From Acidobacteriota bacterium (lineage in GTDB: Bacteria; Acidobacteriota; Vicinamibacteria; Vicinamibacterales; SCN-69-37), in contig JADYYY010000019.1 in the NCBI GenBank assembly GCA_020853395.1, positions 62,001 to 126,000 on the forward strand: DNA of 64,000 nucleotides, in the 5' to 3' direction. Shown here in pieces: positions 1 through 64,000 of this stretch. The position numbers and the translations under genes were made by a program. Numbering within the stretch: the stretch's first letter is position 1; each line of letters starts with the position of its first letter. Below the pieces are notes generated by a model. That model saw only the letters and a list, made by a program, of their open reading frames with translations, was not told the DNA's origin and searched no databases.

Positions 1-563
1 TCGTCGCCCGCTTCGCGCTCACGGGCATCAGCGGCGGCAACGCGATCTTCAACCCGGAGAAGCTCGACTGGTTCAACCAGCAGCACATCGTGCGCATGCC
101 GGCGGCGGAGATCCTGCGGCGCCTGCGTCCGCGACTCGACGCGGCCGGGCTGTGGCGCGCCGCCTTCGAGTCGGACCTGCGACCGTGGATAGAGGCGGTT
201 GTCGATCTCGTGAAACCCCGCGCTCGCAAGCTCGACGACATCGTCAGCCAGATCCGTCCGTTCGTCGCCGACACCGTCGAACGCGACGAGGCGGCGGTGA
301 CGAAGTACCTCGTGGCGCCGGAGATTCCCGAGCTGCTCGACGCGTTGCGGCAGCGGCTGCAGGACGTCGAGCCGTTCGACGCCGCGACGATCGAGTTGGC
401 GCTGCGGCGGCTCGCCGACGAGCGCGGCGTCAAAGCCGGCCCGCTAATCCACGCAACGCGCGTGGCCGTTACGGGACAGGCGGTCAGTCCCGGGCTCTTC
501 GAGGTGCTGGAGCTCATTGGCCGCGACCGCGTGCTCGCGAGGCTGGAGAATGCCGGTGCGTAG
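1..563 (+). CDS. gltX: Glutamyl-tRNA synthetase, C-terminal part (5' truncated by window edge)
   Basis: The first complete codon is at position 3 and 186 residues are visible. The protein charges tRNA(Glu), or tRNA(Glx), with glutamate in the cytoplasm. The visible part holds the run GNAIFNPEKLDWFNQQHI, which marks the junction from the catalytic core to the anticodon-binding helical region of bacterial GltX. It then continues through the all-helical anticodon-binding domain to the typical end near the sequence GRDRVLARLENA. The catalytic HIGH and KMSKS motifs lie outside the window. The stop at 561-563 overlaps the likely ATG (550) of the following DNA glycosylase by 14 bases, so the two may be translationally coupled. 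Confidence 0.92.
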   Translation, partial: VARFALTGISGGNAIFNPEKLDWFNQQHIVRMPAAEILRRLRPRLDAAGLWRAAFESDLRPWIEAVVDLVKPRARKLDDIVSQIRPFVADTVERDEAAVTKYLVAPEIPELLDALRQRLQDVEPFDAATIELALRRLADERGVKAGPLIHATRVAVTGQAVSPGLFEVLELIGRDRVLARLENAGA

Positions 564-1596
564 TCCGAAGTCTCGCGTGCCGCGTCCTTCGTCTCGGACC
601 AGCGGTGCACAGCCCGTCAAGACCGTCGCCCGCCAGAAAGCTCCCACGTCGTCCCGCCAGCGATCGGGGCGCGGCGACGAGCTCAGGACCGAAGACACGC
701 CGGTCCGCGGCTTCGCATCGCGCGTGCCGCGCGCGTCCTCTCCGTCAGGTCGCGCACGGTCCACGAAGACGGTGGCGCGCCGAAAGACGTCCGCATCGCG
801 GCGCGAGCGATCCGGCAGAGCCGATGCGACATCAGCGCAAGCTGCGCCGGCAGGTCCGAGCACCAACACACCGGACCGCGGACCATCGAGCAGCGCACCG
901 AACCGTCCACCTGGTTACGCACGATCAGACCGAACCAACGGATCCGAGACGCAGGGCCGGGAACGCGGGAGCCTCCGTCCGCTCTCCAACGATGACCTCG
1001 AGTCCGCGTGCGCCCACCTGATACGCCGCGATCCACGGCTGGGCGCGCTGATCCGGCGCGTCGGCCCGTGCCGGCTTGGCGAGGGCCGCTCGCGCGCGCC
1101 GTTTGCCGCGCTCGTCCGCGCGATCCTCTGGCAGCAACTGTCCGGCAAAGCGGCCGAGACGATTCACGGCCGTGTGCTCGCGCTGCTCGGCGGCCACGAG
1201 CGGCTCACTCCGCCCGCGTTGCTCGCGGTCGATCCCGAGCATCTGCGCGCGGCCGGCGTGAGCCGGCCGAAGATCGCTTATCTTCGCGACCTCGCCGAGC
1301 GCGTTCACGATGGGCGTCTCGATCTCGACGCGCTCGAGCACGCGCCGGACGAGGACGTCGTCGCCGCCATCACTGCCGTGAAAGGCCTCGGCCGGTGGTC
1401 CGCCGAGATGTTCCTGATGTTCAGGTTGAACCGCCCCGACGTCTTTCCCGTGACGGACCTTGGCATCGTCAAGGGGGTGCAGGCGCTGCTCGGCATGAAA
1501 CAGCGGCCGAAGCCGGTGACGATGGTGCGGGCAGCGGAGGCGTGGCGGCCGTATCGATCGGTTGCCGCTTGGTACCTCTGGCGGATCAACGAGTAG
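550..1596 (+). CDS. AlkA/MPG-type 3-methyladenine DNA glycosylase II (HhH-GPD) with a repeated basic N-terminal tail
   Basis: A 348-aa base-excision repair glycosylase that should remove alkylated purines such as 3-methyladenine. The catalytic body is roughly residues 145-348. It starts at a stretch like 'DDLESACAHLIRRDP', has the helix-hairpin-helix AVKGLGRWSAEMFLMF, and carries the likely catalytic Asp303 in VFPVTDLGIVKG. The first ~145 residues are not part of the family. They are rich in Arg, Ser and Pro and contain two 37-residue copies starting SRVPR, at 571-681 and 718-828, 49 residues apart. ATG 550 is chosen over an upstream ATG at 517, which would lie deep inside gltX. An internal start nearer the domain is also possible. 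The tail resembles GC-rich intergenic repeat DNA, so it may be captured sequence. Confidence 0.85.
   Translation: MPVRSPKSRVPRPSSRTSGAQPVKTVARQKAPTSSRQRSGRGDELRTEDTPVRGFASRVPRASSPSGRARSTKTVARRKTSASRRERSGRADATSAQAAPAGPSTNTPDRGPSSSAPNRPPGYARSDRTNGSETQGRERGSLRPLSNDDLESACAHLIRRDPRLGALIRRVGPCRLGEGRSRAPFAALVRAILWQQLSGKAAETIHGRVLALLGGHERLTPPALLAVDPEHLRAAGVSRPKIAYLRDLAERVHDGRLDLDALEHAPDEDVVAAITAVKGLGRWSAEMFLMFRLNRPDVFPVTDLGIVKGVQALLGMKQRPKPVTMVRAAEAWRPYRSVAAWYLWRINE
571..828 (+). repeat. Two-copy 111-bp direct repeat (period 147 bp) in the DNA glycosylase tail
   Basis: Copies at 571-681 and 718-828 align without gaps. Both encode SRVPR-xSS...KTVAR-xK...RSGR-x-D patterns. The opposite strand reads like runs of 'acgaaggacgcggcacgcgagacttcgg', a variant of the heptamer-type repeat at 10034-10137. 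This suggests a dispersed repeat family within the genome (inference). Confidence 0.75.
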
Positions 1597-1652
1597 GGCG
1601 CGACGCGCGGCTGACGGCAACAGCCGGACGGCGCCTGGCGTATTGATCGGCG

Positions 1653-3083
1653 ATGATGCTCCCCGCGCGCACGTTCGTGAGCGCCCTGCTGATTGCGGCG
1701 CCTGTGGCCGTGCTCGCCGTCGCCCTGGTCGATCGCGTGCGCGATCGTGACATGCACCTGGCGCTGTCGCGCGTCGTCACCTCGCAGCTCAACGGACAGG
1801 TACGCGAACGCTGCGAGAGCGATCCGAAGTGGTTCCTGACCGGTCCGCTCGAGGGGCGCCCGCCGAACGGGATCTTCATCAGCCCCAATCCCGATGCGCT
1901 CGAGCCGCGGCCGAAGCCCAGCAACCAGGGATTCGACCTGTTCGCGTACGACGAGCAGTTCATCGGATCGAGCTCGGCGGCGCCCAGGTTTCCGAACGAG
2001 TTCCGCCGGGAGCTGCAGCGATCGGCGCTGCCGGTGTTCGGCACCTACGAGACGGACGACGGGGCCGGCATCGCGATGGCCGTGCACACAGGATGGCTGA
2101 ACGGCCCGTGCGCCTACTTCATGGGCCGCATGGCGCCACCTCCCGATGCGATGGCGCAGCGCGTTCGCGTGGCGGCGGGCACGTTCGTCGTCACGCTGCT
2201 CGCCGCGCTGGCCGCGGGCCTCCCGCTGGTGCGGCGAGTACGGCGGCTGGCGGTGCTCGCTCGCGCCTCGGCGGCGAGCGACTACGCGACGGTCGCGCTC
2301 GACGGCCGCAAGGACGAGCTGAACGGCGTGACGTTCGTCTACAACGATGCGGCGACCGAGCTGAAACTGCGGAAGGCGCGCATCGACGATCTCGAGAGCG
2401 GGCTGCGGCGGTTCGTCCGGTCGACCGACGAGGAGATCGCCGAGCCGCTGCGCGCCCTCGAGGCGAAGCTGGCGGGCGGCGCCGACCCGCGGGAGGCATT
2501 GGTGGACTCGCACGCGCTGAGCGCGCGGGTCGAGAACCTGATCGCCGCGGCCCGCCTGCGCATGACCGGCGGCATCGCGGAGCCGGTGCCCATCGATCTG
2601 TCCGCGCTTCTCCGGCGCGTCGTCGTGTCGCACGAGCCGCTCGCCCGCGCCAGCGGCGTCTCGCTTGAGACGGTCATCGAGGCCGCGCCCGTGATGATCG
2701 ACGGCGACGAGCGGCTGATCGCGCGCGCGGTGGCGAACGTGATCGACAACGCGATTCGCTACAACAGGCCGGGCGGTCGCGTGAGGATCGCGATCGTGGC
2801 GGGTGACGGCGGCCGATCGTGGCGGCTGTCGGTGGTGGACAACGGGCCGGGCGTGAGCGACGAGCTGTTCAAAGGCCTGACGGCCGTCCGCCGCTTCCGC
2901 GGCGATGAGGGGCGCAACCGCCGCCCGGGCGCGCCGGGACTCGGGTTGGCCGTCGCGCGCGAGATCGCCGATCGCTTCGGGATGAGCCTCGACCTGAGCC
3001 GCCCGAGCGCGGGCGGGTTCGAGGCGGCGTTCGCGCCGCGTGCGCCAGCAGGCTCGGCGCCGGCCGATTCCGCGCCGGTGTAG
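1653..3083 (+). CDS. Membrane sensor histidine kinase-like protein lacking the phospho-accepting histidine
   Basis: The protein is 476 aa. It has a membrane segment at about residues 8-26, a ~145-residue periplasmic domain, a second membrane segment at about 173-193, a HAMP-like linker, a dimerisation helix region and a C-terminal HATPase_c domain. The ATPase boxes are readable: N box NVIDNAIRYN (362-371), G1 box VVDNGPGV (394-401) and G2 GAPGLGLA (426-433). Where kinases carry HELRTPL, this protein has EEIAEPL, with Glu260 at the histidine position. Autophosphorylation on the usual site is therefore not expected. No response regulator adjoins it. It may work as a pseudokinase or partner subunit, or the phosphosite may be elsewhere. 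Two ATGs (1653, 1656) are equally good starts. Confidence 0.8.
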   Translation: MMLPARTFVSALLIAAPVAVLAVALVDRVRDRDMHLALSRVVTSQLNGQVRERCESDPKWFLTGPLEGRPPNGIFISPNPDALEPRPKPSNQGFDLFAYDEQFIGSSSAAPRFPNEFRRELQRSALPVFGTYETDDGAGIAMAVHTGWLNGPCAYFMGRMAPPPDAMAQRVRVAAGTFVVTLLAALAAGLPLVRRVRRLAVLARASAASDYATVALDGRKDELNGVTFVYNDAATELKLRKARIDDLESGLRRFVRSTDEEIAEPLRALEAKLAGGADPREALVDSHALSARVENLIAAARLRMTGGIAEPVPIDLSALLRRVVVSHEPLARASGVSLETVIEAAPVMIDGDERLIARAVANVIDNAIRYNRPGGRVRIAIVAGDGGRSWRLSVVDNGPGVSDELFKGLTAVRRFRGDEGRNRRPGAPGLGLAVAREIADRFGMSLDLSRPSAGGFEAAFAPRAPAGSAPADSAPV

Positions 3084-3143
3084 CGATCGCCTGACAATCC
3101 CCGCATACGGCCGGTATGATCGGATCGCCTCGAGGTCCGCATC

Positions 3144-4676
3144 ATGTCGATCGCCGTTGCCGCCGCTCCGACCATCCGCCTGCACCCCTCCGACAACGTC
3201 GTGATCGTTCGGGCGAACCTTGCGTCACGGACGCCGGTGGACGCCGAGCGGATCGTGACGTCGGGGCCGGTTCCCGGCGGACACAAAGTCGCGACGCGTG
3301 CGATCCGTCAGAGCGAGCCCGTCTATCGGTACGGGCAGGTCATCGGCGTGGCGACACGCGACATCGCGCCCGGCGATCACGTGCACACGCACAACTGCGG
3401 GATGAGCGAGCTCGCGCGCGACTACGAGTTCTCGGTCGCGACCGTGCCGACCGAGCCGATCCTCCCGCAGGCCACGTTCCAGGGCATCGTGCGCGCCGAC
3501 GGACGGGTCGCCACCCGCAACTACGTGGGCATTCTGTCGTCGGTGAACTGCTCGGCGACGGTCTCGCGGCACATCGCGGACGCGTTCACCCGCGACGGAT
3601 TGCTCGCCGACTATCCGAACGTGGACGGCGTCGTGGCGCTCACGCATCGCACCGGGTGCGGGCAGGCGAGCGAAGGCGAGGGAATGGACGTGCTGCGCCG
3701 CACGTCCGGCGGCTACGCCCGGCATCCGAACTTCTCAGCCACCTTCATCATCGGGCTCGGCTGCGAAGCCAATCAGATCGGGCCGTTGATGGTGACGCAG
3801 GGGCTGAAGATGGCCCGGTCGCTCCAGGCCTTCACGATCCAGGAGATGGGCGGCGCACGCAAGACGATCGAGCGCGGCATCGCGCAGATCAAGGAGCTGC
3901 TCCCGGACGCGAACAGGGTCGTGCGGCAGGCCGTGCCCGCGTCGAACTTGATCCTCGCGCTGCAGTGCGGCGGCTCGGACGGCTTCTCCGGGATCACCGC
4001 GAACCCGGCCCTTGGCGTGGCGTCGGATCTGCTCGTTCGCCACGGCGGTACCGTCGTGCTGTCCGAAACTCCCGAGACGTACGGGGCGGAGCATCTGCTC
4101 ACGCGCCGTGCCGTCAGTCGCGAGGTGGGGGAGAAGCTTCTCGCGCTCTTCGACTGGTGGCGCGACTACACGGCGAGAAACGGCGGCGAGATGGACAACA
4201 ACCCTTCGCCCGGCAACAAGGCGGGCGGCATCACGACCATTCTCGAGAAATCGCTGGGCGCGGCGGCCAAGGCCGGAACGACCAACCTCGTCGACGTGGT
4301 GCGATTCGCGGAACCCATTCGCACGAAGGGATTCGTGTTCATGGACACGCCAGGCTACGACCCGGTGTCGGCCACCGGCCAGGTCGCGGGTGGAGCGAAC
4401 GTGCTCGCGTTCACGACGGGACGCGGCTCGGTCTTCGGGTGCGTGCCGACGCCGTCGATCAAGATCGCGACGAACACGCGGCTCTACCGGCACATGATCG
4501 ACGACATGGATCTCAACTGCGGCGGCATCGCCGACGGCGAGGAGACGGTGGAGCAGGCGGGCCGTCGCATCTTCGAGGCGATCCTGCGCGTCGCGTCGGG
4601 CGAGCGCACGAAGAGCGAGCAGCAGGGCTTCGGCGAGGCCGAGTTCTCGCCGTGGCAGATTGGCGCCGTGATGTAG
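3144..4676 (+). CDS. uxaA: Altronate dehydratase family (UxaA/GarD-type)
   Basis: The protein is 510 aa, close to the ~495-aa E. coli UxaA. The family dehydrates hexuronate-derived aldonates (D-altronate to 2-keto-3-deoxygluconate) using iron. The N terminus has the SAF-like domain with KVATRAIRQSEPVYRYGQVI and the histidine-bearing stretch GDHVHTHNC. The central part has the family's conserved Cys-rich run THRTGCGQ and the motif IGLGCEANQ, and the C-terminal part has GCVPTPSIKIATN. No other uronate pathway gene (uxaB, uxaC, kdgK) is present in the window. The related enzyme galactarate dehydratase is the main alternative, since the sequence does not settle the substrate. Confidence 0.85.
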   Translation: MSIAVAAAPTIRLHPSDNVVIVRANLASRTPVDAERIVTSGPVPGGHKVATRAIRQSEPVYRYGQVIGVATRDIAPGDHVHTHNCGMSELARDYEFSVATVPTEPILPQATFQGIVRADGRVATRNYVGILSSVNCSATVSRHIADAFTRDGLLADYPNVDGVVALTHRTGCGQASEGEGMDVLRRTSGGYARHPNFSATFIIGLGCEANQIGPLMVTQGLKMARSLQAFTIQEMGGARKTIERGIAQIKELLPDANRVVRQAVPASNLILALQCGGSDGFSGITANPALGVASDLLVRHGGTVVLSETPETYGAEHLLTRRAVSREVGEKLLALFDWWRDYTARNGGEMDNNPSPGNKAGGITTILEKSLGAAAKAGTTNLVDVVRFAEPIRTKGFVFMDTPGYDPVSATGQVAGGANVLAFTTGRGSVFGCVPTPSIKIATNTRLYRHMIDDMDLNCGGIADGEETVEQAGRRIFEAILRVASGERTKSEQQGFGEAEFSPWQIGAVM

Positions 4677-4756
4677 ATGCGCGTCATGTCGCGCCGACGC
4701 CGTGCCGCCGTTGCTCCCAGGCACCCGCGGCGCGCGTAGGGTAATCTCCTCGATCG

Positions 4757-6634
4757 ATGCTCGCCAGGCAATCCGGATCGACGTCGGCGGCCGCCCGCGC
4801 GGATGGACGCCGGCTCGTCTCCGTCCTCGGCCTCTCGTTCTTCGCGGTCGTGCTGCTTCGAACGGCGTGGGTGTCGGACGCTGGCCTCCGCGCCATGCGG
4901 ACCGCCGAACAGGCGGCATCGGGCCACGGGCTGCGCTGGAATGTCGCCGAGCGCGTGCAGACGTTCGATCATCCGCTGTGGGTGTTGGTGCTGACCGCCG
5001 CCCGGACGATGACGGGCGAGATGTACCTGACGACGCTGTCGATCGGCATCGTGTGCTCGCTCGGCGTCCTGATCCTGCTGCTGCGTCGAGCGGCCGAACC
5101 CGTGCAGCTCGTCGCGATCGGCGGAGTCGCGCTCAGTCCCACGTTCGTCTCGTACTCGACCGCCGGCATCGGCACGCCGCTGCTGCACCTGCTGGCGCTG
5201 GCGATTGCCGTCACCGGCTTGCGGACGGCTGCCGGATCCCGGTCCGCCTGGACCTGCGCCGCGCTCGTCGGCGCGGGCGGGCTCGCGCACTGGACACTGG
5301 CCGTCGCGATGATCCCGCTGTTGATTGCGGTGTCGCGCGCGCGGCCGGCGCGACAGCGTGTCCTCATGGGCAGCCTCGCCTTGACGCCGCTCGTCGTCTG
5401 GTGGGGATGGGCGTGGTGGTACTACGGCGCGCCGCTGCCGAACGGCACGATCGCCGACCTTGCTGCGGGCGTGCCGTGGCGGCAGCGGATCGCGACCGGC
5501 GCCGAATTCCTGGCTGACACGGCCCGAATCGATCCGATCCTTGTCGCGGTCACGATCCTCGGTGCAGCCGTGGGGCTTCTCACGAGCGGCGCCTCGACGG
5601 CGCTCGCGGTGGGATCGCTGCTGCTCGCCGCGTGGGCCGTGCTCGCCGGAGGATCGCTCGAGGCCGGCCTGGGTCTCACCGTGCCGTTCATCGTCGGCCT
5701 CTGTCTTCTGGTGAGATGGCTCAACGCGCGGCCCGCGGCCATCGGCGCCTCGGCATTCGCCGCGGTCGCGGTGTCGGGAACCGTTCTCGTGCCGGCAACG
5801 TTCCGATCGGATTCGAGTTACGGCGCCGGCCGTCAGGTGAGCGCGTACGCGCACGACGTACGCGCCGACATGTATCCAGCCACCGGCCTGCTCTTCTACA
5901 ACCGATTCAGGCAGTTTCCAGGAGGCGAAGAAGCGGAGCGTGGGCAGCGCATGGCCGCTGCCGGACCGACGACTGCGCTCTCGACGCTGCCGGGCCTCTT
6001 CGCCGCCGGTGCAGGGCTCACGATGCACGTCATCGATCCCGCCGGCATGACCGATCCGTTGCTCGCGCGGCTTCCGCCTGCTGTCAGTGCGGTTCGCACG
6101 TGGGGGGCGGTGCGCCGGATTCCGGAGGGGTACGTCGAGAGCGTACGCGACCGGCCGAGCGCGCTGGCCGATCCGGCGTTGGCGCCAGCGGTGGAGATCC
6201 TGCAAGAGGCAACGCGCGGCCCGCTGCTCGACGGAAGACGCTTCGGCATGCTGATGTCGCTGCGCTCAGGCGTCGCGGCCTCGATCGCGCAGTCGACCTA
6301 CGGCCTGGTGCGCGTCCGGCTCGATGACGTCGCCGCGGGTGCGAGCCGGCCGGCGCTCGAGGTGCGGGAGGGCGGCCTGCTCGTCCAGTTCTCGAGGCGG
6401 CCGGTGAAGACGCTCGTCGCGATCTTGAGCGCGCGTCACAACTACACGGTCGACTTCCTCGATGGCGACAGACTGGTCCGACAGGTCGAGTCGCCGCGCC
6501 TGAGCTGGGAGGACCTTCCGCCTCGCGCGCGGCCCGTCTCCCTGGGCTTGCCGCAACTGCTCACGGCGCTGCTCGTGCGATGCGGCCGCGGCGTTGGCCG
6601 CTGCACGTTCTCCGACGCGGAGTTGCGTGAGTAG
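4757..6634 (+). CDS. GT-C-like polytopic membrane glycosyltransferase paralog with lost acidic motifs
   Basis: A 625-aa protein with about nine to ten hydrophobic segments in the first ~350 residues and a soluble C-terminal region. It is a clear paralog of the next gene: both share 'HGLRWNV-ERVQ', the two C-terminal runs 'DPLLARLP' and 'TRGPL', and overall length. The family (AftB-like/ArnT-like GT-C enzymes) places an Asp-Asp pair in the first extracytoplasmic loop. The neighbour has AWVSDDAF but this protein has AWVSDAGL (Asp41-Ala42). The neighbour's GGDFMSGRFF motif is also replaced, by GGSLEAGLGL. It may be catalytically inactive or have shifted function. The next gene starts one base after its stop, so the two are probably co-transcribed. 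Confidence 0.72.
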   Translation: MLARQSGSTSAAARADGRRLVSVLGLSFFAVVLLRTAWVSDAGLRAMRTAEQAASGHGLRWNVAERVQTFDHPLWVLVLTAARTMTGEMYLTTLSIGIVCSLGVLILLLRRAAEPVQLVAIGGVALSPTFVSYSTAGIGTPLLHLLALAIAVTGLRTAAGSRSAWTCAALVGAGGLAHWTLAVAMIPLLIAVSRARPARQRVLMGSLALTPLVVWWGWAWWYYGAPLPNGTIADLAAGVPWRQRIATGAEFLADTARIDPILVAVTILGAAVGLLTSGASTALAVGSLLLAAWAVLAGGSLEAGLGLTVPFIVGLCLLVRWLNARPAAIGASAFAAVAVSGTVLVPATFRSDSSYGAGRQVSAYAHDVRADMYPATGLLFYNRFRQFPGGEEAERGQRMAAAGPTTALSTLPGLFAAGAGLTMHVIDPAGMTDPLLARLPPAVSAVRTWGAVRRIPEGYVESVRDRPSALADPALAPAVEILQEATRGPLLDGRRFGMLMSLRSGVAASIAQSTYGLVRVRLDDVAAGASRPALEVREGGLLVQFSRRPVKTLVAILSARHNYTVDFLDGDRLVRQVESPRLSWEDLPPRARPVSLGLPQLLTALLVRCGRGVGRCTFSDAELRE

Positions 6635-6635
6635 C

Positions 6636-8264
6636 ATGGTGCATCCCTCTTCCTTCGACCGCGGCGTTCCGGCCGGCGATCGACAGGCGCGGCACGGCGG
6701 CGTCGAGATCGCGCTCTGGCTGGTCGCGGCTGGACTCGTGCTGCTGCTCGCGGCCGTCGTCGTGCGGACAGCCTGGGTGTCCGACGATGCGTTCATCACG
6801 TTCAGGACGGTAGACAACGCGCTGCACGGGAACGGGCTGCGGTGGAACGTCACCGAGCGCGTCCAGTCGTACACACACCCGCTCTGGATGCTGATGCTGC
6901 TGCCGGCGGTCTACGCCACCGGCAACGCCTACCTCGCATCCATCGGCTTGTCGCTCGCGCTCACGGCCATCGCCGTCGCGCTGATGATCTGGAACCTCCG
7001 GCGTCATCCGCTGGCGCTGACATCCGTGCTGCTCGTGCTCGTGCTGTCGAAGGCGTTCACGGACTACTCGACGTCGGGCCTCGAGAACCCGTTGTCGCAT
7101 GCGTTGCTGGCGGCGCTCCTCGCGCTCACGGCCCAGCCGATCGCCGAGCGCCGGCGGGCGTGGTTCGCCGGCACGGTCGTGTCGCTGCTCGGCCTGTCGC
7201 GAGTGGACCTGCTGCTCTTGGCCATGCCGCTGGCGATCGCGAGCCTGCGGGCCTGGCGGCGAACGATCGGCTGGTTCGCGCTAGGGTTCGCACCGCTCGT
7301 GATCTGGGAGATCTTCAGCGTCGTGTACTACGGCGTGCCGTTTCCCAACACGGCGTATGCGAAGCTCGCCACGGGTGTGGCGCGGCACGATCTGGTCGCT
7401 CAAGGGTTCGTCTACGTTCTCGACTCGCTGTCGCGCGATCCGATCACGCTCTTCGCGATTGCGCTCGGCGCCGCATCGGCGCTCCTCGCCGGACGGTGGG
7501 ACACGCGGCTCGCCGGCCTGTCGGTGCTGACGTATCTCGTGTACGTGATCCGCATCGGCGGCGACTTCATGAGCGGCCGGTTCTTCTCGGCACCCCTCGT
7601 CGTGAGTGTCGGCGTGCTCGGCCGTACGCCCGCGGCGGCGACGTCGACGTCCCGCCTCGGGATGATCGCGGCCGCGCTGGCATTCGGCCTCGGCGCACCG
7701 GCGCCGACCGTGTTCGCGAGCGCCGCGTACACCACACCGTGGGCCAGCGTCCTGGCCGAAGGAGGTGTCGTCGACGAGCGCGGCTATCGCTTCCAGTCGA
7801 CCGGCTGGCTGTCGGCGTCCGGGTTCCGTCGGGAGCCGGCCTCTCGGTCGTCCATCGAGGCGAAGCTCGATCAGGTCATGGCTCGCGGCCCGCGCGTGTT
7901 CGTCCACAACGAGGTCGGCATCGCGGGCTACTACACCGGGCCCCGGCGCCACATCATCGACGCGTGGGCGCTGTGCGATCCGCTCCTCGCGAGGCTTCCG
8001 GCCCAGCCGGGCTGGCGCATCGGCCACTTCTCGAGGGATCTGCCCGCTGGCTACTTCGAGTCCGTCGACCAGGATCGCAATCTGGTCGAGGATCCGCGTA
8101 TCGCGTCGCTCTACGAAGTCATCCGGATCGTCACGCGCGGCCCGCTCTTCACCGCCGAGCGCTGGCGCGCGATCGTCGCGCTGAACACGGGCCGCACCGA
8201 CGGATGGCCGGTGGCGCGGTCCTCACCGGCCGCTCCGAGTGCACCGCCGTCGTCGTCTCGGTAA
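6636..8264 (+). CDS. GT-C-like polytopic membrane glycosyltransferase (AftB-like)
   Basis: A 542-aa integral membrane protein of the GT-C type, which transfers sugars from polyprenyl-phosphate donors on the outer face of the inner membrane. The first loop has AWVSDDAFITFRT (Asp50-Asp51, the likely catalytic pair) followed by GNGLRWNVTERVQSYTHPLW. A later loop has YVIRIGGDFMSGRFFSAPL, typical of AftB-like arabinofuranosyltransferases and their relatives. About ten membrane segments precede a soluble C-terminal region. ATG 6636 follows the upstream stop by one base; no clear ribosome-binding site is visible, suggesting coupling. The acceptor and sugar cannot be told from the sequence. Confidence 0.72.
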   Translation: MVHPSSFDRGVPAGDRQARHGGVEIALWLVAAGLVLLLAAVVVRTAWVSDDAFITFRTVDNALHGNGLRWNVTERVQSYTHPLWMLMLLPAVYATGNAYLASIGLSLALTAIAVALMIWNLRRHPLALTSVLLVLVLSKAFTDYSTSGLENPLSHALLAALLALTAQPIAERRRAWFAGTVVSLLGLSRVDLLLLAMPLAIASLRAWRRTIGWFALGFAPLVIWEIFSVVYYGVPFPNTAYAKLATGVARHDLVAQGFVYVLDSLSRDPITLFAIALGAASALLAGRWDTRLAGLSVLTYLVYVIRIGGDFMSGRFFSAPLVVSVGVLGRTPAAATSTSRLGMIAAALAFGLGAPAPTVFASAAYTTPWASVLAEGGVVDERGYRFQSTGWLSASGFRREPASRSSIEAKLDQVMARGPRVFVHNEVGIAGYYTGPRRHIIDAWALCDPLLARLPAQPGWRIGHFSRDLPAGYFESVDQDRNLVEDPRIASLYEVIRIVTRGPLFTAERWRAIVALNTGRTDGWPVARSSPAAPSAPPSSSR

Positions 8265-8324
8265 CCCGCGTATCGACGCCGTGACGCTTCTGCCGGCCGT
8301 TCTGCGGTAGAGTTCCCCGTCCCC

Positions 8325-9971
8325 ATGTCGTTGGCCACGCTCGACTGGGCGGTTCTCGTCCTGTACTTCGTCGTCATCACGGCCATTGGGCTCGTCGTCG
8401 GCGCGCGTGTGCGCCGCACCGGCGAGTACTTCCTTGGCGAGCGGAAGTTCGGCCCGTGGCTGATGATCGGCCAGAGCTTCGGCGTCGGCACCCACGCCGA
8501 GATGCCGGTGGCCCTTGCCGGCGCGGTCTACACCTCGGGCGCGTCGGCGATCTGGTTCCAGTGGAAGAACCTCTTCATCACGCCGTTCTACTGGATCATG
8601 GCGCCCGTCTTCCGGCGGATCCGCCGGACGACGATGGCGGAGTTCACGGAGGATCGGTACGGCCGCTGGATGGGCGGCATCTACATCGTGTTCGCCGTGT
8701 GCTATCTCGTCATCAACACCGGCAGCATGCTGAAGGGCGCCGGCAAGGTGATCAGCCAGGCCACCGGCGGCGGCGTCGCCGTGAACGACATCGTCATCTG
8801 GATGACCGTGCTGTTCATGCTCTACAGCTTCGTCGGCGGGCTCGTCGCCGCCGCATGGACCGACTTGTTCCAGGGCGTGCTGATCATCGTGCTGTCGTTC
8901 ATGCTCATCCCGCTCGGCTGGGGGATCGTCGGCGGCATGGAGGGCATGCGCGCGTCGCTGGAGCCGTTCAGGTTCTCGCTGGCGACGCCGTCGGGCATCG
9001 GGCCATGGGCGATCGCGATGCTGACCGTCAACGGCCTGGTCGGGATCATGGCGCAGCCGCATCAGCTCGCCGCCGTCGGCACGGGCCGCGACGAGCGCAC
9101 CTGCCGCGTTGGCATGCTGTTCGGAAACATGGTCAAGCGCGTCTGCACGATCGGCTGGGCGCTCGTCGGCCTGATCGTTGCCGCGATGGTGGCGCAGGGG
9201 CACGTGGATGGCGCGACGGTCGTGGACGCGGAGAACGCGTTCGGCCTCGCGTGCCGGCTGCTGCTCGTGCCCGGCGCGCTCGGGCTGATGATCGCATCGA
9301 TCCTCGCGGCGAACATGTCCACGTGTTCGGCGTTCCTGGTGGACGCCGGCGCGCTGTTCACCGAGGGGCTGTATCGGCGGCACGTCGCGCCAGGACGAGC
9401 CGACCGCCACTACCTCTGGGTCGGGCGGATCAGCGGCTTCGCGATCAGCCTGCTCGGCGTGCTGTACGCCATCTATCTGATCGAGACGGTGCTCTACACG
9501 TTTCTCCTGACCGAAACGCTCGCGACGTTCATCGGCATCAGCGTTCTGGGCGGCATCGTGTGGCGCCGCGCCAACCGCTGGGGCGCGCTCGCGAGCCTCG
9601 TCGGATCGATGGCGACGAACTTCGCGCTGTACGCATGGATGGGACAGCGGCTCGATGCCTGGGATCCCAACGTCCTTCTGGCTGCGCTCCTCGTCGGCAT
9701 CGCGCTGCTCGTCGGCGTCAGCCTGGCGACGCCGCCAGAGCCGGCGGTTGGGATCGATGGTTTCTATCGCCGGCTCCACACGTCCAGCGATCACGGCGCG
9801 GATACGGACGCAGGCCGCCATCCGTTGTTGCTCGTCGACCTGCTGCACCTGGCCCGTCGCGCCCGCGGGCATGGCTGGCGAGCCTATCGGGAAGATCTCT
9901 GGGGCTTCGCCCTCGGCTTCATCATCGTCGCCGCCCTCGTCGTCGGAACGATGGCCATGTTGCGCATGTAA
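8325..9971 (+). CDS. Sodium:solute symporter (SSS family)
   Basis: A 548-aa protein with about 13 hydrophobic segments, the size and pattern of SSS/SGLT transporters that couple sodium entry to uptake of sugars, amino acids or other solutes. The N terminus has LVLYFVVITAIGLVVG and the family-like stretch TGEYFLGERKFGPWLMIGQS followed by GVGTHAEMP. A long cytoplasmic tail region (about residues 480-520) precedes a last membrane helix. It is followed at 51 bp by an MFS transporter, a ROK kinase and an SIS protein in the same direction, so it probably belongs to the same sugar-use cluster. The substrate is not determined by sequence. Confidence 0.85.
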   Translation: MSLATLDWAVLVLYFVVITAIGLVVGARVRRTGEYFLGERKFGPWLMIGQSFGVGTHAEMPVALAGAVYTSGASAIWFQWKNLFITPFYWIMAPVFRRIRRTTMAEFTEDRYGRWMGGIYIVFAVCYLVINTGSMLKGAGKVISQATGGGVAVNDIVIWMTVLFMLYSFVGGLVAAAWTDLFQGVLIIVLSFMLIPLGWGIVGGMEGMRASLEPFRFSLATPSGIGPWAIAMLTVNGLVGIMAQPHQLAAVGTGRDERTCRVGMLFGNMVKRVCTIGWALVGLIVAAMVAQGHVDGATVVDAENAFGLACRLLLVPGALGLMIASILAANMSTCSAFLVDAGALFTEGLYRRHVAPGRADRHYLWVGRISGFAISLLGVLYAIYLIETVLYTFLLTETLATFIGISVLGGIVWRRANRWGALASLVGSMATNFALYAWMGQRLDAWDPNVLLAALLVGIALLVGVSLATPPEPAVGIDGFYRRLHTSSDHGADTDAGRHPLLLVDLLHLARRARGHGWRAYREDLWGFALGFIIVAALVVGTMAMLRM

Positions 9972-10022
9972 TGGCCGCACCGGGTCCGTCGCCGTGTCGT
10001 GAGCCGTAAGACCGCCGGACCG

Positions 10023-11336
10023 ATGGACCCGGCGCGCGAACCCAGGATCCAGGGACCCGGGACCGGGGACCCTGGACTCGGGACCCGGGAACCCAGGACG
10101 CAGGACCCGGGACTCGGGACCCAGGACCAGGGACCGTGTCCGTTGCTCGTCCTCGTCGCGCTCGCCTACGTCGCGTTCGGCCTCGTGACGGCGGTCATCG
10201 GCGTCGTGATCAGCCGCTTTCAAGAGGCGTATGCGGTGCCGCTCTGGGTGGCTGGCCTCCTGCCGTTCGCGTTCTACCTGGCCTACGGCGTCTGCTCGAT
10301 CCCCTTCGGCCTGTGGATGGATCGACGCGGCGGCCGGCCCGCGCTCGTCGCCGGCATACTGTTGATGACGCTCGGCTGCTTCCTCTTCTACGTCGCGACG
10401 TCCTGGATCCTGATGCTGGCGATGGTGTTCCTCATCGGGGCGGGCGTCACGGCGATCCAGACCGCTGGCAACCCCATCATCCGCGACCTCGACGTGCCCG
10501 CGAAGTACTCGGCGAACCTGACGATCATCATCGGGATCGGCGCGCTGGGCTACGCAATCAGTCCCGTCCTCGTGCCGTATTTCGAGTCGACCGGCTGGTC
10601 CTGGCAGTCGGTGTACCTGGTGTTCGGCGTGGTGAACCTGGCGTTGCTCGTGGCGATCGCGGCCGCGAGGTTTCCCGCGGCGCACACTACCGCACAGGAA
10701 CAGGTGCAGCTCGATACGATCGTCGCGCTGCTGAAGCACCCGGTCGTCGCGGCCTACGCCCTCGGCATCTTCATGTACGTGGGCGCGGAAGTGGGTGTGT
10801 CGTCCTACATCGTCAGCTACATGCAGGCGGTGCACGGCATGGGGCTTCAGGATTCGCTCTGGCCGCCGGGATCGTTCTGGCACACGGCATTTCCGTCGGC
10901 GTCGGCGCTCGCCGTTGCGCTGTTCTGGGGCCTGCAGGCGATCGGGCGCATCGCCATCGGACCGTTGATGCAGGTGGTGTCGCCGAAGCGCCTCCTCGTG
11001 ATCGGCAGTGGGCTGTGCATCGTCAGTCTCGCTGTCGCGCTCGTCGGCTCGAGCCGCACGGCGCTCGTCGCGTTCGCGCTGAACGGGCTGTTCACCTGCG
11101 CGTCGTTCACGCTCGTCTTCAGTGCTGTCGTCCAGAGCTTCGAGACGAACCACGGCACGCTCTCGGGCATCCTGTGCACCGCCGTGGTCGGCGGTGCGAT
11201 CATCGGCGCCCTCGTCGGTGCGGCCGGCGAGGCGTGGGGCATGCGCGCCGGGATGGCATTGAACCTCGTGCCGTTCCTGTACGTGTTCCTGCTCGCGGTG
11301 TTCGGCCGCGGCACGCTCGACGTGGAGCCGGCATGA
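10023..11336 (+). CDS. MFS transporter (FucP/NagP-like) with repeat-encoded N terminus
   Basis: A 437-aa twelve-helix major facilitator protein. The first helix begins near residue 41 (LLVLVALAYVAFGLVTAVIG) and the loop after helix 2 has the MFS pattern GLWMDRRGGRPALVAG. The sequence QTAGNPIIRDL in helix 4-5 resembles the fucose/N-acetylglucosamine permease (FucP, NagP) family. The first ~40 residues are the translation of a GC-rich heptamer repeat, Gly/Pro/Asp-rich and not part of the family. The true start could be ATG 10023, GTG 9999, or TTG 10143 just before helix 1. The stop overlaps the ROK kinase start (ATGA). Sugar uptake feeding the following kinase is the natural reading (inference). 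Confidence 0.8.
   Translation: MDPAREPRIQGPGTGDPGLGTREPRTQDPGLGTQDQGPCPLLVLVALAYVAFGLVTAVIGVVISRFQEAYAVPLWVAGLLPFAFYLAYGVCSIPFGLWMDRRGGRPALVAGILLMTLGCFLFYVATSWILMLAMVFLIGAGVTAIQTAGNPIIRDLDVPAKYSANLTIIIGIGALGYAISPVLVPYFESTGWSWQSVYLVFGVVNLALLVAIAAARFPAAHTTAQEQVQLDTIVALLKHPVVAAYALGIFMYVGAEVGVSSYIVSYMQAVHGMGLQDSLWPPGSFWHTAFPSASALAVALFWGLQAIGRIAIGPLMQVVSPKRLLVIGSGLCIVSLAVALVGSSRTALVAFALNGLFTCASFTLVFSAVVQSFETNHGTLSGILCTAVVGGAIIGALVGAAGEAWGMRAGMALNLVPFLYVFLLAVFGRGTLDVEPA
10034..10137 (+). repeat. Degenerate GGGACYC heptamer tandem repeat
   Basis: About fifteen imperfect 6-8-nt units such as ggacccgggactcgggaccc run through this stretch. The array has no stop codons in the MFS frame and is read as a Gly/Pro/Asp/Gln/Thr-rich leader. 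The reverse strand gives phrases like ESRVPGPGS, similar to the tail of the DNA glycosylase at 571-828. Confidence 0.85.
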
Positions 11337-12283
11337 CGCGCACGACCGACGTCATCGGCGCCGTCGATGTCGGCGGTACGAAGATCGCCGTCGGCCTCGT
11401 CGGCGATCGGGGCGACGTGCTGTCGCGTGTCGATTTGCCGACCGAGCCCGGCCGCAGCTTCGACGATGCGATGAATCGTGTGATCGACGCGCTGTCGGGC
11501 TGCCTCCGTCATGTGAGGTGTGCGTTGCGAGGCATCGGCATCGGCGCCACCGGGCCGATCGATCACGTCACCGGTGCGTTCGGCAGCGTGCCGTTCTTTC
11601 CGCACTGGCAGGGCGGCAATCCCGCTGCTTCGCTGGCCGGCGCCTTCGGCGTGACCGTCGCGGTCGAAAACGATGCCGATGCCGCGGCGCTGGGCGAGGC
11701 CGAGTGGGGCGTCGGCCGGGGTGCGCGGAGATTCATCTTCGTTACGGTCGGCACCGGCATCGGCGGCGGCATCGTCATCGACGGCCGGCTGTATCGGGGC
11801 GCCGGCGGCACACACCCGGAGCTCGGCCACATCGTCATCGAGGCGTCCGGGTCGCCGTGTACGTGCGGCGGGCGGGGCTGCTGGGAGGCCCTGGCGGCAG
11901 GGCCGGCGATCGCCGAGCGGTACGCCGCTCACGCTCGCGTCAGCCGCGTGCCAGCGATCGCGGCGCACGAGGTGTGCGCGCTCGCCCGCGAGGGCGACGC
12001 CGTTGCACGTGACGCTGTCGTGCGCGAAGCGCGCTATCTCGGCGTCGGGCTCGCAACCCTGATCACGACGTTCGCGCCAGACGTCGTCGCGCTGGGCGGC
12101 AGCGTGATGGGCAGCTACGATTTGTTCGAGGACGTGATGCGTGCCGCCGTTCGCGAGCACTGCGTTCTCGTGCCGTTCACCGAAGATACGATCCGCACGG
12201 CGAGCCTCGGCGCCGATGCCGGGCTCGTCGGTGCCGCGCAGGTGTGGCGCCACCGATTCGAGGAGGGACATCGCAACGCATGA
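11333..12283 (+). CDS. ROK family sugar kinase (glucokinase / N-acetylhexosamine kinase-like)
   Basis: A 316-aa cytoplasmic kinase of the ROK family, which phosphorylates glucose, GlcNAc, ManNAc or related hexoses with ATP. The phosphate-binding loop is AVDVGGTKIAVGLVG (residues 10-24), the likely catalytic base Asp114 lies in VENDADAAALGEAEWG, and the adenosine loop is VTVGTGIGGG. The ROK zinc site is complete: HPELGH (161-166) followed by CTCGGRGCWE with Cys176, Cys178 and Cys183. ATGA overlap with the upstream MFS and with the downstream SIS gene shows an operon. Given those partners, an amino sugar is the likeliest substrate (inference). Confidence 0.88.
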   Translation: MTRTTDVIGAVDVGGTKIAVGLVGDRGDVLSRVDLPTEPGRSFDDAMNRVIDALSGCLRHVRCALRGIGIGATGPIDHVTGAFGSVPFFPHWQGGNPAASLAGAFGVTVAVENDADAAALGEAEWGVGRGARRFIFVTVGTGIGGGIVIDGRLYRGAGGTHPELGHIVIEASGSPCTCGGRGCWEALAAGPAIAERYAAHARVSRVPAIAAHEVCALAREGDAVARDAVVREARYLGVGLATLITTFAPDVVALGGSVMGSYDLFEDVMRAAVREHCVLVPFTEDTIRTASLGADAGLVGAAQVWRHRFEEGHRNA

Positions 12284-13323
12284 CGCACACGATCATCGAA
12301 GGCGGCTACCTGAAGGATCTGCTCGCTCAGCCGGCTGCGCTCGACCGGACGGTCGAGCGGCTTGAGGCGGAGACGCCATTGCGCGAGCTGGCCGGACGGC
12401 TGCGCGACGGCGCCTTCCGTCGCATCGTCCTCACCGGCATGGGGTCGTCGCTCTACGCGCTGTATCCGCTGCACCTCCAGCTCGTTGCGCGCGGGTGGAC
12501 GTCGCTCTGGGTCGAGACGGCGGAGCTCGTCTACTACCAGTCGCGTTTGCTCGATGCCGAGACCCTCGTCGTCGCCGTCTCGCAATCGGGACGAAGCGCC
12601 GAGACCGTGCGTCTGCTCGAGTTGAACGCCGGGCGCGCGCCGGTGATCGGCGTGACCAATACCGCCGGGAGCCCGCTCGCCCTCAGGTCGGCGGCCGTGA
12701 TGCTGACGCATGCTGGCGAGGAATCCACCGTCTCGTGCAAGACCTACGTGGCCAGCCTTGCGACTCTCCATGCACTTGGGGTGGTTCTGCAGTGCGACGA
12801 TGTCGAGGCAGCGAGGCGTGAGCTGGGCGGGGCAGGTGCGGCGGTCGCGGACTATCTCGCGGCGTGGCGTGCGCACGCAGCGGAGTGCGCCGATCTTGCG
12901 CGCGGCGCGCGCTGTCTGTTTCTCGCGGGACGGGGCGCATCGCTGGCGGCGGCGCTGACTGGAGGTCTGATCACGAAGGAGTCGACACACTTTCCGACCG
13001 AGGGCATGAGCACCGCGGCGTTTCGTCACGGGCCGATGGAGATGCTGGGGCCGGAAACGCTCGTCGTGATCTTGGGCGGCGCGCCACCGACCCGCACGCT
13101 CAACGCCGGCATCGTCGAGGAAATCCGGGCGCTCGGCCATCGCGCCGAGCTCGTCGGGGAAGGGGCCCGCTACCGCGCGCTGCGGCTGCCCGCGGTCTCC
13201 GAAGCGGTGCGGCCGATCGTGGAAATCCTGCCGGTGGAGATGCTCACGCTCGGCCTCGCATCGCTCTTCGGGAGGGAGGCCGGGAAGTTCACGCTCGCGA
13301 CCAAGGTCACGGCGACGGAGTAG
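12280..13323 (+). CDS. SIS-domain sugar isomerase/deaminase (GlmS-C / NagB-II-like)
   Basis: A 347-aa protein with two SIS domains, the size of the free-standing isomerase half of GlmS, the NagB-II glucosamine-6-phosphate deaminases, and AgaS/FrlB. SIS-1 has GMGSSLYALYPL and SQSGRSAET. SIS-2 has LAGRGASLAAALTGGLITKE and then FRHGPMEML, the sugar-phosphate site pattern. The N-terminal glutaminase of full GlmS is absent, which argues for catabolic deamination or isomerisation rather than glucosamine synthesis. The ATG overlaps the ROK kinase stop. With the upstream transporters and kinase it would complete uptake, phosphorylation and deamination of an amino sugar (inference). The neighbouring peptidase gene is convergent, only 9 bp away. 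Confidence 0.82.
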   Translation: MTHTIIEGGYLKDLLAQPAALDRTVERLEAETPLRELAGRLRDGAFRRIVLTGMGSSLYALYPLHLQLVARGWTSLWVETAELVYYQSRLLDAETLVVAVSQSGRSAETVRLLELNAGRAPVIGVTNTAGSPLALRSAAVMLTHAGEESTVSCKTYVASLATLHALGVVLQCDDVEAARRELGGAGAAVADYLAAWRAHAAECADLARGARCLFLAGRGASLAAALTGGLITKESTHFPTEGMSTAAFRHGPMEMLGPETLVVILGGAPPTRTLNAGIVEEIRALGHRAELVGEGARYRALRLPAVSEAVRPIVEILPVEMLTLGLASLFGREAGKFTLATKVTATE

Positions 13324-13332
13324 AAGCGTCGC

Positions 13333-14622
13333 CTATCGCAGCCCTGCCAGTGCCAGCAGCAGGAGCATCGCGTTCCGGACACCCGGAAGGCTGGTGCTCT
13401 TGGCGACGTCGATCCACTCGTCGGGTGCGTGCGCGCGGCCGCCCTCGCCGCCAGAGTCGATCGTGATGGCCGGAACGCCGAGGCTCATCGGGATGTTCGA
13501 GTCGGTGCTGCTCGTGCCGTACGACGGGAACATGCCGGCCGACCGCACCACGGCCGTGGCGACGTCGACGATGTCGCTGCCGCGGGGCGTGCTGCCGCTG
13601 GGCCGATCGCCGATGAGCGTCAGCTCGACCGTCACCGGCCCCTGCCGCGTCGAGCGCGCGTTGTTCTCTTCGGCGGCGGCCTCGGCCATGAGGGTCCTGA
13701 ACTGTGTCTCCAGCCGATTGAGCTCTCCGGCATCTTCGGATCGCAAGTCCACGTCAGCCCAGACGTCCGACGGGATCGAGTTCACCGACGTGCCGCCGCC
13801 GATGACGCCGACGTTGAACGTCGTGCGCGGCTGCACCGGCACGCTGATGCGCGAGAGCTTGTCCATTGCCTTGCCGAGCGCGAAGGCCGGGCTGACGAGG
13901 CCGAACGCGCCGTAGCTGTGCCCGCCTGGCCCGGCGAACCGCACGCGGTAGCGACGGCTCCCGACGCCGCCCGTCGTGATGTGGCTGCCGGAGCCGGCGC
14001 CGTCGATCGAGACGAAGCGGCTGATGCGCCCCTTGTAGCGGCCCTGCGTGAAGAGGTACTTCACGCCACGCAGATCGCCCGGCCCTTCCTCGCCGACGTT
14101 GCCCACGAAGAGGATGTCGCCGGCCGTCTGCACGTTCGCTTCCAACATGGCGCGAACGATCGCGAGCAGCACCGCCAGCGATCGGCTGTTGTCGCCGATG
14201 CCAGGCGCGAAGAGGCGCGTGCCGTCGCGCCGCACGCGCACGTCCGTGCCTTCGGGGAACACCGTGTCGAGGTGCGAGGCGACGACGATCAGCGGGCCGG
14301 TGCCGTCGCCGCGGTAGAGGCCCATGACGTTGCCTTCGGCATCGCGCTCGACGTCGGCCAGGCCGGCGGCGCGCAGCCGCTCGAGATAGGCCGTCGCACG
14401 CGCGTCTTCCTTGAACGGCGGTGCCGTAATCTGGGTGAGCGCGACGATGTCGGCGATCAGCCGGTCGTGGTCGCGATCGAGGACGTGGAATGCGCGCTGC
14501 ACGGCCGGCGACCGGAGAACGGCGTCGACTCGGGCGGCGGATGACTGGGCCGACGTGCTGACGCCGCCGGGCGTGAGGATGACGGCGGAGAGCGCGACCG
14601 CGGCAACGGCAGATCGGAACAC
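13333..14622 (-). CDS. Secreted M20/M28-type zinc metallopeptidase (PepT/CPG2-like)
   Basis: A 429-aa exported peptidase. The N-terminal signal peptide is near 'FRSAVAAVALSAVILTPG...STSAQ'. Metal-binding motifs of the M20 family are readable: VVASHLDTVF (His and Asp), PGIGDNSR (bridging Asp), GNVGEEGPGDLRG (catalytic and metal Glu), the dimerisation domain starting FAGPGGHSYGAFG, and a final His in GEGGRAHAPDEWI. The start is GTG at 14622, with GAGG a few bases upstream. An open frame continues upstream to 15003 but that part is arginine-rich and precedes the signal peptide, so it is rejected. It likely degrades peptides or hydrolyses amides in the periplasm. Confidence 0.85.
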   Translation of the reverse strand: MFRSAVAAVALSAVILTPGGVSTSAQSSAARVDAVLRSPAVQRAFHVLDRDHDRLIADIVALTQITAPPFKEDARATAYLERLRAAGLADVERDAEGNVMGLYRGDGTGPLIVVASHLDTVFPEGTDVRVRRDGTRLFAPGIGDNSRSLAVLLAIVRAMLEANVQTAGDILFVGNVGEEGPGDLRGVKYLFTQGRYKGRISRFVSIDGAGSGSHITTGGVGSRRYRVRFAGPGGHSYGAFGLVSPAFALGKAMDKLSRISVPVQPRTTFNVGVIGGGTSVNSIPSDVWADVDLRSEDAGELNRLETQFRTLMAEAAAEENNARSTRQGPVTVELTLIGDRPSGSTPRGSDIVDVATAVVRSAGMFPSYGTSSTDSNIPMSLGVPAITIDSGGEGGRAHAPDEWIDVAKSTSLPGVRNAMLLLLALAGLR

Positions 14623-15052
14623 GACACCTCGGTATCGGCGCCGCCGCGAGCAGCGGGCCGGCCTCTGATCGTTGATGCTGGATGGACGATTGTCAAACCG
14701 CGGCCGCCAGGCTGGCTTGTGACCTGTTGCGCCGCGAGCGTTTCGCCTCGGCCTTCGATGACGTGTCGCAGTCGTCCTGTGTCGGAGTTCCAGCACGAGC
14801 GTCGCGGGCGAGCCCGGCTCTCTCGTGCCGAGCACAGTCAAAGCGAGCGCTCTCTCGAACGATGCGCCGGCCCGGCCGCGCCCGGTCGCGATGCCAAACG
14901 TGCCGCCGGCCCGGATTGGACGGCGCGCGCGTCCGTTGTCCGCCGTGAGGCAGCCGTCTCGCTCCAGTTGTCGCGACAGGCCAGCCACCCGGCCCGCCGC
15001 CATGCGGTCCGTCGCAGTTGTCGCCAGGGCGAAGCGCCGCTACCATGCGCTC
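14623..15052. other. Divergent intergenic region, no gene recognised
   Basis: These 430 bp separate the leftward M20 peptidase from the rightward MmcQ-like gene and must hold both promoters. Both strands are open in several frames, but the translations are arginine-rich and match no family I know. No clear -35/-10 pair, hairpin or repeat stood out by eye. Confidence 0.5.
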
Positions 15053-15430
15053 ATGGCGTCGCGGCCGCCGTTTGCGCGCGTCGAGGCGATCGGCCGCGCG
15101 CTGCCGGACGTCGAGGTGGGAACGGCGTGGGGCCAGCCGGCGCTGAAGGTGCGAGGCAGGATGTTCGCGTGCATCGCCTCCCACAAGTCGGCCGAGCCGA
15201 ACACGCTGGTCGTGCGGATGGCCGTGCCCGCACGCGATGCGCTGGTCGAAGACGATCCGGCGACCTACTACCTCGAGCCGCACTACGTCGGGTACCCGTG
15301 CGTGCTCGTCCGGCTGCCGCGCGTGTCGGCCGAGGCGCTCCGCGATTTGCTCGCGACTGCGCATCGGTTCGTGAGCGGCGAAGGGAAGACAGGAACGCGG
15401 CGGAGGGTCACGACGAGGAGGAGTCGATGA
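15053..15430 (+). CDS. MmcQ/YjbR-like DNA-binding-fold protein
   Basis: A 125-aa protein of the MmcQ/YjbR family, which has a double-wing, CyaY-like fold and no settled function. Recognisable parts are the opening ALPDVEVGTAWGQPALKVRG, the middle FACIASHKSAEPNTLVVRM and the run YLEPHYVGYPCVLVRLP. The last fifteen residues are strongly basic (KTGTRRRVTTRRSR). ATG 15053 gives the family length; upstream in-frame sequence is not conserved in character. The stop overlaps the start of the next gene in an ATGA junction, so the two are probably translated together. Confidence 0.78.
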   Translation: MASRPPFARVEAIGRALPDVEVGTAWGQPALKVRGRMFACIASHKSAEPNTLVVRMAVPARDALVEDDPATYYLEPHYVGYPCVLVRLPRVSAEALRDLLATAHRFVSGEGKTGTRRRVTTRRSR

Positions 15431-15840
15431 GCTCGCTGAACGAGGCGAACGTGGGGCGGGCACTGGCCGAGTGGAATGCCGGCAACCTCGAGGGGTACCT
15501 CGCGTTGTACGACGAGAACATCAGGCTGCACGGCTACTCGCCGGAGCCGATGACCAAGCCCGAGGTGCGCGGCTTCTACGAGATGATCCACCGCGCGTAC
15601 GACGGTCCGCAGCTCGTGTTCCACGACGTGTTCAGCGCCGGCGATCGTGTCGCGATCCGCTTCACGATGACGGGCGTCCACCGTGGCGAGTTTCTCGGCA
15701 TCGCGCCCACCGGCCGCCACATCGCGGTCGACGGCATCACGATCCTGCGTTTCGCGAACGGCCGGTGCGTCGAGCGATGGTCGAGCGTCGACAGGTATGC
15801 CTGGCTGGCGCAGCTCGGCGCCGCGCCGCCGATCGGGTGA
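15427..15840 (+). CDS. SnoaL-like / NTF2-fold polyketide-cyclase-type protein
   Basis: A 137-aa small protein of the SnoaL-like NTF2 superfamily. It has the typical pattern of a helical start, 'EWNAGNLEGYLALYDENIRLHGY', a central 'FHDVFSAGDRVAIRFTMTGVH' and the late 'GIAPTGRHIAVDGITILRF-NGRCVERWSSVD'. Family members serve as ester hydrolases, cyclases or isomerases or have no known activity; nothing here fixes the role. GAGGAG lies just upstream of ATG 15427, inside the 3' end of the MmcQ-like gene, with which it overlaps by four bases. Confidence 0.8.
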   Translation: MSSLNEANVGRALAEWNAGNLEGYLALYDENIRLHGYSPEPMTKPEVRGFYEMIHRAYDGPQLVFHDVFSAGDRVAIRFTMTGVHRGEFLGIAPTGRHIAVDGITILRFANGRCVERWSSVDRYAWLAQLGAAPPIG

Positions 15841-15960
15841 CGGTCGCGCACTGTGCAGCGAAGCGCTCGCCTGTGCGCGGCTTCGTCAGGAGCGTGACTT
15901 GCTCCGGTCGTCGGCGTACTGTTACGTTTGATAGGCTTTCGCACGGCGCCCTGCCGTTGC

Positions 15961-16034
15961 TGGGAGGTCGTTCAACGGTAGGACACCGCGCTCTGGACGC
16001 GGTTATCGGGGTTCGAATCCCTGCCTCCCAGCCA
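15961..16034 (+). tRNA. tRNA-Gln (anticodon CTG)
   Basis: The acceptor stem pairs tgggagg (15961-15967) with cctccca (16024-16030), followed by the discriminator G and an encoded CCA (16032-16034). The anticodon stem is ccgcg/cgcgg around the loop ctctgga, giving anticodon CTG for glutamine. The T loop is ggttcgaatcc. The remnant of a tyrosine recombinase begins 25 bases after the 3' end, a classic arrangement for integration into a tRNA 3' half. Confidence 0.95.
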
Positions 16035-16058
16035 TTTAACCCGTTCTACTCGAACAAC

Positions 16059-16412
16059 CTACGAGTTTCGACCCTCTGGCGTCTCCAGATTGTCTCCAAC
16101 CGCGCGTCGTACAGGGCGCTGTTCGAGCAATCGGATCGTCGCGTCGAGCGACGCCGGCGTCAGACGCGAGTACTGCTGCGTCATCGCCAGGCTCTGGTGT
16201 CCGGCCAGCTCCTGCACGCCTCGCATCGGCGCGCCCTGCATCGCGAGATGCGAGCAGAACGTGTGACGGAGGATGTGGACGCCCGTCGGCACCTTCGCCC
16301 TGTGCGCCGCATACCGCACGCGTGACCCCGCCCCTTGCCGCGTGAGCGGCGTGCCGTCGTCCTTGCACAGCACGCGCGGACTCGGGAGGTGTCGATGCTG
16401 GCGGAGGGCGGT
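16059..16412 (-). pseudogene. Truncated tyrosine-recombinase integrase (C-terminal catalytic half)
   Basis: The readable 104-residue product (GTG at 16373) covers only the C-terminal half of an XerC/phage-type integrase. It has the HILRHTFCSHL box (His and second Arg), GHQSLAMTQQY (His/Gly-His and nucleophile Tyr) and the usual tail. Homology-like sequence (ALRQHRHL...RVLCKDDGTPLT) continues upstream of the GTG to an in-frame TAG near 16413. The N-terminal DNA-binding domain and the first catalytic Arg are missing. It points at the tRNA-Gln gene, as integrases of tRNA-targeting elements do. I read it as a decayed scar rather than a working enzyme. Confidence 0.82.
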
Positions 16413-16514
16413 CTAAAAGAGATGCTTGAGTAGCGGCGTGGCGCGGAGTCCGATGGGCTTGGCTGCTGATCGAGGTCAAGAAATGCCACGCTGAGATGCT
16501 GTCGCCTCAGTATC

Positions 16515-16543
16515 GCGACATCAGATGCGTAGAGTGCTATCAT
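16515..16543 (+). promoter_or_regulatory. Likely sigma-70-type promoter of the vapBC operon
   Basis: gcgaca (16515-16520) and tatcat (16538-16543) are 17 bp apart, with an extended -10 TG at 16535-16536. The predicted start of transcription falls at about 16550, only two bases before ATG 16552, so the message may be nearly leaderless. A gatgc...gcatc dyad spans the -10 and could be the VapB operator (inference). Confidence 0.45.
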
Positions 16544-16551
16544 CAAGCATC

Positions 16552-16788
16552 ATGCGTACCACTGTTGACATTGACGACCCGGTCCTCCGGGAGATCAAGG
16601 CGATCCACGAGAAGGAAGGCCGTTCTATGGGGGCCGTGGTCTCGGAGTTGCTGGCCGACGCGCTGGCTCGGCGTCGCACGGGACGCGAACGCCCGGCCTT
16701 TCGGTGGACGTCGCGTCCGATGAAGGCGTTGATCGATCTCTCTGACAAGGACGCGGTGTACGCCGCGCTCGACGGAGATCGGTCTTGA
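16552..16788 (+). CDS. VapB-type ribbon-helix-helix antitoxin
   Basis: A 78-aa protein. The first ~40 residues (MRTTVDIDDPVLREIKAIH...SMGAVVSELLADAL) have the beta-helix-helix pattern of RHH antitoxins, which bind their own operator and neutralise the paired toxin. The C-terminal part, FRWTSRPMKALIDLSDKDAVY, is the expected toxin-wrapping tail. The start at 16552 is chosen over an in-frame ATG at 16525 because RHH domains start as MRTTV/MKTT. The stop overlaps the toxin start (TTGA). It sits in the short scar between a truncated integrase and a propeller gene. Confidence 0.85.
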   Translation: MRTTVDIDDPVLREIKAIHEKEGRSMGAVVSELLADALARRRTGRERPAFRWTSRPMKALIDLSDKDAVYAALDGDRS

Positions 16789-17219
16789 GCTACTCACTCG
16801 ACGCCAACGTGCTCCTCTTCGCCTCGGATCGATCGAGCGAGCGACACGCTGCAGCGCGCGAGTTCCTGGAATCGTGCGCTGCCAGTCCCAAGGTGCTCTG
16901 CGTGACCTGGCCGACGCTTATGGGCTATCTCCGCATCGCCACGCACCCGAGCATCTTTTCGGCGCCTCTGACACCCGAGGAAGCCCTCGCCAACGTCCAG
17001 GCCATCCTGGCGTTGCCGCAGGCACGCGTGGTGTCCGAGCAGGATGACTTCATGGACGCCTACCTGCACGTCACAGCCGACACCGTGGTCCGCGGCAACC
17101 TCGTGCCGGACGCACACGTCGCGTCCATCCTGTTTCAGAACGGGGTGCGGACGCTCTACTCGAACGACCGCGACTTTCGGAAGTTCGAGACGCTCGACGT
17201 ACGGGATCCATTCGCGTAG
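16785..17219 (+). CDS. VapC-type PIN-domain ribonuclease toxin
   Basis: A 144-aa PIN-domain toxin, expected to cut specific RNAs when released from the antitoxin. The acidic residues are Asp6 in SLDANVLLFAS, Asp109 in LVPDAHVASI and Asp128/Asp130 in LYSNDRDF. The position that is Glu in many VapC proteins lies in TWPTLMGYLRIATHP and is not acidic; the same pattern is known in the LRIATHP-type VapC subfamily, so it is not necessarily a defect. Translation starts at a TTG that overlaps the antitoxin stop, giving tight coupling. Confidence 0.87.
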   Translation: MSYSLDANVLLFASDRSSERHAAAREFLESCAASPKVLCVTWPTLMGYLRIATHPSIFSAPLTPEEALANVQAILALPQARVVSEQDDFMDAYLHVTADTVVRGNLVPDAHVASILFQNGVRTLYSNDRDFRKFETLDVRDPFA

Positions 17220-17608
17220 TGCTACCGAAGGTCGACACCCTGACATTCGTCGGAATTGGCTTTCGTGAAGTCACTGGCTATTCGGATTGGTAGGCTTCGC
17301 CGGATTGTCTAGCGCCGCTCAGCGCGGCAGAGCATGAAGACTGGGCGTGATCCGATCCGGTGGACGGATTAACTACGCCGCCTGAGCGGCTCGTCGTCCA
17401 CCGAATCGGATCACGCCCACCTCCACTGGCAATCGCTGAAGCACGTGCCGGATATCGGCGTATGCCGCGACCTCGGACTTCCAGATCGATTCGAGGCTGA
17501 CGGCCGACACGCGAGCTGGAAGTGAGTCTCTCAACGCCACCGTCTGACCGCGGTGAACCCGGCAGAAGGGCGACGAGCCCCAGATCCATTCGTCTAGAAT
17601 GGGCACCG
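17220..17608. other. Intergenic stretch after vapBC, contains a long inverted repeat
   Basis: These 389 bp hold no recognisable gene. The main feature is the 24-bp inverted repeat at 17342-17419. A leftward open frame of 80 codons (17373-17615) crosses the repeat but has no family resemblance and overlaps the promoter and start of the next gene. Confidence 0.5.
17342..17419. repeat. 24-bp inverted repeat with 30-nt spacer
   Basis: The arm gggcgtgatccgatccggt (from 17343) is mirrored by accgaatcggatcacgccc (to 17418). The full arms are 17342-17365 and 17396-17419 with one mismatch. It could fold as a strong hairpin acting as a terminator after vapC, or be the remnant end of a mobile element. 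No T-run follows it. Confidence 0.7.
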
Positions 17609-18868
17609 ATGCCAAAGCACATGACCGGAGTCGGCCTGGCCGCCACTCTCGTGGTGATCGCGCATGTGCTCACGCTCGCGCAGACCGCGACGAGCATCGC
17701 TCCGCTGCGGACCACGCCCGTTGAGAAGTTCACCGTCAATCCCGGTCATCGTGACTGGGGGCCAACCGTGCTCGCCGGGACGACGATCGTCGGAGGAAAC
17801 TCGACGAATCGCGGTGGTCTGTTCGCCGTCGATACCATCACCGGGAAACTGAAGTGGGCATTCCGTCCCACCGGCACCGCCAGTGGCAACCCATTCGTCT
17901 CGACGGTACCAGCCTTGTCGGGCGGGCTCGCCATCGTGCCGATGGGCAACACCCTCGTCGCAGTGACGATCGCTACAGGCCTCGAGGCGTGGCGTGGACC
18001 GGCAACAGCGCAGTCGACAGCGGTCGCGGCCGATGCCGGTACGGCATTCGTGCTCGGCGAAGACGCGAACCTCCATGCGCTCGATGCCATGACGGGGCGC
18101 GAGAAATGGGCTGCGGCGTTCCCGCGCCGGGGATCGTGCGACTCGGTTCCGGTTGCGACGGGCGGAAGCGTCTACGTGACGCGCAACGTGCTCGTGAAGG
18201 CTGCGGACGCGTATCAGCCCGCGAGCTACGCCCGGCACCTGGTGGCGCTCGACACGAATACCGGCCAGGAACGCTGGCGGTATCCCGCTTCGTCGGCTGG
18301 CAACGTCAACATCTGCATCAACCAGGCGGTCGTGGCGGGCGCCAGATACTACGCTGTCAACGGCGTGACGTTGTACGGCATCGACCTCCAGACAGGCCGC
18401 GACCTCTGGCCGCCGGTCGAGGTCCGTGCTCCATATGATGGCCGCGAGCGCGCGTTCCGCCTCTCTGGACTAGTCGATGCGGGGGATGTGCTGATCGGTG
18501 TGACACAAGTTGCGCTGGTGGCGTTCGACAAGGCGACGGGTCAGCGCGCATGGCTGCTGCCAGGACAATACCGCCAGGAAGAGCGAGCCATCGCCGTTGC
18601 CGGAGGCGTGCTCTACGTGCAGGGCCACCCGGGTGCGAAGCCCACCACGGAAACTTCGGGGCGAATCGTCTACCAGGGCGGCAAGCCGATCGAACAGACG
18701 CCAGTGCTGCCTGGCGGGAACTTGAACGCGATCGATCTGGCGACCCGCACCGTCCTGTGGACCTTCACGCGCCCCACGGCGGAACCCAACTGGTCGTTCG
18801 GGTACATCACTCCGGCCGATGGGGGGCTGTGGGTGGATTCGTACCAGGCGTTGATCAAGCTCCAGTGA
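17609..18868 (+). CDS. Exported PQQ-like beta-propeller protein
   Basis: A 419-aa protein with an N-terminal signal peptide (about residues 1-28, ending near TLAQTATS). It then has blades of the PQQ-enzyme repeat type: GGLFAVDTITGKLKWAF, ANLHALDAMTGREKWAA, HLVALDTNTGQERWRYP, TLYGIDLQTGRDLW, LVAFDKATGQRAWLLPG and LNAIDLATRTVLWTF. The repeats give a seven- or eight-bladed propeller, but no PQQ-binding Cys-Cys pair or haem motif is visible. It may be a binding or scaffold propeller rather than a dehydrogenase. No neighbour explains its role. An ATG at 17621 is an alternative start. Confidence 0.75.
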   Translation: MPKHMTGVGLAATLVVIAHVLTLAQTATSIAPLRTTPVEKFTVNPGHRDWGPTVLAGTTIVGGNSTNRGGLFAVDTITGKLKWAFRPTGTASGNPFVSTVPALSGGLAIVPMGNTLVAVTIATGLEAWRGPATAQSTAVAADAGTAFVLGEDANLHALDAMTGREKWAAAFPRRGSCDSVPVATGGSVYVTRNVLVKAADAYQPASYARHLVALDTNTGQERWRYPASSAGNVNICINQAVVAGARYYAVNGVTLYGIDLQTGRDLWPPVEVRAPYDGRERAFRLSGLVDAGDVLIGVTQVALVAFDKATGQRAWLLPGQYRQEERAIAVAGGVLYVQGHPGAKPTTETSGRIVYQGGKPIEQTPVLPGGNLNAIDLATRTVLWTFTRPTAEPNWSFGYITPADGGLWVDSYQALIKLQ

Positions 18869-19114
18869 GAAGCCAGGCTGCGGCGCAGGACGCGGCCGAC
18901 TGCCGGAGTCTCGCTCAACGTGCCCTGGCGATTCGGAGGGAAAGTAGGTGCGTGGGACTGCCACTCATCGTCAGATAGGCTTGGAACCCCAATCGAATCA
19001 AGCTGTTCCGCGACGATTGAGCCGGGTCCTTCCCTGCGTGGATGGTGTCTTCTGCCCCAGCGGACCTCCCCGAGTTGAACCGCGCCGATCACGCCGAGTG
19101 TTAGGATCGACACC

Positions 19115-19411
19115 GTGCGCCGGTTGTTCTTCGCGATCGTCGTCACCCTTCTGAGCCTCAGCGCCTCTGGCGCCGCGGTGCTGATCGTCGATGAACCATG
19201 CATCGGCGTGGAGCAGTCCGGGCGAGACGACGGCGCGTGCCCACCGACATGCGTGACCTGCGGATGTTGTGCTCAGGCCGCTGAGCCGCTGCTCGTGCAC
19301 GCGTCCAGCAGCGACGATGTCGTCATCGCTACCGCCGATAGCCTGGTTCCTCACCTTCCGCAGACTCCCGTCCTCGACATCTTGCACGTTCCGAAGCGCC
19401 TCGCTTCGTAG
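19115..19411 (+). CDS. Small exported Cys-rich protein at the head of the metal-efflux operon
   Basis: A 98-aa protein with a signal peptide (RRLFFAIVVTLLSLSASGAAV) and a cysteine cluster CPPTCVTCGCCAQAAEP in the middle. Cysteines in a C-x3-C-x2-C-x-CC spacing just upstream of TolC-adaptor-RND genes suggest a periplasmic metal-binding or sensing role (inference). I do not recognise a named family. The start is GTG 19115, with the weak ribosome site aggatc seven bases upstream. The TolC gene starts 58 bp after its stop, on the same strand. Confidence 0.55.
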   Translation: MRRLFFAIVVTLLSLSASGAAVLIVDEPCIGVEQSGRDDGACPPTCVTCGCCAQAAEPLLVHASSSDDVVIATADSLVPHLPQTPVLDILHVPKRLAS

Positions 19412-19469
19412 CCCCTCTCGTCCAGTTTCTCCGTAAGACCAGCCGACGCGTGTCGGCGAAGGAAGTCGC

Positions 19470-20690
19470 ATGGGCATTGGGATGAGAACCATCGCGCCGT
19501 GTGTGCTCGTTTGCGTGTCCGCAAACGTCACGGCGGCACAAGGTCGGCCTCTCACGCTTTCCGACGTGTTGGCGCGCGCTCGCGAACGTGCGCCCGAGAT
19601 CGTCAGCGCGCGACTCGCGGTCGAAGAGGCACGAGGAAGACTCGCGGGCGCGTCGTTGCGCCTGCAGTCGAATCCGGAGATCGACGTGGCCGTCGGCAAC
19701 CGCGATGGCACGGGAACCCGATCGACCGATTTCGAGTTCGGCCTCGCTCAGGCGTTCGAACCCCGTCTTCGGCGGACGGCGCGTATCGCCGCGGTCGATG
19801 CCGCGATCGCCGGGAGGAGGGCCGACGTCGATCACGTCACCCGGTTGGTCCTCAGGGACGCTCTTGCCGCGTCCTACCGCGTCCTTCACGCCAACGAGCG
19901 GATCGCGCTTCTCGCATCGGCCTTCGATTTGGCCAACACGATCTACACCTCGGCCGACCGCCGCTATCGAGCGGGAGACATTGCGGTGCTCGACGTGAAC
20001 ATCGCACGCGCATCACTGGCTCGTGTGCGAGCCGAGCGCGAAGAGGCCTCGGCCAGGAAGGCGGCGGCACTTGGCGAATTGAAACGATTGCTCCGTACTG
20101 AGGAAGACATCGACGTCACGGGCTCGTTGGGACCCAGCGGCCAGGTCGACCTTGTCGCGGCCCTGGAGTCAGCGTCCGCGCGTCCGGAACTTCGGTCGCT
20201 CGAGGCCGCGATTCAGGAGGCGGAGGCCGAGGTCCGGCTGAGCCTGACCTACACCAAGCCCGAGTACGGACTCGATGCCAGGTACTCCCGAGAGGAAGGC
20301 GACCAGATCCTCGTCGGTGGCCTGAAGATCGCGCTGCCGGCCTTTTCCCGAGGGCAGGAACAGCGGGCGGTGGCCTCCGCGCGTGCCGCGCGCCTCCGTT
20401 CGGATCTCGCGGCGGCTAGAGCCCGCGGTGAGATCGAAGTGCGTGCCGCGTTCGAGACACTCAGCCGTCGACAGGCTGCGCTCCGGATTCTGGAAACCGA
20501 CGCCCTTCCCGGCCTCGAAGAGAACGCACAGCTCGCCACGCGAAGCTTCGATGTCGGGCAGATCGGCCTTCCGGAGCTGCTCCTCATCCGTCGCGAGATC
20601 CTCGACACCCGTGTTCAGTTCCTGGACGCCCTTCTGGAGGCCGCACTGGCTCGTGCCGACTTCGACGCCAGCGCAGGATTGCTGCGATGA
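19470..20690 (+). CDS. TolC/CzcC-family outer-membrane efflux protein
   Basis: A 406-aa outer-membrane channel subunit with signal peptide (residues 1-23). Two OEP-type repeats of long amphipathic helices are visible: LTLSDVLARARERAPEIVSA at the start and SFDVGQIGLPELLLIRREIL near the end. The long Ala/Arg/Glu-rich helices with 'YRAGDIAVLDVNIARASLARV' are typical of CzcC/CusC relatives. It would form the exit duct for the RND pump encoded two genes on. Its stop overlaps the adaptor start (ATGA), consistent with an operon. Confidence 0.87.
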   Translation: MGIGMRTIAPCVLVCVSANVTAAQGRPLTLSDVLARARERAPEIVSARLAVEEARGRLAGASLRLQSNPEIDVAVGNRDGTGTRSTDFEFGLAQAFEPRLRRTARIAAVDAAIAGRRADVDHVTRLVLRDALAASYRVLHANERIALLASAFDLANTIYTSADRRYRAGDIAVLDVNIARASLARVRAEREEASARKAAALGELKRLLRTEEDIDVTGSLGPSGQVDLVAALESASARPELRSLEAAIQEAEAEVRLSLTYTKPEYGLDARYSREEGDQILVGGLKIALPAFSRGQEQRAVASARAARLRSDLAAARARGEIEVRAAFETLSRRQAALRILETDALPGLEENAQLATRSFDVGQIGLPELLLIRREILDTRVQFLDALLEAALARADFDASAGLLR

Positions 20691-21868
20691 CCCGAGCCCT
20701 ATTCCTCTTCACCCTGTACGCGACGCTCGCCGGCTGCAGTGGCAGCCCGAACGGGACATCGTCAGCCGATTCACCGGTATCGAAGGCGCCCGAGACTGCG
20801 CACGAAGAGGCACCGAACACGGTCGAAGTCGACGAAGGCATGCTGCGTGACCTCCGGATCACGACGCGGCCGGTCGAGTCTCGAACCGGCGGCGATCTGG
20901 TGGTGCTCCTGGGTGAGCTCGCCGTCGACGAGCGCGCGTACGCGGAGGTCAGTGCGCCGGTGTCGGCCCGCGTCACGCGCCTGCAGGTGAGCGCCGGCGA
21001 GACGGTTTCAGCCGGCCAGGCGCTGGCCGAGCTGACCAGCCCGGAGCTTGGTCGAGCACGCGCGGAGTACCTGTCGGCGACGGCACGCCTGCGGCTGGCC
21101 GAGGCCACGCTGGAACGGAAGCGACAGCTCGCTGCCGAGAAGATCGCGCCGCTGCGCGAAGTGCAGGAAGCGGAGTCCGCAGCCGGTGAGGCACGGGCCG
21201 CGGTGCGCGCGTCGCGGGCCGCGATCGTGGCGTTCGGCGTCGAAGCTCCCTCCGACGACACCGAGGGCGAGACGTCGTCTGCGTTTCCCCTGCGTTCGCC
21301 CATCGCCGGCTCGCTGATCGCACGAGTTGCCGTGATGGGGCAGATGCTGGATCCAGCGACTCCCGCGTTCCGCATCGGCGACCTCTCCACGCTCTGGCTC
21401 ACTGTGCATGCGTTCGAGCGCGACGCCGTGCGTATCCGGCAAGGCGTGTCGGCCCGGTTGTCGTTCTCCGCATTGCCCGGACGGGACTTCAGCGGCACGG
21501 TGTCGATGGTCGGGCGGCAGGTCGAGTCCGAATCGAGAACCGTCCCGATTCGCATCGACGTGAAGAACACCGGCGGTCTGCTGAGGCCTGGCATGTCGGC
21601 GACCGCAACAGTGCCTGCGGGCGCCGGGAACGCTTCAATGCTCACCGTTCCGGTGGCGTCGGTTCAACGTGTGCGGAACGAGTGGACGGTGTTCGTGCCG
21701 AAGGATGAACGCCATTTCGAGATTCGCTCTATCGGCCGTGGGCGCGATCTCGGCAACGAGGTCGAAGTGCTCTCGGGGCTCCGCGCGGGCGAGACCGTGG
21801 TCGTCGACGGCGCGTTCCTGCTGAAAGCGCAAGCCGAAAAGGGCGAGAACGGTCACGACGACCACTGA
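20687..21868 (+). CDS. RND efflux periplasmic adaptor (membrane-fusion) lipoprotein, CusB/CzcB-like
   Basis: A 393-aa adaptor with lipoprotein signal LYATLAGCSGS (lipidated Cys18). Domains in order: a variable Cys-free N-terminal part, barrel-sandwich halves around 'VSAPVSARVTRLQVSAGETV' and 'FPLRSPIAGSLIARVAVMGQ', a helical hairpin between them, then beta-barrel and membrane-proximal parts with VSMVGRQVESESRTVPIRI and 'GLRPGMSATATVPAG'. It links the RND pump to the TolC-like duct. The C-terminal end is moderately His-rich (GHDDH), which may bind metal. It starts in the TolC stop codon and lies 9 bp before the pump gene. Confidence 0.87.
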   Translation: MTRALFLFTLYATLAGCSGSPNGTSSADSPVSKAPETAHEEAPNTVEVDEGMLRDLRITTRPVESRTGGDLVVLLGELAVDERAYAEVSAPVSARVTRLQVSAGETVSAGQALAELTSPELGRARAEYLSATARLRLAEATLERKRQLAAEKIAPLREVQEAESAAGEARAAVRASRAAIVAFGVEAPSDDTEGETSSAFPLRSPIAGSLIARVAVMGQMLDPATPAFRIGDLSTLWLTVHAFERDAVRIRQGVSARLSFSALPGRDFSGTVSMVGRQVESESRTVPIRIDVKNTGGLLRPGMSATATVPAGAGNASMLTVPVASVQRVRNEWTVFVPKDERHFEIRSIGRGRDLGNEVEVLSGLRAGETVVVDGAFLLKAQAEKGENGHDDH

Positions 21869-21877
21869 GGGCACGCG

Positions 21878-24800
21878 ATGATCAGGACACTCGTACGCGA
21901 GTCATTCCGTGCACCACTGCTCACGGGCCTCCTCGTCGCGGCCGGCTCCACGGTCGGTGCATTCTGGATCCAGGACCTCCGGCGCGACGTGTTTCCCGAC
22001 CTCTCGGCGCCCGTGTTCAACGTCATCACGCAGAACCCGGCGATGGGCGCTGAGGAGCTGGAAACGGCGATCGCCATCCCGATGGAGGTCGCTCTGGCTG
22101 GGCTCCCCGACGTTCGGCGCGTCCGCTCCAACGCTCAGCTTGGCGTCGCGCAAGTGACGATCGAGTTCGACCCTGCTGCCGACTACTACCGCTCGCGCCA
22201 GTTCGTGGCCGAGCGCGTCGCGCAGGCGTCTGGCCAGCTTCCTGCCGGCACCGATCCGCCGCTGATCTCGAGCCTCACCGGGCGGCTGAACGAGATCTTC
22301 GAGTTCACGCTCGAGGCCGATGCCGGTGCCGCCGACTTGATGACGCTCCGGGACCTCGCGGAATTCGAGGTCAACAACCGTCTGCTGGCCGTCCCAGGCG
22401 TCGCCGCCGTCGAGCGGCTCGGCGGCTACCTGCGTCAATTCCAGGTTCAGCTCGATCCCGAGCGAATGTCGGCGAGGCGCGTGAGCCTTGATGAGGTGAT
22501 GCACGCGGTCGATGAAGCCAACATCGATGCCGCGGGTGGCATCGTGGCGCAAGGGGCGATCGAGTGGACGGTTCGGGCGATCGGCAGAGCACGAACGGTC
22601 GACGACCTGCGCCGAACGGTCGTCACGACGAGAGGTGCCGTTCCCGTCCTGCTCGGCGACGTGGCAGACGTTCGCGAGGCCCCTGCCGTCCGCCGGGGCG
22701 TGGCCCACCGCCTGAAGGGCGAAGTCGTGAGCGCCCGCGTCATCAAGCAGTTCGGCGCCGACACCGTCACGGTCGCGGCAAGCATCCGGTCAGCGGTTGA
22801 GGACATTCGCCGGACGCTGCCCCAGGGCGTCCAGCTTCGCATCGTCTACGACCAATCGCAGCTCGTCCAGTCGGCCCTCGGCGGCGTCGGCCGCGCCGTG
22901 ATGTTGGGAGGCGTGTTCGTCGTCCTGGTGATCCTCGTCTTGCTCGGCAACGCCCGCGCCGCGCTCATCGTCACCCTGACCATTCCGGCCTCGATCGCGC
23001 TGTCTGGCTTGCTCCTGCGCCAGCTCGGTGTCGGCCTCAACACGATGACGCTCGGCGGCCTCGCCATCGCTGTTGGACTGCTGGTCGATGCCGCGATCAT
23101 CATGGTCGAGAACATCCTCCATCGGCTGTCGGGAGCCACGTCGAGGGCCGAGCGCCGGGAGCGCGCGATGAACGCCGCTCTCGAGGTGGCGACGCCGATC
23201 GCCTTTGCCACCCTCATCGTCGTCGTCGTCTTCCTGCCGCTCTTCGGCATCTCGGGCATCGAGGGCCGGATGTATCAGCCGTTGGCAGCCGCGGTGATCG
23301 CCGCGATGACCGCGGCGCTCGTGCTGGCCCTCACGCTGGTGCCGGTCGCGGCGGCCGGCCTCATGAAGCCGCGTCACGGCAACGGCGGTGACGACGACGT
23401 GCTGCTGCTACGGAAGGTGAAGCAGTGGTACGCCCCGATGCTCGACGCGTCCCTGCGCCGGCCGTGGATCGTCGCGGTCCTGACGGCGGCCGCTGTCATC
23501 GTGACGGCGGTCGCGGGCGCGCGCGTCGGCAACGACTTCATGCCGCAGCTCGACGAGGGGGCCTTCCTGTTGCAGACGGTGCTACCTGCTGAAGCGGCCC
23601 TGGACGAAGTCGATCGGCTCAACCACCGCGTCGAAGATGCGCTGCGCGCCGTACCAGAGGTCGAGGACGTCGTGCGGCGAACGGGACGAGCCGAGCGGAC
23701 CGAAGACCCGATGCCGCACACCGTCTCGGACGTGCTCGTGGTGCTCCAGCCGGACCGAACGCGTTCGATGGACGCCATCGAGGCCGACATGCGCGAGCGC
23801 GTGGAAGACACGCCGGGTGTGGCCGTGCTGTTCACGACGCCGCTGGGCATGCGGATCGATGAAGGCCTCGGCGGCACGCCAGCGGATTTGTCGGTGCGCA
23901 TCTTCGGTCCGGATCTCGACCAACTGTCTCGACTCGCTGAACGAGCCGGAGGCCTGATCCGCGGTGTGGGAGGAGTGGCGGACTTGCGTGTCGAACAACT
24001 GACGGGTCTGCCCCAGTTGCAGATTGCGGTGAATCGCGAAGCCACCGCGCGAGTCGGGCTCGCCCCGGGCGACGTAGTACGCGCGATACGTATCGGTCTC
24101 GTCGGGGAGGAGGGTGCCCAGGTCTGGCAGGGCCAACGCCGGTACGACCTGCTCGTTCGCCTTCGGGACGATCAGCGTGGTTCGCTCGAAGCGATCCGAA
24201 CGCTCCTTGTCGATGGGCACGACGGAAAGAAGATTCCGCTGGGCCAACTCGCCGACCTGACACAGACGTTCGGTCCCGCGGCGATTCGCCGCGAGGCCGG
24301 CATGCGCCGCATTGCGGTAGAAGCCTCGGTGAGCGGGCGAGACCTCGGCAGCACCGCAGCCGAAGTGCGCCAGATCCTCACCGAGCGCCTGCAGTTGCCC
24401 GCGGGCTATTTCTTCGATCTGGGAGGCAGGGTCGAGAGTCAGGCGCGGGCGACGCGCTCGTTGATGCTGGCCATTGGCGCGGCCCTGTTCGGCGTCTTCG
24501 TGTTGCTGCTCATCGCACTGGGTTCGGCCATCGAGGCGACGCTCATCCTCGCCACCGTGCCGATCGCGTTCGTCGGCGGCGTGTTCGCGCTGCTCGCGGC
24601 CGACGAGACCTGGAACGTGTCGTCGCTCGTCGGTCTGATCGGCTTGTTCGGCATTGCCGTGCAGAACAGCCTCGTGCTCGTCGCGCAGACACGCGGTCTC
24701 ATGACCGCGGGGCGCACGCTTCGCGAAGCCGTCCGTGAGGCGAGCATCGGCCGCGTCCGGCCGAAGCTGATGACGGCAGCGACCGCGACGCTCGGCCTGT

Positions 24801-24976
24801 TGCCGCTTCTCGTGCTCCAGCTTCACGGGACGGAAATCGAACGGCCGCTGGCGATTGTCATGATCGGTGGGCTCGTGACGTCGACGCTCTTCACCTTGTT
24901 GGTGTTGCCGACGTTCTATCTCCAAGTGCACGGCTGGCTGGATCGGCGGGCGAAGCACCGCGAGGCCGAACTGTGA
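21878..24976 (+). CDS. Heavy-metal RND efflux pump (CusA/CzcA family)
   Basis: A 1032-aa inner-membrane proton-driven pump of the HME-RND family, which exports divalent or monovalent metal ions. The N terminus has WIQDLRRDVFPDLSAPV and GAEELETAIAIPMEVALAG, signature runs of CzcA/CusA. The fourth membrane helix has AIAVGLLVDAAIIMVENI, with the proton-relay Asp and Glu. The second half opens with FMPQLDEGAFLLQTVLP, again typical. Two sets of six helices flank large periplasmic loops. Together with the P1B-ATPase whose GTG overlaps its stop, a zinc/cadmium/cobalt-type substrate is more likely than copper (inference). Confidence 0.9.
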   Translation: MIRTLVRESFRAPLLTGLLVAAGSTVGAFWIQDLRRDVFPDLSAPVFNVITQNPAMGAEELETAIAIPMEVALAGLPDVRRVRSNAQLGVAQVTIEFDPAADYYRSRQFVAERVAQASGQLPAGTDPPLISSLTGRLNEIFEFTLEADAGAADLMTLRDLAEFEVNNRLLAVPGVAAVERLGGYLRQFQVQLDPERMSARRVSLDEVMHAVDEANIDAAGGIVAQGAIEWTVRAIGRARTVDDLRRTVVTTRGAVPVLLGDVADVREAPAVRRGVAHRLKGEVVSARVIKQFGADTVTVAASIRSAVEDIRRTLPQGVQLRIVYDQSQLVQSALGGVGRAVMLGGVFVVLVILVLLGNARAALIVTLTIPASIALSGLLLRQLGVGLNTMTLGGLAIAVGLLVDAAIIMVENILHRLSGATSRAERRERAMNAALEVATPIAFATLIVVVVFLPLFGISGIEGRMYQPLAAAVIAAMTAALVLALTLVPVAAAGLMKPRHGNGGDDDVLLLRKVKQWYAPMLDASLRRPWIVAVLTAAAVIVTAVAGARVGNDFMPQLDEGAFLLQTVLPAEAALDEVDRLNHRVEDALRAVPEVEDVVRRTGRAERTEDPMPHTVSDVLVVLQPDRTRSMDAIEADMRERVEDTPGVAVLFTTPLGMRIDEGLGGTPADLSVRIFGPDLDQLSRLAERAGGLIRGVGGVADLRVEQLTGLPQLQIAVNREATARVGLAPGDVVRAIRIGLVGEEGAQVWQGQRRYDLLVRLRDDQRGSLEAIRTLLVDGHDGKKIPLGQLADLTQTFGPAAIRREAGMRRIAVEASVSGRDLGSTAAEVRQILTERLQLPAGYFFDLGGRVESQARATRSLMLAIGAALFGVFVLLLIALGSAIEATLILATVPIAFVGGVFALLAADETWNVSSLVGLIGLFGIAVQNSLVLVAQTRGLMTAGRTLREAVREASIGRVRPKLMTAATATLGLLPLLVLQLHGTEIERPLAIVMIGGLVTSTLFTLLVLPTFYLQVHGWLDRRAKHREAEL

Positions 24977-27150
24977 GTCGTTCGGTTGCCCAGGAGGCGC
25001 CGACGCCGGTCTCGACTGGCAGCGGCCGTCACTCCTTCATCGTGGAAGGCATGTGCTGCGCGAGCGAGGTCCGGCAACTCGAAGGAAAGCTCGCACCGAT
25101 GCCTGGCGTCGAGCGGCTGCAGTTCGATCTCGTCAACCGGCGACTCCGAGTGGATGGCGACATTCCAGCGGTCACGGTCCAGCGCGCTGTCAAAGATCTC
25201 GGCATGACCGCGCGGCCGGAAGGTCAGGCGCTTCCTCCACCGCGCTTCTGGCAACGACATGGACGACTGGCGATGTGCGCGGTGTCGGGTGCGTGGCTCG
25301 CCATGGGTCTTCTGGCCGGTTGGACGAACGCGAATCGTGGCATCGAGGTCGTGCTCCTCGGGCTATCGGCAGCGACGGGCGGCTGGTTCATCGTTCCTCG
25401 GGCCTGGAAGTCCGCCAGGAACCTCTCGCTGGACATGAACGTGCTGATGACGATGGCCACGATCGGCGCGGCGGCGATCGGGGAATGGAGCGAAGGCGCG
25501 TCGGTCATGTTCCTGTTCGCGGTGGCACAGTTACTCGAGACGTCGTCGATGGATCGCGCGCGGAACGCGATTCGCGCGCTGATCGATCTGTCGCCAACCG
25601 AGGCGACGGTCAAGCGGCGGGACGAAGAGAAGACGGTGCCCGTGGCCGAAGTCACGGCCGGCGAAATCATCGTCGTTCGGCCGGGTCAGAGGATCCCGCT
25701 CGATGGCGTGGTGCGGCAAGGCACGTCGAGCGTGAACCAGGCGCCGATCACCGGCGAGTCGCTGCCGGTCGACAAGACCGTCGGCGCGGAAGTGTTCGCC
25801 GGGTCGATCAACGAGCAGGGCCTGCTCGAGATTGAGGTCACGAAGCTCGTCGAAGACACGACACTGGCGCGCATCGTTCACGCCGTCGAGGAAGCCCAGG
25901 CGACGCGCGCGCCGTCGCAGTCGTTCATCGATCGGTTCGCTGCCGTCTACACGCCGGCGGTGGTCGGCGTGGCCATTCTCGTGATGGTCGTGCCGCCGGC
26001 GCTCGATTTCGGCAGTTGGAGCGACTGGTTCTACCGCGCCTTGGCCATGCTCGTCATTGCGTGTCCGTGCGCGCTCGTGATCTCGACGCCGGTGTCCGTG
26101 GTGAGCGGCCTTGCCGGCGCCGCCCGTGAGGGCATTCTGATCAAAGGCGGCTTGCATCTCGAGAACGCCGGTGCGGCAACCGTCGTCGCATTCGACAAGA
26201 CGGGCACGCTCACCGAGGGGCAGCCGTCGTTGACCGACGTGCTGCCCGTCGCCGGCGCGTCCGCAGTCGGCATCCTCAGTGTGGCCGCGGCGCTCGAGCG
26301 CGGATCCGAACACCCGATCGCCCGGGCGATTGCTCGAGCCGCGGGCGCGCGTGGATTGGACACCTCGCCGGTGACGGATTTTCGGGCCGTCGTTGGGCTG
26401 GGGGTCGAAGGCACCGTGGCGGGACGCCGCTATTTCCTCGGCAACGAACGTCTGTGCCGCGAGAGGGCCGTGTGGACTGCGGAGCTCGAAGCGGCCTTTG
26501 CGGGCATCGAGCAGCAAGGGAGAACCGCAATCGCTCTCGGAACATCAGAGTCTGCGTTGGGCGTCCTGGGCATCGGCGACCGGCCGCGCGGCAATGCTGC
26601 CGACGCCATCGCCAGCCTTCGGCGCGCGGGCGTACGACGCATCCTGATGCTCACGGGTGACAACGAAGGCACGGCGCGCGCGGTCGCCGCCGCCGTGGGA
26701 GTAACGGAGCACCGTGCCGGCCTCCTGCCAGACGACAAGCTGGCGGCCGTTCGCGAGTTGGAATTCGACGGCACCCGCGTCGTATTCGTCGGCGATGGGG
26801 TGAACGACGCGCCGGCACTCGCAGCCGCGACCGTCGGAGTGGCGATGGGCGCCGCAGGCGCTGATGTCGCGTTGGAAACGGCGGACATCGCGCTGATGGC
26901 CGACGACCTCTCCAAGCTTCCGGTCGCGCTCGGCTACAGCCGTCGGACGCTCCGCATCATCAGGCAGAACATCACGTTCTCCCTCATCAACAAGGCCGTC
27001 TTCATCGTGCTCGCCGTGGGCGGGTGGGCGACGCTCTGGATGGCGGTGGCGTCAGACATGGGCGCGTCACTCGTGGTGATCGTCAACGGGTTGCGCGCAC
27101 TGCGCCTGCCACGACCTCCGTCGTCCGCAACCTCGTCGATGGCCGAGTAG
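24973..27150 (+). CDS. P1B-type heavy-metal-translocating ATPase (Zn/Cd/Pb exporter-like)
   Basis: A 725-aa cation pump. The N-terminal HMA domain carries GMCCASE, with Cys28-Cys29-x-x-Glu32, in place of the common GMxCxxC. This CCxxE form is known from plant zinc pumps of the HMA2/HMA4 type. The membrane motif is CPC (364-366), the phosphorylated Asp408 lies in DKTGTLTEG, the HP motif is in GSEHPIARAI, and the hinge is GDGVNDAPAL. These together fit P1B-2 (Zn/Cd/Pb) pumps. The start is a GTG overlapping the RND stop, so cytoplasm-to-periplasm export and periplasm-to-outside export are encoded in one operon. Confidence 0.9.
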   Translation: MSRSVAQEAPTPVSTGSGRHSFIVEGMCCASEVRQLEGKLAPMPGVERLQFDLVNRRLRVDGDIPAVTVQRAVKDLGMTARPEGQALPPPRFWQRHGRLAMCAVSGAWLAMGLLAGWTNANRGIEVVLLGLSAATGGWFIVPRAWKSARNLSLDMNVLMTMATIGAAAIGEWSEGASVMFLFAVAQLLETSSMDRARNAIRALIDLSPTEATVKRRDEEKTVPVAEVTAGEIIVVRPGQRIPLDGVVRQGTSSVNQAPITGESLPVDKTVGAEVFAGSINEQGLLEIEVTKLVEDTTLARIVHAVEEAQATRAPSQSFIDRFAAVYTPAVVGVAILVMVVPPALDFGSWSDWFYRALAMLVIACPCALVISTPVSVVSGLAGAAREGILIKGGLHLENAGAATVVAFDKTGTLTEGQPSLTDVLPVAGASAVGILSVAAALERGSEHPIARAIARAAGARGLDTSPVTDFRAVVGLGVEGTVAGRRYFLGNERLCRERAVWTAELEAAFAGIEQQGRTAIALGTSESALGVLGIGDRPRGNAADAIASLRRAGVRRILMLTGDNEGTARAVAAAVGVTEHRAGLLPDDKLAAVRELEFDGTRVVFVGDGVNDAPALAAATVGVAMGAAGADVALETADIALMADDLSKLPVALGYSRRTLRIIRQNITFSLINKAVFIVLAVGGWATLWMAVASDMGASLVVIVNGLRALRLPRPPSSATSSMAE

Positions 27151-27267
27151 ATGCGCTCGGCGGCGATGCCTTCGAGCACGCCGGCGATGTCAGCTTCCGT
27201 CGTCAGGAGTCACGCGCCGAACGCGGACCAACTGAGCTCGCATTGCGCTGGTGGCACGGACGAACAC

Positions 27268-27371
27268 GCTCGCGAGAGCCGCAGCCCATGCTCACCGGAG
27301 CCGGCTAGGCCCGCCGCATCAGCGGCGCCTCGACCGCGCTCGCGAGAGTCGCAGCACGATGGTCACCGGAG
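27268..27371. repeat. Short direct repeat pair, period ~70 bp
   Basis: gctcgcgagagccgcagc (from 27268) recurs as gctcgcgagagtcgcagc (from 27338), and both are followed by a tcaccggag run; each copy is about 33 bp. The second copy runs into the 3' end of the NUDIX gene, so this may be a partial duplication. The other bases of 27151-27362 hold nothing recognisable. Confidence 0.6.
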
Positions 27372-27800
27372 TGCCTCGCCCGGGCCGAGCCGCGGCGCGC
27401 AGTCACCCGCGACCAGGTTGGCGAAGCACAAGAACAGCGGCGACGGGAGCGCGTCGACGTCGAACCAGCCGATCTCGGCCACTTCCTCCGGTGCCTGAAT
27501 CGTGCCCTCACCAGCCGAAGCGATGCCGCGCATCCACACGGTGATGTAGTGCTTGTCCTCTGCGTCGAAGATGTCGTTCGTAATCGCGACGAAGGTCACC
27601 TCGGAGACGACCACGCCGGTCTCCTCGTACAGCTCTCGGCGGGCGCACTGCGCGGGCGTCTCACCGAACCCGAGGTGGCCGCCCGGCGGCGACCACGATC
27701 CCGCGCCGTGCAAACCGTGCCGGCGAATCAGCAGGAGGCGGCGATCACGAATCACGAGACAACCGACGCCGACATAGGGGACTCTGGGCCACTCGACCAT
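27363..27800 (-). CDS. NUDIX hydrolase
   Basis: A 145-aa cytoplasmic pyrophosphohydrolase that cleaves nucleoside diphosphates linked to another group. The Nudix box is complete, from Gly41 to Val63: GHLGFGE (Glu47), then RELYEETGV with Arg55-Glu56, Glu59-Glu60, Gly62. The flanking GVGCLVIRDRRLLLIRRHG and late 'VAEIGWFDVDALPSPLF' resemble the MutT-like/NUDT18-type nucleotide pool subgroup. The substrate cannot be read from the sequence. The gene stands alone, convergent with the P1B-ATPase. Confidence 0.9.
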   Translation of the reverse strand: MVEWPRVPYVGVGCLVIRDRRLLLIRRHGLHGAGSWSPPGGHLGFGETPAQCARRELYEETGVVVSEVTFVAITNDIFDAEDKHYITVWMRGIASAGEGTIQAPEEVAEIGWFDVDALPSPLFLCFANLVAGDCAPRLGPGEALR

Positions 27801-28214
27801 TTCCGCAGCGCTCCTGTAGGGCGAATCCTAGCATCGCCCCTCGACGCACTCGGGGCCGAGGATCGCACGCGATTCCGCGCTGCGGCCCACGCCGGCCACG
27901 ATGGTGAGCGCGGAGATCAGGCAGGTGGCTGCAACGGCAATGCGTTCTGACATGCCACACATGCCCTGCGCGAGGCGGAAGGTGTCAGATGCGTCGTTGA
28001 CAGCATGGGATGCGCGACCGGGTGAAGGTTCGGCCAAGCAGGCTGGGCTTCGCTACGTGCGCCCCTCGGATGCAGACGCTCCGGTTGGTGACCAGCCACC
28101 AGGAGGGGCGTCGTTGGAAACGAAGGCCGTCACCTCACGGTCCACCTGCAATCGGCAGGGCCTGTCCACATCGTTGCGTGTGATGCGCGATCCTCGATCT
28201 TCAGGTTGACTCGT
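27801..28214. other. Intergenic region, no gene recognised
   Basis: These 414 bp lie upstream of the NUDIX gene and downstream of the propeller gene, both leftward. Short open frames exist on both strands, including 102 codons rightward at 27901-28209, but none has a ribosome site or family resemblance. Base composition is slightly less GC-rich than the flanking genes. It must contain the NUDIX promoter. Confidence 0.5.
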
Positions 28215-29186
28215 TCAGTGCAACCGCCAAAGGCGGACACCTTCAGGTACCGGAAGGCCAACGAGCAGCTTGCCGTCGCCCGTCCAGCCCGTGGCGATGG
28301 GCATCGTCGGCGGCGGCCATTCGGTGTGCGTCTGCCATGTATCGAGCGCGCGAACGACAATCCGATCGGGCTGCGTGATGTCTTCTGACTTCCTCGAAAT
28401 CTCGGCGACGAACTTGCCGTCGGGCGAGACGTCGAGCCTCCATATTGGCTGAGATGTGCGGTCGAGCTTCCGGATCGTGGCGCCCGTGGCGGCATCGATG
28501 ATGGTCACGACCCTGTCACCGCTCACCGCGAGAACCGACTTGTTGTCGGCGGTGAAGGCCAAGGCCAGCGGCACCATCAGGAATTCACGATTCTGGGCGA
28601 CTTCTCGACCCGTGGCTGCGTCGTGAATTCGGACGACGGTATCGCCGTCCCCGGTTGCCACCCATCGCCCGTCTGGCGAGAACGCGAGCGCAGGCGTGCC
28701 GCCGACCTGGCTGCCTAGCGTCACGACGAGCTTGCCGTTCCCGGCGTCGAGTATCTGCGCGGCATCGCCCTCCGCCGTGACCGCAAGTCGGTGGCCGTCC
28801 GGGGAGAATGCGAGCAACCCCGGATACTTCGGCAGCCTGTAGTCGAATCGCAGCTGTCCCGTTGCGGCATCCCAGACGCTCACGAGGCCGGTTCGATCCC
28901 CGAGAGCCACTGCTGCACCATCCTGCGAGTAGTCGATCGCGTTGACCGGCCGATCGCCGTAGTCGATCGTCCGGAGCTCGTTGCCATCCGGCAATGAGAG
29001 GATGCGCAGCGTGTGATCCGCGGTCAGCGCGACGGCCGTTTGTCGCGTGCGCGCGAACAGCAGCACGAACACCTTGGAATCCACGCGCAATGACCCGGTG
29101 TCCACGGGCGCAGTGATTGCCGGAGCTGCCGTCGAGCATGCGAACGCGACGAGGACGGCGGCGAGCGCACCGCGCCGGCGGTTCAC
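28215..29186 (-). CDS. Exported WD40/YVTN-like beta-propeller protein
   Basis: A 323-aa protein with a signal peptide (ALAAVLVAFACSTAAPAI; a lipoprotein is possible but the lipobox AFAC is weak). Repeats read like WD40 blades: GNELRTIDYGDRPVNAIDYS, GLVSVWDAATGQLRFDYRLP, LLAFSPDGHRLAVTAEGD, LAFSPDGRWVATGDGDTVV, IHDAATGREVAQ and TIIDAATGATIRKLDR. Such proteins serve as scaffolds or binding platforms. Its GTG start overlaps the stop of the intradiol dioxygenase gene (GTGA), so the pair is translationally coupled and probably acts together in the periplasm (inference). Confidence 0.75.
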   Translation of the reverse strand: MNRRRGALAAVLVAFACSTAAPAITAPVDTGSLRVDSKVFVLLFARTRQTAVALTADHTLRILSLPDGNELRTIDYGDRPVNAIDYSQDGAAVALGDRTGLVSVWDAATGQLRFDYRLPKYPGLLAFSPDGHRLAVTAEGDAAQILDAGNGKLVVTLGSQVGGTPALAFSPDGRWVATGDGDTVVRIHDAATGREVAQNREFLMVPLALAFTADNKSVLAVSGDRVVTIIDAATGATIRKLDRTSQPIWRLDVSPDGKFVAEISRKSEDITQPDRIVVRALDTWQTHTEWPPPTMPIATGWTGDGKLLVGLPVPEGVRLWRLH

Positions 29187-29836
29187 AGACGCTCCAGGAC
29201 GAGTTCGAACGTGACCCCCGCGCGACTGCCTTCCGACGACGCGGTCATCTTCACTGGCCGCACCAGCTCGAGGCTCTGGATCAGAGGATCCTTGGTGAAG
29301 TTCTTCGCCGGGTCGCCGTCGAACACGGGATCGGTCGCGAAGTACAACTGCGTCGTGAGCGGCTTGCAGCCGGGCGCCGTGACCAGATAGTGAATGTGCT
29401 GACACACGCGCGCCGGATAGTGACCAGGCATGATCGAGCTGAAGCCATAGGCACCCGATCGGTCTGCGGTCAATGACGTCCGATAGCGATAGCTGTCGAG
29501 GTCGTACAGTCCCGCGTCGTCTGCCTGCCAGATCTCGATCTTCGCACCGTCGAGTGCGACACCGCGCGTGTCGAAGACGCGGCCCGCAACCGCCAGCGGA
29601 AGCCCCTTGTCTCCCGGCGCCCGAAGCTCGGCGACGTGTGGCGCTTCGCGTTTGTAGAAAGGTCCAAGCTCGTTCCAGGGCGTCGGCGGCCGAACTGGGT
29701 TCTGCATTTCGGACCAGGCGAAAACATCTGCCATAGATACCCCCGGTGCGAGCGTCAGGACGCCCAGGGCCGCGCACTTCCAGAGCACATCACGCCGGCT
29801 GAGAGCTTCCCGCATGAGTGGGAACGATAGTCGCAC
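29183..29836 (-). CDS. Tat-exported intradiol ring-cleavage dioxygenase
   Basis: A 217-aa non-haem Fe(III) dioxygenase of the protocatechuate/catechol intradiol family, which opens aromatic diol rings between the hydroxyls. The four iron ligands are all present: Tyr111 (GLYDL), Tyr140 (GHYPA), and His147 and His149 (CQHIHY). The N terminus has a twin-arginine motif SRRDVLW (13-19) followed by a hydrophobic stretch, so the enzyme is probably folded before export. It is shorter than classical beta subunits, as in other stand-alone secreted members. ATG 29815 is an alternative start. It is the first gene of a two-gene leftward operon with the propeller protein. Confidence 0.85.
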   Translation of the reverse strand: MRLSFPLMREALSRRDVLWKCAALGVLTLAPGVSMADVFAWSEMQNPVRPPTPWNELGPFYKREAPHVAELRAPGDKGLPLAVAGRVFDTRGVALDGAKIEIWQADDAGLYDLDSYRYRTSLTADRSGAYGFSSIMPGHYPARVCQHIHYLVTAPGCKPLTTQLYFATDPVFDGDPAKNFTKDPLIQSLELVRPVKMTASSEGSRAGVTFELVLERL

Positions 29837-29911
29837 AGCGTCTCAGGGGCAACGGCTACGCTCGTGGCCCATGTTCCTTCCGTTCTCGTCGGGCCAGGCG
29901 TGGCCCGCACA

Positions 29912-29964
29912 CCTTTGGGTGTTCCATAGGAACCTGCCACCCGTTCATATGGAATGTCCAAAGG
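29912..29964. promoter_or_regulatory. Operator-like dyad between divergent genes
   Basis: cctttgggtgttccatagga (from 29912) is mirrored imperfectly by tcatatggaatgtccaaagg (to 29964), 18 of 22 bases pairing around a 9-bp centre. Inside it, gttccataggaac (29921-29933) is a perfect 5-3-5 palindrome. It sits between the leftward dioxygenase and the rightward META gene, so it may be a regulator site or overlapping promoters. Confidence 0.4.
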
Positions 29965-30028
29965 AACTGACGGGCGGCTCGCGAGGGTGGTAGCGTTGTC
30001 GATGGCTCCCGAACGAGAGAGGGATTCC

Positions 30029-30970
30029 ATGTGCGTCTCGGCGCGCGTCATTCATCGAGAACGCGCGGTGCATGCGGCGCTTCGGCCGTTCGCGCTGGCC
30101 CTCACGATCTGTCTTCCGTCGGCAAGCGGCGCACAGGGAACGGCCGCGGCGTGGCTCGACGAGCGGACACCGGCCGCGGAGAGTCCAGATGCCAGATGTC
30201 GCGGCCTCGCACGCCCACCGGAATCGCCCGAAGACCAGCGCGTACGAGACCGAGGCTGGGATCTCGTCGGCGCCTATCAGGGAGGCTGGCAGATACGCGT
30301 GATCCGCGCGACGGCCGGGTACGACGGGATGTGCCGGCCGCGCGCCTATCAGGACTTCGTCTTCGTGCGCGGCGTGTTCGCGGGCACGCTCTCACCACAG
30401 CCCATGGACAGCCGGGCCGATGGCGCGCTCGGGCGCGTCGCGGTTCGGAGCAGCGCCGAGATCATCGGCGACTACGCCCGGTATGCTGCCAGTGACCCGT
30501 TGTGTTGTCCGTCGCGCATCACCATCGTCGTGTTCAGGGTTTCGGCCGAGCCGCCGGTGGTGGTGCCGGTGTCCGCGTCCACCTCCGCCACCGCCGAGTC
30601 GCCCGGGCCGGCACGCACCATGGCGTTGGAAGGCACGTCCTGGCAGCTCGTCGCCTTCGAGGGCGGTGACGGCACGCGGCTCGCGCCAGACGACCGGACG
30701 AAGTACACCATCGAATTCGGCGCCGCAGGCCGACTGGCGGCGCGCATCGACTGCAATCATGGGCGCGGGACCTGGACGTCGGACGGTCCCAATCGGCTCG
30801 AGGTTGGGCCGTTGGCGCTGACGCGAGCGATGTGCCCACCCGGATCTCTGCACGACCAGATCGTGCGGCAGTGGGCGAACATCCGGTCGTACGTGATCAG
30901 GAACGGACATCTCTTCGTGTCCCTCCGTGCCGACGGCGGAGTCTACGAGCTCGAACCGCTCGCGCGATGA
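30029..30970 (+). CDS. Exported META-domain (HslJ-like) protein
   Basis: A 313-aa secreted protein. The signal peptide is near ALRPFALALTICLPSASGAQG. The C-terminal ~110 residues form a META/HslJ-type domain: LEGTSWQLVAFEGGDG, KYTIEFGAAGRLAARIDCN, GPLALTRAMCPP and QWANIRSYVIRNGHLFVSL. The N-terminal half (RGWDLVGAYQGGWQIRVI, YQDFVFVRGVFAGTLSP) resembles the LppP/LprE-like domain. META proteins occur in cell envelopes and are linked to stress or motility, without a fixed activity. The start is set by gaggg five bases before ATG 30029; an in-frame upstream ATG (29954) would precede the signal peptide. Confidence 0.78.
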   Translation: MCVSARVIHRERAVHAALRPFALALTICLPSASGAQGTAAAWLDERTPAAESPDARCRGLARPPESPEDQRVRDRGWDLVGAYQGGWQIRVIRATAGYDGMCRPRAYQDFVFVRGVFAGTLSPQPMDSRADGALGRVAVRSSAEIIGDYARYAASDPLCCPSRITIVVFRVSAEPPVVVPVSASTSATAESPGPARTMALEGTSWQLVAFEGGDGTRLAPDDRTKYTIEFGAAGRLAARIDCNHGRGTWTSDGPNRLEVGPLALTRAMCPPGSLHDQIVRQWANIRSYVIRNGHLFVSLRADGGVYELEPLAR

Positions 30971-31297
30971 GCACGCAGCCGTCGGAATCGCTGCTTTCCG
31001 ACGCAAGGCTCTGATTCTGGGCTGCCGCTCGCGATCGAGCGCTGCCGCTTTCTAACGCGTCCACCGCTCGCGGCGGACACGGCCTCCGGATCTCGCTGGC
31101 GCCACTTCCGTTGCCCTGAGGCGACCGGGTTCTCGGCGTGGTCGAGTGCAAGACGACGCCCGACTCTCGCTCCCTGTGCGTGGGGCTCGCTCTTCTGCCA
31201 GCGAAAGCAACCATTGTCGTCGTTGATCCGTCTGACCTGTTGTTTGCCAAAATGAAAACACGCCCACTGATTTTTGGGACCAACAGGAGCCTCGACC
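30971..31297. other. Intergenic region holding the PadR-operon promoter
   Basis: Nothing gene-like is visible in these 327 bp. The last ~60 bases are unusually AT-rich for the window. They contain the dyad ccaaaat...atttttgg (31247-31277), a candidate operator for the PadR regulator just downstream (inference). An aggag ribosome site at 31285-31289 serves the PadR start. Confidence 0.45.
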
Positions 31298-31642
31298 GTG
31301 GAGAAACGTGACGTACAGCAGGGCACGCTGTCCCTGATGGTGCTGAAGACGATCGATGTGCTGGGGCCGCTGCACGGCTATGGGATCGCCAGGCGTATCG
31401 AGCAGATTAGCGGCGATCTGCTCGCCGTCAATCAGGGCACGCTCTACCCCGTGCTGCTGAAGCTCGAACAGGAAGGGGCGATCGACTCGGCGTGGGGCAC
31501 ATCGGACAACAACCGGCGGGCCCGCTTCTACCGCCTCACCGTCGCTGGCCGGCGCCGCCTCCGGGTGGAGGCGCATGCGTGGGCGCAGACGAAGGCCCTC
31601 ATGGATCGGTTCATCGCGGTCAAGGCGGAGGATCTGACATGA
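31298..31642 (+). CDS. PadR-family transcriptional regulator
   Basis: A 114-aa winged-helix repressor. The N terminus QQGTLSLMVLKTIDVLGPLHGYGIARRI and the wing QGTLYPVLLKLEQEGAIDSAWG are the standard PadR pattern, followed by the basic dimer helix. GTG 31298 is chosen because aggag lies eight bases upstream and the protein then starts VEKRDVQQGTLSL. Its stop overlaps the ATG of the ADOP permease. PadR-ADOP pairs are common in Acidobacteria, where the regulator probably controls its partner. Confidence 0.92.
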   Translation: MEKRDVQQGTLSLMVLKTIDVLGPLHGYGIARRIEQISGDLLAVNQGTLYPVLLKLEQEGAIDSAWGTSDNNRRARFYRLTVAGRRRLRVEAHAWAQTKALMDRFIAVKAEDLT

Positions 31643-34317
31643 AGACGTTGCGGCGCTTCATGGCGCGGCTGACCGCATCCGTGCTCGGGCGACGAGACGC
31701 GAGCCGCGTGCGCGAGGAGCTGGCGGAACATCTGACGAGCCTGACCGACGAGTACGTCCGCGGCGGGCTCCCGTTCGACGAAGCGCGCCGCCGGGCGAGG
31801 CTCGAGATGGGATCCGAGGAAGCGATCACCGAGGCCTGGCGCGACGAGCAGCGGTTGCGCCCTCTCGAAGACTGCTGGCAGGACGTCCGGTTCGCCTTCA
31901 AGGTTCTGCGCAGGATTCCCGGGCTCGCCGCTGTGGCGGTCCTGTCGATTGGGCTGGGGATCGGCGCCAACGTGGCAATCTTCAGCATCGTGAACGCCGT
32001 CGTACTCCGCGCCTTGCCGTATGCCGAACCAGACAGGCTGGTCGGGATCTGGGGCACGCACGTTCGCACCGCCGGCCGGGGCCTCCTGTCGCCAGCGGCC
32101 TTCCTGGACCTCAGGAGTCAGACAGGTACTCTCGAGCGAGTCGAGGCCGTTGAGTTCGTCACGTTCAATCTCGTGACGGGCACCGCGCCCCTGCGAGTCG
32201 CCGGCGCGCGGGCGTCCGCGGGGATCTTCTCGCTGTTGGGTATCGGCGCCGCACGGGGGCGCACCTTTCTGCAGAGTGAGGACGGACCCGCCAGTTCTCC
32301 GGTAGCTGTTCTGAGCTACGCACTCTGGCAGCGCCAGTTCGGCTCCGATCCTCGCGCGATTGGACGGTCCGTGACCCTGAATGGCATCGTCCACACGATC
32401 GTTGGCGTCGTGCCGCCCGCACTTCAGTTTCCCTTGAGTGGTCCCGAGGTCTGGGTGCCGTTCGCCATGAATCCGGAGGAACGTACCGTCCGCCACACGA
32501 GCAACGTCCAGGTGTTCGGGCGACTCGGGCCACGTGTTTCGGCGACCCAGGCGGAGGCCGAGTTGACGAGCATGGCGCGGGCCCAGGAGGGTCACGTTCC
32601 CCAGTACACGGACTGGAAGTTCACCGTCATTCCTCTGAAGGAACAGATGGTATCGGACGTTCGCCAGGCGCTGATGCTGTTGCTCGTCGCCGCGGGTCTC
32701 GTCTTGTTGATCGCCTGTGCCAACGTCGGCAACCTGCTCGTCGCACGAGCCGCCGCGAGACAGCAGGAGGTCGCCATGCGGATCGCGCTCGGGGCTAGAC
32801 GCTCGCGCCTGGTCCGGCAGTTCCTGACCGAGAGCCTCGTGCTGGCTACGGCCGGAAGCTTCCTCGGGCTCGCGATCGCTCATGCCGTTGTCAAGGCTCT
32901 TCGGGGCATCGTGCCGGCCACCGTGCTCGAGCGGAGCCGTGGTGATTTCGCCATCGACGGGTCGGTGTTGATGTTCAGCCTGGCGCTCACGGTGCTCGCG
33001 ACGGTCGTCTTCGGCGTGGGACCGGCCATGCGGCTTTCTGGCGCCGAGTCGGCTCCGTCACTCGGAGGCAGCAGCCGGCGCCTGACTGGAACGCAGCGTG
33101 ATCGGCGTCTGCGAGCCACGCTCGTCGTCCTGGAGACAGCGCTCGCTCTCGTCTTGCTGATCGGAGCGGGGCTGCTCATCAACAGCTTCTGGCGTCTGCA
33201 ACGGGTCGATCCAGGTTTCCAAGCGAATCGGCTCCTGACCTTCCGCATCGCCCTGCCCGAGGCCGAGTACCGCGACAAGCTCGTTCCCGTCGGGGACGCG
33301 TTCGTGTGGGAGGGCCGCCAGGTGCCACTGTTCTTCGATGAGCTCCTGCGGCGGCTCGCGGCGCTGCCTGGCGTCATCGGCGTGGCCGCATCCGGATACG
33401 CGCCGCTCACCGGCGAGAACAACAGCGCTTCGTTCGAGAAGGAACGAGCAGGTTGGATGGATGGCGGCCGGCCACGCGTCGCATTCTTCCGGCCGGTCAG
33501 CGCGAACTACTTTCGCGTACTCGGTATCCCATTGCTTCGTGGCCGGGAGCTCGACCCGCACGATATCCAGGGAACGATGCCCGTTGCGCTCATCAATCAG
33601 ACCATGGCGAACCGATACTGGCCGGGCGAAGACCCGATCGGTCAGCGATTCCGCACGTCACCTCAGATGCCCTGGCGCACGATCGTGGGCGTGATGGGCG
33701 ACGTCCGATACGACGGCCTCAGCGAACCCACCATCCCCGAGATGTATTTCGCCTATGGCCAAGCGCTCTGGCCGCAGCACACCATGACGATCCTGGTCCG
33801 GACGGCCGTGAGTCCGACAGAGTCCATCGCTCCGATCCGGCGAGAAGTGAATGCACTCGACCCGAATCTGCCGATCTACAACGTCCGAACCATGGACCAG
33901 TGGATCGCGGGCTCACTGGCCACGCCGCGGTTCAACGTTGTTTTGTTGGGCACGTTCGCCGGCCTTGCGCTGGTTCTTGCGTCGGTCGGAATCTACGGCG
34001 TGGTGTCCCACTCCGTGACTCAGCGCACGCGGGAGCTCGGCCTGCGCATGGCGATGGGAGCACAGCAGCGGGATGTCGTGGCGATGGTCCTTCGCGAATC
34101 GTTGCTCGTGGTTGCGGTGGGGATGGCGGTGGGCGTTGCCGGAGCACTGCTCGGAACGCGCGCGTTGTCCGGCCTGTTGTACGGCATCGGTCCGATGGAT
34201 CCCGGTACGTGGGTCGCGGTCACGAGCCTGTTCTTCGCGGTGGCACTCCTCGCCAGCTACGTTCCGGCCAGGCGCGCGACCCGCGTCGACCCGGTGATCG
34301 CGTTGCGCGCAGAATAG
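31639..34317 (+). CDS. ADOP-type duplicated ABC permease (MacB/FtsX-like)
   Basis: An 892-aa protein of the acidobacterial duplicated orphan permease family. The N-terminal ~90 residues form a soluble permease-prefix region (EHLTSLTDEYVRGGLPFDEARRRARLEMG). Two MacB_PCD/FtsX blocks follow, each with an opening helix, a periplasmic loop and three closing helices. The first closing block has CANVGNLLVARAAARQQEVA and the last ends in the typical VPARRATRVDPVIALRAE. No ATPase gene is nearby, which is why the family is called orphan. The ATG overlaps the PadR stop. Function is unknown; export or envelope stress roles are guesses. Confidence 0.9.
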   Translation: MKTLRRFMARLTASVLGRRDASRVREELAEHLTSLTDEYVRGGLPFDEARRRARLEMGSEEAITEAWRDEQRLRPLEDCWQDVRFAFKVLRRIPGLAAVAVLSIGLGIGANVAIFSIVNAVVLRALPYAEPDRLVGIWGTHVRTAGRGLLSPAAFLDLRSQTGTLERVEAVEFVTFNLVTGTAPLRVAGARASAGIFSLLGIGAARGRTFLQSEDGPASSPVAVLSYALWQRQFGSDPRAIGRSVTLNGIVHTIVGVVPPALQFPLSGPEVWVPFAMNPEERTVRHTSNVQVFGRLGPRVSATQAEAELTSMARAQEGHVPQYTDWKFTVIPLKEQMVSDVRQALMLLLVAAGLVLLIACANVGNLLVARAAARQQEVAMRIALGARRSRLVRQFLTESLVLATAGSFLGLAIAHAVVKALRGIVPATVLERSRGDFAIDGSVLMFSLALTVLATVVFGVGPAMRLSGAESAPSLGGSSRRLTGTQRDRRLRATLVVLETALALVLLIGAGLLINSFWRLQRVDPGFQANRLLTFRIALPEAEYRDKLVPVGDAFVWEGRQVPLFFDELLRRLAALPGVIGVAASGYAPLTGENNSASFEKERAGWMDGGRPRVAFFRPVSANYFRVLGIPLLRGRELDPHDIQGTMPVALINQTMANRYWPGEDPIGQRFRTSPQMPWRTIVGVMGDVRYDGLSEPTIPEMYFAYGQALWPQHTMTILVRTAVSPTESIAPIRREVNALDPNLPIYNVRTMDQWIAGSLATPRFNVVLLGTFAGLALVLASVGIYGVVSHSVTQRTRELGLRMAMGAQQRDVVAMVLRESLLVVAVGMAVGVAGALLGTRALSGLLYGIGPMDPGTWVAVTSLFFAVALLASYVPARRATRVDPVIALRAE

Positions 34318-34328
34318 GTGAGGAGCTC

Positions 34329-34661
34329 TCACGGCGTGACGTCGAGCGGCCACACTTCGACGACCCCGTGAGCGACCGCGCACGGCGTCTGGGAGACGAG
34401 CCGCACGGCCTCTTCGATGTCGCTCGCTTCGATCACCGCGAAGCCGGCGACCGGGAGGTCCGACCGCATGAACGGTCCGGTCGTGGTGTGGAGATCGGCG
34501 GCCTCCGGGTTGCGCACCTGCACAGGAGCGCCGGCGATCCCCATCAGCACGCCCATGGCCCGAAGGCGCGCGTCGTGGGCATGTGCGGCCGTCCTGACCG
34601 ACGGCGCCGTTCGGTCGTAGCCCGCACGGTCGCCGTAGCCTATCGTGACGAAGGTCGCCAT
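34329..34661 (-). CDS. YciI/DGPF-domain protein
   Basis: A 110-aa cytoplasmic protein of the YCII-related (DGPF) family. It has the typical opening MATFVTIGYGDRAGY (others start MKYMLLIY), a middle with 'LRAMGVLMGIAGAPVQ' and 'TTGPFMRSDLPVAGFAVIEA', and the ending 'AVAHGVVEVWPLD'. Such proteins are often found beside ECF sigma factors and have no settled activity. It is convergent with the ADOP permease, 11 bp away, and divergent from the KdpD-like kinase. Confidence 0.78.
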   Translation of the reverse strand: MATFVTIGYGDRAGYDRTAPSVRTAAHAHDARLRAMGVLMGIAGAPVQVRNPEAADLHTTTGPFMRSDLPVAGFAVIEASDIEEAVRLVSQTPCAVAHGVVEVWPLDVTP

Positions 34662-34795
34662 ATCCCATCTCCTGTTCCTCGAGCCGAACCTCTGTTGTCT
34701 TCGAGGCCCGGTCGATCGAAAGTCCTGAGAAGACCCTGAGAACGGTCATGTGTCCGATCGCCGCCGCCGGATTCGACGGCTATCATGGCCCACTG

Positions 34796-36322
34796 ATGCC
34801 GTCGGCTCGATCGGGCGACGCGTTTCGCCTCGCCGGTGCGCTCGCTGCGGTGGCGGCTGTTGCGCTCGCGCTCAGGTGGTGGCTCGCCGACTCGAATGCG
34901 GCCACCGTCTCGATCTCGCTCCTGCTGATCGTCCTGATCGCGGCGGCGACGGCGCGCCTGTGGGTCGCCATCGTGACCTCGATCGTCGCGATGCTCGTCA
35001 TCAACTTCTTCTTCCTGCCGCCGACCGGCACGTTCAGGATCGCCGATCCCCACAACTGGGTCGCGGTCTTCGTCTTCCTGGCCGTGAGCCTGGTGGCCAG
35101 CAACTTGTCGGCCGCCGCGCGTGCGCGGACGCGGGAAGCGGTGGCGCGCCGCGACGAGCTGGCGCGCCTCTTCGACCTGAGCCGCGACGTGCTCATCCTG
35201 GGTGAGGGCCCGGGGGCGATCGCGCAGCTCGCCCGATCGATCGCGCGCCGGTTCGACCTCGAGTACGTGGCGATCGCCCTTCCGCAGGACGGTGATTGGA
35301 ACGTCCACGAAGCGGGAACGAGCACGATCGACCTCGATCGGCGAGAGCTGGCCAGCGCGTTCGCCGCCGCGCACGCCTCGCTGGAGTTCGACGCGATGGC
35401 CCGAACCTACGCGGGGCACCGCGTGATGAACGCCGGCACCGAGCACGTTCGCCTCGTGCCCTTGCGTGCGCGCACCATGCCGATCGGCATCCTCGCGGCC
35501 GCCGGCCGGCCGGTGGAGGCGGGAACGCTCGACGCCTTGGCCGGCATCGCGGCCATCGCGATCGAGCGCGCCTCCTTGCTCGAGGCGCGCAAAGCGGGCG
35601 AGCTCGCCCGCCAGCGCGAGGAGCTCCAGACGACGCTGCTTGCATCGATCGGCCATGATCTGCGCACACCGCTCACGGCCATCCGTGTGGCCGCGAGCAA
35701 CATCCAGTCGCCGGCGCTCGGCGAGGCGGACCGGAACGAGCAGAGCGAGCTCATCCTCAGCGAGGCCGAACGGCTCTCACGCCTGTTCCAGAACATCATC
35801 GACATGGCGCGGATCGATGCCGGCGCGGTTGCCACCGAGCCGCGCTGGACGCACGCCGCGGAGATCGTGGCGGCCGCTCGCGATCAGGCCCGGCACAGCC
35901 TGCAGCAGCACGTCGTGGACGTCACGGCGGAGGGCGACGTGCCCGTGCGCCTCGATCCGCGACTCGCGGCCGGCGCGCTGGCGCACGTGCTCGAGAACGC
36001 GGCACAGTACTCGCCCGCCGGCACCGCCATCCGAGTCCTCACGCGGCTGCACCAGCACGAGCTCATCATCGAGGTGCTCGACGAGGGCCGCGGCATCGCG
36101 CCGGGCGAGCTCGCCCATCTCTTCGATCGGTTCTACCGAGGTGGTGCCGGGGCAGAGACGCGCGCATCGGGCACGGGCATGGGCCTCTGGATCGCGCGCG
36201 GCCTGTTGGCTGCCGAGCACGGCCGAATCTGGGCCGAGAACCGTCCCGAGGGCGGAGCCCGCTTCACCATCGCCGTGCCGGTTCAGATCCGGCCGCCAGA
36301 GTCCAGTCCTTCGCACGCATGA
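34796..36322 (+). CDS. KdpD-like sensor histidine kinase without the N-terminal KdpD/USP domains
   Basis: A 508-aa sensor kinase. It opens with the four-helix DUF4118 block of KdpD (VAIVTSIVAMLVINFFFLPP; FVFLAVSLVASNLS). It then has a GAF-like domain (about residues 125-265), a HisKA domain with the intact ASIGHDLRTPLTAIR box and a HATPase domain (NAAQYSP; DEGRGIAP; GTGMGLWIARG). The ATP-binding KdpD and universal-stress domains that open full-length KdpD (~900 aa) are absent. The stop overlaps the response regulator start (ATGA). No kdpFABC genes follow, so the target may not be potassium transport. Start ATG 34796 follows non-family sequence. Confidence 0.88.
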   Translation: MPSARSGDAFRLAGALAAVAAVALALRWWLADSNAATVSISLLLIVLIAAATARLWVAIVTSIVAMLVINFFFLPPTGTFRIADPHNWVAVFVFLAVSLVASNLSAAARARTREAVARRDELARLFDLSRDVLILGEGPGAIAQLARSIARRFDLEYVAIALPQDGDWNVHEAGTSTIDLDRRELASAFAAAHASLEFDAMARTYAGHRVMNAGTEHVRLVPLRARTMPIGILAAAGRPVEAGTLDALAGIAAIAIERASLLEARKAGELARQREELQTTLLASIGHDLRTPLTAIRVAASNIQSPALGEADRNEQSELILSEAERLSRLFQNIIDMARIDAGAVATEPRWTHAAEIVAAARDQARHSLQQHVVDVTAEGDVPVRLDPRLAAGALAHVLENAAQYSPAGTAIRVLTRLHQHELIIEVLDEGRGIAPGELAHLFDRFYRGGAGAETRASGTGMGLWIARGLLAAEHGRIWAENRPEGGARFTIAVPVQIRPPESSPSHA

Positions 36323-37014
36323 CATCACCGGCGCGGATCCTGCTCGTGGACGATGAGGTCGCGATTCAGCGCGCCGTGGGGCCGCTGCTTCGGACGCGGG
36401 GGTACGACGTCGACATCGCGGCCAGCGGTGGCGAGGCGCTCAGGATGATCGCCGACGAGATGCCCGATCTGATCGTGCTCGACCTGGGGCTGCCCGATAT
36501 CCAGGGAACCGAAGTCTGCCGCCGCGTGCGAGCGACGTCGCAGGTCCCCATCGTCGTGTTGTCGGCTCGGGGAAGCGAGGCGGACAAGGTGCACGCCCTG
36601 GACCTCGGTGCCGACGACTACGTGAGCAAACCGTTCGGGCCCGAAGAGCTGCTCGCGCGAATTCGCGTGGCGCTGCGCCGCGTGATGAGCGAGCGGGCGT
36701 CGCCGCAGCCGCTCCGCGTGGGCACCCTCACGATCGACTTCGACCGCCACCGCGTCGTCGACGGCACGACCGAGATCCGCCTGACGCCGAAGGAGTTCGA
36801 GCTGCTGTCGCTCCTCGCGAGAAACCACGATCGCGTGCTCACGCACCGCGCGATTCTCAAGGCCATCTGGGGCCCGAACGCCGTCGATCAGCCCGAGCAC
36901 CTGTGGACGCTGGTCGCGCAGGTCCGCAGGAAGATCGAGCCCGATCCAGCGAAGCCGCGGTACCTGTTGAGCGAGCCCTGGGTCGGCTATCGCCTCTCCA
37001 CCGAAAGCGCGTGA
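36319..37014 (+). CDS. OmpR-type response regulator (KdpE-like)
   Basis: A 231-aa two-component regulator. The receiver has ILLVDDEVAIQR, the phospho-acceptor Asp in LIVLDLGLPDIQG, and the lysine in YVSKPFGPEELLARI. The winged-helix output domain runs from LRVGTLTIDFDRHRVV to the C terminus, with LTPKEFELLSLLARNH and VAQVRRKIEPDPAKPRY, a KdpE-like ending. It is encoded directly after its cognate kinase with a 4-bp overlap. Target promoters are not visible. Confidence 0.92.
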   Translation: MTSPARILLVDDEVAIQRAVGPLLRTRGYDVDIAASGGEALRMIADEMPDLIVLDLGLPDIQGTEVCRRVRATSQVPIVVLSARGSEADKVHALDLGADDYVSKPFGPEELLARIRVALRRVMSERASPQPLRVGTLTIDFDRHRVVDGTTEIRLTPKEFELLSLLARNHDRVLTHRAILKAIWGPNAVDQPEHLWTLVAQVRRKIEPDPAKPRYLLSEPWVGYRLSTESA

Positions 37015-37026
37015 CCCGTCTTCAGT

Positions 37027-37073
37027 GACCGCGGAGATTCGCCGGCCCACCGGCCTGTCGAAACGCCGCGGTC
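37027..37073. terminator. Weak hairpin between convergent genes
   Basis: gaccgcgg (37027-37034) pairs with ccgcggtc (37066-37073) around a 31-nt loop that itself contains gccggccc/ggcc runs. It lies exactly between the response regulator and the leftward dehydrogenase, where a bidirectional terminator is expected. There is no T-tract. Confidence 0.3.
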
Positions 37074-39059
37074 CTACTTCGCCGGCCCGAGCGATCGAAG
37101 GTAGTCGACGATGCCCCAGATGACATCGTCTGTGAGACGCCCTTCGAAGCCCGCCATCATCGTCGTCGGGACTCCGCGTTTGATGACGGTGAAGACCTCG
37201 CGATCGCTCGCGCCGTGATCCCAGTGACCGTCGGTGAGATCCGGCGGCTGCTCGCCGCGCTGCTCGTCGATGATGGAAATCGTGAGGCCGGCCTTCACCG
37301 CGCCTTGGGCCGATTGGCCGTGGCAGGCGGCGCAGTTGGCGTCATAAGCGCGCTTTCCGGCGGCGATGGATTCCGGCGTCGACGACAGCGGATTGCGGAT
37401 CCCGGTGGTGGCTTCCCCGATGACGCGCCGGCCAGTGCCTGGCGCCGGAACATCCGCCGCGCGTGCGGGCGCGGCCACGGCTCTGGCGCCGACGACCTTT
37501 CTGATCATGCCGTCGCTCTTCGTCAGGATGTACAGCTCGCCGTCGTCGTCCTCCGCGAAGCGGAAGTCGACTCGGCCGCTCCCCGCAGCGCCGGCGAACC
37601 CGGGGAGCGCAGATCCCGAGCCGCCGCGCTCGCGGAACTTCTCTTCCGCGAGCCGGCGCAGGTCAACCACCATCTCCGAGATCGGTGCCACCGTCTCCGG
37701 ATTTCCATCGTCGGCCGCGACGACGTCGGCGTGGTTGGCATACCAGATCCGTCCGGTGGTGATGTCGCCGAAGACGAGCTTGTCTCTGAGCGCTGGAATG
37801 CGCGTGCCGCGGTAGACGAAGCCGTTGGCGATGGCGTCACCGCCGGTGTCGCGACCGTGCGAGTACTGGATGACCGGATACGCCGGCCGAACCGTTTCTC
37901 GCGTCACCGTGTCGGAGACCTGCACCGGAATCATGTCGGTGTCAGGCAGCGGGCCCATTCCGTTCGTGGGCGACATGCTCTGCGTGCCCTCGCGCAGCGG
38001 ATAGCCGTAGTTCGCGCCGCGGCGGACGACGTGCACCGTCTCCCAGCCGACGAGGCCGATGTTGAAGGCCAACAGCGTGGTCGCACCGGGCCGTGCCGGA
38101 TCGACGTCCCAGCTCAGACGATGGGGATTGCGCAGGCCGTACGCCCAGACTTCCTTTCTCGCGCCGTCGACGGCCACGAAAGGATTGTCGTTCGGGATCC
38201 GGTAGCGGCCGTTCGGGCTGATCGTGCTCGTGGTCGTCTGCTCACGCAGGTCGGGGACGATGCGGAGGATCTTGCCGACGAGCGTGTCGAGCCGCTGCGG
38301 GTTGAGGCGGCGGTTGTCGCGCTGCTCGCCGGACTGCGCATCGCCCGCGCCGAGATACATGACCCGCCAGTCCGCATCGCCGCGCCGCGCCGCCGGGTTG
38401 AACGTCATCTCGCCCAGCGGATGCGGTGCCAGCGGATGCTGCACTCGCAGCACCTCACGGGCCGTGCCTTCGAACGTCGTGTTCGTGATGTCGCGATCCG
38501 TCCACTCCACCAGCACGACCTCGCGATCGATCCGTCCGTCGACCGTCGGCGTCTCGACGGCCGGCGTCGTCGTGTAGCCGGCGAGGTCGAGCGCGGGTAC
38601 GGCCGCGGAGCGGGGCATGCCGGATCCGGGCGTCGACGGATCCTCCATGTGGAGCGTGTAGAAGACGCCGTTGTTGGCGTAGTCGGGATCGAGCAGAACG
38701 TTGATCAGGCCGCTCGCGAAGTTGCGTTCGTACGTGAACTTCGGGAACAGGCCCGGCCGCCTTGCGAGGCCGTTGAAGTCCAGGTACGTCGTGAACGTCC
38801 TGGTCCGTTTGTCGAGCAGGTAGAGTGGGCCGTTGAGATCGTTCACGAAGAAGCGGCGGCCGCCAGGCTCGTCGCGCAGGAAGTTGACGCGGGCGAGCTG
38901 CGCGCGCGTGTTGCCGTCCGCGTTGTTCGCCGTGATCGGCAGCGATGCGTAGTCCTCGAGCTCCAGCATCAGCCGCGGCGCCGGCTGAACGGCGACGGGC
39001 CGGATCGCGGTCACGGCCAGCAGCGCAGCCGTCAGTGCTCTCGAGAGAGCGCGCGTCAC
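37074..39059 (-). CDS. Secreted glucose/sorbosone (PQQ) dehydrogenase fused to cytochrome c
   Basis: A 661-aa exported protein. The signal peptide is near 'TRALSRALTAALLAVTAI', starting at GTG 39059. The main domain is a GSDH-type six-bladed propeller: FTYERNFASGLINVLLDPDY, GEMTFNPAAR, VGKILRIVPD, KEVWAYGLRNPHRLSWD, GANYGYPLREG and FVYRGTRIPALRDKLVFGDI. A cytochrome c domain closes it, with CAACH (Cys576, Cys579, His580). Such enzymes oxidise sugars or related alcohols with PQQ and pass electrons to the attached haem. The GTG overlaps the TGA of the upstream hydrolase, so the two are coupled. Confidence 0.87.
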   Translation of the reverse strand: MTRALSRALTAALLAVTAIRPVAVQPAPRLMLELEDYASLPITANNADGNTRAQLARVNFLRDEPGGRRFFVNDLNGPLYLLDKRTRTFTTYLDFNGLARRPGLFPKFTYERNFASGLINVLLDPDYANNGVFYTLHMEDPSTPGSGMPRSAAVPALDLAGYTTTPAVETPTVDGRIDREVVLVEWTDRDITNTTFEGTAREVLRVQHPLAPHPLGEMTFNPAARRGDADWRVMYLGAGDAQSGEQRDNRRLNPQRLDTLVGKILRIVPDLREQTTTSTISPNGRYRIPNDNPFVAVDGARKEVWAYGLRNPHRLSWDVDPARPGATTLLAFNIGLVGWETVHVVRRGANYGYPLREGTQSMSPTNGMGPLPDTDMIPVQVSDTVTRETVRPAYPVIQYSHGRDTGGDAIANGFVYRGTRIPALRDKLVFGDITTGRIWYANHADVVAADDGNPETVAPISEMVVDLRRLAEEKFRERGGSGSALPGFAGAAGSGRVDFRFAEDDDGELYILTKSDGMIRKVVGARAVAAPARAADVPAPGTGRRVIGEATTGIRNPLSSTPESIAAGKRAYDANCAACHGQSAQGAVKAGLTISIIDEQRGEQPPDLTDGHWDHGASDREVFTVIKRGVPTTMMAGFEGRLTDDVIWGIVDYLRSLGPAK

Positions 39060-40153
39060 GGCCGGCCTCCGTTCCGCCTGCCCACGCGCGCGTCCACCCA
39101 TTGAAGGATCAGATCGGCGATCTGCAGGTTGTTCTCGTCCTGCATGATCATGTGGCTGTTGCCGCGAATGCCCCGGTCGGGCGGCGCGAGCATCTCGGCC
39201 TGGCCGCCGGCACCTTTGATGCGGGCGATGAGGGCCTCGCAGGCCTCGAAGCGAGCCTGCCACGTCGGCAGCGTCGGAAGGCCCGTCGGCGTCTCGCGGT
39301 GATCGCCGAAGACGACGAGGATCGGCACTTTCGCGAGGCTCGAGATCTGATCGGGCGTGTAGCGGGCCGGGCAGCTCCCTGGTTCGACGAGCACGAGGCC
39401 CTTGGCCGCGGCGGGATCGATCAGCGCCGCCTCGAGCGGAAACGAGCCCGACTGCGAGTGGCCCATCAGCACGGCGCCGTTCAACTGGCTCGCGAGAGCC
39501 GACAGCGCCTTGATTGTCGGGTTCGGCGTGGGGATGCCGCCGAAGCTGACGTCCGGGACACCTTGCTTAGCGAGCTCATCCACGGAAGCGACCGGGAACT
39601 GCGTGTCCGCGAACGGCTTGCCAGGGGTCAGCCCGAAGCGGAAGTTGGGCCAGACGCTCTCGTCGCTGAATCGCAGCCAGACGGGTTGGCTCACCGGCGG
39701 GGCCGAGCCGGCGCGCACGTTGTTGAAGACCGCCTGGTTGAATCCCGATCGCCCGCGTCCGACCTGGTCGGGCACGTACACGGCATGGCCCTGTCGGACG
39801 AAGTACTCGTCCCATCCCATCCGGCCGTCCGGCGTCGTCTCCCACGACTTGCCGGTCAGCGTCGCGCCGTGAATCATCACCACCGGCACGTTGCCGCCGC
39901 TGCCCTGCGGCACCATGAAGCGCACGTACATCTGATTGACGGCGACGTGCCCGCCCGGGCCGAGGTCGCCGAGCTCTCCTCGGGTCTGCTCGACGTTCTC
40001 GCCGCCGACGAAGAAGCTCCCTTGCGCCTCGAGCACCAGGGGCGAGGCTGGAGTCTTCACGTCCGCGAGAGCCTGCGCGATCGCGTCGCCGCCCGACAAC
40101 GTGACGCAACCGGCGATCACCCATGACGCGACGAAAGAAGGTCTCTGCTGCAT
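39056..40153 (-). CDS. Secreted alpha/beta hydrolase (esterase/lipase-like)
   Basis: A 365-aa exported hydrolase. A signal peptide covers about residues 1-27 (SWVIAGCVTLSGGDAIAQA). The oxyanion segment is VVMIHGATLTGKSWETTPD, the nucleophile is Ser233 in MGHSQSGSF, an Asp follows in LVVFGDHRE, and a His in IRGNSHMIMQD completes the triad. The domain order fits secreted alpha/beta hydrolases acting on esters. It is the first gene of a two-gene unit with the secreted dehydrogenase, and an AraC regulator lies divergently upstream, probably controlling both (inference). Confidence 0.85.
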   Translation of the reverse strand: MQQRPSFVASWVIAGCVTLSGGDAIAQALADVKTPASPLVLEAQGSFFVGGENVEQTRGELGDLGPGGHVAVNQMYVRFMVPQGSGGNVPVVMIHGATLTGKSWETTPDGRMGWDEYFVRQGHAVYVPDQVGRGRSGFNQAVFNNVRAGSAPPVSQPVWLRFSDESVWPNFRFGLTPGKPFADTQFPVASVDELAKQGVPDVSFGGIPTPNPTIKALSALASQLNGAVLMGHSQSGSFPLEAALIDPAAAKGLVLVEPGSCPARYTPDQISSLAKVPILVVFGDHRETPTGLPTLPTWQARFEACEALIARIKGAGGQAEMLAPPDRGIRGNSHMIMQDENNLQIADLILQWVDARVGRRNGGRP

Positions 40154-40283
40154 GTCGCGAGCGTACGAGCCCGCGCGAGGCTGTCGATGCCTGTTCCTCC
40201 GGAAATCCGGCTCGAACGATGGCGTGAGCCCGGAGGTTCAGGCAAGACGAGCGTGCAGGCGCCGTGTACGATGGCCATCGCGC

Positions 40284-41321
40284 ATGCCTACTCTTCGTCG
40301 GACCCGCCCGCGAGCCGCTGCCGAGCCTTCCGCCGTTCGCGGCCGCGCCGGCCGCTCTGCGGAGAGAACCGTTGGCCCGTCGCTCGAAGAAATCAGCCTC
40401 GCCGCGCCTGGCGCGCTGGCGCTGCGCCGATTGGCGACTATGGTTCTTCGGTACGCTCCCCGCGAAGGCGTGTTCCCGTTGCGGCTTCCCGGAACGTACG
40501 CGTTGCACCGCAAGCGGATCTCGTCCGAGCCGATCCGCGCCACGCTGGAACCGTCGCTCTGCATCGTGGCGCAGGGCGCCAAGGTCATGATGCTCGGCAG
40601 CGAGCTGGTCCGATACGATCCGGCGCGCATGCTCGTCTTCTCCGTGCCGCTGCCGGTCTCGGGCCAGGTGACGCGGGCGAGCGCGCGGGATCCGTTCCTC
40701 GGATTCAAGCTGGACCTCGTGCCTGCGCGCGTCGCGGAGCTCTCTGCGCGCGTGTTTCCGCACGGCGTCCCCAAGCCGTCCGACAGCCGGGCACTCTACG
40801 TCGGGCCCGCGACCGACGCCATCGTCGACGCCGCCGCGCGGTTGCTGGACCTCATGGTGCGGCCGGAAGACGCGGACCTCGTCGGCCCTCTCGTCGTCGA
40901 CGAGATCCTGATCCGCCTCCTGCAGTCGCCGATCGGGGCGCGCGTGGCCCAGATCGGCGAACGGACGTCCGGTGTGCACCGGGTGGCGCGGGCCGTCGCC
41001 TGGATCCGCGAGCACTTCGCGCAGCCCGTGACGGTCGCCGAGATGGCGGCGCCGGCGCAGATGAACGCGTCGGCGTTCCACGAGCGCTTCAAGGCCGTGA
41101 CGGCCATGAGCCCGCTGCAGTACCAGAAGGCGTTGCGGCTGCACGAGGCGCGGCGGCTGATGCTGTTTCAGAAGGTCGAGGCCGTGGAGGCGTGCCACCG
41201 CGTCGGCTACCTCAGCCCGTCGCAGTTCAGCCGCGAGTACGCCAGGTTCTTCGGGAACGCGCCCACGCGCGACATCGCCCGGCTCCGAGCCGAGGGGTTC
41301 GCCAGCGCCGCTGACGGTTAG
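40284..41321 (+). CDS. AraC-family transcriptional regulator (AraC_N type)
   Basis: A 345-aa regulator. The N-terminal ligand domain has LEPSLCIVAQGAKVMMLG, YDPARMLVFSVPLPVSGQV and FLGFKLDLVPARVAEL, as in the AraC_N subgroup. The C-terminal pair of helix-turn-helix motifs spans VARAVAWIREHFAQPVTVAE to VGYLSPSQFSREYARFFG. The first ~55 residues after ATG 40284 are Arg/Pro-rich and poorly conserved, so a start near 40439 (MVLRYAPREG) cannot be excluded. Divergent from the secreted hydrolase-dehydrogenase pair, which it probably controls. Confidence 0.87.
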   Translation: MPTLRRTRPRAAAEPSAVRGRAGRSAERTVGPSLEEISLAAPGALALRRLATMVLRYAPREGVFPLRLPGTYALHRKRISSEPIRATLEPSLCIVAQGAKVMMLGSELVRYDPARMLVFSVPLPVSGQVTRASARDPFLGFKLDLVPARVAELSARVFPHGVPKPSDSRALYVGPATDAIVDAAARLLDLMVRPEDADLVGPLVVDEILIRLLQSPIGARVAQIGERTSGVHRVARAVAWIREHFAQPVTVAEMAAPAQMNASAFHERFKAVTAMSPLQYQKALRLHEARRLMLFQKVEAVEACHRVGYLSPSQFSREYARFFGNAPTRDIARLRAEGFASAADG

Positions 41322-41672
41322 CTCGCCTCGTCCTCGCGCTGCCCTACGTCCAGCAGCGGCACCAACTCGACCAACCGCGAACGCGGAGCGGATCGCCAGA
41401 CGGGGAGCCTCGCGTGCGCGACAGCGCGCACGCACCCGATCGGGGTTGCTGGCGCAGATCCGTAGGTGTCCGCCGCAACCACAACGGAGGACGGCTCCTC
41501 GGCGAGCTCCGCACGGCACCGGAGGCGCATGCGCTCCGCCCCCCTTCGCGTCGAAGCACGGGCAGGCCGCCCTGACCTCCACGATCAAGCTGCGCACGTC
41601 GCGCAACCCCCAAATGGTACTGGCGGCCGTCAGCGGCTGTGGGCAATATCCGGCCGAACCGGGCGACCTGAC
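41322..41672. other. Intergenic region before the PEP-CTERM array, no gene recognised
   Basis: These 351 bp separate the AraC gene from the helix-turn-helix gene. Open frames cross it on both strands, but their Arg/Cys/Pro-rich products match nothing I know. It may contain decayed mobile-element sequence, since the next gene resembles the N-terminal half of an IS630-type transposase, but I see no terminal inverted repeats. Confidence 0.45.
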
Positions 41673-42299
41673 ATGTTCGAGCACATCGAGTACCTCGATG
41701 CTCCAGCCGCCGACGGCGGCGGTGACGGCCTCAGCCTGGCTGAGGGGCGGCAGAACAAAGGCACCTCGGGCGCCGACAACGACCAGGCCGCCGGCCGCGG
41801 GTCCGCCGGGACCGCTCCGCCGTTTCAGAAATTAACTGCCGCCGAACGGCTCGCGCTCGAGCGTTGGGCGCGGCAGCGATCGTCGCCGCACCGGCTGGTG
41901 GTGCGCAGCCGCATCGTGCTGCTGATCTCGGACGGGCTGTCGGCGGCTGTCGTCGCGGCCAGGCTGCACGTGGCGCCCGCCACGGTGCGGCTGTGGACCA
42001 GGCGTTTCGCCGTTGGCCGGCTGCCGGCGCTGTTGCGCGAAGCGCCGGGTCGAGGCCGCCGCTCGGGCATCGCCGAGGCGCTCACGCGGGCCGTGCTCGA
42101 GGCGACACGGCGGCTGGCGGACGGGCCGCGAACCGTGCGCCAGGTCGCGGCGCTGGCCGGCACGAGCCCCAGCACCGTCTGGCGGATCTGGCGCCGCGCC
42201 GGCTTGACGTCGCGGTCGCCGGCCGAAGCCGTGGAGGCCGCGCTCGCGAAGGTAATTGCCGGAACAGCCGAGAGGCCGGACACGGGCCCGAAACGGTGA
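41673..42299 (+). CDS. Helix-turn-helix protein (IS630 N-terminal-like), 3' end shared with the downstream repeats
   Basis: A 208-aa protein. After a low-complexity Gly/Asp-rich start, residues 54-178 hold two homeodomain-like HTH units: LTAAERLALERWARQRSSPH with AAVVAARLHVAPATVRLWTR, and VRQVAALAGTSPSTVWRIWR. This matches the DNA-binding half of IS630-type transposases, but the DDE catalytic half is absent. It is either a truncated transposase or a regulator derived from one. Its last ~20 residues (AALAKVIAGTAERPDTGPKR) are encoded by the first 60 bp of a repeat unit that occurs two more times downstream. The gene lies 97 bp before the first TLDc/PEP-CTERM gene. Confidence 0.6.
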   Translation: MFEHIEYLDAPAADGGGDGLSLAEGRQNKGTSGADNDQAAGRGSAGTAPPFQKLTAAERLALERWARQRSSPHRLVVRSRIVLLISDGLSAAVVAARLHVAPATVRLWTRRFAVGRLPALLREAPGRGRRSGIAEALTRAVLEATRRLADGPRTVRQVAALAGTSPSTVWRIWRRAGLTSRSPAEAVEAALAKVIAGTAERPDTGPKR

Positions 42300-42308
42300 G
42301 GTTCTTGC
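42295..42308 (+). promoter_or_regulatory. Candidate sigma-54-like site in leader 1
   Basis: ggtgaggttcttgc has GG and GC separated by ten bases, the spacing of sigma-54 -24/-12 elements, and its 3' half ttgct fits the -12 consensus. The -24 half is a poor match (cggtgag versus tggcacg). It is identical in all three leaders, about 90 bp before each ATG. PEP-CTERM genes are often RpoN-dependent. Confidence 0.3.
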
Positions 42309-42396
42309 TGAGCACGTCGGGCCCGGCTATGCGGGCCGCGGCCCGATCGAGGCCGCGTGGTTGACTTCATGACTCCGTTGACGCAAGGGGATGCCG

Positions 42397-43176
42397 ATGA
42401 CGCGAGGATGGCAGCGAGCGATGACGATGGTCCTGGCGGCGGGGGCGCTGGCAGGGGTGCCGCGGCCGGCGGCGGCGACGAGCCTGCTGACGTCCGCCTT
42501 CGAGGCGACGCTGGAAGGGTGGCTCGGCCAGGGCGACCTGGCCTTCACGGCGCTCTACGAGAAGCAGGCGGGCGACAACTCGCTCGACTTCCACGCCGCG
42601 GCGGACGGCCAGGGCGCGACCTTCACGCTGATCGAGGCATTCGTCGGCACTGAGCGGTACATCGTCGGCGGCTACGACCCGCTGAGTTGGTCGTCGTCGA
42701 TCGGTGACTACAACTACAGCCTGACCGACGCCGAGCGGACGGCGTTCGTCTACAACCTCACAACCAGCACGAAGCTCGCGCAGCGCCTGACGTCGGACAC
42801 GACGTATTGGGGCGGCTCGTCTGATTTCGGGCAGTTTCAAACGTTCAACTACCCCTTCTATGGACCAGCGTTCGGCGGCGGTTTTGACCTCGGCGTTCAA
42901 GGCGACTTGCTCGGCGGCTATGCACGGCAATACAGCTACGGGAGCGGCGCGCCCTGCGGGGTTGGTGGCGCCGACCTCTTCGGGCACGTTGCTTACATCG
43001 AGCCGTGCCCAACGCAGCCCGGCATCTCTGAGACCTTCTTCACCGTCGGCGCGCTCGAGGTGTACAGCTTCGCGCCCGCGGCCGCGGCACCGGTGCCCGA
43101 GCCCGCGTCGCTGCTGCTGCTCGGCGCCGGCCTGCTCGCCGGCGCACGCGGGTTGCGACGGAAGAAACAGAGCTGA
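42397..43176 (+). CDS. TLDc-like PEP-CTERM surface protein, copy 1
   Basis: A 259-aa secreted protein: signal peptide (AMTMVLAAGALAGVPRPAAA), a body that reads like a TLDc domain, and a C-terminal PEP-CTERM sorting signal (VPEPASLLLLGAGLLAG then RRKK). TLDc-like features are FTALYEKQAGDNSLDFHAAA, GQGATFTLIEAFVGTERYIV, GGYDPLSWSS and the closing FFTVGALEVYSF. TLDc domains are best known in eukaryotic oxidation-resistance proteins. PEP-CTERM tails are cut by exosortase; no exosortase gene is in the window. The start is fixed by aagggg six bases before ATG 42397. Two Cys (GAPCG, EPCP) are conserved in all copies. Confidence 0.85.
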   Translation: MTRGWQRAMTMVLAAGALAGVPRPAAATSLLTSAFEATLEGWLGQGDLAFTALYEKQAGDNSLDFHAAADGQGATFTLIEAFVGTERYIVGGYDPLSWSSSIGDYNYSLTDAERTAFVYNLTTSTKLAQRLTSDTTYWGGSSDFGQFQTFNYPFYGPAFGGGFDLGVQGDLLGGYARQYSYGSGAPCGVGGADLFGHVAYIEPCPTQPGISETFFTVGALEVYSFAPAAAAPVPEPASLLLLGAGLLAGARGLRRKKQS

Positions 43177-43358
43177 GAGTGCGTTTCAAAACTCCCGCGG
43201 CGGGGGTCGCGCCGGACGGGGCCGCCCCGCATGGCGCGCAGGCGACGTCCGTGATCACGCGCGTGGTGCCGAGCACCACGGGGGCTGTCCGGCGACAGGA
43301 CTCGCGCTCGCGAAGGTAATTGCCGGAACAGCCGAGAGGCCGGACACGGGCCCGAAAC

Positions 43359-43372
43359 GGTGAGGTTCTTGC
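43359..43372 (+). promoter_or_regulatory. Candidate sigma-54-like site in leader 2
   Basis: Same ggtgaggttcttgc element as in leader 1, GG-N10-GC, 90 bp before ATG 43463. Conservation across three copies is real; the sigma-54 reading is inference. Confidence 0.3.
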
Positions 43373-43462
43373 TGAGCACGTCGGGCCCGCGCACGCGGGC
43401 CATGGCGTGGTCGAGACCGCGTGGTTCGAACTCATGACTCCGTTGACGCGAGAGGGATGCCG

Positions 43463-44236
43463 ATGACGCGAGGCTGGCGGCGAGTGATCACGATGGTGCT
43501 GGCGGCGGGGGCGGTGGCAGGGGTGCCGCGGCCGGCGGCGGCGACGAACCTGCTGACGTCCGCCTTCGAGGCGACGCTGGAAGGGTGGCTCGGCCAGGGC
43601 GACCTGGCTTTCACCGCGCTCTACGAGAAGCAGGCGGGCGACGACTCATTCGACTTCCACGCCGCGGCGGACGGCCAGGGCGCGACCTTCACGCTGGTCG
43701 AAGCCTTCGTCGGCACCAACCGGTACGTCATCGGCGGCTACAACCCGCTCAGTTGGTCGTCGATTGGGGACTGGAACTACAGCCTGACCGACGCCGAGCG
43801 GACGGCGTTGATCTACAACCTCACGACCAACACGAAGCTCGCGCAGCGCCTGACGTCGGACCCGACGTATTGGCCCGGCTCGTTCGATTTCGGACAGTCC
43901 CAGACATACAACTCCTCGTATTTTGGACCGACGTTCGGGGCCGGCAATGATCTTCGGGTTCACATCGACTTGCTCGGCGGCTATGCACGGCAATACAGCT
44001 ACGGCAGCGGCGCGCCCTGCGGGGTTCGGGGCGCCGACCTCTTCGGGCACGTCGCTAACATCGAGCCGTGCCCAACGCTAAACGGCTACGACCTCACTTC
44101 GTTCACCGTCGGTGCGCTCGAGGTGTACAGCTTCGCGCCGGCGGCCGCGGCACCGGTGCCCGAGCCGGCGTCGCTGCTGCTGCTCGGCGCCGGCCTGCTC
44201 GCCGGCGCGCGCGGATTGCGACGGAAGAAGAGCTGA
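43463..44236 (+). CDS. TLDc-like PEP-CTERM surface protein, copy 2
   Basis: A 257-aa paralog of copies 1 and 3, the most diverged of the three in the middle. It has the same signal peptide (TMVLAAGAVAGVPRPAAA), the same TLDc-like core (FTALYEKQAGDDSFDFHAAA; GGYNPLSWSSIGDWNYS) and the same PEP-CTERM end. Differences cluster in residues ~138-170 (PGSFDFGQSQTYNSSYFGPT versus the NYPFYGP of the others) and at the TERTALIYNL/TAFVYNL stretch. This suggests a common frame with a variable surface face. The ribosome site is agaggg, six bases from ATG 43463. Confidence 0.85.
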   Translation: MTRGWRRVITMVLAAGAVAGVPRPAAATNLLTSAFEATLEGWLGQGDLAFTALYEKQAGDDSFDFHAAADGQGATFTLVEAFVGTNRYVIGGYNPLSWSSIGDWNYSLTDAERTALIYNLTTNTKLAQRLTSDPTYWPGSFDFGQSQTYNSSYFGPTFGAGNDLRVHIDLLGGYARQYSYGSGAPCGVRGADLFGHVANIEPCPTLNGYDLTSFTVGALEVYSFAPAAAAPVPEPASLLLLGAGLLAGARGLRRKKS

Positions 44237-44419
44237 GAGTGCGTTTCAAAACTCCCGCGGCGGGGGCGGCGCCGGACGGGGCCGCCCCGCGTGGCGCGCA
44301 GGTGATGCCCGTGATCACGCGCGTGGTGCCGAGCACCACGGGGGCTGTCCGGCGACAGGAGGCCGCGCTCGCGAAGGTAATTGCCGGAACCGCCGAGAGG
44401 CCGGACACGGGCCCGAAGC

Positions 44420-44433
44420 GGTGAGGTTCTTGC
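44420..44433 (+). promoter_or_regulatory. Candidate sigma-54-like site in leader 3
   Basis: Same ggtgaggttcttgc element, with GG and GC ten bases apart, upstream of ATG 44524. Here it is followed by tgaacacg rather than tgagcacg, one of few leader differences. Confidence 0.3.
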
Positions 44434-44523
44434 TGAACACGTCGGGCCCGGCAACGCGGGCCGCGGCGTGGTCGAGACCGCGTGGTTCGAACTCATGACT
44501 CCGTTGACGCGAGAGGGATGCCG

Positions 44524-45297
44524 ATGACGCGAGGATGGCGGCGAGCGATGACGATGGTTCTGGCGGCGGGGGCGCTGGCGGGGGTGCCGCGGCCAGCGGC
44601 GGCGACGAGCCTGCTGACGTCCGCCTTCGAGGCGACGCTGGAAGGGTGGCTCGGCCAGGGCGACCTGGCCTTCACCGCGCTCTACGAGAAGCAGGCGGGC
44701 GACGACGCGCTCGACTTCCACGCCGCGGTGGACGGCCAGGGCGCGACCTTCACGCTGGTCGAAGCCTTCGTCGGCACCGACCGGTACGTCATCGGCGGCT
44801 ACAACCCGCTGAGTTGGTCGTCGATCGGTAATGACAACTTCAGCCCGACCGACGCCGAGCGGACGGCGTTCGTCTACAACCTCACGACCAGCACGAAGCT
44901 CGCGCAGCGCCTGACGTCGGACACGGCGTATTGGGGCGGCTCGTTCGATTTCGGACAATATCAAACGTTCAACTACCCCTTCTATGGACCAGTGTTCGGC
45001 GGCGGTTTTGACCTCCGTGTTCTCAACAACTTGCTCGGCGGCTCTGCACGGCAGTACAGCTACGGCAGCGGCGCGCCCTGCGGGGTTTTGGGCGCCGACC
45101 TCTTCGGGCACGTTGCTTACATCGAGCCGTGCCCAACGGTAAACGGCTACGACCTCACTTTCTTCACGGTCGGCGCGCTCGAGGTGTACAGCTTCGCGCC
45201 GGCAGCCGCCGCGCCGGTGCCCGAGCCGGCGTCGCTGCTGCTGCTCGGCGCCGGCCTGCTCGCCGGCGCGCGCGGGTTGCGACGGAAGAAGAGCTGA
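44524..45297 (+). CDS. TLDc-like PEP-CTERM surface protein, copy 3
   Basis: A 257-aa paralog: signal peptide to about residue 27, TLDc-like body 40-224 (FTALYEKQAGDDALDFHAAV, TFTLVEAFVGTDRYVIGGYN, FFTVGALEVYSF) and PEP-CTERM tail 231-257 with Pro233-Glu234-Pro235, a hydrophobic helix and RRKK. Cys186 and Cys203 are conserved across the copies and could form a disulphide. It is closer to copy 1 than to copy 2 in the YPFYGP region. Being the last copy, it lacks the trailing spacer. Confidence 0.85.
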   Translation: MTRGWRRAMTMVLAAGALAGVPRPAAATSLLTSAFEATLEGWLGQGDLAFTALYEKQAGDDALDFHAAVDGQGATFTLVEAFVGTDRYVIGGYNPLSWSSIGNDNFSPTDAERTAFVYNLTTSTKLAQRLTSDTAYWGGSFDFGQYQTFNYPFYGPVFGGGFDLRVLNNLLGGSARQYSYGSGAPCGVLGADLFGHVAYIEPCPTVNGYDLTFFTVGALEVYSFAPAAAAPVPEPASLLLLGAGLLAGARGLRRKKS

Positions 45298-45355
45298 CCG
45301 GCGCGCGTGATACGCCGCGGTCGACGACCGCCTGTCGGAGATCCGGTTCGGCAGG

Positions 45356-46195
45356 TCAGGCGCGGCGGGCGATCAGCCCGACCCCGCAGAGCTCGTCGCG
45401 ATACTGGCGGAACACGCCGCGGACGGCCCGCAGGCGGCGCGGCGCGCCCGGCGTGCGCAGCGCGTTGCAGACGAACCGCGCCGCGCCCGCGACGCCTTCG
45501 TCTCGAACGAGCCGCGCCGGCTCCAGCAGGCGCATCGGCGCCATCGTCATCCGCTCGATCGCGAAGCCGGCCTGCTCGAGCCACTGCCGCCAGTCGCGCA
45601 CGGTCCCGATGCGGACGCCGACGTGGATCACCGAAGACAGGTCCGCCTGGATGCGCGCGACCTCGGCCGGCGCGAGGTCGTCCGGCGTCACGGCCAGCTC
45701 GTGGATGACGTAGCGGCCGCCCGGCCGCAGGAGCCGGTGCGCCTCGCGCATGATGTTCTGCTTCGTGGCCACGGTCTGCATGCTGAGCATCGCCTCGCCG
45801 ACGAGCAGCGTCGCCGAGCCGTCGGCGAGCGGCACGGCTGCCGCGTCGGCGTGCAGGATGCGCACGGCGGCCCGTTTACGCCCGGCCAGCGCGTGCTCCG
45901 TGAACTGCGCCGCCCGGGCGTCGCGCTCGACGCCCACGTAGCTCCGCGGCTGCCGCGACAGGATGAGGGCAGCCGTCCGCCCCAGCCCCGGCGCCAGCTC
46001 GATCACGTCGTCCTGCGACGTGATGGCGGCCTGCTCGAGGAGCCAGCGCGTGGTCTCGATGCCGCCGGGCCGCAACACGCGCTTGCCGAGCCGCGCCATC
46101 AGCCAGTGCGCCGGCATCTTCTGGACGTCGAGATCGGCGCCCGGCAGCACCGCCTCGTCGGAGGCGATCGAGGATGTTCGTTCAGAAGCCGTCAC
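45356..46195 (-). CDS. Class I SAM-dependent methyltransferase
   Basis: A 279-aa methyltransferase. The SAM-binding motif I is VIELAPGLGRTAALIL, the acidic second-strand end is YVGVERD, motif II region is ILHADAAAVPLADGSATLLV, and the next is EAHRLLRPGGRYVIHELAVT. The substrate pocket region 'GFAIERMTMAPMRLLEP' is not diagnostic. The start is GTG 46195 with ggaggg four bases upstream; an open frame continues upstream but is Arg-rich. It points away from the TonB receptor gene's end. The substrate is unknown; small-molecule or quinone methylation are options. Confidence 0.82.
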   Translation of the reverse strand: MTASERTSSIASDEAVLPGADLDVQKMPAHWLMARLGKRVLRPGGIETTRWLLEQAAITSQDDVIELAPGLGRTAALILSRQPRSYVGVERDARAAQFTEHALAGRKRAAVRILHADAAAVPLADGSATLLVGEAMLSMQTVATKQNIMREAHRLLRPGGRYVIHELAVTPDDLAPAEVARIQADLSSVIHVGVRIGTVRDWRQWLEQAGFAIERMTMAPMRLLEPARLVRDEGVAGAARFVCNALRTPGAPRRLRAVRGVFRQYRDELCGVGLIARRA

Positions 46196-46377
46196 GGTGC
46201 CCTCCCGGCCCTCGATTCCGCGCGGGCGCCGGCGAATCGTCCGGCAGTCCCAGGGCCACGGCTTCCAGTGTGAGACCACGGACGCCTCCCGTCTTTGATC
46301 TGGCGCAATAGCCAGTGCCGTGTGGGCGACGCCGGACGCGGTGCCGGCCGAGGCTGCCCGCGCGCCGCGGGGCCGGA

Positions 46378-48912
46378 TCAGAACGTGAGCTTCGTCCCGG
46401 CCCACACCCGCGCGGGCGCGCCCGGCGCGAAGAACGTCCCCTGCCTGACTGGGAACTCACCGTCGATCGCCGGAAGCGGCCGGGCGATGAAGGCGCCGGT
46501 CTCGGTGAACCCCAGAGGCCCGAGCTGGCCGGCGGTGTAGTACTTGCGGTCGAACAGGTTCGTGACCTGCGCGACGAGCTGCACCCAGGGCGCCAAGCGG
46601 TACCCGACGCCCAGGTTGACGATCGCGTAGCCGGGTACCGAGCCTGGACCGAGGTAGTACGTGCCGTCCGGCTCGTGCAGGTTGTTCTCGTTGCCGCGGG
46701 CGAACGATCCGGACACCGCCAGCAGGTCGACGTCGATCGACAGCTTCGCGCCGACGGGGATGTCCGCGTACGCCTTGAACATGTGGCGCGGCACGAGCGG
46801 GATGCGATTGCCGGGCTCGATCGTGATCGAGCCCTCGAGCCCCGGTTCGCCTTCTTCCGCCTCGTCGTTCGCGCTGTTGCTCTCGCCGTTGACCGTCTCT
46901 TCGCTCTCGTACGTCGCCGACAGGAAGGTGTAGCCGGCGCCGATCGTGACGCGTCCGATCCGGCTGTGCGCGCCGAGCTCGAGGCCCTTGCGGCGCGTCT
47001 CGCCGAAGTTCTTGAAGTAGCCGAAGCCGGTCTGGTCCGAGAGCACGAACAGGATGTCGTCGCGGTTGTCCGCCCTGAACACGCCGGCGCTCCAGTCGAT
47101 CCCGCGATACGCGCCGCGCGCCCCGCCCTCCCACGTGCGGGTGACGACCTGGTCGAGTGGCGGGTCGCCGGCCATCGCGTTCGGCAGCTTGCAGGGCTCG
47201 TCCGGGTTGGCGCAGCCGAGCTCGATGGACGTCGCGGCCCGGCTGCCCTCGCTGTAGCCGCCGTAGAGGTTGAGCGCCTGCGACGGGCTGAACGTCACGC
47301 CAGCCGCCGGGTTGAACCGGCCGAACACGTGGTCGCCGTCGAGCGACGCGGGGCCGCCGCCCGGCGTGATCGCGTCGCGGTTCCTGATCGTCGTGCGGTT
47401 GTAGCGCCCCGACAACGTCACGCTCCATTTCCGCGAGAGCGTCACGGTGTCGGTCGCGTAGACGCTGACCGTCCGGATCAGGCCGTCGAGATCCACGCGC
47501 GTGTCGAACGGCTCGCCGTCGACGTCGCCGCCCGTCTCGGCGTCGCCGAACGCGCCGAGGCCGGTGACGCTGCGGTCCTCGTTCAGATATCCCAGCTCGG
47601 TCGACTGGACGAAGCCGGCGCGGCTCCGGTCGTAGCCTCCGCCGGCCGTGAACTGGTTCTCGCCCCCGCTGAAGGCGTGGCGCGCGGCGATCTGTCCGAA
47701 GCCGCCGCCGCTCTGCTGAGACGTCTCGCTGCGGTTGATGAGGCCGTTGCACTTCTCGGCGGGCTCGTCCTGGAGGAGCACGTTCGCGATGCAGCGCCAC
47801 GACGGAAACCGCGTGTTCGAGGCATTGGCGCCGCTCGCCGGCACGCCGGTGTACCCGGCCGCGGCGAGCGCGGCCCGCTCGGCCGCGCTGGGCTGATAGA
47901 CCGACTGGTCCAGCGACTCCTCGTTGATGTCGCCGTTGAACGTGTCCGTGTGGATGCGGCGGTAGTACACGTTGCCCGACACCAGCACCTTGGCGCTCAG
48001 GCTCCGGCTGCCGGTGAGATTGAGAAACGTCGATCGGTTCTCCGTCGTGTCCGGCTTCGTGTAGACGCTCGCGTAGTCGCGATCGAGGAAGCCGGCTTCC
48101 TGGAGCCCGTTGCCGTTGAGCGCGTTGTCGGCGTGCGCGGCCGAGACGAACAGCTCGCTCGTCGCTCGCTGCCAGCCGACCTTCCCGAAGATCTGGCGGA
48201 CGTCGGACGGCGAGTCGTCGCGCCATCCGTCTTCCTTGAACAGGTTGCCCGCCACGTACCAGTTCACGCCGTTCGCCTTGCGGCCTCCGTGCTCGAACTC
48301 GATCGAGCGGCGCACGTCGCTGCCGTAGACGGCCTGCACCGTCGTGCCGGGCGCCGTCGCGCCGTTCTTCGTCTGGAGCGCCAGCGCCCCGCCGAGCGTG
48401 TTGAGGCCGAACAGCGGGTTCGACCCCGGCATCAGCGTCGTCGTCGAGATCGCGAGCCGCGGAATCAGGTCCCAACTGACGACGTCGCCGAAGGGCTGGT
48501 TGAGGCGCACGCCGTCCATGTACACCGACAGGCCCTGCGGCGTGCCGAGAAGCGGCGATCCCGTGTAGCCGCGGTAGTTGATGTCCGGCTGGAACGGGTT
48601 GTTCTGGATCTCGTTGGCGAACACCGCGTTGAACCGGCGGGTCAGGAACGACGAGAGGTCGAGCGACTTGCTGCGCTCGATCTCGACGGACGTCGCGGTC
48701 TGCGCCGGCGCCGGCACCTTCTCGATCGGCAGGTCGACGCCGGGCAGCGGCGCCGTCTCGATGACCGTGACGGTCGTCGCGAACGTCGGCGGTTGTGCCG
48801 GCGGCGAGGGGGCCGACCCCTGCGCGGCACCGGCGGCGTTCTGGGCATCGATGGTTGGAGCGAGCGCGAACAGGAAGGCGGAGAGCAGAAAGCCGACGCG
48901 ACGTGAGTGCAC
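46378..48912 (-). CDS. TonB-dependent outer-membrane receptor
   Basis: An 844-aa beta-barrel receptor. Signal peptide [19 protein letters not shown], then a plug domain with '[20 protein letters not shown]', [40 protein letters not shown] and [15 protein letters not shown]. The barrel ends with the usual [17 protein letters not shown] and a terminal aromatic F. It should take up a ligand using TonB energy. The loop [14 protein letters not shown] and [19 protein letters not shown] suggest surface loops with disulphides. The start GTG 48912 has ggagg seven bases upstream. It is divergent from the ECF sigma operon, 129 bp apart, hinting at surface signalling, although no N-terminal signalling domain is present. 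Confidence 0.88.
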
Positions 48913-49041
48913 CACGAATCCTCCGAAGGGCACGCCCTTCTTCTGTATATTCTCGAAAGCCGCCGGATGTTCACGTCCGCCGATCGCCCATCGCGCCGTG
49001 GGAGGCGCGGCCGGCGCATGTAGAATCCGTGAGCGCGTGAG

Positions 49042-49626
49042 ATGGCGAGCCAGAAGCTTCATGACGTGATCGACCTGCCGTTCGCGGCGGGCCTCGTCGC
49101 GGACAGACCGTCCACGCCCGTTGCGATCCAGGAGCGCGTCCTCGCGCTGTTCGACGAGTGCGGGCCGCGCGTGCGGCGCTACGTCGCGTCGTTCAACCTC
49201 GGCGACGCCGCCACCGACGACGTCGTGCAGGAGGTCTTCCTCGCGCTCTTTCGCCACCTGTCGCTCGGCCGGCCCGCCACGAATCTCAACGGCTGGCTCT
49301 TCCAGGTCGCGCACAACCTGGCGCTCAAACAGCGGCAGCACACCGTCAGAAGAAGCCTGGTCGAGGGCACGTGGGACGCCGCATCCCTGGACCACGTGGC
49401 CGATGCACGGCCGAACCCGGAGCAGCGCCTCGCGGAGCGCCAGCGGCAGCGGCATCTGCTGGGCGTCCTGCGGCTGATGCCCGAACGCGACAAGCAGTGC
49501 GTCTACCTGCGCGCCGAGGGGCTCTGCTATCGAGAGATCGCGAAGACCCTCGGCGTGTCGCTGGGCTCGGTCGCGAAATCGATCGTGCGAGCGATCGGCC
49601 GCCTCTCGGCTGCGGACATGGAGTGA
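49042..49626 (+). CDS. ECF-type RNA polymerase sigma factor
   Basis: A 194-aa sigma-70 family factor. Region 2 has [35 protein letters not shown] and [14 protein letters not shown]; region 4 has [20 protein letters not shown] and the DNA-binding [20 protein letters not shown]. The downstream zinc-finger gene is the expected anti-sigma partner, 3 bp away. The promoter of the divergent TonB receptor is a natural target (inference). Confidence 0.92.
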
Positions 49627-49629
49627 TCG

Positions 49630-50553
49630 ATGCGTCACCCTCACCTGAGCGATCGCGATCTCGTGCTGGCCGCCGACGGCGAGCTCTCCGCTCGCCGCCA
49701 GGCCGTCGTCGAGGCTCACCTGGCCGACTGCACGTCGTGCAGCCATCGCCGTGCCGCGCTCTGTCGAGGCGTAATGCTGGCCGCGGCCGGCTACCGGTCG
49801 GCGCTGTGCGATGCGGAAGACGCCGCCGCGTCTCGCGAGGCGCTCCGGGCCAGGCTCGCCGCGCTCGTGCGCGAGCGGGAACGCTCGCCCGTCGGGCGCT
49901 TCGTGCCGCGGTTCGGTGGCGCGTCGCGCTGGGTCATGATCTGCCCGGCCATCGTCGCGGTCGTCCTGCTCGTCCGCGTCGGCCACGAGCCTGGCGGCCG
50001 CTTCCAGCCCGGCGCCATCGCGCCGGTCGAAGACGATGCGCTGCCGGTGGCGTCGCTCACGCCGGGAGCGACATGGAGCGTGACGGCCGAGGAGCTGTGC
50101 GCGCCCGGCGCGCACGAGCAGCGGCGCGTTCCCGACGCCGTGCGCGTCCAGGTGCTCCGCGGATACGGGATGGAGCACGAGCCGGCGGAGCGCTACGAGC
50201 TCGACTACCTGATCACGCCGGAGCTGGGTGGCGCGCCGAGCGTCGAGAACCTCTGGCCGCAGCGATACGCCTCGCGCACGTGGAACGCCCACGTGAAGGA
50301 TCAACTGGAGCGGCTGCTGCCGCAGCTCGTCTGCGATGGAACGGTCGCGCTCCAGACGGCGCAGCGGGAGATCGCGGCCGATTGGGTCGCGGCCTACCGC
50401 AAGTACTTCCGGACGGACGTGCCGCGGCTTGCGCGCGCGGACCTTCGAGACAACGCGCCGCCCGATTCGATCGACGACGATCTCGTGTATCCGATCTGGC
50501 GCTCGGGCGAGGCGCCGGCACTGCGGCTCGTCTCGTTTGCCGTCAGCAGGTGA
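49630..50553 (+). CDS. Zinc-finger anti-sigma factor with an extra C-terminal HNH-like domain
   Basis: A 307-aa single-pass membrane protein. The zf-HC2 motif is HLADCTSC (His30, Cys34, Cys37), typical of ECF anti-sigma factors. A membrane helix follows at 99-116 ([18 protein letters not shown]). The outside part (about 165-260) holds [59 protein letters not shown] and [15 protein letters not shown]. This is a recurrent module that resembles a nuclease-less HNH fold (inference) and may serve as the sensor. It lies 3 bp after the sigma gene and overlaps the next gene. Confidence 0.78.
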
Positions 50554-51742
50554 ACGCCGAGGTTCCGCCATCGCCGACCTGCAGTCCGAACTCGACTCGC
50601 TGAACGCGCTGCTCGCCGAGTGGCGAACGGCCCGGACGGAGCTGGAGTCGCTCGAGCGGCTGCTCCGCGAAGCCCAGCAGGGCCGCGCGGCCGCGCTCGA
50701 CCACGGCCTGCGCGACGAGGTCGCCGCCCTCACGCGCGACCTGCACGAGGCGCTGGCGGCCATCAAAGACCGCACGTCCGAGCCGCCGGCTCACAACGCG
50801 CCGCCTGCCATCGAGCTTCGGAGCGCACCGGCCGTCGAGGTCCAGAGCGCACCGGCCATCGAACTCCAGAGCGCGGCTGTCGTCGAGCTTCGGAGCGCGG
50901 CTGCCGTCGAGCCGATCGGCATCGACGAGGCCGTCGACGCCGAGGCGATCCAGCCGGCCGCGCTCGCGCACGAGAGCGCACCGGCACGGCGCCGCTGGGC
51001 GACGCCATGGGTGTACGCGGGCGCCGCCGTCGTTCTCCTTGCGATCGCGGCGGCGACCATCGGTCCTGTCCGCCGCGCTCCAATCGCGTCTCCTCCCGCC
51101 GCGGCGGCGGTCGTCCATCCATCGCCTCCATCGAGCGTGAACGATGTTGCCGATCCGCCGCGCGGGTTCTTCGCGTCGCCCGCGTTCCTCGAATTGGCCG
51201 CCGCGATCTCGCCACGGACGATCGTGGCGCCGCGGCCGGGGCGCGTGAACGTCGCGCTCTCCGCTCACGGCGCGGTGGCGAGCGCCTCCTCGACCTACCG
51301 CTGGGACGGTGAAGGCGCGCTCGGGTGGTTCGACCCGGGCTCGGTCATCAACGGCGATCGCCGCGGCGAGCCGTGGGAGCTCGGCGGCGGCTGGAGCGAC
51401 GAGACGCCCGGCGAATGGCCCGACTGGATCGAGGTGGCGTTCGACGGCCCGAAGTCGATCGACCAGGTCGACGTCTTCGGCCAGCAGGACGCGGAGCGGA
51501 CGCCCGACGATCCGACGCCGTCGATGCAGTCCAGCCGATTCGGCTTGAAGGCCTTCACAGTCCAGTACTGGGACGGCGCGCGCTGGCGCACGGTGCCGGG
51601 CGGCATCGAGCGGAACAACACGTACGTCTGGTGGCAAACCAGGTTCGCACCGGTGACGACGACGAGGATTCGGCTGTTCATCACGGGGACGCAGAGCCGG
51701 TGGAGCCGCGTCATGGAGATCGAGGCGTACGGAATGCCCTGA
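50537..51742 (+). CDS. Coiled-coil membrane protein with C-terminal discoidin (F5/8 type C) domain
   Basis: An about 400-aa protein. An N-terminal coiled coil ([40 protein letters not shown]) is followed by Pro/Ala-rich repeats of the type [10 protein letters not shown], a single membrane helix ([19 protein letters not shown]) and a C-terminal F5/8C-like domain: [76 protein letters not shown] and RIRLFITG. Discoidin domains bind carbohydrate or surfaces. The start is unclear: no ATG/GTG is in frame near the upstream stop; TTG 50537 or an ATC at 50570 (GAGG seven bases before) are options. Confidence 0.78.
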
Positions 51743-51765
51743 GCGCGCTGTGCGAACATGGCTCA

Positions 51766-52911
51766 ATGAGCGCGCCGATTCCTCCCTGGGAGCCGTTGTC
51801 CGAACCGCTGCTGGCCGACCAGCGCGGCACCTACGATCGCATGCGTGCGGCCGGCCCGCTCGCCGAGTCGCCGCGCGGCGTCACGCTCTTCAGGCACGCG
51901 GACGTCGTCGCGGCGGCGGCCGATCCGGCGACCTTCTCGTCGGCCGCGTCCGCGCATCGCATGGTGCCGAACTCGCTCGATCCGCCCGAGCACACGGCGT
52001 TTCGCGCGGTCATCGATCCGTTCTTCTCGCCGGAGCGCATGCGCGCGCTCGAGCCGCAGGTTCGCCGTGTCGCGCGCGAGATCGTCGGCGCGCTCCCGCG
52101 CGGCGTCACCGTCGATGCGGTCACGGAGCTCGGCTACCCCTTCGCCGTCGACGCGCAGGCGGCGTGGCTGGGATGGCAGGGCATCGAGGATCGACTGCTC
52201 GCGTGGATGGCCGACAACCATGCGGCCACGCGCTCGAAGGATCACGCGCGCACGGCCGCCGTGGCCGCCGCGTTCGACGACATCGTCCTGGCCCAGATTC
52301 ACCGCCGCCGCGAGCTGGGCGCGGCCGCGCCGCAGGATCCGACGACCGAGCTGCTCGACGTCGTCGTGAACGGCGCGCCGCTGCCGGACGCCGACATCGT
52401 GTCGATCCTGCGCAACTGGACGGCGGGCGACCTCGCCTCGATGGCCGCGGCGCTCGGCGTCGTCGTCCATTTCCTCGCGACGCACGCGGACGTCCAGGCG
52501 CGACTCCGCGCGCGTCCCGGCGACCTGTCGGCGGCGATCGACGAGATGCTGCGGATCGACGATCCCTTCCTCGTCAACCGGCGCGTGACGACGGCGGCGG
52601 CGTGCATCGCCGGATTCGACGTCGCGGCCGGCACGCGGATCTATCTGAACTGGACCTCGGCGAACCGCGACGAGCGCGTGTTCGGCGATCCGGACGCGTA
52701 CCGGCCCGAGGCGCACGCGCCGCACAACCTCGTCTACGGCACCGGCATTCACGCCTGTCCCGGACGTCCGCTCGCGACGATGGAGCTCGTCGTCGCGACG
52801 GAGACGCTGCTCGCCGCCACCACCGGCATCGAGCTGTCGCACGAGGCCGAGCCCGCACGGGAGACGTATCCGCTCGGCGGATGGCGTACCGTGCCGGTGC
52901 GGCTGTCGTAG
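51766..52911 (+). CDS. Cytochrome P450
   Basis: A 381-aa soluble bacterial P450. The haem-binding loop is YGTGIHACPGRPLATMEL with ligand Cys331. The K-helix pair is in DEMLRID (Glu and Arg) and the I-helix reads NWTAGDLASMAAALG, where the usual conserved Thr is Ser. It resembles the CYP class of small bacterial P450s using ferredoxin partners, but no ferredoxin or reductase gene is present. The substrate is unknown. It follows the discoidin gene by 23 bp but is not clearly part of that operon. Confidence 0.88.
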   Translation: MSAPIPPWEPLSEPLLADQRGTYDRMRAAGPLAESPRGVTLFRHADVVAAAADPATFSSAASAHRMVPNSLDPPEHTAFRAVIDPFFSPERMRALEPQVRRVAREIVGALPRGVTVDAVTELGYPFAVDAQAAWLGWQGIEDRLLAWMADNHAATRSKDHARTAAVAAAFDDIVLAQIHRRRELGAAAPQDPTTELLDVVVNGAPLPDADIVSILRNWTAGDLASMAAALGVVVHFLATHADVQARLRARPGDLSAAIDEMLRIDDPFLVNRRVTTAAACIAGFDVAAGTRIYLNWTSANRDERVFGDPDAYRPEAHAPHNLVYGTGIHACPGRPLATMELVVATETLLAATTGIELSHEAEPARETYPLGGWRTVPVRLS

Positions 52912-52961
52912 CGGGGCCTCCGCGCAGCGGCGCGATTGCGTGACGAGCGGCGTCCGCGCCG

Positions 52962-53378
52962 TTACGTGAGCGATCCGAAGATCCCGTGACGGCTCGTGCA
53001 CAGCCGCGGTGCGACGGCGACGGTGACGAGCACCAGGGGCCAGAGCCGGCCGTGGAACACGTCGTAGTCCGCGAAGAGGTCGGGCCACGGCGTGCCGAAC
53101 GCGAAATGGCCGGTGAGCAGCTCGAAGGCCAGCGTCAGCGCGAGCCAGAGAGCGCCGATGATCCAGGCGTCGCGAGGCGACCGTGGGCCGACCCATCGGA
53201 TCGTGAGATAGGTCACGAGCAGCACGACGAGGGAGAGCGCGATGGCGCTGATCGCCCGACCGGCGAACGCGCCGATCGCGGGGATGAGCAGCACTTCCCG
53301 GACTCCGCCGTTCACGAACGCGAGCACCAGCACCGCCAGCCAGACCACGACCGATCGTCCGAGCATCGCGTCCTCCAC
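52962..53378 (-). CDS. Small integral membrane protein
   Basis: A 138-aa hydrophobic protein with four predicted membrane helices: VVVWLAVLVLAFVNGG, ISAIALSLVVLLVTYLTI, WIIGALWLALTLAFELL and LWPLVLVTVAVAP. A polar loop HFAFGTPWPDLFADYDV lies between helices three and four. I do not recognise the family. It is convergent with the P450 and divergent from the hybrid kinase. An inner ATG at 53366 would shorten it by four residues. Confidence 0.6.
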   Translation of the reverse strand: MEDAMLGRSVVVWLAVLVLAFVNGGVREVLLIPAIGAFAGRAISAIALSLVVLLVTYLTIRWVGPRSPRDAWIIGALWLALTLAFELLTGHFAFGTPWPDLFADYDVFHGRLWPLVLVTVAVAPRLCTSRHGIFGSLT

Positions 53379-53463
53379 CGAACATACTGGCGCGCCGACC
53401 GCGGCGAAGTCACCTGGTCAGATGCAACGCCGGCAGCGGGCCGGATCCCATGGAGCGTTCTGT

Positions 53464-56232
53464 ATGATAGGCCGTTCACCCGTGAACGAGCCGATTGCTG
53501 CTGCCTCGTCTGCATCGCCTGTCGCTCCGGCGGAGACGGAGCGGACGTACTCGTACCTCTTCGACGTCAGCCCGTTCCCCGCCGTCGTGAGCCGGCTCGC
53601 CGACCACACGGTGCTCGCGGTGAACGCGCGGACGTCCGAGGTGATCGGCGTGCCGCAGGCCGAGGCGATCGGCGCGTCGGTCAGCGACTACTACGTGGAT
53701 CCGGCGCAGCGGATCCAGCTCGCCGAGCAGCTCCGTCGCGACGGCCGGGCCGATTCGCTTCGCCTGCACATCAAGCGGCACAGCGGCGAGCCGTTCTGGG
53801 CGATGTGCTCGTCGCGGCTCATCACTTGGCGGGGCGAGCCGGCCGCGCTGACCGTCTTCCACGACATCACCGCGCAGGTCGAGGCCGAGGTGGCGCTCAA
53901 GGCCAACGAGCACCGGCTGACGGCGCAGAGCGACGCGCTCACGACGCTGACGGCGCGCTACACGGGCAGCGATCGGTTCGACGAACGCCTGCGCAGCATC
54001 CTCGAGATCGCGTCGGAGGCGCTGCAGGTGGAGCGGCTGAGCATGTGGCGCTTCGACGAGACGCGCGGCACCATCCGGTGCCTGGGCCTGTACCGGCGGT
54101 CCGAGAAAGGGTACGACCAGGGGGCCGTGCTGCAGCGCGAGAACGCGCCGGCGTACTTCGACGCGCTCGACGGCGAGCGCGTGATCGCCGCCGCCGACGC
54201 GCGGACCGATCCGCGCACGGCGGAGTTCCTGCGCGGCTATCTCGATCCCAACCGGATCGGGGCGATGCTCGACGTGCCGCTGCGGCACGACAACCGGACG
54301 GTCGGAGTGCTGTGCGCCGAGCACGTCGGCGGGGCGAGGGCCTGGCCGGTCGACGAGCAGAACTTCGCGATCGCGGTGGCCAACCTGGTGGCGGCGGCCG
54401 GCGCCGAGGAGGATCGGCGGCGCGCGCTGGCGCGGCTGGCCGACAGCGAGACGCGCGCGCGGCTCGTCATCAACACCGCGCACGACGCGTTCATCGGCAT
54501 CGACTCGGCCGGCGTCATCGCCGAGTGGAACGCGCAGGCCGAGCGCACGTTCGGGTGGACGCGCGACGAGGCCGTCGGCCGCAACCTGGCCGAGACGATC
54601 ATTCCGCCCGCCTACCGCGACGCGCACACGAGCGGCATGCGCCGGTTCCACGAGACCGGCGACGCGCCCGTCGTCAACCAGCGCGTCGAGCTGTCGGCCA
54701 TCCACCGCACGGGCCGCGAGTTCCCCGTCGAGCTGATGATCACGTCGCCGATGAAAGTGGATCGCGGCTACTTCTTCGGCGCGTTCCTCCGCGACATCTC
54801 GGATCGCCGCGAGCGCGACGCGGAGCTGCGGCGCGCCAAGGAGTCGGCCGAGGCCGCGACGCGCGCCAAGAGCGAGTTCCTCGCGAACATGAGCCACGAG
54901 CTGCGGACGCCGCTCAACGGCGTGATCGGGTACGCGCAACTGCTGCAGCGTGATCGCGCGCTCGGCGGAAGCCAGCGCGACGCGCTCGACGCGATCGCGA
55001 AGTGCGGATCGCAGTTGCTCGACCTGATCAACGACGTGCTGGACCTCTCGAAGATCGAAGCGGGCCGGCTCGACATCGAGGAGGCGCCCACCGATCTCGC
55101 CGGTCTCGTCGCCGATCTCCGGGCCGTCGTCGCCGAGGCGGCCGAGCGCAAGGGCCTCCGGCTGACGATGACGGTCGACGCCGGCGTGCCGGCGGTCGTG
55201 GTGCTCGACGGCCGTCACCTGCGGCAGGCGCTCCTCAACCTGCTCGGCAACGCGGTCAAGTTCACGTCCTCGGGCGACGTGCGGCTGGGCATCGCGTGCG
55301 CGGACGACCGGCTGCGGTTCGAGGTCGTCGACACCGGCGTCGGCATCGAGCCGGACGCGCTCACGGCGATCTTCGCGGCCTTCGCGCAGACGAAGACCGG
55401 CGCGGCGGCGGGCGGCACGGGCCTGGGGCTGGCGATCTCCGATCACCTGATCCGGCGGATGGGCGGCGCGCTCGCCGTCGAGAGCACGCTCGGCACGGGC
55501 AGCCGCTTCTGGTTCACGCTGCCGCTGACGCAGGACCGCGAGAACGTGCGGCCGCGGCCGGCCGACCCGGCCGGCGCGATCGCGCCGCTCGACGCGCGGC
55601 TCGCGCCCGGCCAGCGCGTCACGGCGCTCGTCGTGGACGACAGCACGGCCAACCGCCGGATCCTCGCGAGCCTGCTCGAGAGCGCGGGCGTGCAGGTGCT
55701 CACGGCAGCCGGCGGCCGGGAGGCGCTCGCGATCGCGCGCAAGGAGCTGCCCGACATCGTCTTCATGGACCTGAAGATGGAGGACCTCGACGGGCTGGAG
55801 GCGACCCGCCAGCTCGCGCGGGACCCGGCGACGGCCGCGATCCCGGTGATCGCCGTGACGGCGAGCGCCATCGGCAACGTGCGACAGGCGGCGCGCGACG
55901 CCGGCTGCATCGACTACCTGTCGAAGCCGATCCGCGCGCCGTTGCTCTTCGGGATGCTGCAGACGCATTTGGGCGTGCGCTGGATCAGCGGCAGCGATCG
56001 ACCGGTGATCCCGGCGTCGGGCGGCACCGGCGAGATCGCCCGCGGCGCGGAGATCGCCGCCAGGCTCCGGAGTGCGATCGCGCTCGGCGACGTCGGCGGC
56101 ATCCAGGCGCTCGCCCGCGAGCTGACGAGCGGCACGATGGCCGAGGCCCGCCTGGGCGAGCGCATCGGCCGCCTCGCCGGCGAGTTCGACTTCAGCGGCC
56201 TCGGCGCGCTCGCCGACTCGCTGGCACCATGA
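53464..56232 (+). CDS. Hybrid sensor histidine kinase (PAS-GAF-PAS-HisKA-HATPase-receiver)
   Basis: A 922-aa cytoplasmic sensor kinase. Domains: PAS (about 29-140), GAF (165-315), PAS (328-450, with DAFIGIDSAGVIAEWNAQAE), HisKA with intact His478 in NMSHELRTPLNGVIGYAQLL, HATPase (LGNAVKFTSSGDV; VVDTGVGIEP; GGTGLGLAISDHL) and a C-terminal receiver with Asp769 in DIVFMDLKMEDLDG and Lys821. A short C-terminal tail resembles a shortened histidine phosphotransfer helix region. The next gene, 52 bp on, encodes a receiver-pseudoAAA-kinase fusion, its likely phosphorelay target. ATG 53464 is chosen; an in-frame GTG at 53482 is possible. Confidence 0.88.
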   Translation: MIGRSPVNEPIAAASSASPVAPAETERTYSYLFDVSPFPAVVSRLADHTVLAVNARTSEVIGVPQAEAIGASVSDYYVDPAQRIQLAEQLRRDGRADSLRLHIKRHSGEPFWAMCSSRLITWRGEPAALTVFHDITAQVEAEVALKANEHRLTAQSDALTTLTARYTGSDRFDERLRSILEIASEALQVERLSMWRFDETRGTIRCLGLYRRSEKGYDQGAVLQRENAPAYFDALDGERVIAAADARTDPRTAEFLRGYLDPNRIGAMLDVPLRHDNRTVGVLCAEHVGGARAWPVDEQNFAIAVANLVAAAGAEEDRRRALARLADSETRARLVINTAHDAFIGIDSAGVIAEWNAQAERTFGWTRDEAVGRNLAETIIPPAYRDAHTSGMRRFHETGDAPVVNQRVELSAIHRTGREFPVELMITSPMKVDRGYFFGAFLRDISDRRERDAELRRAKESAEAATRAKSEFLANMSHELRTPLNGVIGYAQLLQRDRALGGSQRDALDAIAKCGSQLLDLINDVLDLSKIEAGRLDIEEAPTDLAGLVADLRAVVAEAAERKGLRLTMTVDAGVPAVVVLDGRHLRQALLNLLGNAVKFTSSGDVRLGIACADDRLRFEVVDTGVGIEPDALTAIFAAFAQTKTGAAAGGTGLGLAISDHLIRRMGGALAVESTLGTGSRFWFTLPLTQDRENVRPRPADPAGAIAPLDARLAPGQRVTALVVDDSTANRRILASLLESAGVQVLTAAGGREALAIARKELPDIVFMDLKMEDLDGLEATRQLARDPATAAIPVIAVTASAIGNVRQAARDAGCIDYLSKPIRAPLLFGMLQTHLGVRWISGSDRPVIPASGGTGEIARGAEIAARLRSAIALGDVGGIQALARELTSGTMAEARLGERIGRLAGEFDFSGLGALADSLAP

Positions 56233-56284
56233 GGCCCGAGATCCCACGACGCTCTGCGTCGCTTCCGCCGACAGGTTCGAGCAC

Positions 56285-58414
56285 GTGACGACGCCCGCGA
56301 CACCGCCAGGCCCGCAGATCCTGCTGGTGGACGACAACGCCACCAACCTGCAGGTGCTCTACCAGACGCTCGACGGGAGAGGGTATCGGCTGCTCGCCGC
56401 GCGCAGCGGCAAGGATGCGATCGCGATCGCCGGCCGTGCGCGTGCCGATCTGATCCTCCTCGACGTCATGATGCCGGAGATGGACGGCTTCGAGACGTGC
56501 CGGCGTCTCAAGGCCGGCGACGCCACACGCGAGGCCGCGATCATCTTTCTGTCGGCCGTGACCGAGGCGAGCGAGAAGGTCCGCGGCCTGGAGCTCGGCG
56601 CCGTCGATTTCATCAACAAGCCGTTCCAGGCCGAGGAAGTGCTCGCGCGCGTCAGGACGCACCTGACGATTCGCGATCTCCAGCAGCAGCTCCGCCGGCG
56701 CAACGAGCAGCTCGAGCACGAGCTGACCGTCGCGCAGGAGCTGCTGCGCGAGGCGCGCGACCGCAGCGACGGCGTGCTGCTCGGCGACAGCGAAGCGGCC
56801 GTGCGGCTGCGCCGCGACATCGAGGCGGTCGCGGCCTCCGACGACGCGCTGCTCATCAGCGGGCCGCCGGGCAGCGACCACGAGGCCGTCGCGCGCGTCG
56901 TGCACCATCAGTCGCGCCGCGGCGGGCGCGCCATCATCTGCCTCAACGGCCTGTCGGTCGCGTCGCACGCATCGCCGTCGCTCGCCGAGACCGGCGTCGA
57001 CGTGAGCGTCTTCGACAAGCTGCGCCTGGCCGACGGCGGCACGCTCTACCTCGAGGGCATCCAGCACCTGCCGCACGAGGCGCAGCGCCTGCTCGCCGAG
57101 CACATCCGGACGATGGACGAGGCGCGACGCCAGGGCCGCACGCCGGATCCCGACGTTCGCGTGATCGCGTCGACGACGCGGAGCGTGGACGACGAGCTGG
57201 ACGCCGGGCGCCTCTCGCCCGAGCTGCACCGCGCGCTGCCGGCGACGCTGGATCTCGCGCCGCTGCGCGCGCGGCTCGACGATCTGCCGGCGCTCGCCGG
57301 CCACATCCTCCGGCGCCAGGCCGACCAGGCCGGCCGGACCGTGCCGATCATCTCCGGCGAATCGATGCAGCGGCTGAAGCGCTACCGCTGGCCGGGCAAC
57401 CTGCGCGAGCTGCGCAACGTGCTGGGCGCGGCGCTCGCTGCGAGCCAGGGGCCGACCCTCGACATCGGCGAGCACCTGCTCGACAACGGCATCCGCGTCG
57501 GCAGCTACACGCTGATCGAGAAGCTCGGATCGGGCGGGATGGGCGAAGTGTGGCTGGCGCGGCATCGGCTGCTCGCGCGTCCGGCGGCCGTCAAGCTCGT
57601 CCGCGATTCGGTCATCGCGCTCGACGAGGACGGCCAGGGCGTGCGCCAGCGCTTCGCCCGCGAGGCGCACGCGACCGCCGAGCTGCAATCGCCGCACACC
57701 GTGCAGCTCTTCGACTTCGGCATGACCGACACCGGCAGCTTCTACTACGTGATGGAGCGGCTCCGCGGCCTCGACCTCCAGCGGTTGATCGAGCGCTACG
57801 GTCCGATGCCCGAGGAGCGCGCCGTCGCGCTGCTGAAGCAGGCGTGCCTGTCGCTCGCCGAGGCGCACGGCCTGGGCCTCGTGCATCGCGACGTCAAGCC
57901 GGCCAACCTCTTCGTCTGCCGATTGGGCCGGGAGTACGATTTCCTCAAAGTGCTCGACTTCGGCGTGGTCTCACGGCACGGCCGGCGATCGGCGGAGCCG
58001 ATGACCGTCTCGGGCCTGATCCTCGGGACGCCGGCGTTCCTGGCGCCGGAGCTCGTGTCCGGGCGCGACGGCTTCGACGGCCGCGCGGACATCTACGCGC
58101 TCGGCTGCGTCGCGTGCTGGTTGCTCACCGGGCATCCGCCGTTCGAAGCGCCCGACGCGATGGCGCTCCTGATGCACCACGCGAGGACGACGCCCGGGCC
58201 GCCGTCGAGCCGGCGGCCCGGTGCGGTCTCGCCGGAGATGGACGCGCTCGTGCTCGACTGTCTCGCGAAGGATCCCGCCAAGCGGCCTGCCACGGCCGAG
58301 GTCCTCTGGGAGCGCCTCGATCGGCTGTCGGCCGGTACGCCATGGGATCAGCGCCGCGCGCGCGAGTGGTGGGAGCAGCACGAAGCCGGCCTCGTGGGCC
58401 GCGCGGGCGCCTGA
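56285..58414 (+). CDS. Receiver - degenerate sigma-54 AAA+ - Ser/Thr protein kinase fusion
   Basis: A 709-aa protein with three parts. Residues 11-125 are a response-regulator receiver (Asp16-Asp17, phospho-acceptor Asp60 in LLDVMMPEMDG, Lys112). Residues ~160-385 read as a sigma-54 activator AAA+ domain that has lost its key motifs: Walker A is GPPGSDHE instead of GxxGxGKE, Walker B is GGTLYLEGIQ instead of GGTLFLDEI, and GAFTGA is absent, while the downstream WPGNLREL is kept. Residues ~407-680 are a Hanks-type kinase with GSGGMGEVW, Lys437, HRDVKPAN (Asp536), DFG (558-560) and the activation-loop APE. The kinase looks active. Aspartate phosphorylation by the upstream hybrid kinase may gate Ser/Thr phosphorylation (inference). 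Confidence 0.88.
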   Translation: MTTPATPPGPQILLVDDNATNLQVLYQTLDGRGYRLLAARSGKDAIAIAGRARADLILLDVMMPEMDGFETCRRLKAGDATREAAIIFLSAVTEASEKVRGLELGAVDFINKPFQAEEVLARVRTHLTIRDLQQQLRRRNEQLEHELTVAQELLREARDRSDGVLLGDSEAAVRLRRDIEAVAASDDALLISGPPGSDHEAVARVVHHQSRRGGRAIICLNGLSVASHASPSLAETGVDVSVFDKLRLADGGTLYLEGIQHLPHEAQRLLAEHIRTMDEARRQGRTPDPDVRVIASTTRSVDDELDAGRLSPELHRALPATLDLAPLRARLDDLPALAGHILRRQADQAGRTVPIISGESMQRLKRYRWPGNLRELRNVLGAALAASQGPTLDIGEHLLDNGIRVGSYTLIEKLGSGGMGEVWLARHRLLARPAAVKLVRDSVIALDEDGQGVRQRFAREAHATAELQSPHTVQLFDFGMTDTGSFYYVMERLRGLDLQRLIERYGPMPEERAVALLKQACLSLAEAHGLGLVHRDVKPANLFVCRLGREYDFLKVLDFGVVSRHGRRSAEPMTVSGLILGTPAFLAPELVSGRDGFDGRADIYALGCVACWLLTGHPPFEAPDAMALLMHHARTTPGPPSSRRPGAVSPEMDALVLDCLAKDPAKRPATAEVLWERLDRLSAGTPWDQRRAREWWEQHEAGLVGRAGA

Positions 58415-58635
58415 TCGGAGTTGTCCCACGCAATGGTCCCGCTCCCGGGTTGACGAGCTCGTCGCCGGATCCGTCGTGATCCCGTCGCTCGTCCGGGCCG
58501 CACCGTGGCGCGGCCGCGCGCGGAATGCGGCCGCTTCGTGGCCGCTGAAGGCGCGCCTCGACGAGCCTGAGCCAGGTTGCCTCCCGCGGCCCGCCGGCCG
58601 CGCCCGCGTGCGCGGCGCCGCCAGCGCTTCGTCGA

Positions 58636-60180
58636 CTACCCTGGCTCGCGCGGCCCGGCCAGCCGCCGCACGTCGTCGATCGTGTTCGCGTCCTCGGCCG
58701 TCTTGTCGGTGCGGTAGCGCTTCACGCGCGCGAATCGGAGCGCGAGCCCGCCGGCGTACACCCGGCTGTCCTGGATCTCGTTGAAGGCCACCTCCACGAC
58801 GAGCTCGGGCCGGACGAAGACGACGATCCCGTCGCGCGCCACTTCGAGCGACAGCAGGCGCTCCGTCTGCCAGGCGAGCATCTCGTCGGTCATGCCCTTG
58901 AAGGTCTTGCCGAGCATGACGAACGTGCGCGTCGCCGGGTCGCGTGCGCCGAGGTGCAGGTTGCTGAGCCAGCCGCGCCGGCGGCCGTGCCCCCATTCGG
59001 CGGCGAGCACGACCAGGTCGAGCGTCCGCGCCTGCTTGACCTTGAGCCACGCGGCGCCGCGGCGTCCGGCGGCGTACGGTGCCGCGAGCGACTTGGCCAT
59101 CACGCCCTCGTGCCCGCGGTCCGCCGCGTCGCGCGCGAACGCGGCGGCCTCCGCACGGGTCGGCCGAACGACGCGTGGCACCGACAGGGCGTCGGCCGCA
59201 TCCTGCAGCACGGCCACGCGGCGCTCGAGCGGCTCGTCCACGAGCGGCGCGTCGTCGACGAGCAGGCAGTCGAAGGCGAAGAGCGTGAGCGGCAGGTCGA
59301 GGCGCAGGTCGTCGACGCCGCGCGTGCGTCCGAAGCGCCGCATGGTCGTTTGAAACGGCCGCGGCGTGCCGCCGGGGCCGAGCGCGATGACCTCGCCGTC
59401 GAGGATCAGGCTGCGCGCGGGCAGGGCCGCGACGACCGCGGCGATCTCCGGCACCGACGCCGTGACGTCGTTCAGCGTGCGCGAGAAGACGCGGACGTCG
59501 TCTCCCGCCTTGTGGAGCTGCACGCGCGCGCCGTCGAGCTTGTACTCGAGGGCGGCGCCGGCGTCGGAGAGATCGTCGAGCGCGGCATCGAGTCCCTCGG
59601 CCGAGTCGGCGAGCATCGGCCGGATCGGTTGCATGACGCGAACGGCGATGGCGTCGAGCGCGCGCTCGCCGCCGGCGAGCGCCGCGTGCGCCGCCGCCGG
59701 CAGGTCGCCCGCCATGAGCACGGCGCGCCTGAGCCGCGCCGCCGACACGCCGGCGGCGCGCGCGACGGCCTCGAGCACGACGCCTTCGAGCGCGCCCTGC
59801 CGCAGCTCGCCGTAGAGCAGCCGCCGCAGGAAGTCCTGTTCGGGCCGCGTCGCCTTCTCGAACAGCGCCGTGAGCTGCCGGGCGCGCTCGCGCGCGGCGC
59901 CGGATCCGGCCACGCGCGCCAACTCGTCGAGCCGCGCGTCCACGTCCGCGACGGTCAGCTCGGGCGCCTCGGCCGGCCTCGTCCCCGCGGCGGCGGAAAT
60001 CGCGGCGTGGCCGATGCCAATCCGTCCCTGGCGCGGCGCGCCCGACAGCCAGGCGACGACGGGCACGACGTCGTCAGGGGCGAGGCGACGAACGAGCTCC
60101 GCCATCCGGCCGATCTTGTCGAGGCGGCTCGACGTCGCCGCCACGGCGTCTGATACGCCGGCCACCTCCGCGAACCGCAT
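58636..60180 (-). CDS. ATP-dependent DNA ligase (archaeal LigB-like)
   Basis: A 514-aa DNA ligase that seals nicks using ATP, in addition to the NAD-dependent LigA every bacterium has. The adenylated lysine is Lys214 in EYKLDGARV (motif I). Further motifs are RSLILDGEVIALG (motif III region), GHEGVMAKSLAAPYAAGRRG (motif IV) and AAWLKVKQ (motif V). The N-terminal ~180 residues form the helical DNA-binding domain (RLDKIGRMAELVRRL; EQDFLRRLLYGELRQGALEG) seen in archaeal and mycobacterial LigB. No Ku, polymerase or primase domains adjoin it. ATG 60180 gives the family start MRFAEVAGV; the farther upstream frame is unconserved. Confidence 0.88.
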   Translation of the reverse strand: MRFAEVAGVSDAVAATSSRLDKIGRMAELVRRLAPDDVVPVVAWLSGAPRQGRIGIGHAAISAAAGTRPAEAPELTVADVDARLDELARVAGSGAARERARQLTALFEKATRPEQDFLRRLLYGELRQGALEGVVLEAVARAAGVSAARLRRAVLMAGDLPAAAHAALAGGERALDAIAVRVMQPIRPMLADSAEGLDAALDDLSDAGAALEYKLDGARVQLHKAGDDVRVFSRTLNDVTASVPEIAAVVAALPARSLILDGEVIALGPGGTPRPFQTTMRRFGRTRGVDDLRLDLPLTLFAFDCLLVDDAPLVDEPLERRVAVLQDAADALSVPRVVRPTRAEAAAFARDAADRGHEGVMAKSLAAPYAAGRRGAAWLKVKQARTLDLVVLAAEWGHGRRRGWLSNLHLGARDPATRTFVMLGKTFKGMTDEMLAWQTERLLSLEVARDGIVVFVRPELVVEVAFNEIQDSRVYAGGLALRFARVKRYRTDKTAEDANTIDDVRRLAGPREPG

Positions 60181-60308
60181 GTCGCGATCGTAGCGTGCCG
60201 GGACTGAGCGCCGCGGGTGGTTCTCGCATACCATTGGCAACGGTTCGTCAGGGAACGCGCCGCGCGTCCGCGTCGTCACCGCGTCAGCCCCGTCATCTTC
60301 GAGGCCTC

Positions 60309-62561
60309 ATGTCCCAGCGCCGCCAGCTCTTGCCGTTCCGCGCGCTCGTCGTCGCGGTGGTCGTCGTCTCGTCAGCATGGATCGTGTCGGGCCAGCAGCC
60401 GCGCCGCGAGTGGCGCGACTACGGCGGCGGCCCCGCCTCGTCGCGGTTCGTCGAGCTGACCCAGATCACGCGGTCGAACGTCGCGGACCTCGAGGTGGCC
60501 TGGACGTACCCGCACGGGCAGACCGGGTTCAATCCCGTGATGGCGCGTGGCGTCATCTACGCGCGCGGGCGCGGCAACGCGCTCGTCGCGCTGGACGCGG
60601 CGACGGGCCGCGAGCTGTGGGTGCACGACCAGGTGGGCGGCATCGCGCCGCGCGGCATCAACTACTGGGAGAACGCGGACGGCAGCGATCGACGGCTGAT
60701 CTTCACGATCAACGACTACTTGCAGGAGATCGACGCGAAGACCGGCCGGCTCGTCCGCACGTTCGGCGTCAACGGCGCCGTGGATCTGCGCGAGGGCCTC
60801 GGGCGCGATCCGTCGACGCTCGGGCGCGTGCAGTCCGGCACGCCCGGCAAGGTGTGGCAGAACCTGATCCTTCTCGGGTCCGCGCCGGGCGAGGCGTACT
60901 TCTCCGCGCCGGGCGACCTGCGCGCCTTCGACGTCGTCACCGGCAAGCTCGTGTGGCAGTTCCACACCGTGCCGCACCCGGGCGAGTTCGGGTACGAGAC
61001 GTGGCCCAAGGACGCGTGGAAGTACATCGGCGGTGCGAACACGTGGGGCGAGGTCTCGATCGACGCGGCGCGCGGCATCGCGTACTTCCCGACCGGATCG
61101 GCGACGTTCGACTACTACGGCGGCGACCGCGTCGGCCAGAATCTCTTCGCCAACTGCCTCATCGCGCTCGACGCCAGGACGGGCAGGCGCCTCTGGCACT
61201 TCCAGAACGTCCACCACGATCTCTGGGACTTCGACAACGTCTCGGCGCCGCAGTTGACGACGATCCGTCACGACGGCCGCACGGTGGACGTCGTCGCGAT
61301 GGCGGGCAAGACCGGGTACCTCTACGTCTTCGACCGCGTCAGCGGGCAGCCGATCTGGCCGATCGAGGAGCGGCCGGTGCCGACGAAGACCGACGTGCCG
61401 GGCGAGGTGCTCTGGCCGACGCAGCCGATCCCGACGAACCCGCCGCCGTTCGGCCGGCAGACGTTCGGGCTCGACGACATCAACCCGTACCTGCTGACCG
61501 ACGAGCAGCGCGCGAGCTATCGCCAGCGCGTCGCGAAGGCGCGCAACGACGGCCAGTTCACGCCGATCGGCTTCGACGAAGTCGTGCACATGCCGGGCAA
61601 TCACGGCGGGTCCAACTACGGCAGCACGTCGGCGGATCCGCGGAACGGCCGCGTCTACGTGATCACGTTCAACGTGCCGGCGCTCATGCGGCTGCTCAGG
61701 ACGGGCGAGCAGCCGAGCGCCGCCGGCGCCGGCGCGTCGATTCCGGGGTTCACTCAGTACCAGACGCACTGCCAGGCCTGCCACGGTCCGATGCTGCAGG
61801 GCAGCGGCAGCGTGCCGTCGCTCATCGGCGTCGCGTCGCGCGTTCCGGCCGCCGATCTCCGTGCCGTCATCGTCAACGGCCGCAACCAGATGCCCGCGAA
61901 CCACCAGTTGAGCGACGAGGACGTGAACGCGTTGATGTCGCTGCTCGCGTTGGCGAGCGGCGGCGCGACGGCCGGCGGTCCGGCGGCCGATCCGCCGGCG
62001 GCCGGCGTGCTCGTCGAGTCCGGTCCGGCTGCCGTGCGGCCGTCGTCGGGCGGGCGGGGAGGCGGCGGAGGTGGGGGCCTGATGGGCGCGGGCGACTACC
62101 CGGACGGTGTGTCCGCGCCGGCGCGGCTCGTGATGGATGGCTACGGGCTCCATCCCGATCTGATCAATCCGCCCTACACGACGCTCACCGGGTACGACCT
62201 CAACACCGGCACGATCAAGTGGCAGATCGGGCTCGGCGACGAGCCGCGGCTCGTCGCGCGCGGCATCCGCGGCACCGGAGCGGCCAACCTCGGCGTCAAG
62301 GGATCGGTGGTCGTCACCGCGAACGGCCTGCTGTTCGTCAACGCCGCGGACCAGAAGGTCCACGTGTACGACGCGGACAGCGGCAAGGAGCTGCACCAGT
62401 TGCCGCTCGGCGCGCCGACGAGCGGCTCGCCGTCGATGTACGAGCACGGCGGCCGGCAGTACCTGCTCGTCACCGCGTCGGGCCAGACGCCGGCCGTCAA
62501 GGAGGCGGTGTATCCAACGGGACCGACCGGTCTCGTCGCCTACGCGCTGAAGAAGCGCTAG
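60309..62561 (+). CDS. PQQ-dependent dehydrogenase with an inserted cytochrome c domain
   Basis: A 750-aa exported quinoprotein of the membrane-bound glucose/alcohol dehydrogenase type. The signal peptide ends near IVSGQQPRREW. Blades are visible in ALVALDAATGRELWVHDQVG, YLQEIDAKTGRLVRTFG, LRAFDVVTGKLVWQFHTVPH, 'CLIALDARTGRRLWHFQNVH' and YLYVFDRVSGQPIWPIEE. A haem site CQACH (Cys488, Cys491, His492) sits between later blades, followed by a Gly-rich linker (residues ~575-595) and the final blades (KVHVYDADSGKELHQLPLG). The target alcohol or sugar is unknown. Haem within the propeller gives a direct electron path. Confidence 0.87.
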   Translation: MSQRRQLLPFRALVVAVVVVSSAWIVSGQQPRREWRDYGGGPASSRFVELTQITRSNVADLEVAWTYPHGQTGFNPVMARGVIYARGRGNALVALDAATGRELWVHDQVGGIAPRGINYWENADGSDRRLIFTINDYLQEIDAKTGRLVRTFGVNGAVDLREGLGRDPSTLGRVQSGTPGKVWQNLILLGSAPGEAYFSAPGDLRAFDVVTGKLVWQFHTVPHPGEFGYETWPKDAWKYIGGANTWGEVSIDAARGIAYFPTGSATFDYYGGDRVGQNLFANCLIALDARTGRRLWHFQNVHHDLWDFDNVSAPQLTTIRHDGRTVDVVAMAGKTGYLYVFDRVSGQPIWPIEERPVPTKTDVPGEVLWPTQPIPTNPPPFGRQTFGLDDINPYLLTDEQRASYRQRVAKARNDGQFTPIGFDEVVHMPGNHGGSNYGSTSADPRNGRVYVITFNVPALMRLLRTGEQPSAAGAGASIPGFTQYQTHCQACHGPMLQGSGSVPSLIGVASRVPAADLRAVIVNGRNQMPANHQLSDEDVNALMSLLALASGGATAGGPAADPPAAGVLVESGPAAVRPSSGGRGGGGGGGLMGAGDYPDGVSAPARLVMDGYGLHPDLINPPYTTLTGYDLNTGTIKWQIGLGDEPRLVARGIRGTGAANLGVKGSVVVTANGLLFVNAADQKVHVYDADSGKELHQLPLGAPTSGSPSMYEHGGRQYLLVTASGQTPAVKEAVYPTGPTGLVAYALKKR

Positions 62562-62641
62562 CGGTCTATCGGGCGCTGAGCCGGCACGGCTGCCGGAGCG
62601 CCGCGTCCGGATCGCAAGGCCGCATCGAACCTTCGGGCCGC

Positions 62642-62677
62642 GATTGTTCGTATCGTAACGGGTACGGCACAACAATC
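62642..62677 (+). promoter_or_regulatory. Inverted repeat upstream of the DUF2911 gene
   Basis: gattgtt (62642-62648) and aacaatc (62671-62677) are mirrored around a 22-nt centre that itself contains gta...tac. It is AT-richer than its surroundings and lies just before the aggagg ribosome site, so it could be an operator or a 5' leader hairpin. Confidence 0.3.
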
Positions 62678-62692
62678 CGCTCAGGAGGATCC

Positions 62693-63238
62693 ATGACTCG
62701 ACTGGTTCGTGCGGGAGCAACACTGGCAATCGCAGGCATTTTCGGCGTCGGGGTGGCGGCACAGAACACCGTGCAGGTCCACCCGGGCACGGGCGGCAGC
62801 CCGCACGTCCGGACGAGCTACACGATCGACGGCGCGGCGCTGTCGATCGAATACGGACGCCCCTCCCTCAAGGGACGTCCCGAGGCGACGCTGATGCCGG
62901 CCGGTCAGCCGTGGCGCGCCGGTGCGGACGAAGCGACCCTCCTCACGACCGACAAGCCGCTGAAGTTCGGGGCGCTCTCGCTCGCGCCCGGTACCTACAC
63001 GATCAACGTCCAGCCCGGCACGCAGTGGCAGATCGTTCTCGGCAAGCTGTCGAAGCCGGGGCAGTGGGGCGTGCCGTACAACGCGACGCTTGAGATCGGA
63101 CGAGCGCCCATGACGGTCTCGAAGACGAGCGCGCCGGTCGAGCAGTTGATCATCGCGATCGACGACACGCCGTCGGGCGCGGCGTTTCGGCTCGAGTGGG
63201 GCACGACGCGCGCGACGGCAGCGTTCACCATCGGCTGA
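62693..63238 (+). CDS. Exported DUF2911-family protein
   Basis: A 181-aa secreted protein with signal peptide (AGATLAIAGIFGVGVAAQ) and a DUF2911-type domain: ALSIEYGRPSLKGRPEAT, PWRAGADEATLLTTDKPL, LAPGTYTINVQPGTQWQIVL and APVEQLIIAIDDT. The family, common in Bacteroidetes and Acidobacteria, has no known activity. A strong ribosome site aggagg lies five bases before ATG 62693. It is the last rightward gene before a hairpin. Confidence 0.85.
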   Translation: MTRLVRAGATLAIAGIFGVGVAAQNTVQVHPGTGGSPHVRTSYTIDGAALSIEYGRPSLKGRPEATLMPAGQPWRAGADEATLLTTDKPLKFGALSLAPGTYTINVQPGTQWQIVLGKLSKPGQWGVPYNATLEIGRAPMTVSKTSAPVEQLIIAIDDTPSGAAFRLEWGTTRATAAFTIG

Positions 63239-63267
63239 CGCGGCGACGCGGTCGACGATCGTCAAGG

Positions 63268-63300
63268 GCGGCGCGCGCTGCACGAGTGAGCGCGCGCCGC
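63268..63300. terminator. Strong hairpin between convergent genes
   Basis: gcggcgcgcgct (63268-63279) pairs perfectly with agcgcgcgccgc (63289-63300) around gcacgagtg. It lies between the DUF2911 gene and the leftward partial gene and would serve both. No T-run follows, as is common in very GC-rich genomes. Confidence 0.5.
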
Positions 63301-63371
63301 TGAACGCGTCGTCCGACGCGCACGTCTCTACGCCGCCCGCGCGCCTCGTGGCGGCCGCGCGCGACGTGCGT

Positions 63372-64000
63372 TCAGAACACCACTCTGATGGCCGATACCG
63401 CGAAGAGCGGCTGCGTCGCCGACGCGCGGTCGTTGCGGAACACGAAGTAGACGTCCTGCATGCCGGTCGCCGGCGTCAGATCGATCGTCGGTCCCGGCGC
63501 CGTGATCTCCTGCACGCTCGCGGTGGCGGGGCCGTCGCCGCGAACGCCGCCTCGAGCGGGTGCCGCCGCGCCGGCCGCGGCTGCCGCGCCGGCGCCAGCG
63601 CCGCGTCCGCGCGGAGCGGCGGGCACCACCGTCGCCTGGCCGACGAGCGTCCCGTCCGGACCACCGAGCCGCACCTCGATCGTGCCGCCCGCCGCGCCCA
63701 TGCCGCCGCCCGTCGTGGTCGAGAGCCGCAGTTGCCTCACCCCGCCGAGATCGAGACGCTTGAACCCCACGTAGCCGTTGCGCAGCGCCGTCACCGCCGT
63801 GTTGCGGGTCGCCTGCCCTTCGCCTGACGTCCGCGTCCCGAAGCTCACGTTGCTGACGACGTCGGCCGCCGCGGGCGAGAGGACGGTGGATCGCAGCACC
63901 GTCATGGCCTCGCCGGACCGGGACGGCAGGCCGCGGACCGGCGCGTCCGCATAGACCGCTCGCAGCACGAGCTTGCCTCGGCCGCCCGGCGGCGCGTCCG
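63372..64000 (-). CDS. C-terminal part of a secreted ThuA/sugar-dehydrogenase-type protein with CBM6-like end (5' end outside window)
   Basis: About 209 residues are visible, reading leftward from the window edge. The opening GRGKLVLRAVYAD and TVLRSTVLSPAAADVVSNVS resemble the linker in large secreted ThuA / PQQ-sorbosone dehydrogenase proteins. The remainder reads like a carbohydrate-binding module 6: NGYVGFKRLDLGGVRQLRLS, GTIEVRLGGPDGTLVGQATV and TGMQDVYFVFRN. A long Ala/Gly/Pro stretch interrupts it (residues ~120-150 of the visible part). The catalytic part is outside the window, so its activity is not known. Confidence 0.65.
   Translation of the reverse strand, partial: DAPPGGRGKLVLRAVYADAPVRGLPSRSGEAMTVLRSTVLSPAAADVVSNVSFGTRTSGEGQATRNTAVTALRNGYVGFKRLDLGGVRQLRLSTTTGGGMGAAGGTIEVRLGGPDGTLVGQATVVPAAPRGRGAGAGAAAAAGAAAPARGGVRGDGPATASVQEITAPGPTIDLTPATGMQDVYFVFRNDRASATQPLFAVSAIRVVF

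Follow-up and report, generated by a model that had tools for sequence, protein, structure and literature searches.

The window, a 64,000-nucleotide stretch of an Acidobacteriota genome, contains on its forward strand at 56285-58414 a single unbroken 709-codon frame with a GTG start, encoding a 709-amino acid protein in which a receiver, a linker helix, an apparently dead AAA+ domain and a Ser/Thr kinase follow one another. Pfam identifies Response_reg at residues 12-124 (2.4e-27), Sigma54_activat at 166-318 (2.8e-14, above the cut-off), AAA_lid_14 at 328-394 (1e-16) and Pkinase at 408-674 (1.3e-42), which bears out the first-pass annotation of this DNA, where a two-component receiver and a Hanks-type kinase were said to be joined by a sigma-54 activator module. 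NCBIfam models of the NtrX/AtoC/NtrC type (residues 11-391) and of the PknB type (from residue 407) match far below their true-member cut-offs. Neither Pfam nor NCBIfam gave an HTH family match in the protein, and the C-terminal place (residues 405-699) is taken by the kinase.

The receiver (residues 10-127, nt 56312-56665) has an intact pocket comprising D16/D17, D60 (nt 56462-56464), S90 and K112. In the AlphaFold2 models its alpha-5 continues into the linker as one helix spanning residues 116-163 (56630-56773), which is followed by a degenerate NtrC-type AAA+ core and lid at residues 164-394 (56774-57466), recognized by Pfam, alignment, AlphaFold2 and structure comparison. The Hanks-type Ser/Thr kinase (57497-58381) retains the glycine loop, K437, the alpha-C Glu, HRD (D536), DFG (D558) and APE, and carries a C-terminal WWEQH tail. 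These catalytic motifs are all common to the PknB/Stk1-type Hanks kinases, and the best PDB match is PknB (1mru, 4.8e-49), but the 709-residue protein has no PASTA match and scores 232 bits with the NCBIfam PknB model, for which the cut-off is 450. A scan for promoters and terminators found nothing.

A gap of 52 nt separates the start of this gene from the stop codon of a hybrid histidine kinase gene on the same strand (53242-56232), with the domain order PAS-GAF-PAS-HisKA(H552)-HATPase-REC(D843) according to Pfam and motifs. About 74 extra N-terminal codons of the histidine kinase frame (53242-53463) lie opposite a minus-strand frame (52962-53378), and the true start may be the ATG at 53464, since the homologous gene in genome G129 begins near there. 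The closest homologue of the 709-residue protein, in G129, likewise follows a histidine kinase gene directly, with overlapping stop and start codons; the two histidine kinases are 69% identical, and the receiver-type protein is thus paired with an adjacent hybrid histidine kinase in two genera. Judged from the sequences, a two-component input to the 709-residue protein is well supported, because the receiver is intact and the kinase partner is conserved. The G129 pair is adjoined by a membrane protein that reads like a TerC-family transporter (L118:4537-5556) and that is not found beside the window pair. Further upstream in the window, the frame at 51750-52911 contains a heme motif resembling that of cytochromes P450 (GTGIHACPGRPLA).

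Residues and predicted fold of the AAA+ domain

The AAA+ residues were read against those of 13 canonical activators. At the Walker A position (56861-56884), which begins at G193, the canonical GExGxGKE is replaced by GPPGSDHE, placing His199 where the Lys should be and Asp198 where the preceding Gly should be. The Walker B position, residues 251-259 (57035-57061), reads GGTLYLEGI for the canonical GGTLFLDEI, with Glu257 in place of the Asp and Gly258 in place of the catalytic Glu. The GAFTGA loop is deleted or replaced around residues 230-238, and neither arginine finger remains (S311 and A317, within LSPELHRAL at 57212-57238; canonical FREDLYYRL). The sensor-I Asn has become Thr298; the sensor-II Arg374 is retained. 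From these residues the ATPase looks dead. The first-pass annotation had reported the loss of the Walker A lysine, the Walker B acidic residues and GAFTGA; it was correct for the first and the last, and half correct for Walker B, where the catalytic Glu is lost but an acidic residue, Glu257, still occupies the Asp position.

The AlphaFold2 model of residues 130-408, built from 43 aligned sequences, has a pLDDT of 90.6 and a pTM of 0.84. Foldseek returned NtrC1, NtrX and DmpR as its best matches, and VIA-align of the model with NtrC1 (1ny5) gave a Z of 23.5, with the linker helix inside the match; NtrC1, PspF and FleQ all match at a Z of about 23, although the alignment behind the model contained AAA+ homologues and the fold match is not fully independent of the sequence match. 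The middle region is thus predicted to have the sigma-54-activator AAA+ fold, and the likeness to AAA+ on which the first-pass annotation relied is upheld by structure prediction. In the full-length model the last helix of the receiver runs unbroken to residue 163; that model was built with too few kinase homologues, and its pLDDT below 50 at residues 402-649 makes kinase docking unreadable.

Most bEBPs have a C-terminal DNA-binding HTH. In NtrC-family bEBPs (NtrC1 1ny5, NtrX 5m7n and ZraR 1ojl), the receiver, linker helix and AAA+ core with lid have the same order and fold as in the 709-residue protein, which differs in lacking GAFTGA, the ATPase residues and the HTH, and in having a C-terminal kinase instead. 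The proposal that the scaffold once drove transcription fits the AAA+ fold, the loss of GAFTGA and ATPase residues in the relatives described below and the replacement of the HTH by a kinase. The AAA+ part might also regulate transcription still, at sigma-70 promoters. NtrC-type AAA+ domains minus the sigma-54 loop, as found here, are already known from VpsR and from the NtrC proteins of Caulobacter and Rhodobacter, which act at sigma-70 promoters (PMC10274813). In the 709-residue protein, however, the kinase sits where those proteins have their DNA-binding domain, and there is no HTH family match, making such a role very improbable.

Distribution and evolution of helix-AAA-kinase proteins

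Profile searches with the helix-AAA-kinase module (313 positions) detected 13 such proteins in 12 genomes, the window protein included, in the window's phylum and in Myxococcota. Fusions inside the window's phylum had an E of 1e-105 or better, with matches running through the kinase start, whereas the best ordinary activator reached 3e-60 with a match that ends before it. Only 4 of 193 genomes of the window's class carry the module, in five proteins (the window protein, two from G129, and those of G127 and G083), and other classes of the phylum contribute three more (G389, G275 and G494). Five were found in 284 genomes from the phylum of a Myxococcales MAG (G546), at E values from 2e-69 to 1e-84; none reached that threshold in 249 genomes of Gemmatimonadota, the phylum of a Gemmatimonadales MAG, a set without a positive control. 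A scan of genome contigs gave kinase-only and receiver or receiver-AAA relatives and no fusion, and family members were absent from plasmids and viral contigs in both searches.

The closest homologue, the receiver-type protein of G129, is 70% identical and colinear as far as its contig edge at about residue 552, and the G830 protein aligns end to end with 44% identity over 705 residues. These colinear proteins in other genomes rule out an artefact or misassembly of the gene, and the 12 further proteins rule out its being unique to the window genome. The helix-AAA-kinase proteins are a real kinase family, rather than a freak, and apparently an undescribed one. We found no paper in the open-access literature that describes a Ser/Thr kinase fused to a degenerate AAA+ and headed by a receiver or GAF domain, and no well-studied protein of this layout; the novelty of the architecture is provisional, because the search was limited mainly to open-access papers.

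The input domains of the 13 proteins are a receiver in three, GAF or GAF-like in seven, membrane-type in two and none in one. A search for the same domain order, as the first-pass annotation had advised, recovers the receiver form in G129 and G830; what that annotation had missed is that the receiver is one of several interchangeable inputs. Pfam identifies GAF in the second G129 protein and in G127, G083, G802, G554 and G671, and the N terminus of G494, where Pfam names no domain, was read as GAF-like. G275 has a Cache-HAMP membrane-type input, the N terminus of G699 was judged by eye to be hydrophobic and multi-TM, and G389 has almost no input region.

None of the 13 proteins has GAFTGA or the Walker B Asp-Glu pair. 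The Walker A Lys is lost in eight, where its place is taken by His (five proteins), Gln, Ala or Ser (one protein each); the five that keep it are GAF types, whose Walker B reads DA, QD or LD. Since some relatives keep this Lys, the loss of the ATPase appears from the residues to be graded across the family. Walker B Asp-Ala is the classic ATP-trap substitution; three GAF-type genes carry it naturally together with a perfect Walker A (L119:5692-8193, L120:847-3258 and L121:5595-8054). The kinase Lys, HRD and DFG are kept across the family, except that DFG and APE of the receiver-type G129 protein lie beyond its contig end.

Binding of c-di-GMP has been reported for the AAA+ domains of FleQ and VpsR. 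Both are among the top structural matches of the 130-408 model, c-di-GMP-bound forms included, and the five members in which the Walker A Lys persists beside a defective Walker B would be expected to bind ATP and not to hydrolyse it. The AAA+ region could on these grounds be a ligand sensor that binds a nucleotide such as c-di-GMP as a second input to the kinase. We consider this unlikely for the window protein, as its Walker A reads GPPGSDHE and the P-loop letters vary freely in the family.

In a phylogenetic tree of AAA+ domains, the 13 family members fall on one side of a branch with an SH-aLRT of 100, opposite 56 ordinary activators; the canonical rows of this tree were picked for an intact Walker A, and it is silent on how often Walker motifs are lost elsewhere. 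In the kinase tree the fused kinases are not monophyletic, though they may still share a single origin. In the combined tree the three receiver types group with 67/72 support. Acquisition of the receiver on two separate occasions is neither demonstrated nor rejected by this grouping, and we no longer favour it.

The closest stand-alone kinase domains, at about 45-58% identity and with the same WWxxH tail, belong to multi-TM Ser/Thr kinases of the window's phylum and beyond (L010, L011, L012 and L094-L117), which have a hydrophobic, apparently membrane-spanning N terminus where the 709-residue protein has its receiver and AAA+. Kinases of this kind, with a C-terminal WTxxRAxxWW..H tail, are a large family across the phylum, and sequence comparison makes them the likely donor of the fused kinase.

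Between the window protein and its G129 homologue, identity is 83% in the receiver, 78% in the helix, 59% in the AAA+ region and 77% in the N part of the kinase, with dN/dS of 0.12, 0.15, 0.28 and 0.14, respectively, values that are approximate since dS is near 1. Purifying selection acts on the AAA+ region too, though less tightly than on the other parts, and this region evolves about twice as fast as the neighbouring domains. A pseudogene is ruled out by these ratios. The lost active-site residues and the lowest identity in the AAA+ region would suit a chance fusion of recent date whose middle part has no function and is decaying, yet a dN/dS of about 0.28 there, and a module common to 13 proteins whose AAA+ domains group together, render such an origin extremely improbable.

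A proposed path from the histidine kinase to the Ser/Thr kinase

We propose, at slightly better than even confidence, that the 709-residue protein acts as the response regulator of a two-component system and passes the signal on by phosphorylating Ser/Thr residues. Its receiver would be phosphorylated at Asp60 by the hybrid histidine kinase encoded just upstream, which has PAS, GAF and PAS sensors, and this would alter the 116-163 helix and thereby the packing of the AAA+ cores. Lacking the residues for ATP hydrolysis, for sigma-54 contact and, in this subtype, for ATP binding, the AAA+ core would serve as a conformational and oligomerising adapter whose assembly sets the C-terminal kinase domains side by side for mutual activation in trans, and the activated kinases would then phosphorylate cytosolic targets. 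Dimerisation is a common way of switching on bacterial Hanks kinases, and in bEBPs the regulatory domains control whether the AAA+ part forms hexamers, either favouring or preventing it. From these two precedents, the second taken from PMC7175178, the simplest mechanism would be a phosphorylation-dependent re-packing of a dead AAA+ oligomer by which the kinase domains are drawn together.

The conversion of Asp phosphorylation into Ser/Thr phosphorylation, already suggested by the first-pass annotation, fits the intact receiver and kinase and the hybrid histidine kinase conserved upstream in two genera. The occurrence of interchangeable sensors on a conserved helix-AAA-kinase module argues for the proposed path; against it count the faster evolution of the AAA+ region and the short contig of G830, the third receiver-type member, where no histidine kinase gene is present. 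Control could also be inhibitory, or could run from the kinase to the receiver. The kinase might instead phosphorylate the receiver or AAA+ region of its own chain and tune the two-component system rather than carry its output, as would suit parts that share one chain and have no obvious substrate gene nearby. The chain has no other output domain, however, with neither HTH nor GAFTGA, and ten relatives have this kinase module but no receiver, so we regard a self-directed kinase as quite unlikely. The output is most simply taken to be the Ser/Thr kinase, since no other part of the chain seems capable of an output.

The transmitter role in histidine kinases belongs to the DHp helices. More tentatively, and at appreciably less than even confidence, a dead bEBP AAA+ core may be a general transmitter that couples interchangeable sensors to a Ser/Thr kinase, the receiver form turning His-Asp into Ser/Thr signals directly, and the family may represent a distinct sensor-kinase class. 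With the 709-residue protein, a connection between His-Asp and Ser/Thr signalling, the two main phosphosignalling systems of bacteria, can be put to the test within a single chain. The family as a whole provides a natural series of a motor ATPase taken over as a seemingly passive signalling adapter, spanning an intact Walker A with a broken Walker B, and both broken, with which one can ask which properties of the bEBP ring, such as assembly and coupling to the regulatory domain, outlive the loss of ATP hydrolysis. A two-component-type sensor input is also rerouted to a Ser/Thr kinase in rice CHARK, a CHASE-domain receptor Ser/Thr kinase (PMC7814049); this eukaryotic protein differs in having neither a receiver nor AAA+.

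In other family members the adapter would take its input not from a receiver but from GAF, from Cache-HAMP or another membrane input, or from a FIST sensor on a protein of its own. The gene of the nearly input-less member (G389) is overlapped by the preceding FIST-domain gene: on the minus strand of L180, the FIST-domain sensor gene (2111-3292) overlaps the start of the sensor-less AAA-kinase gene (180-2138). This arrangement suggests that the two genes may encode a split, two-protein version of the pathway.
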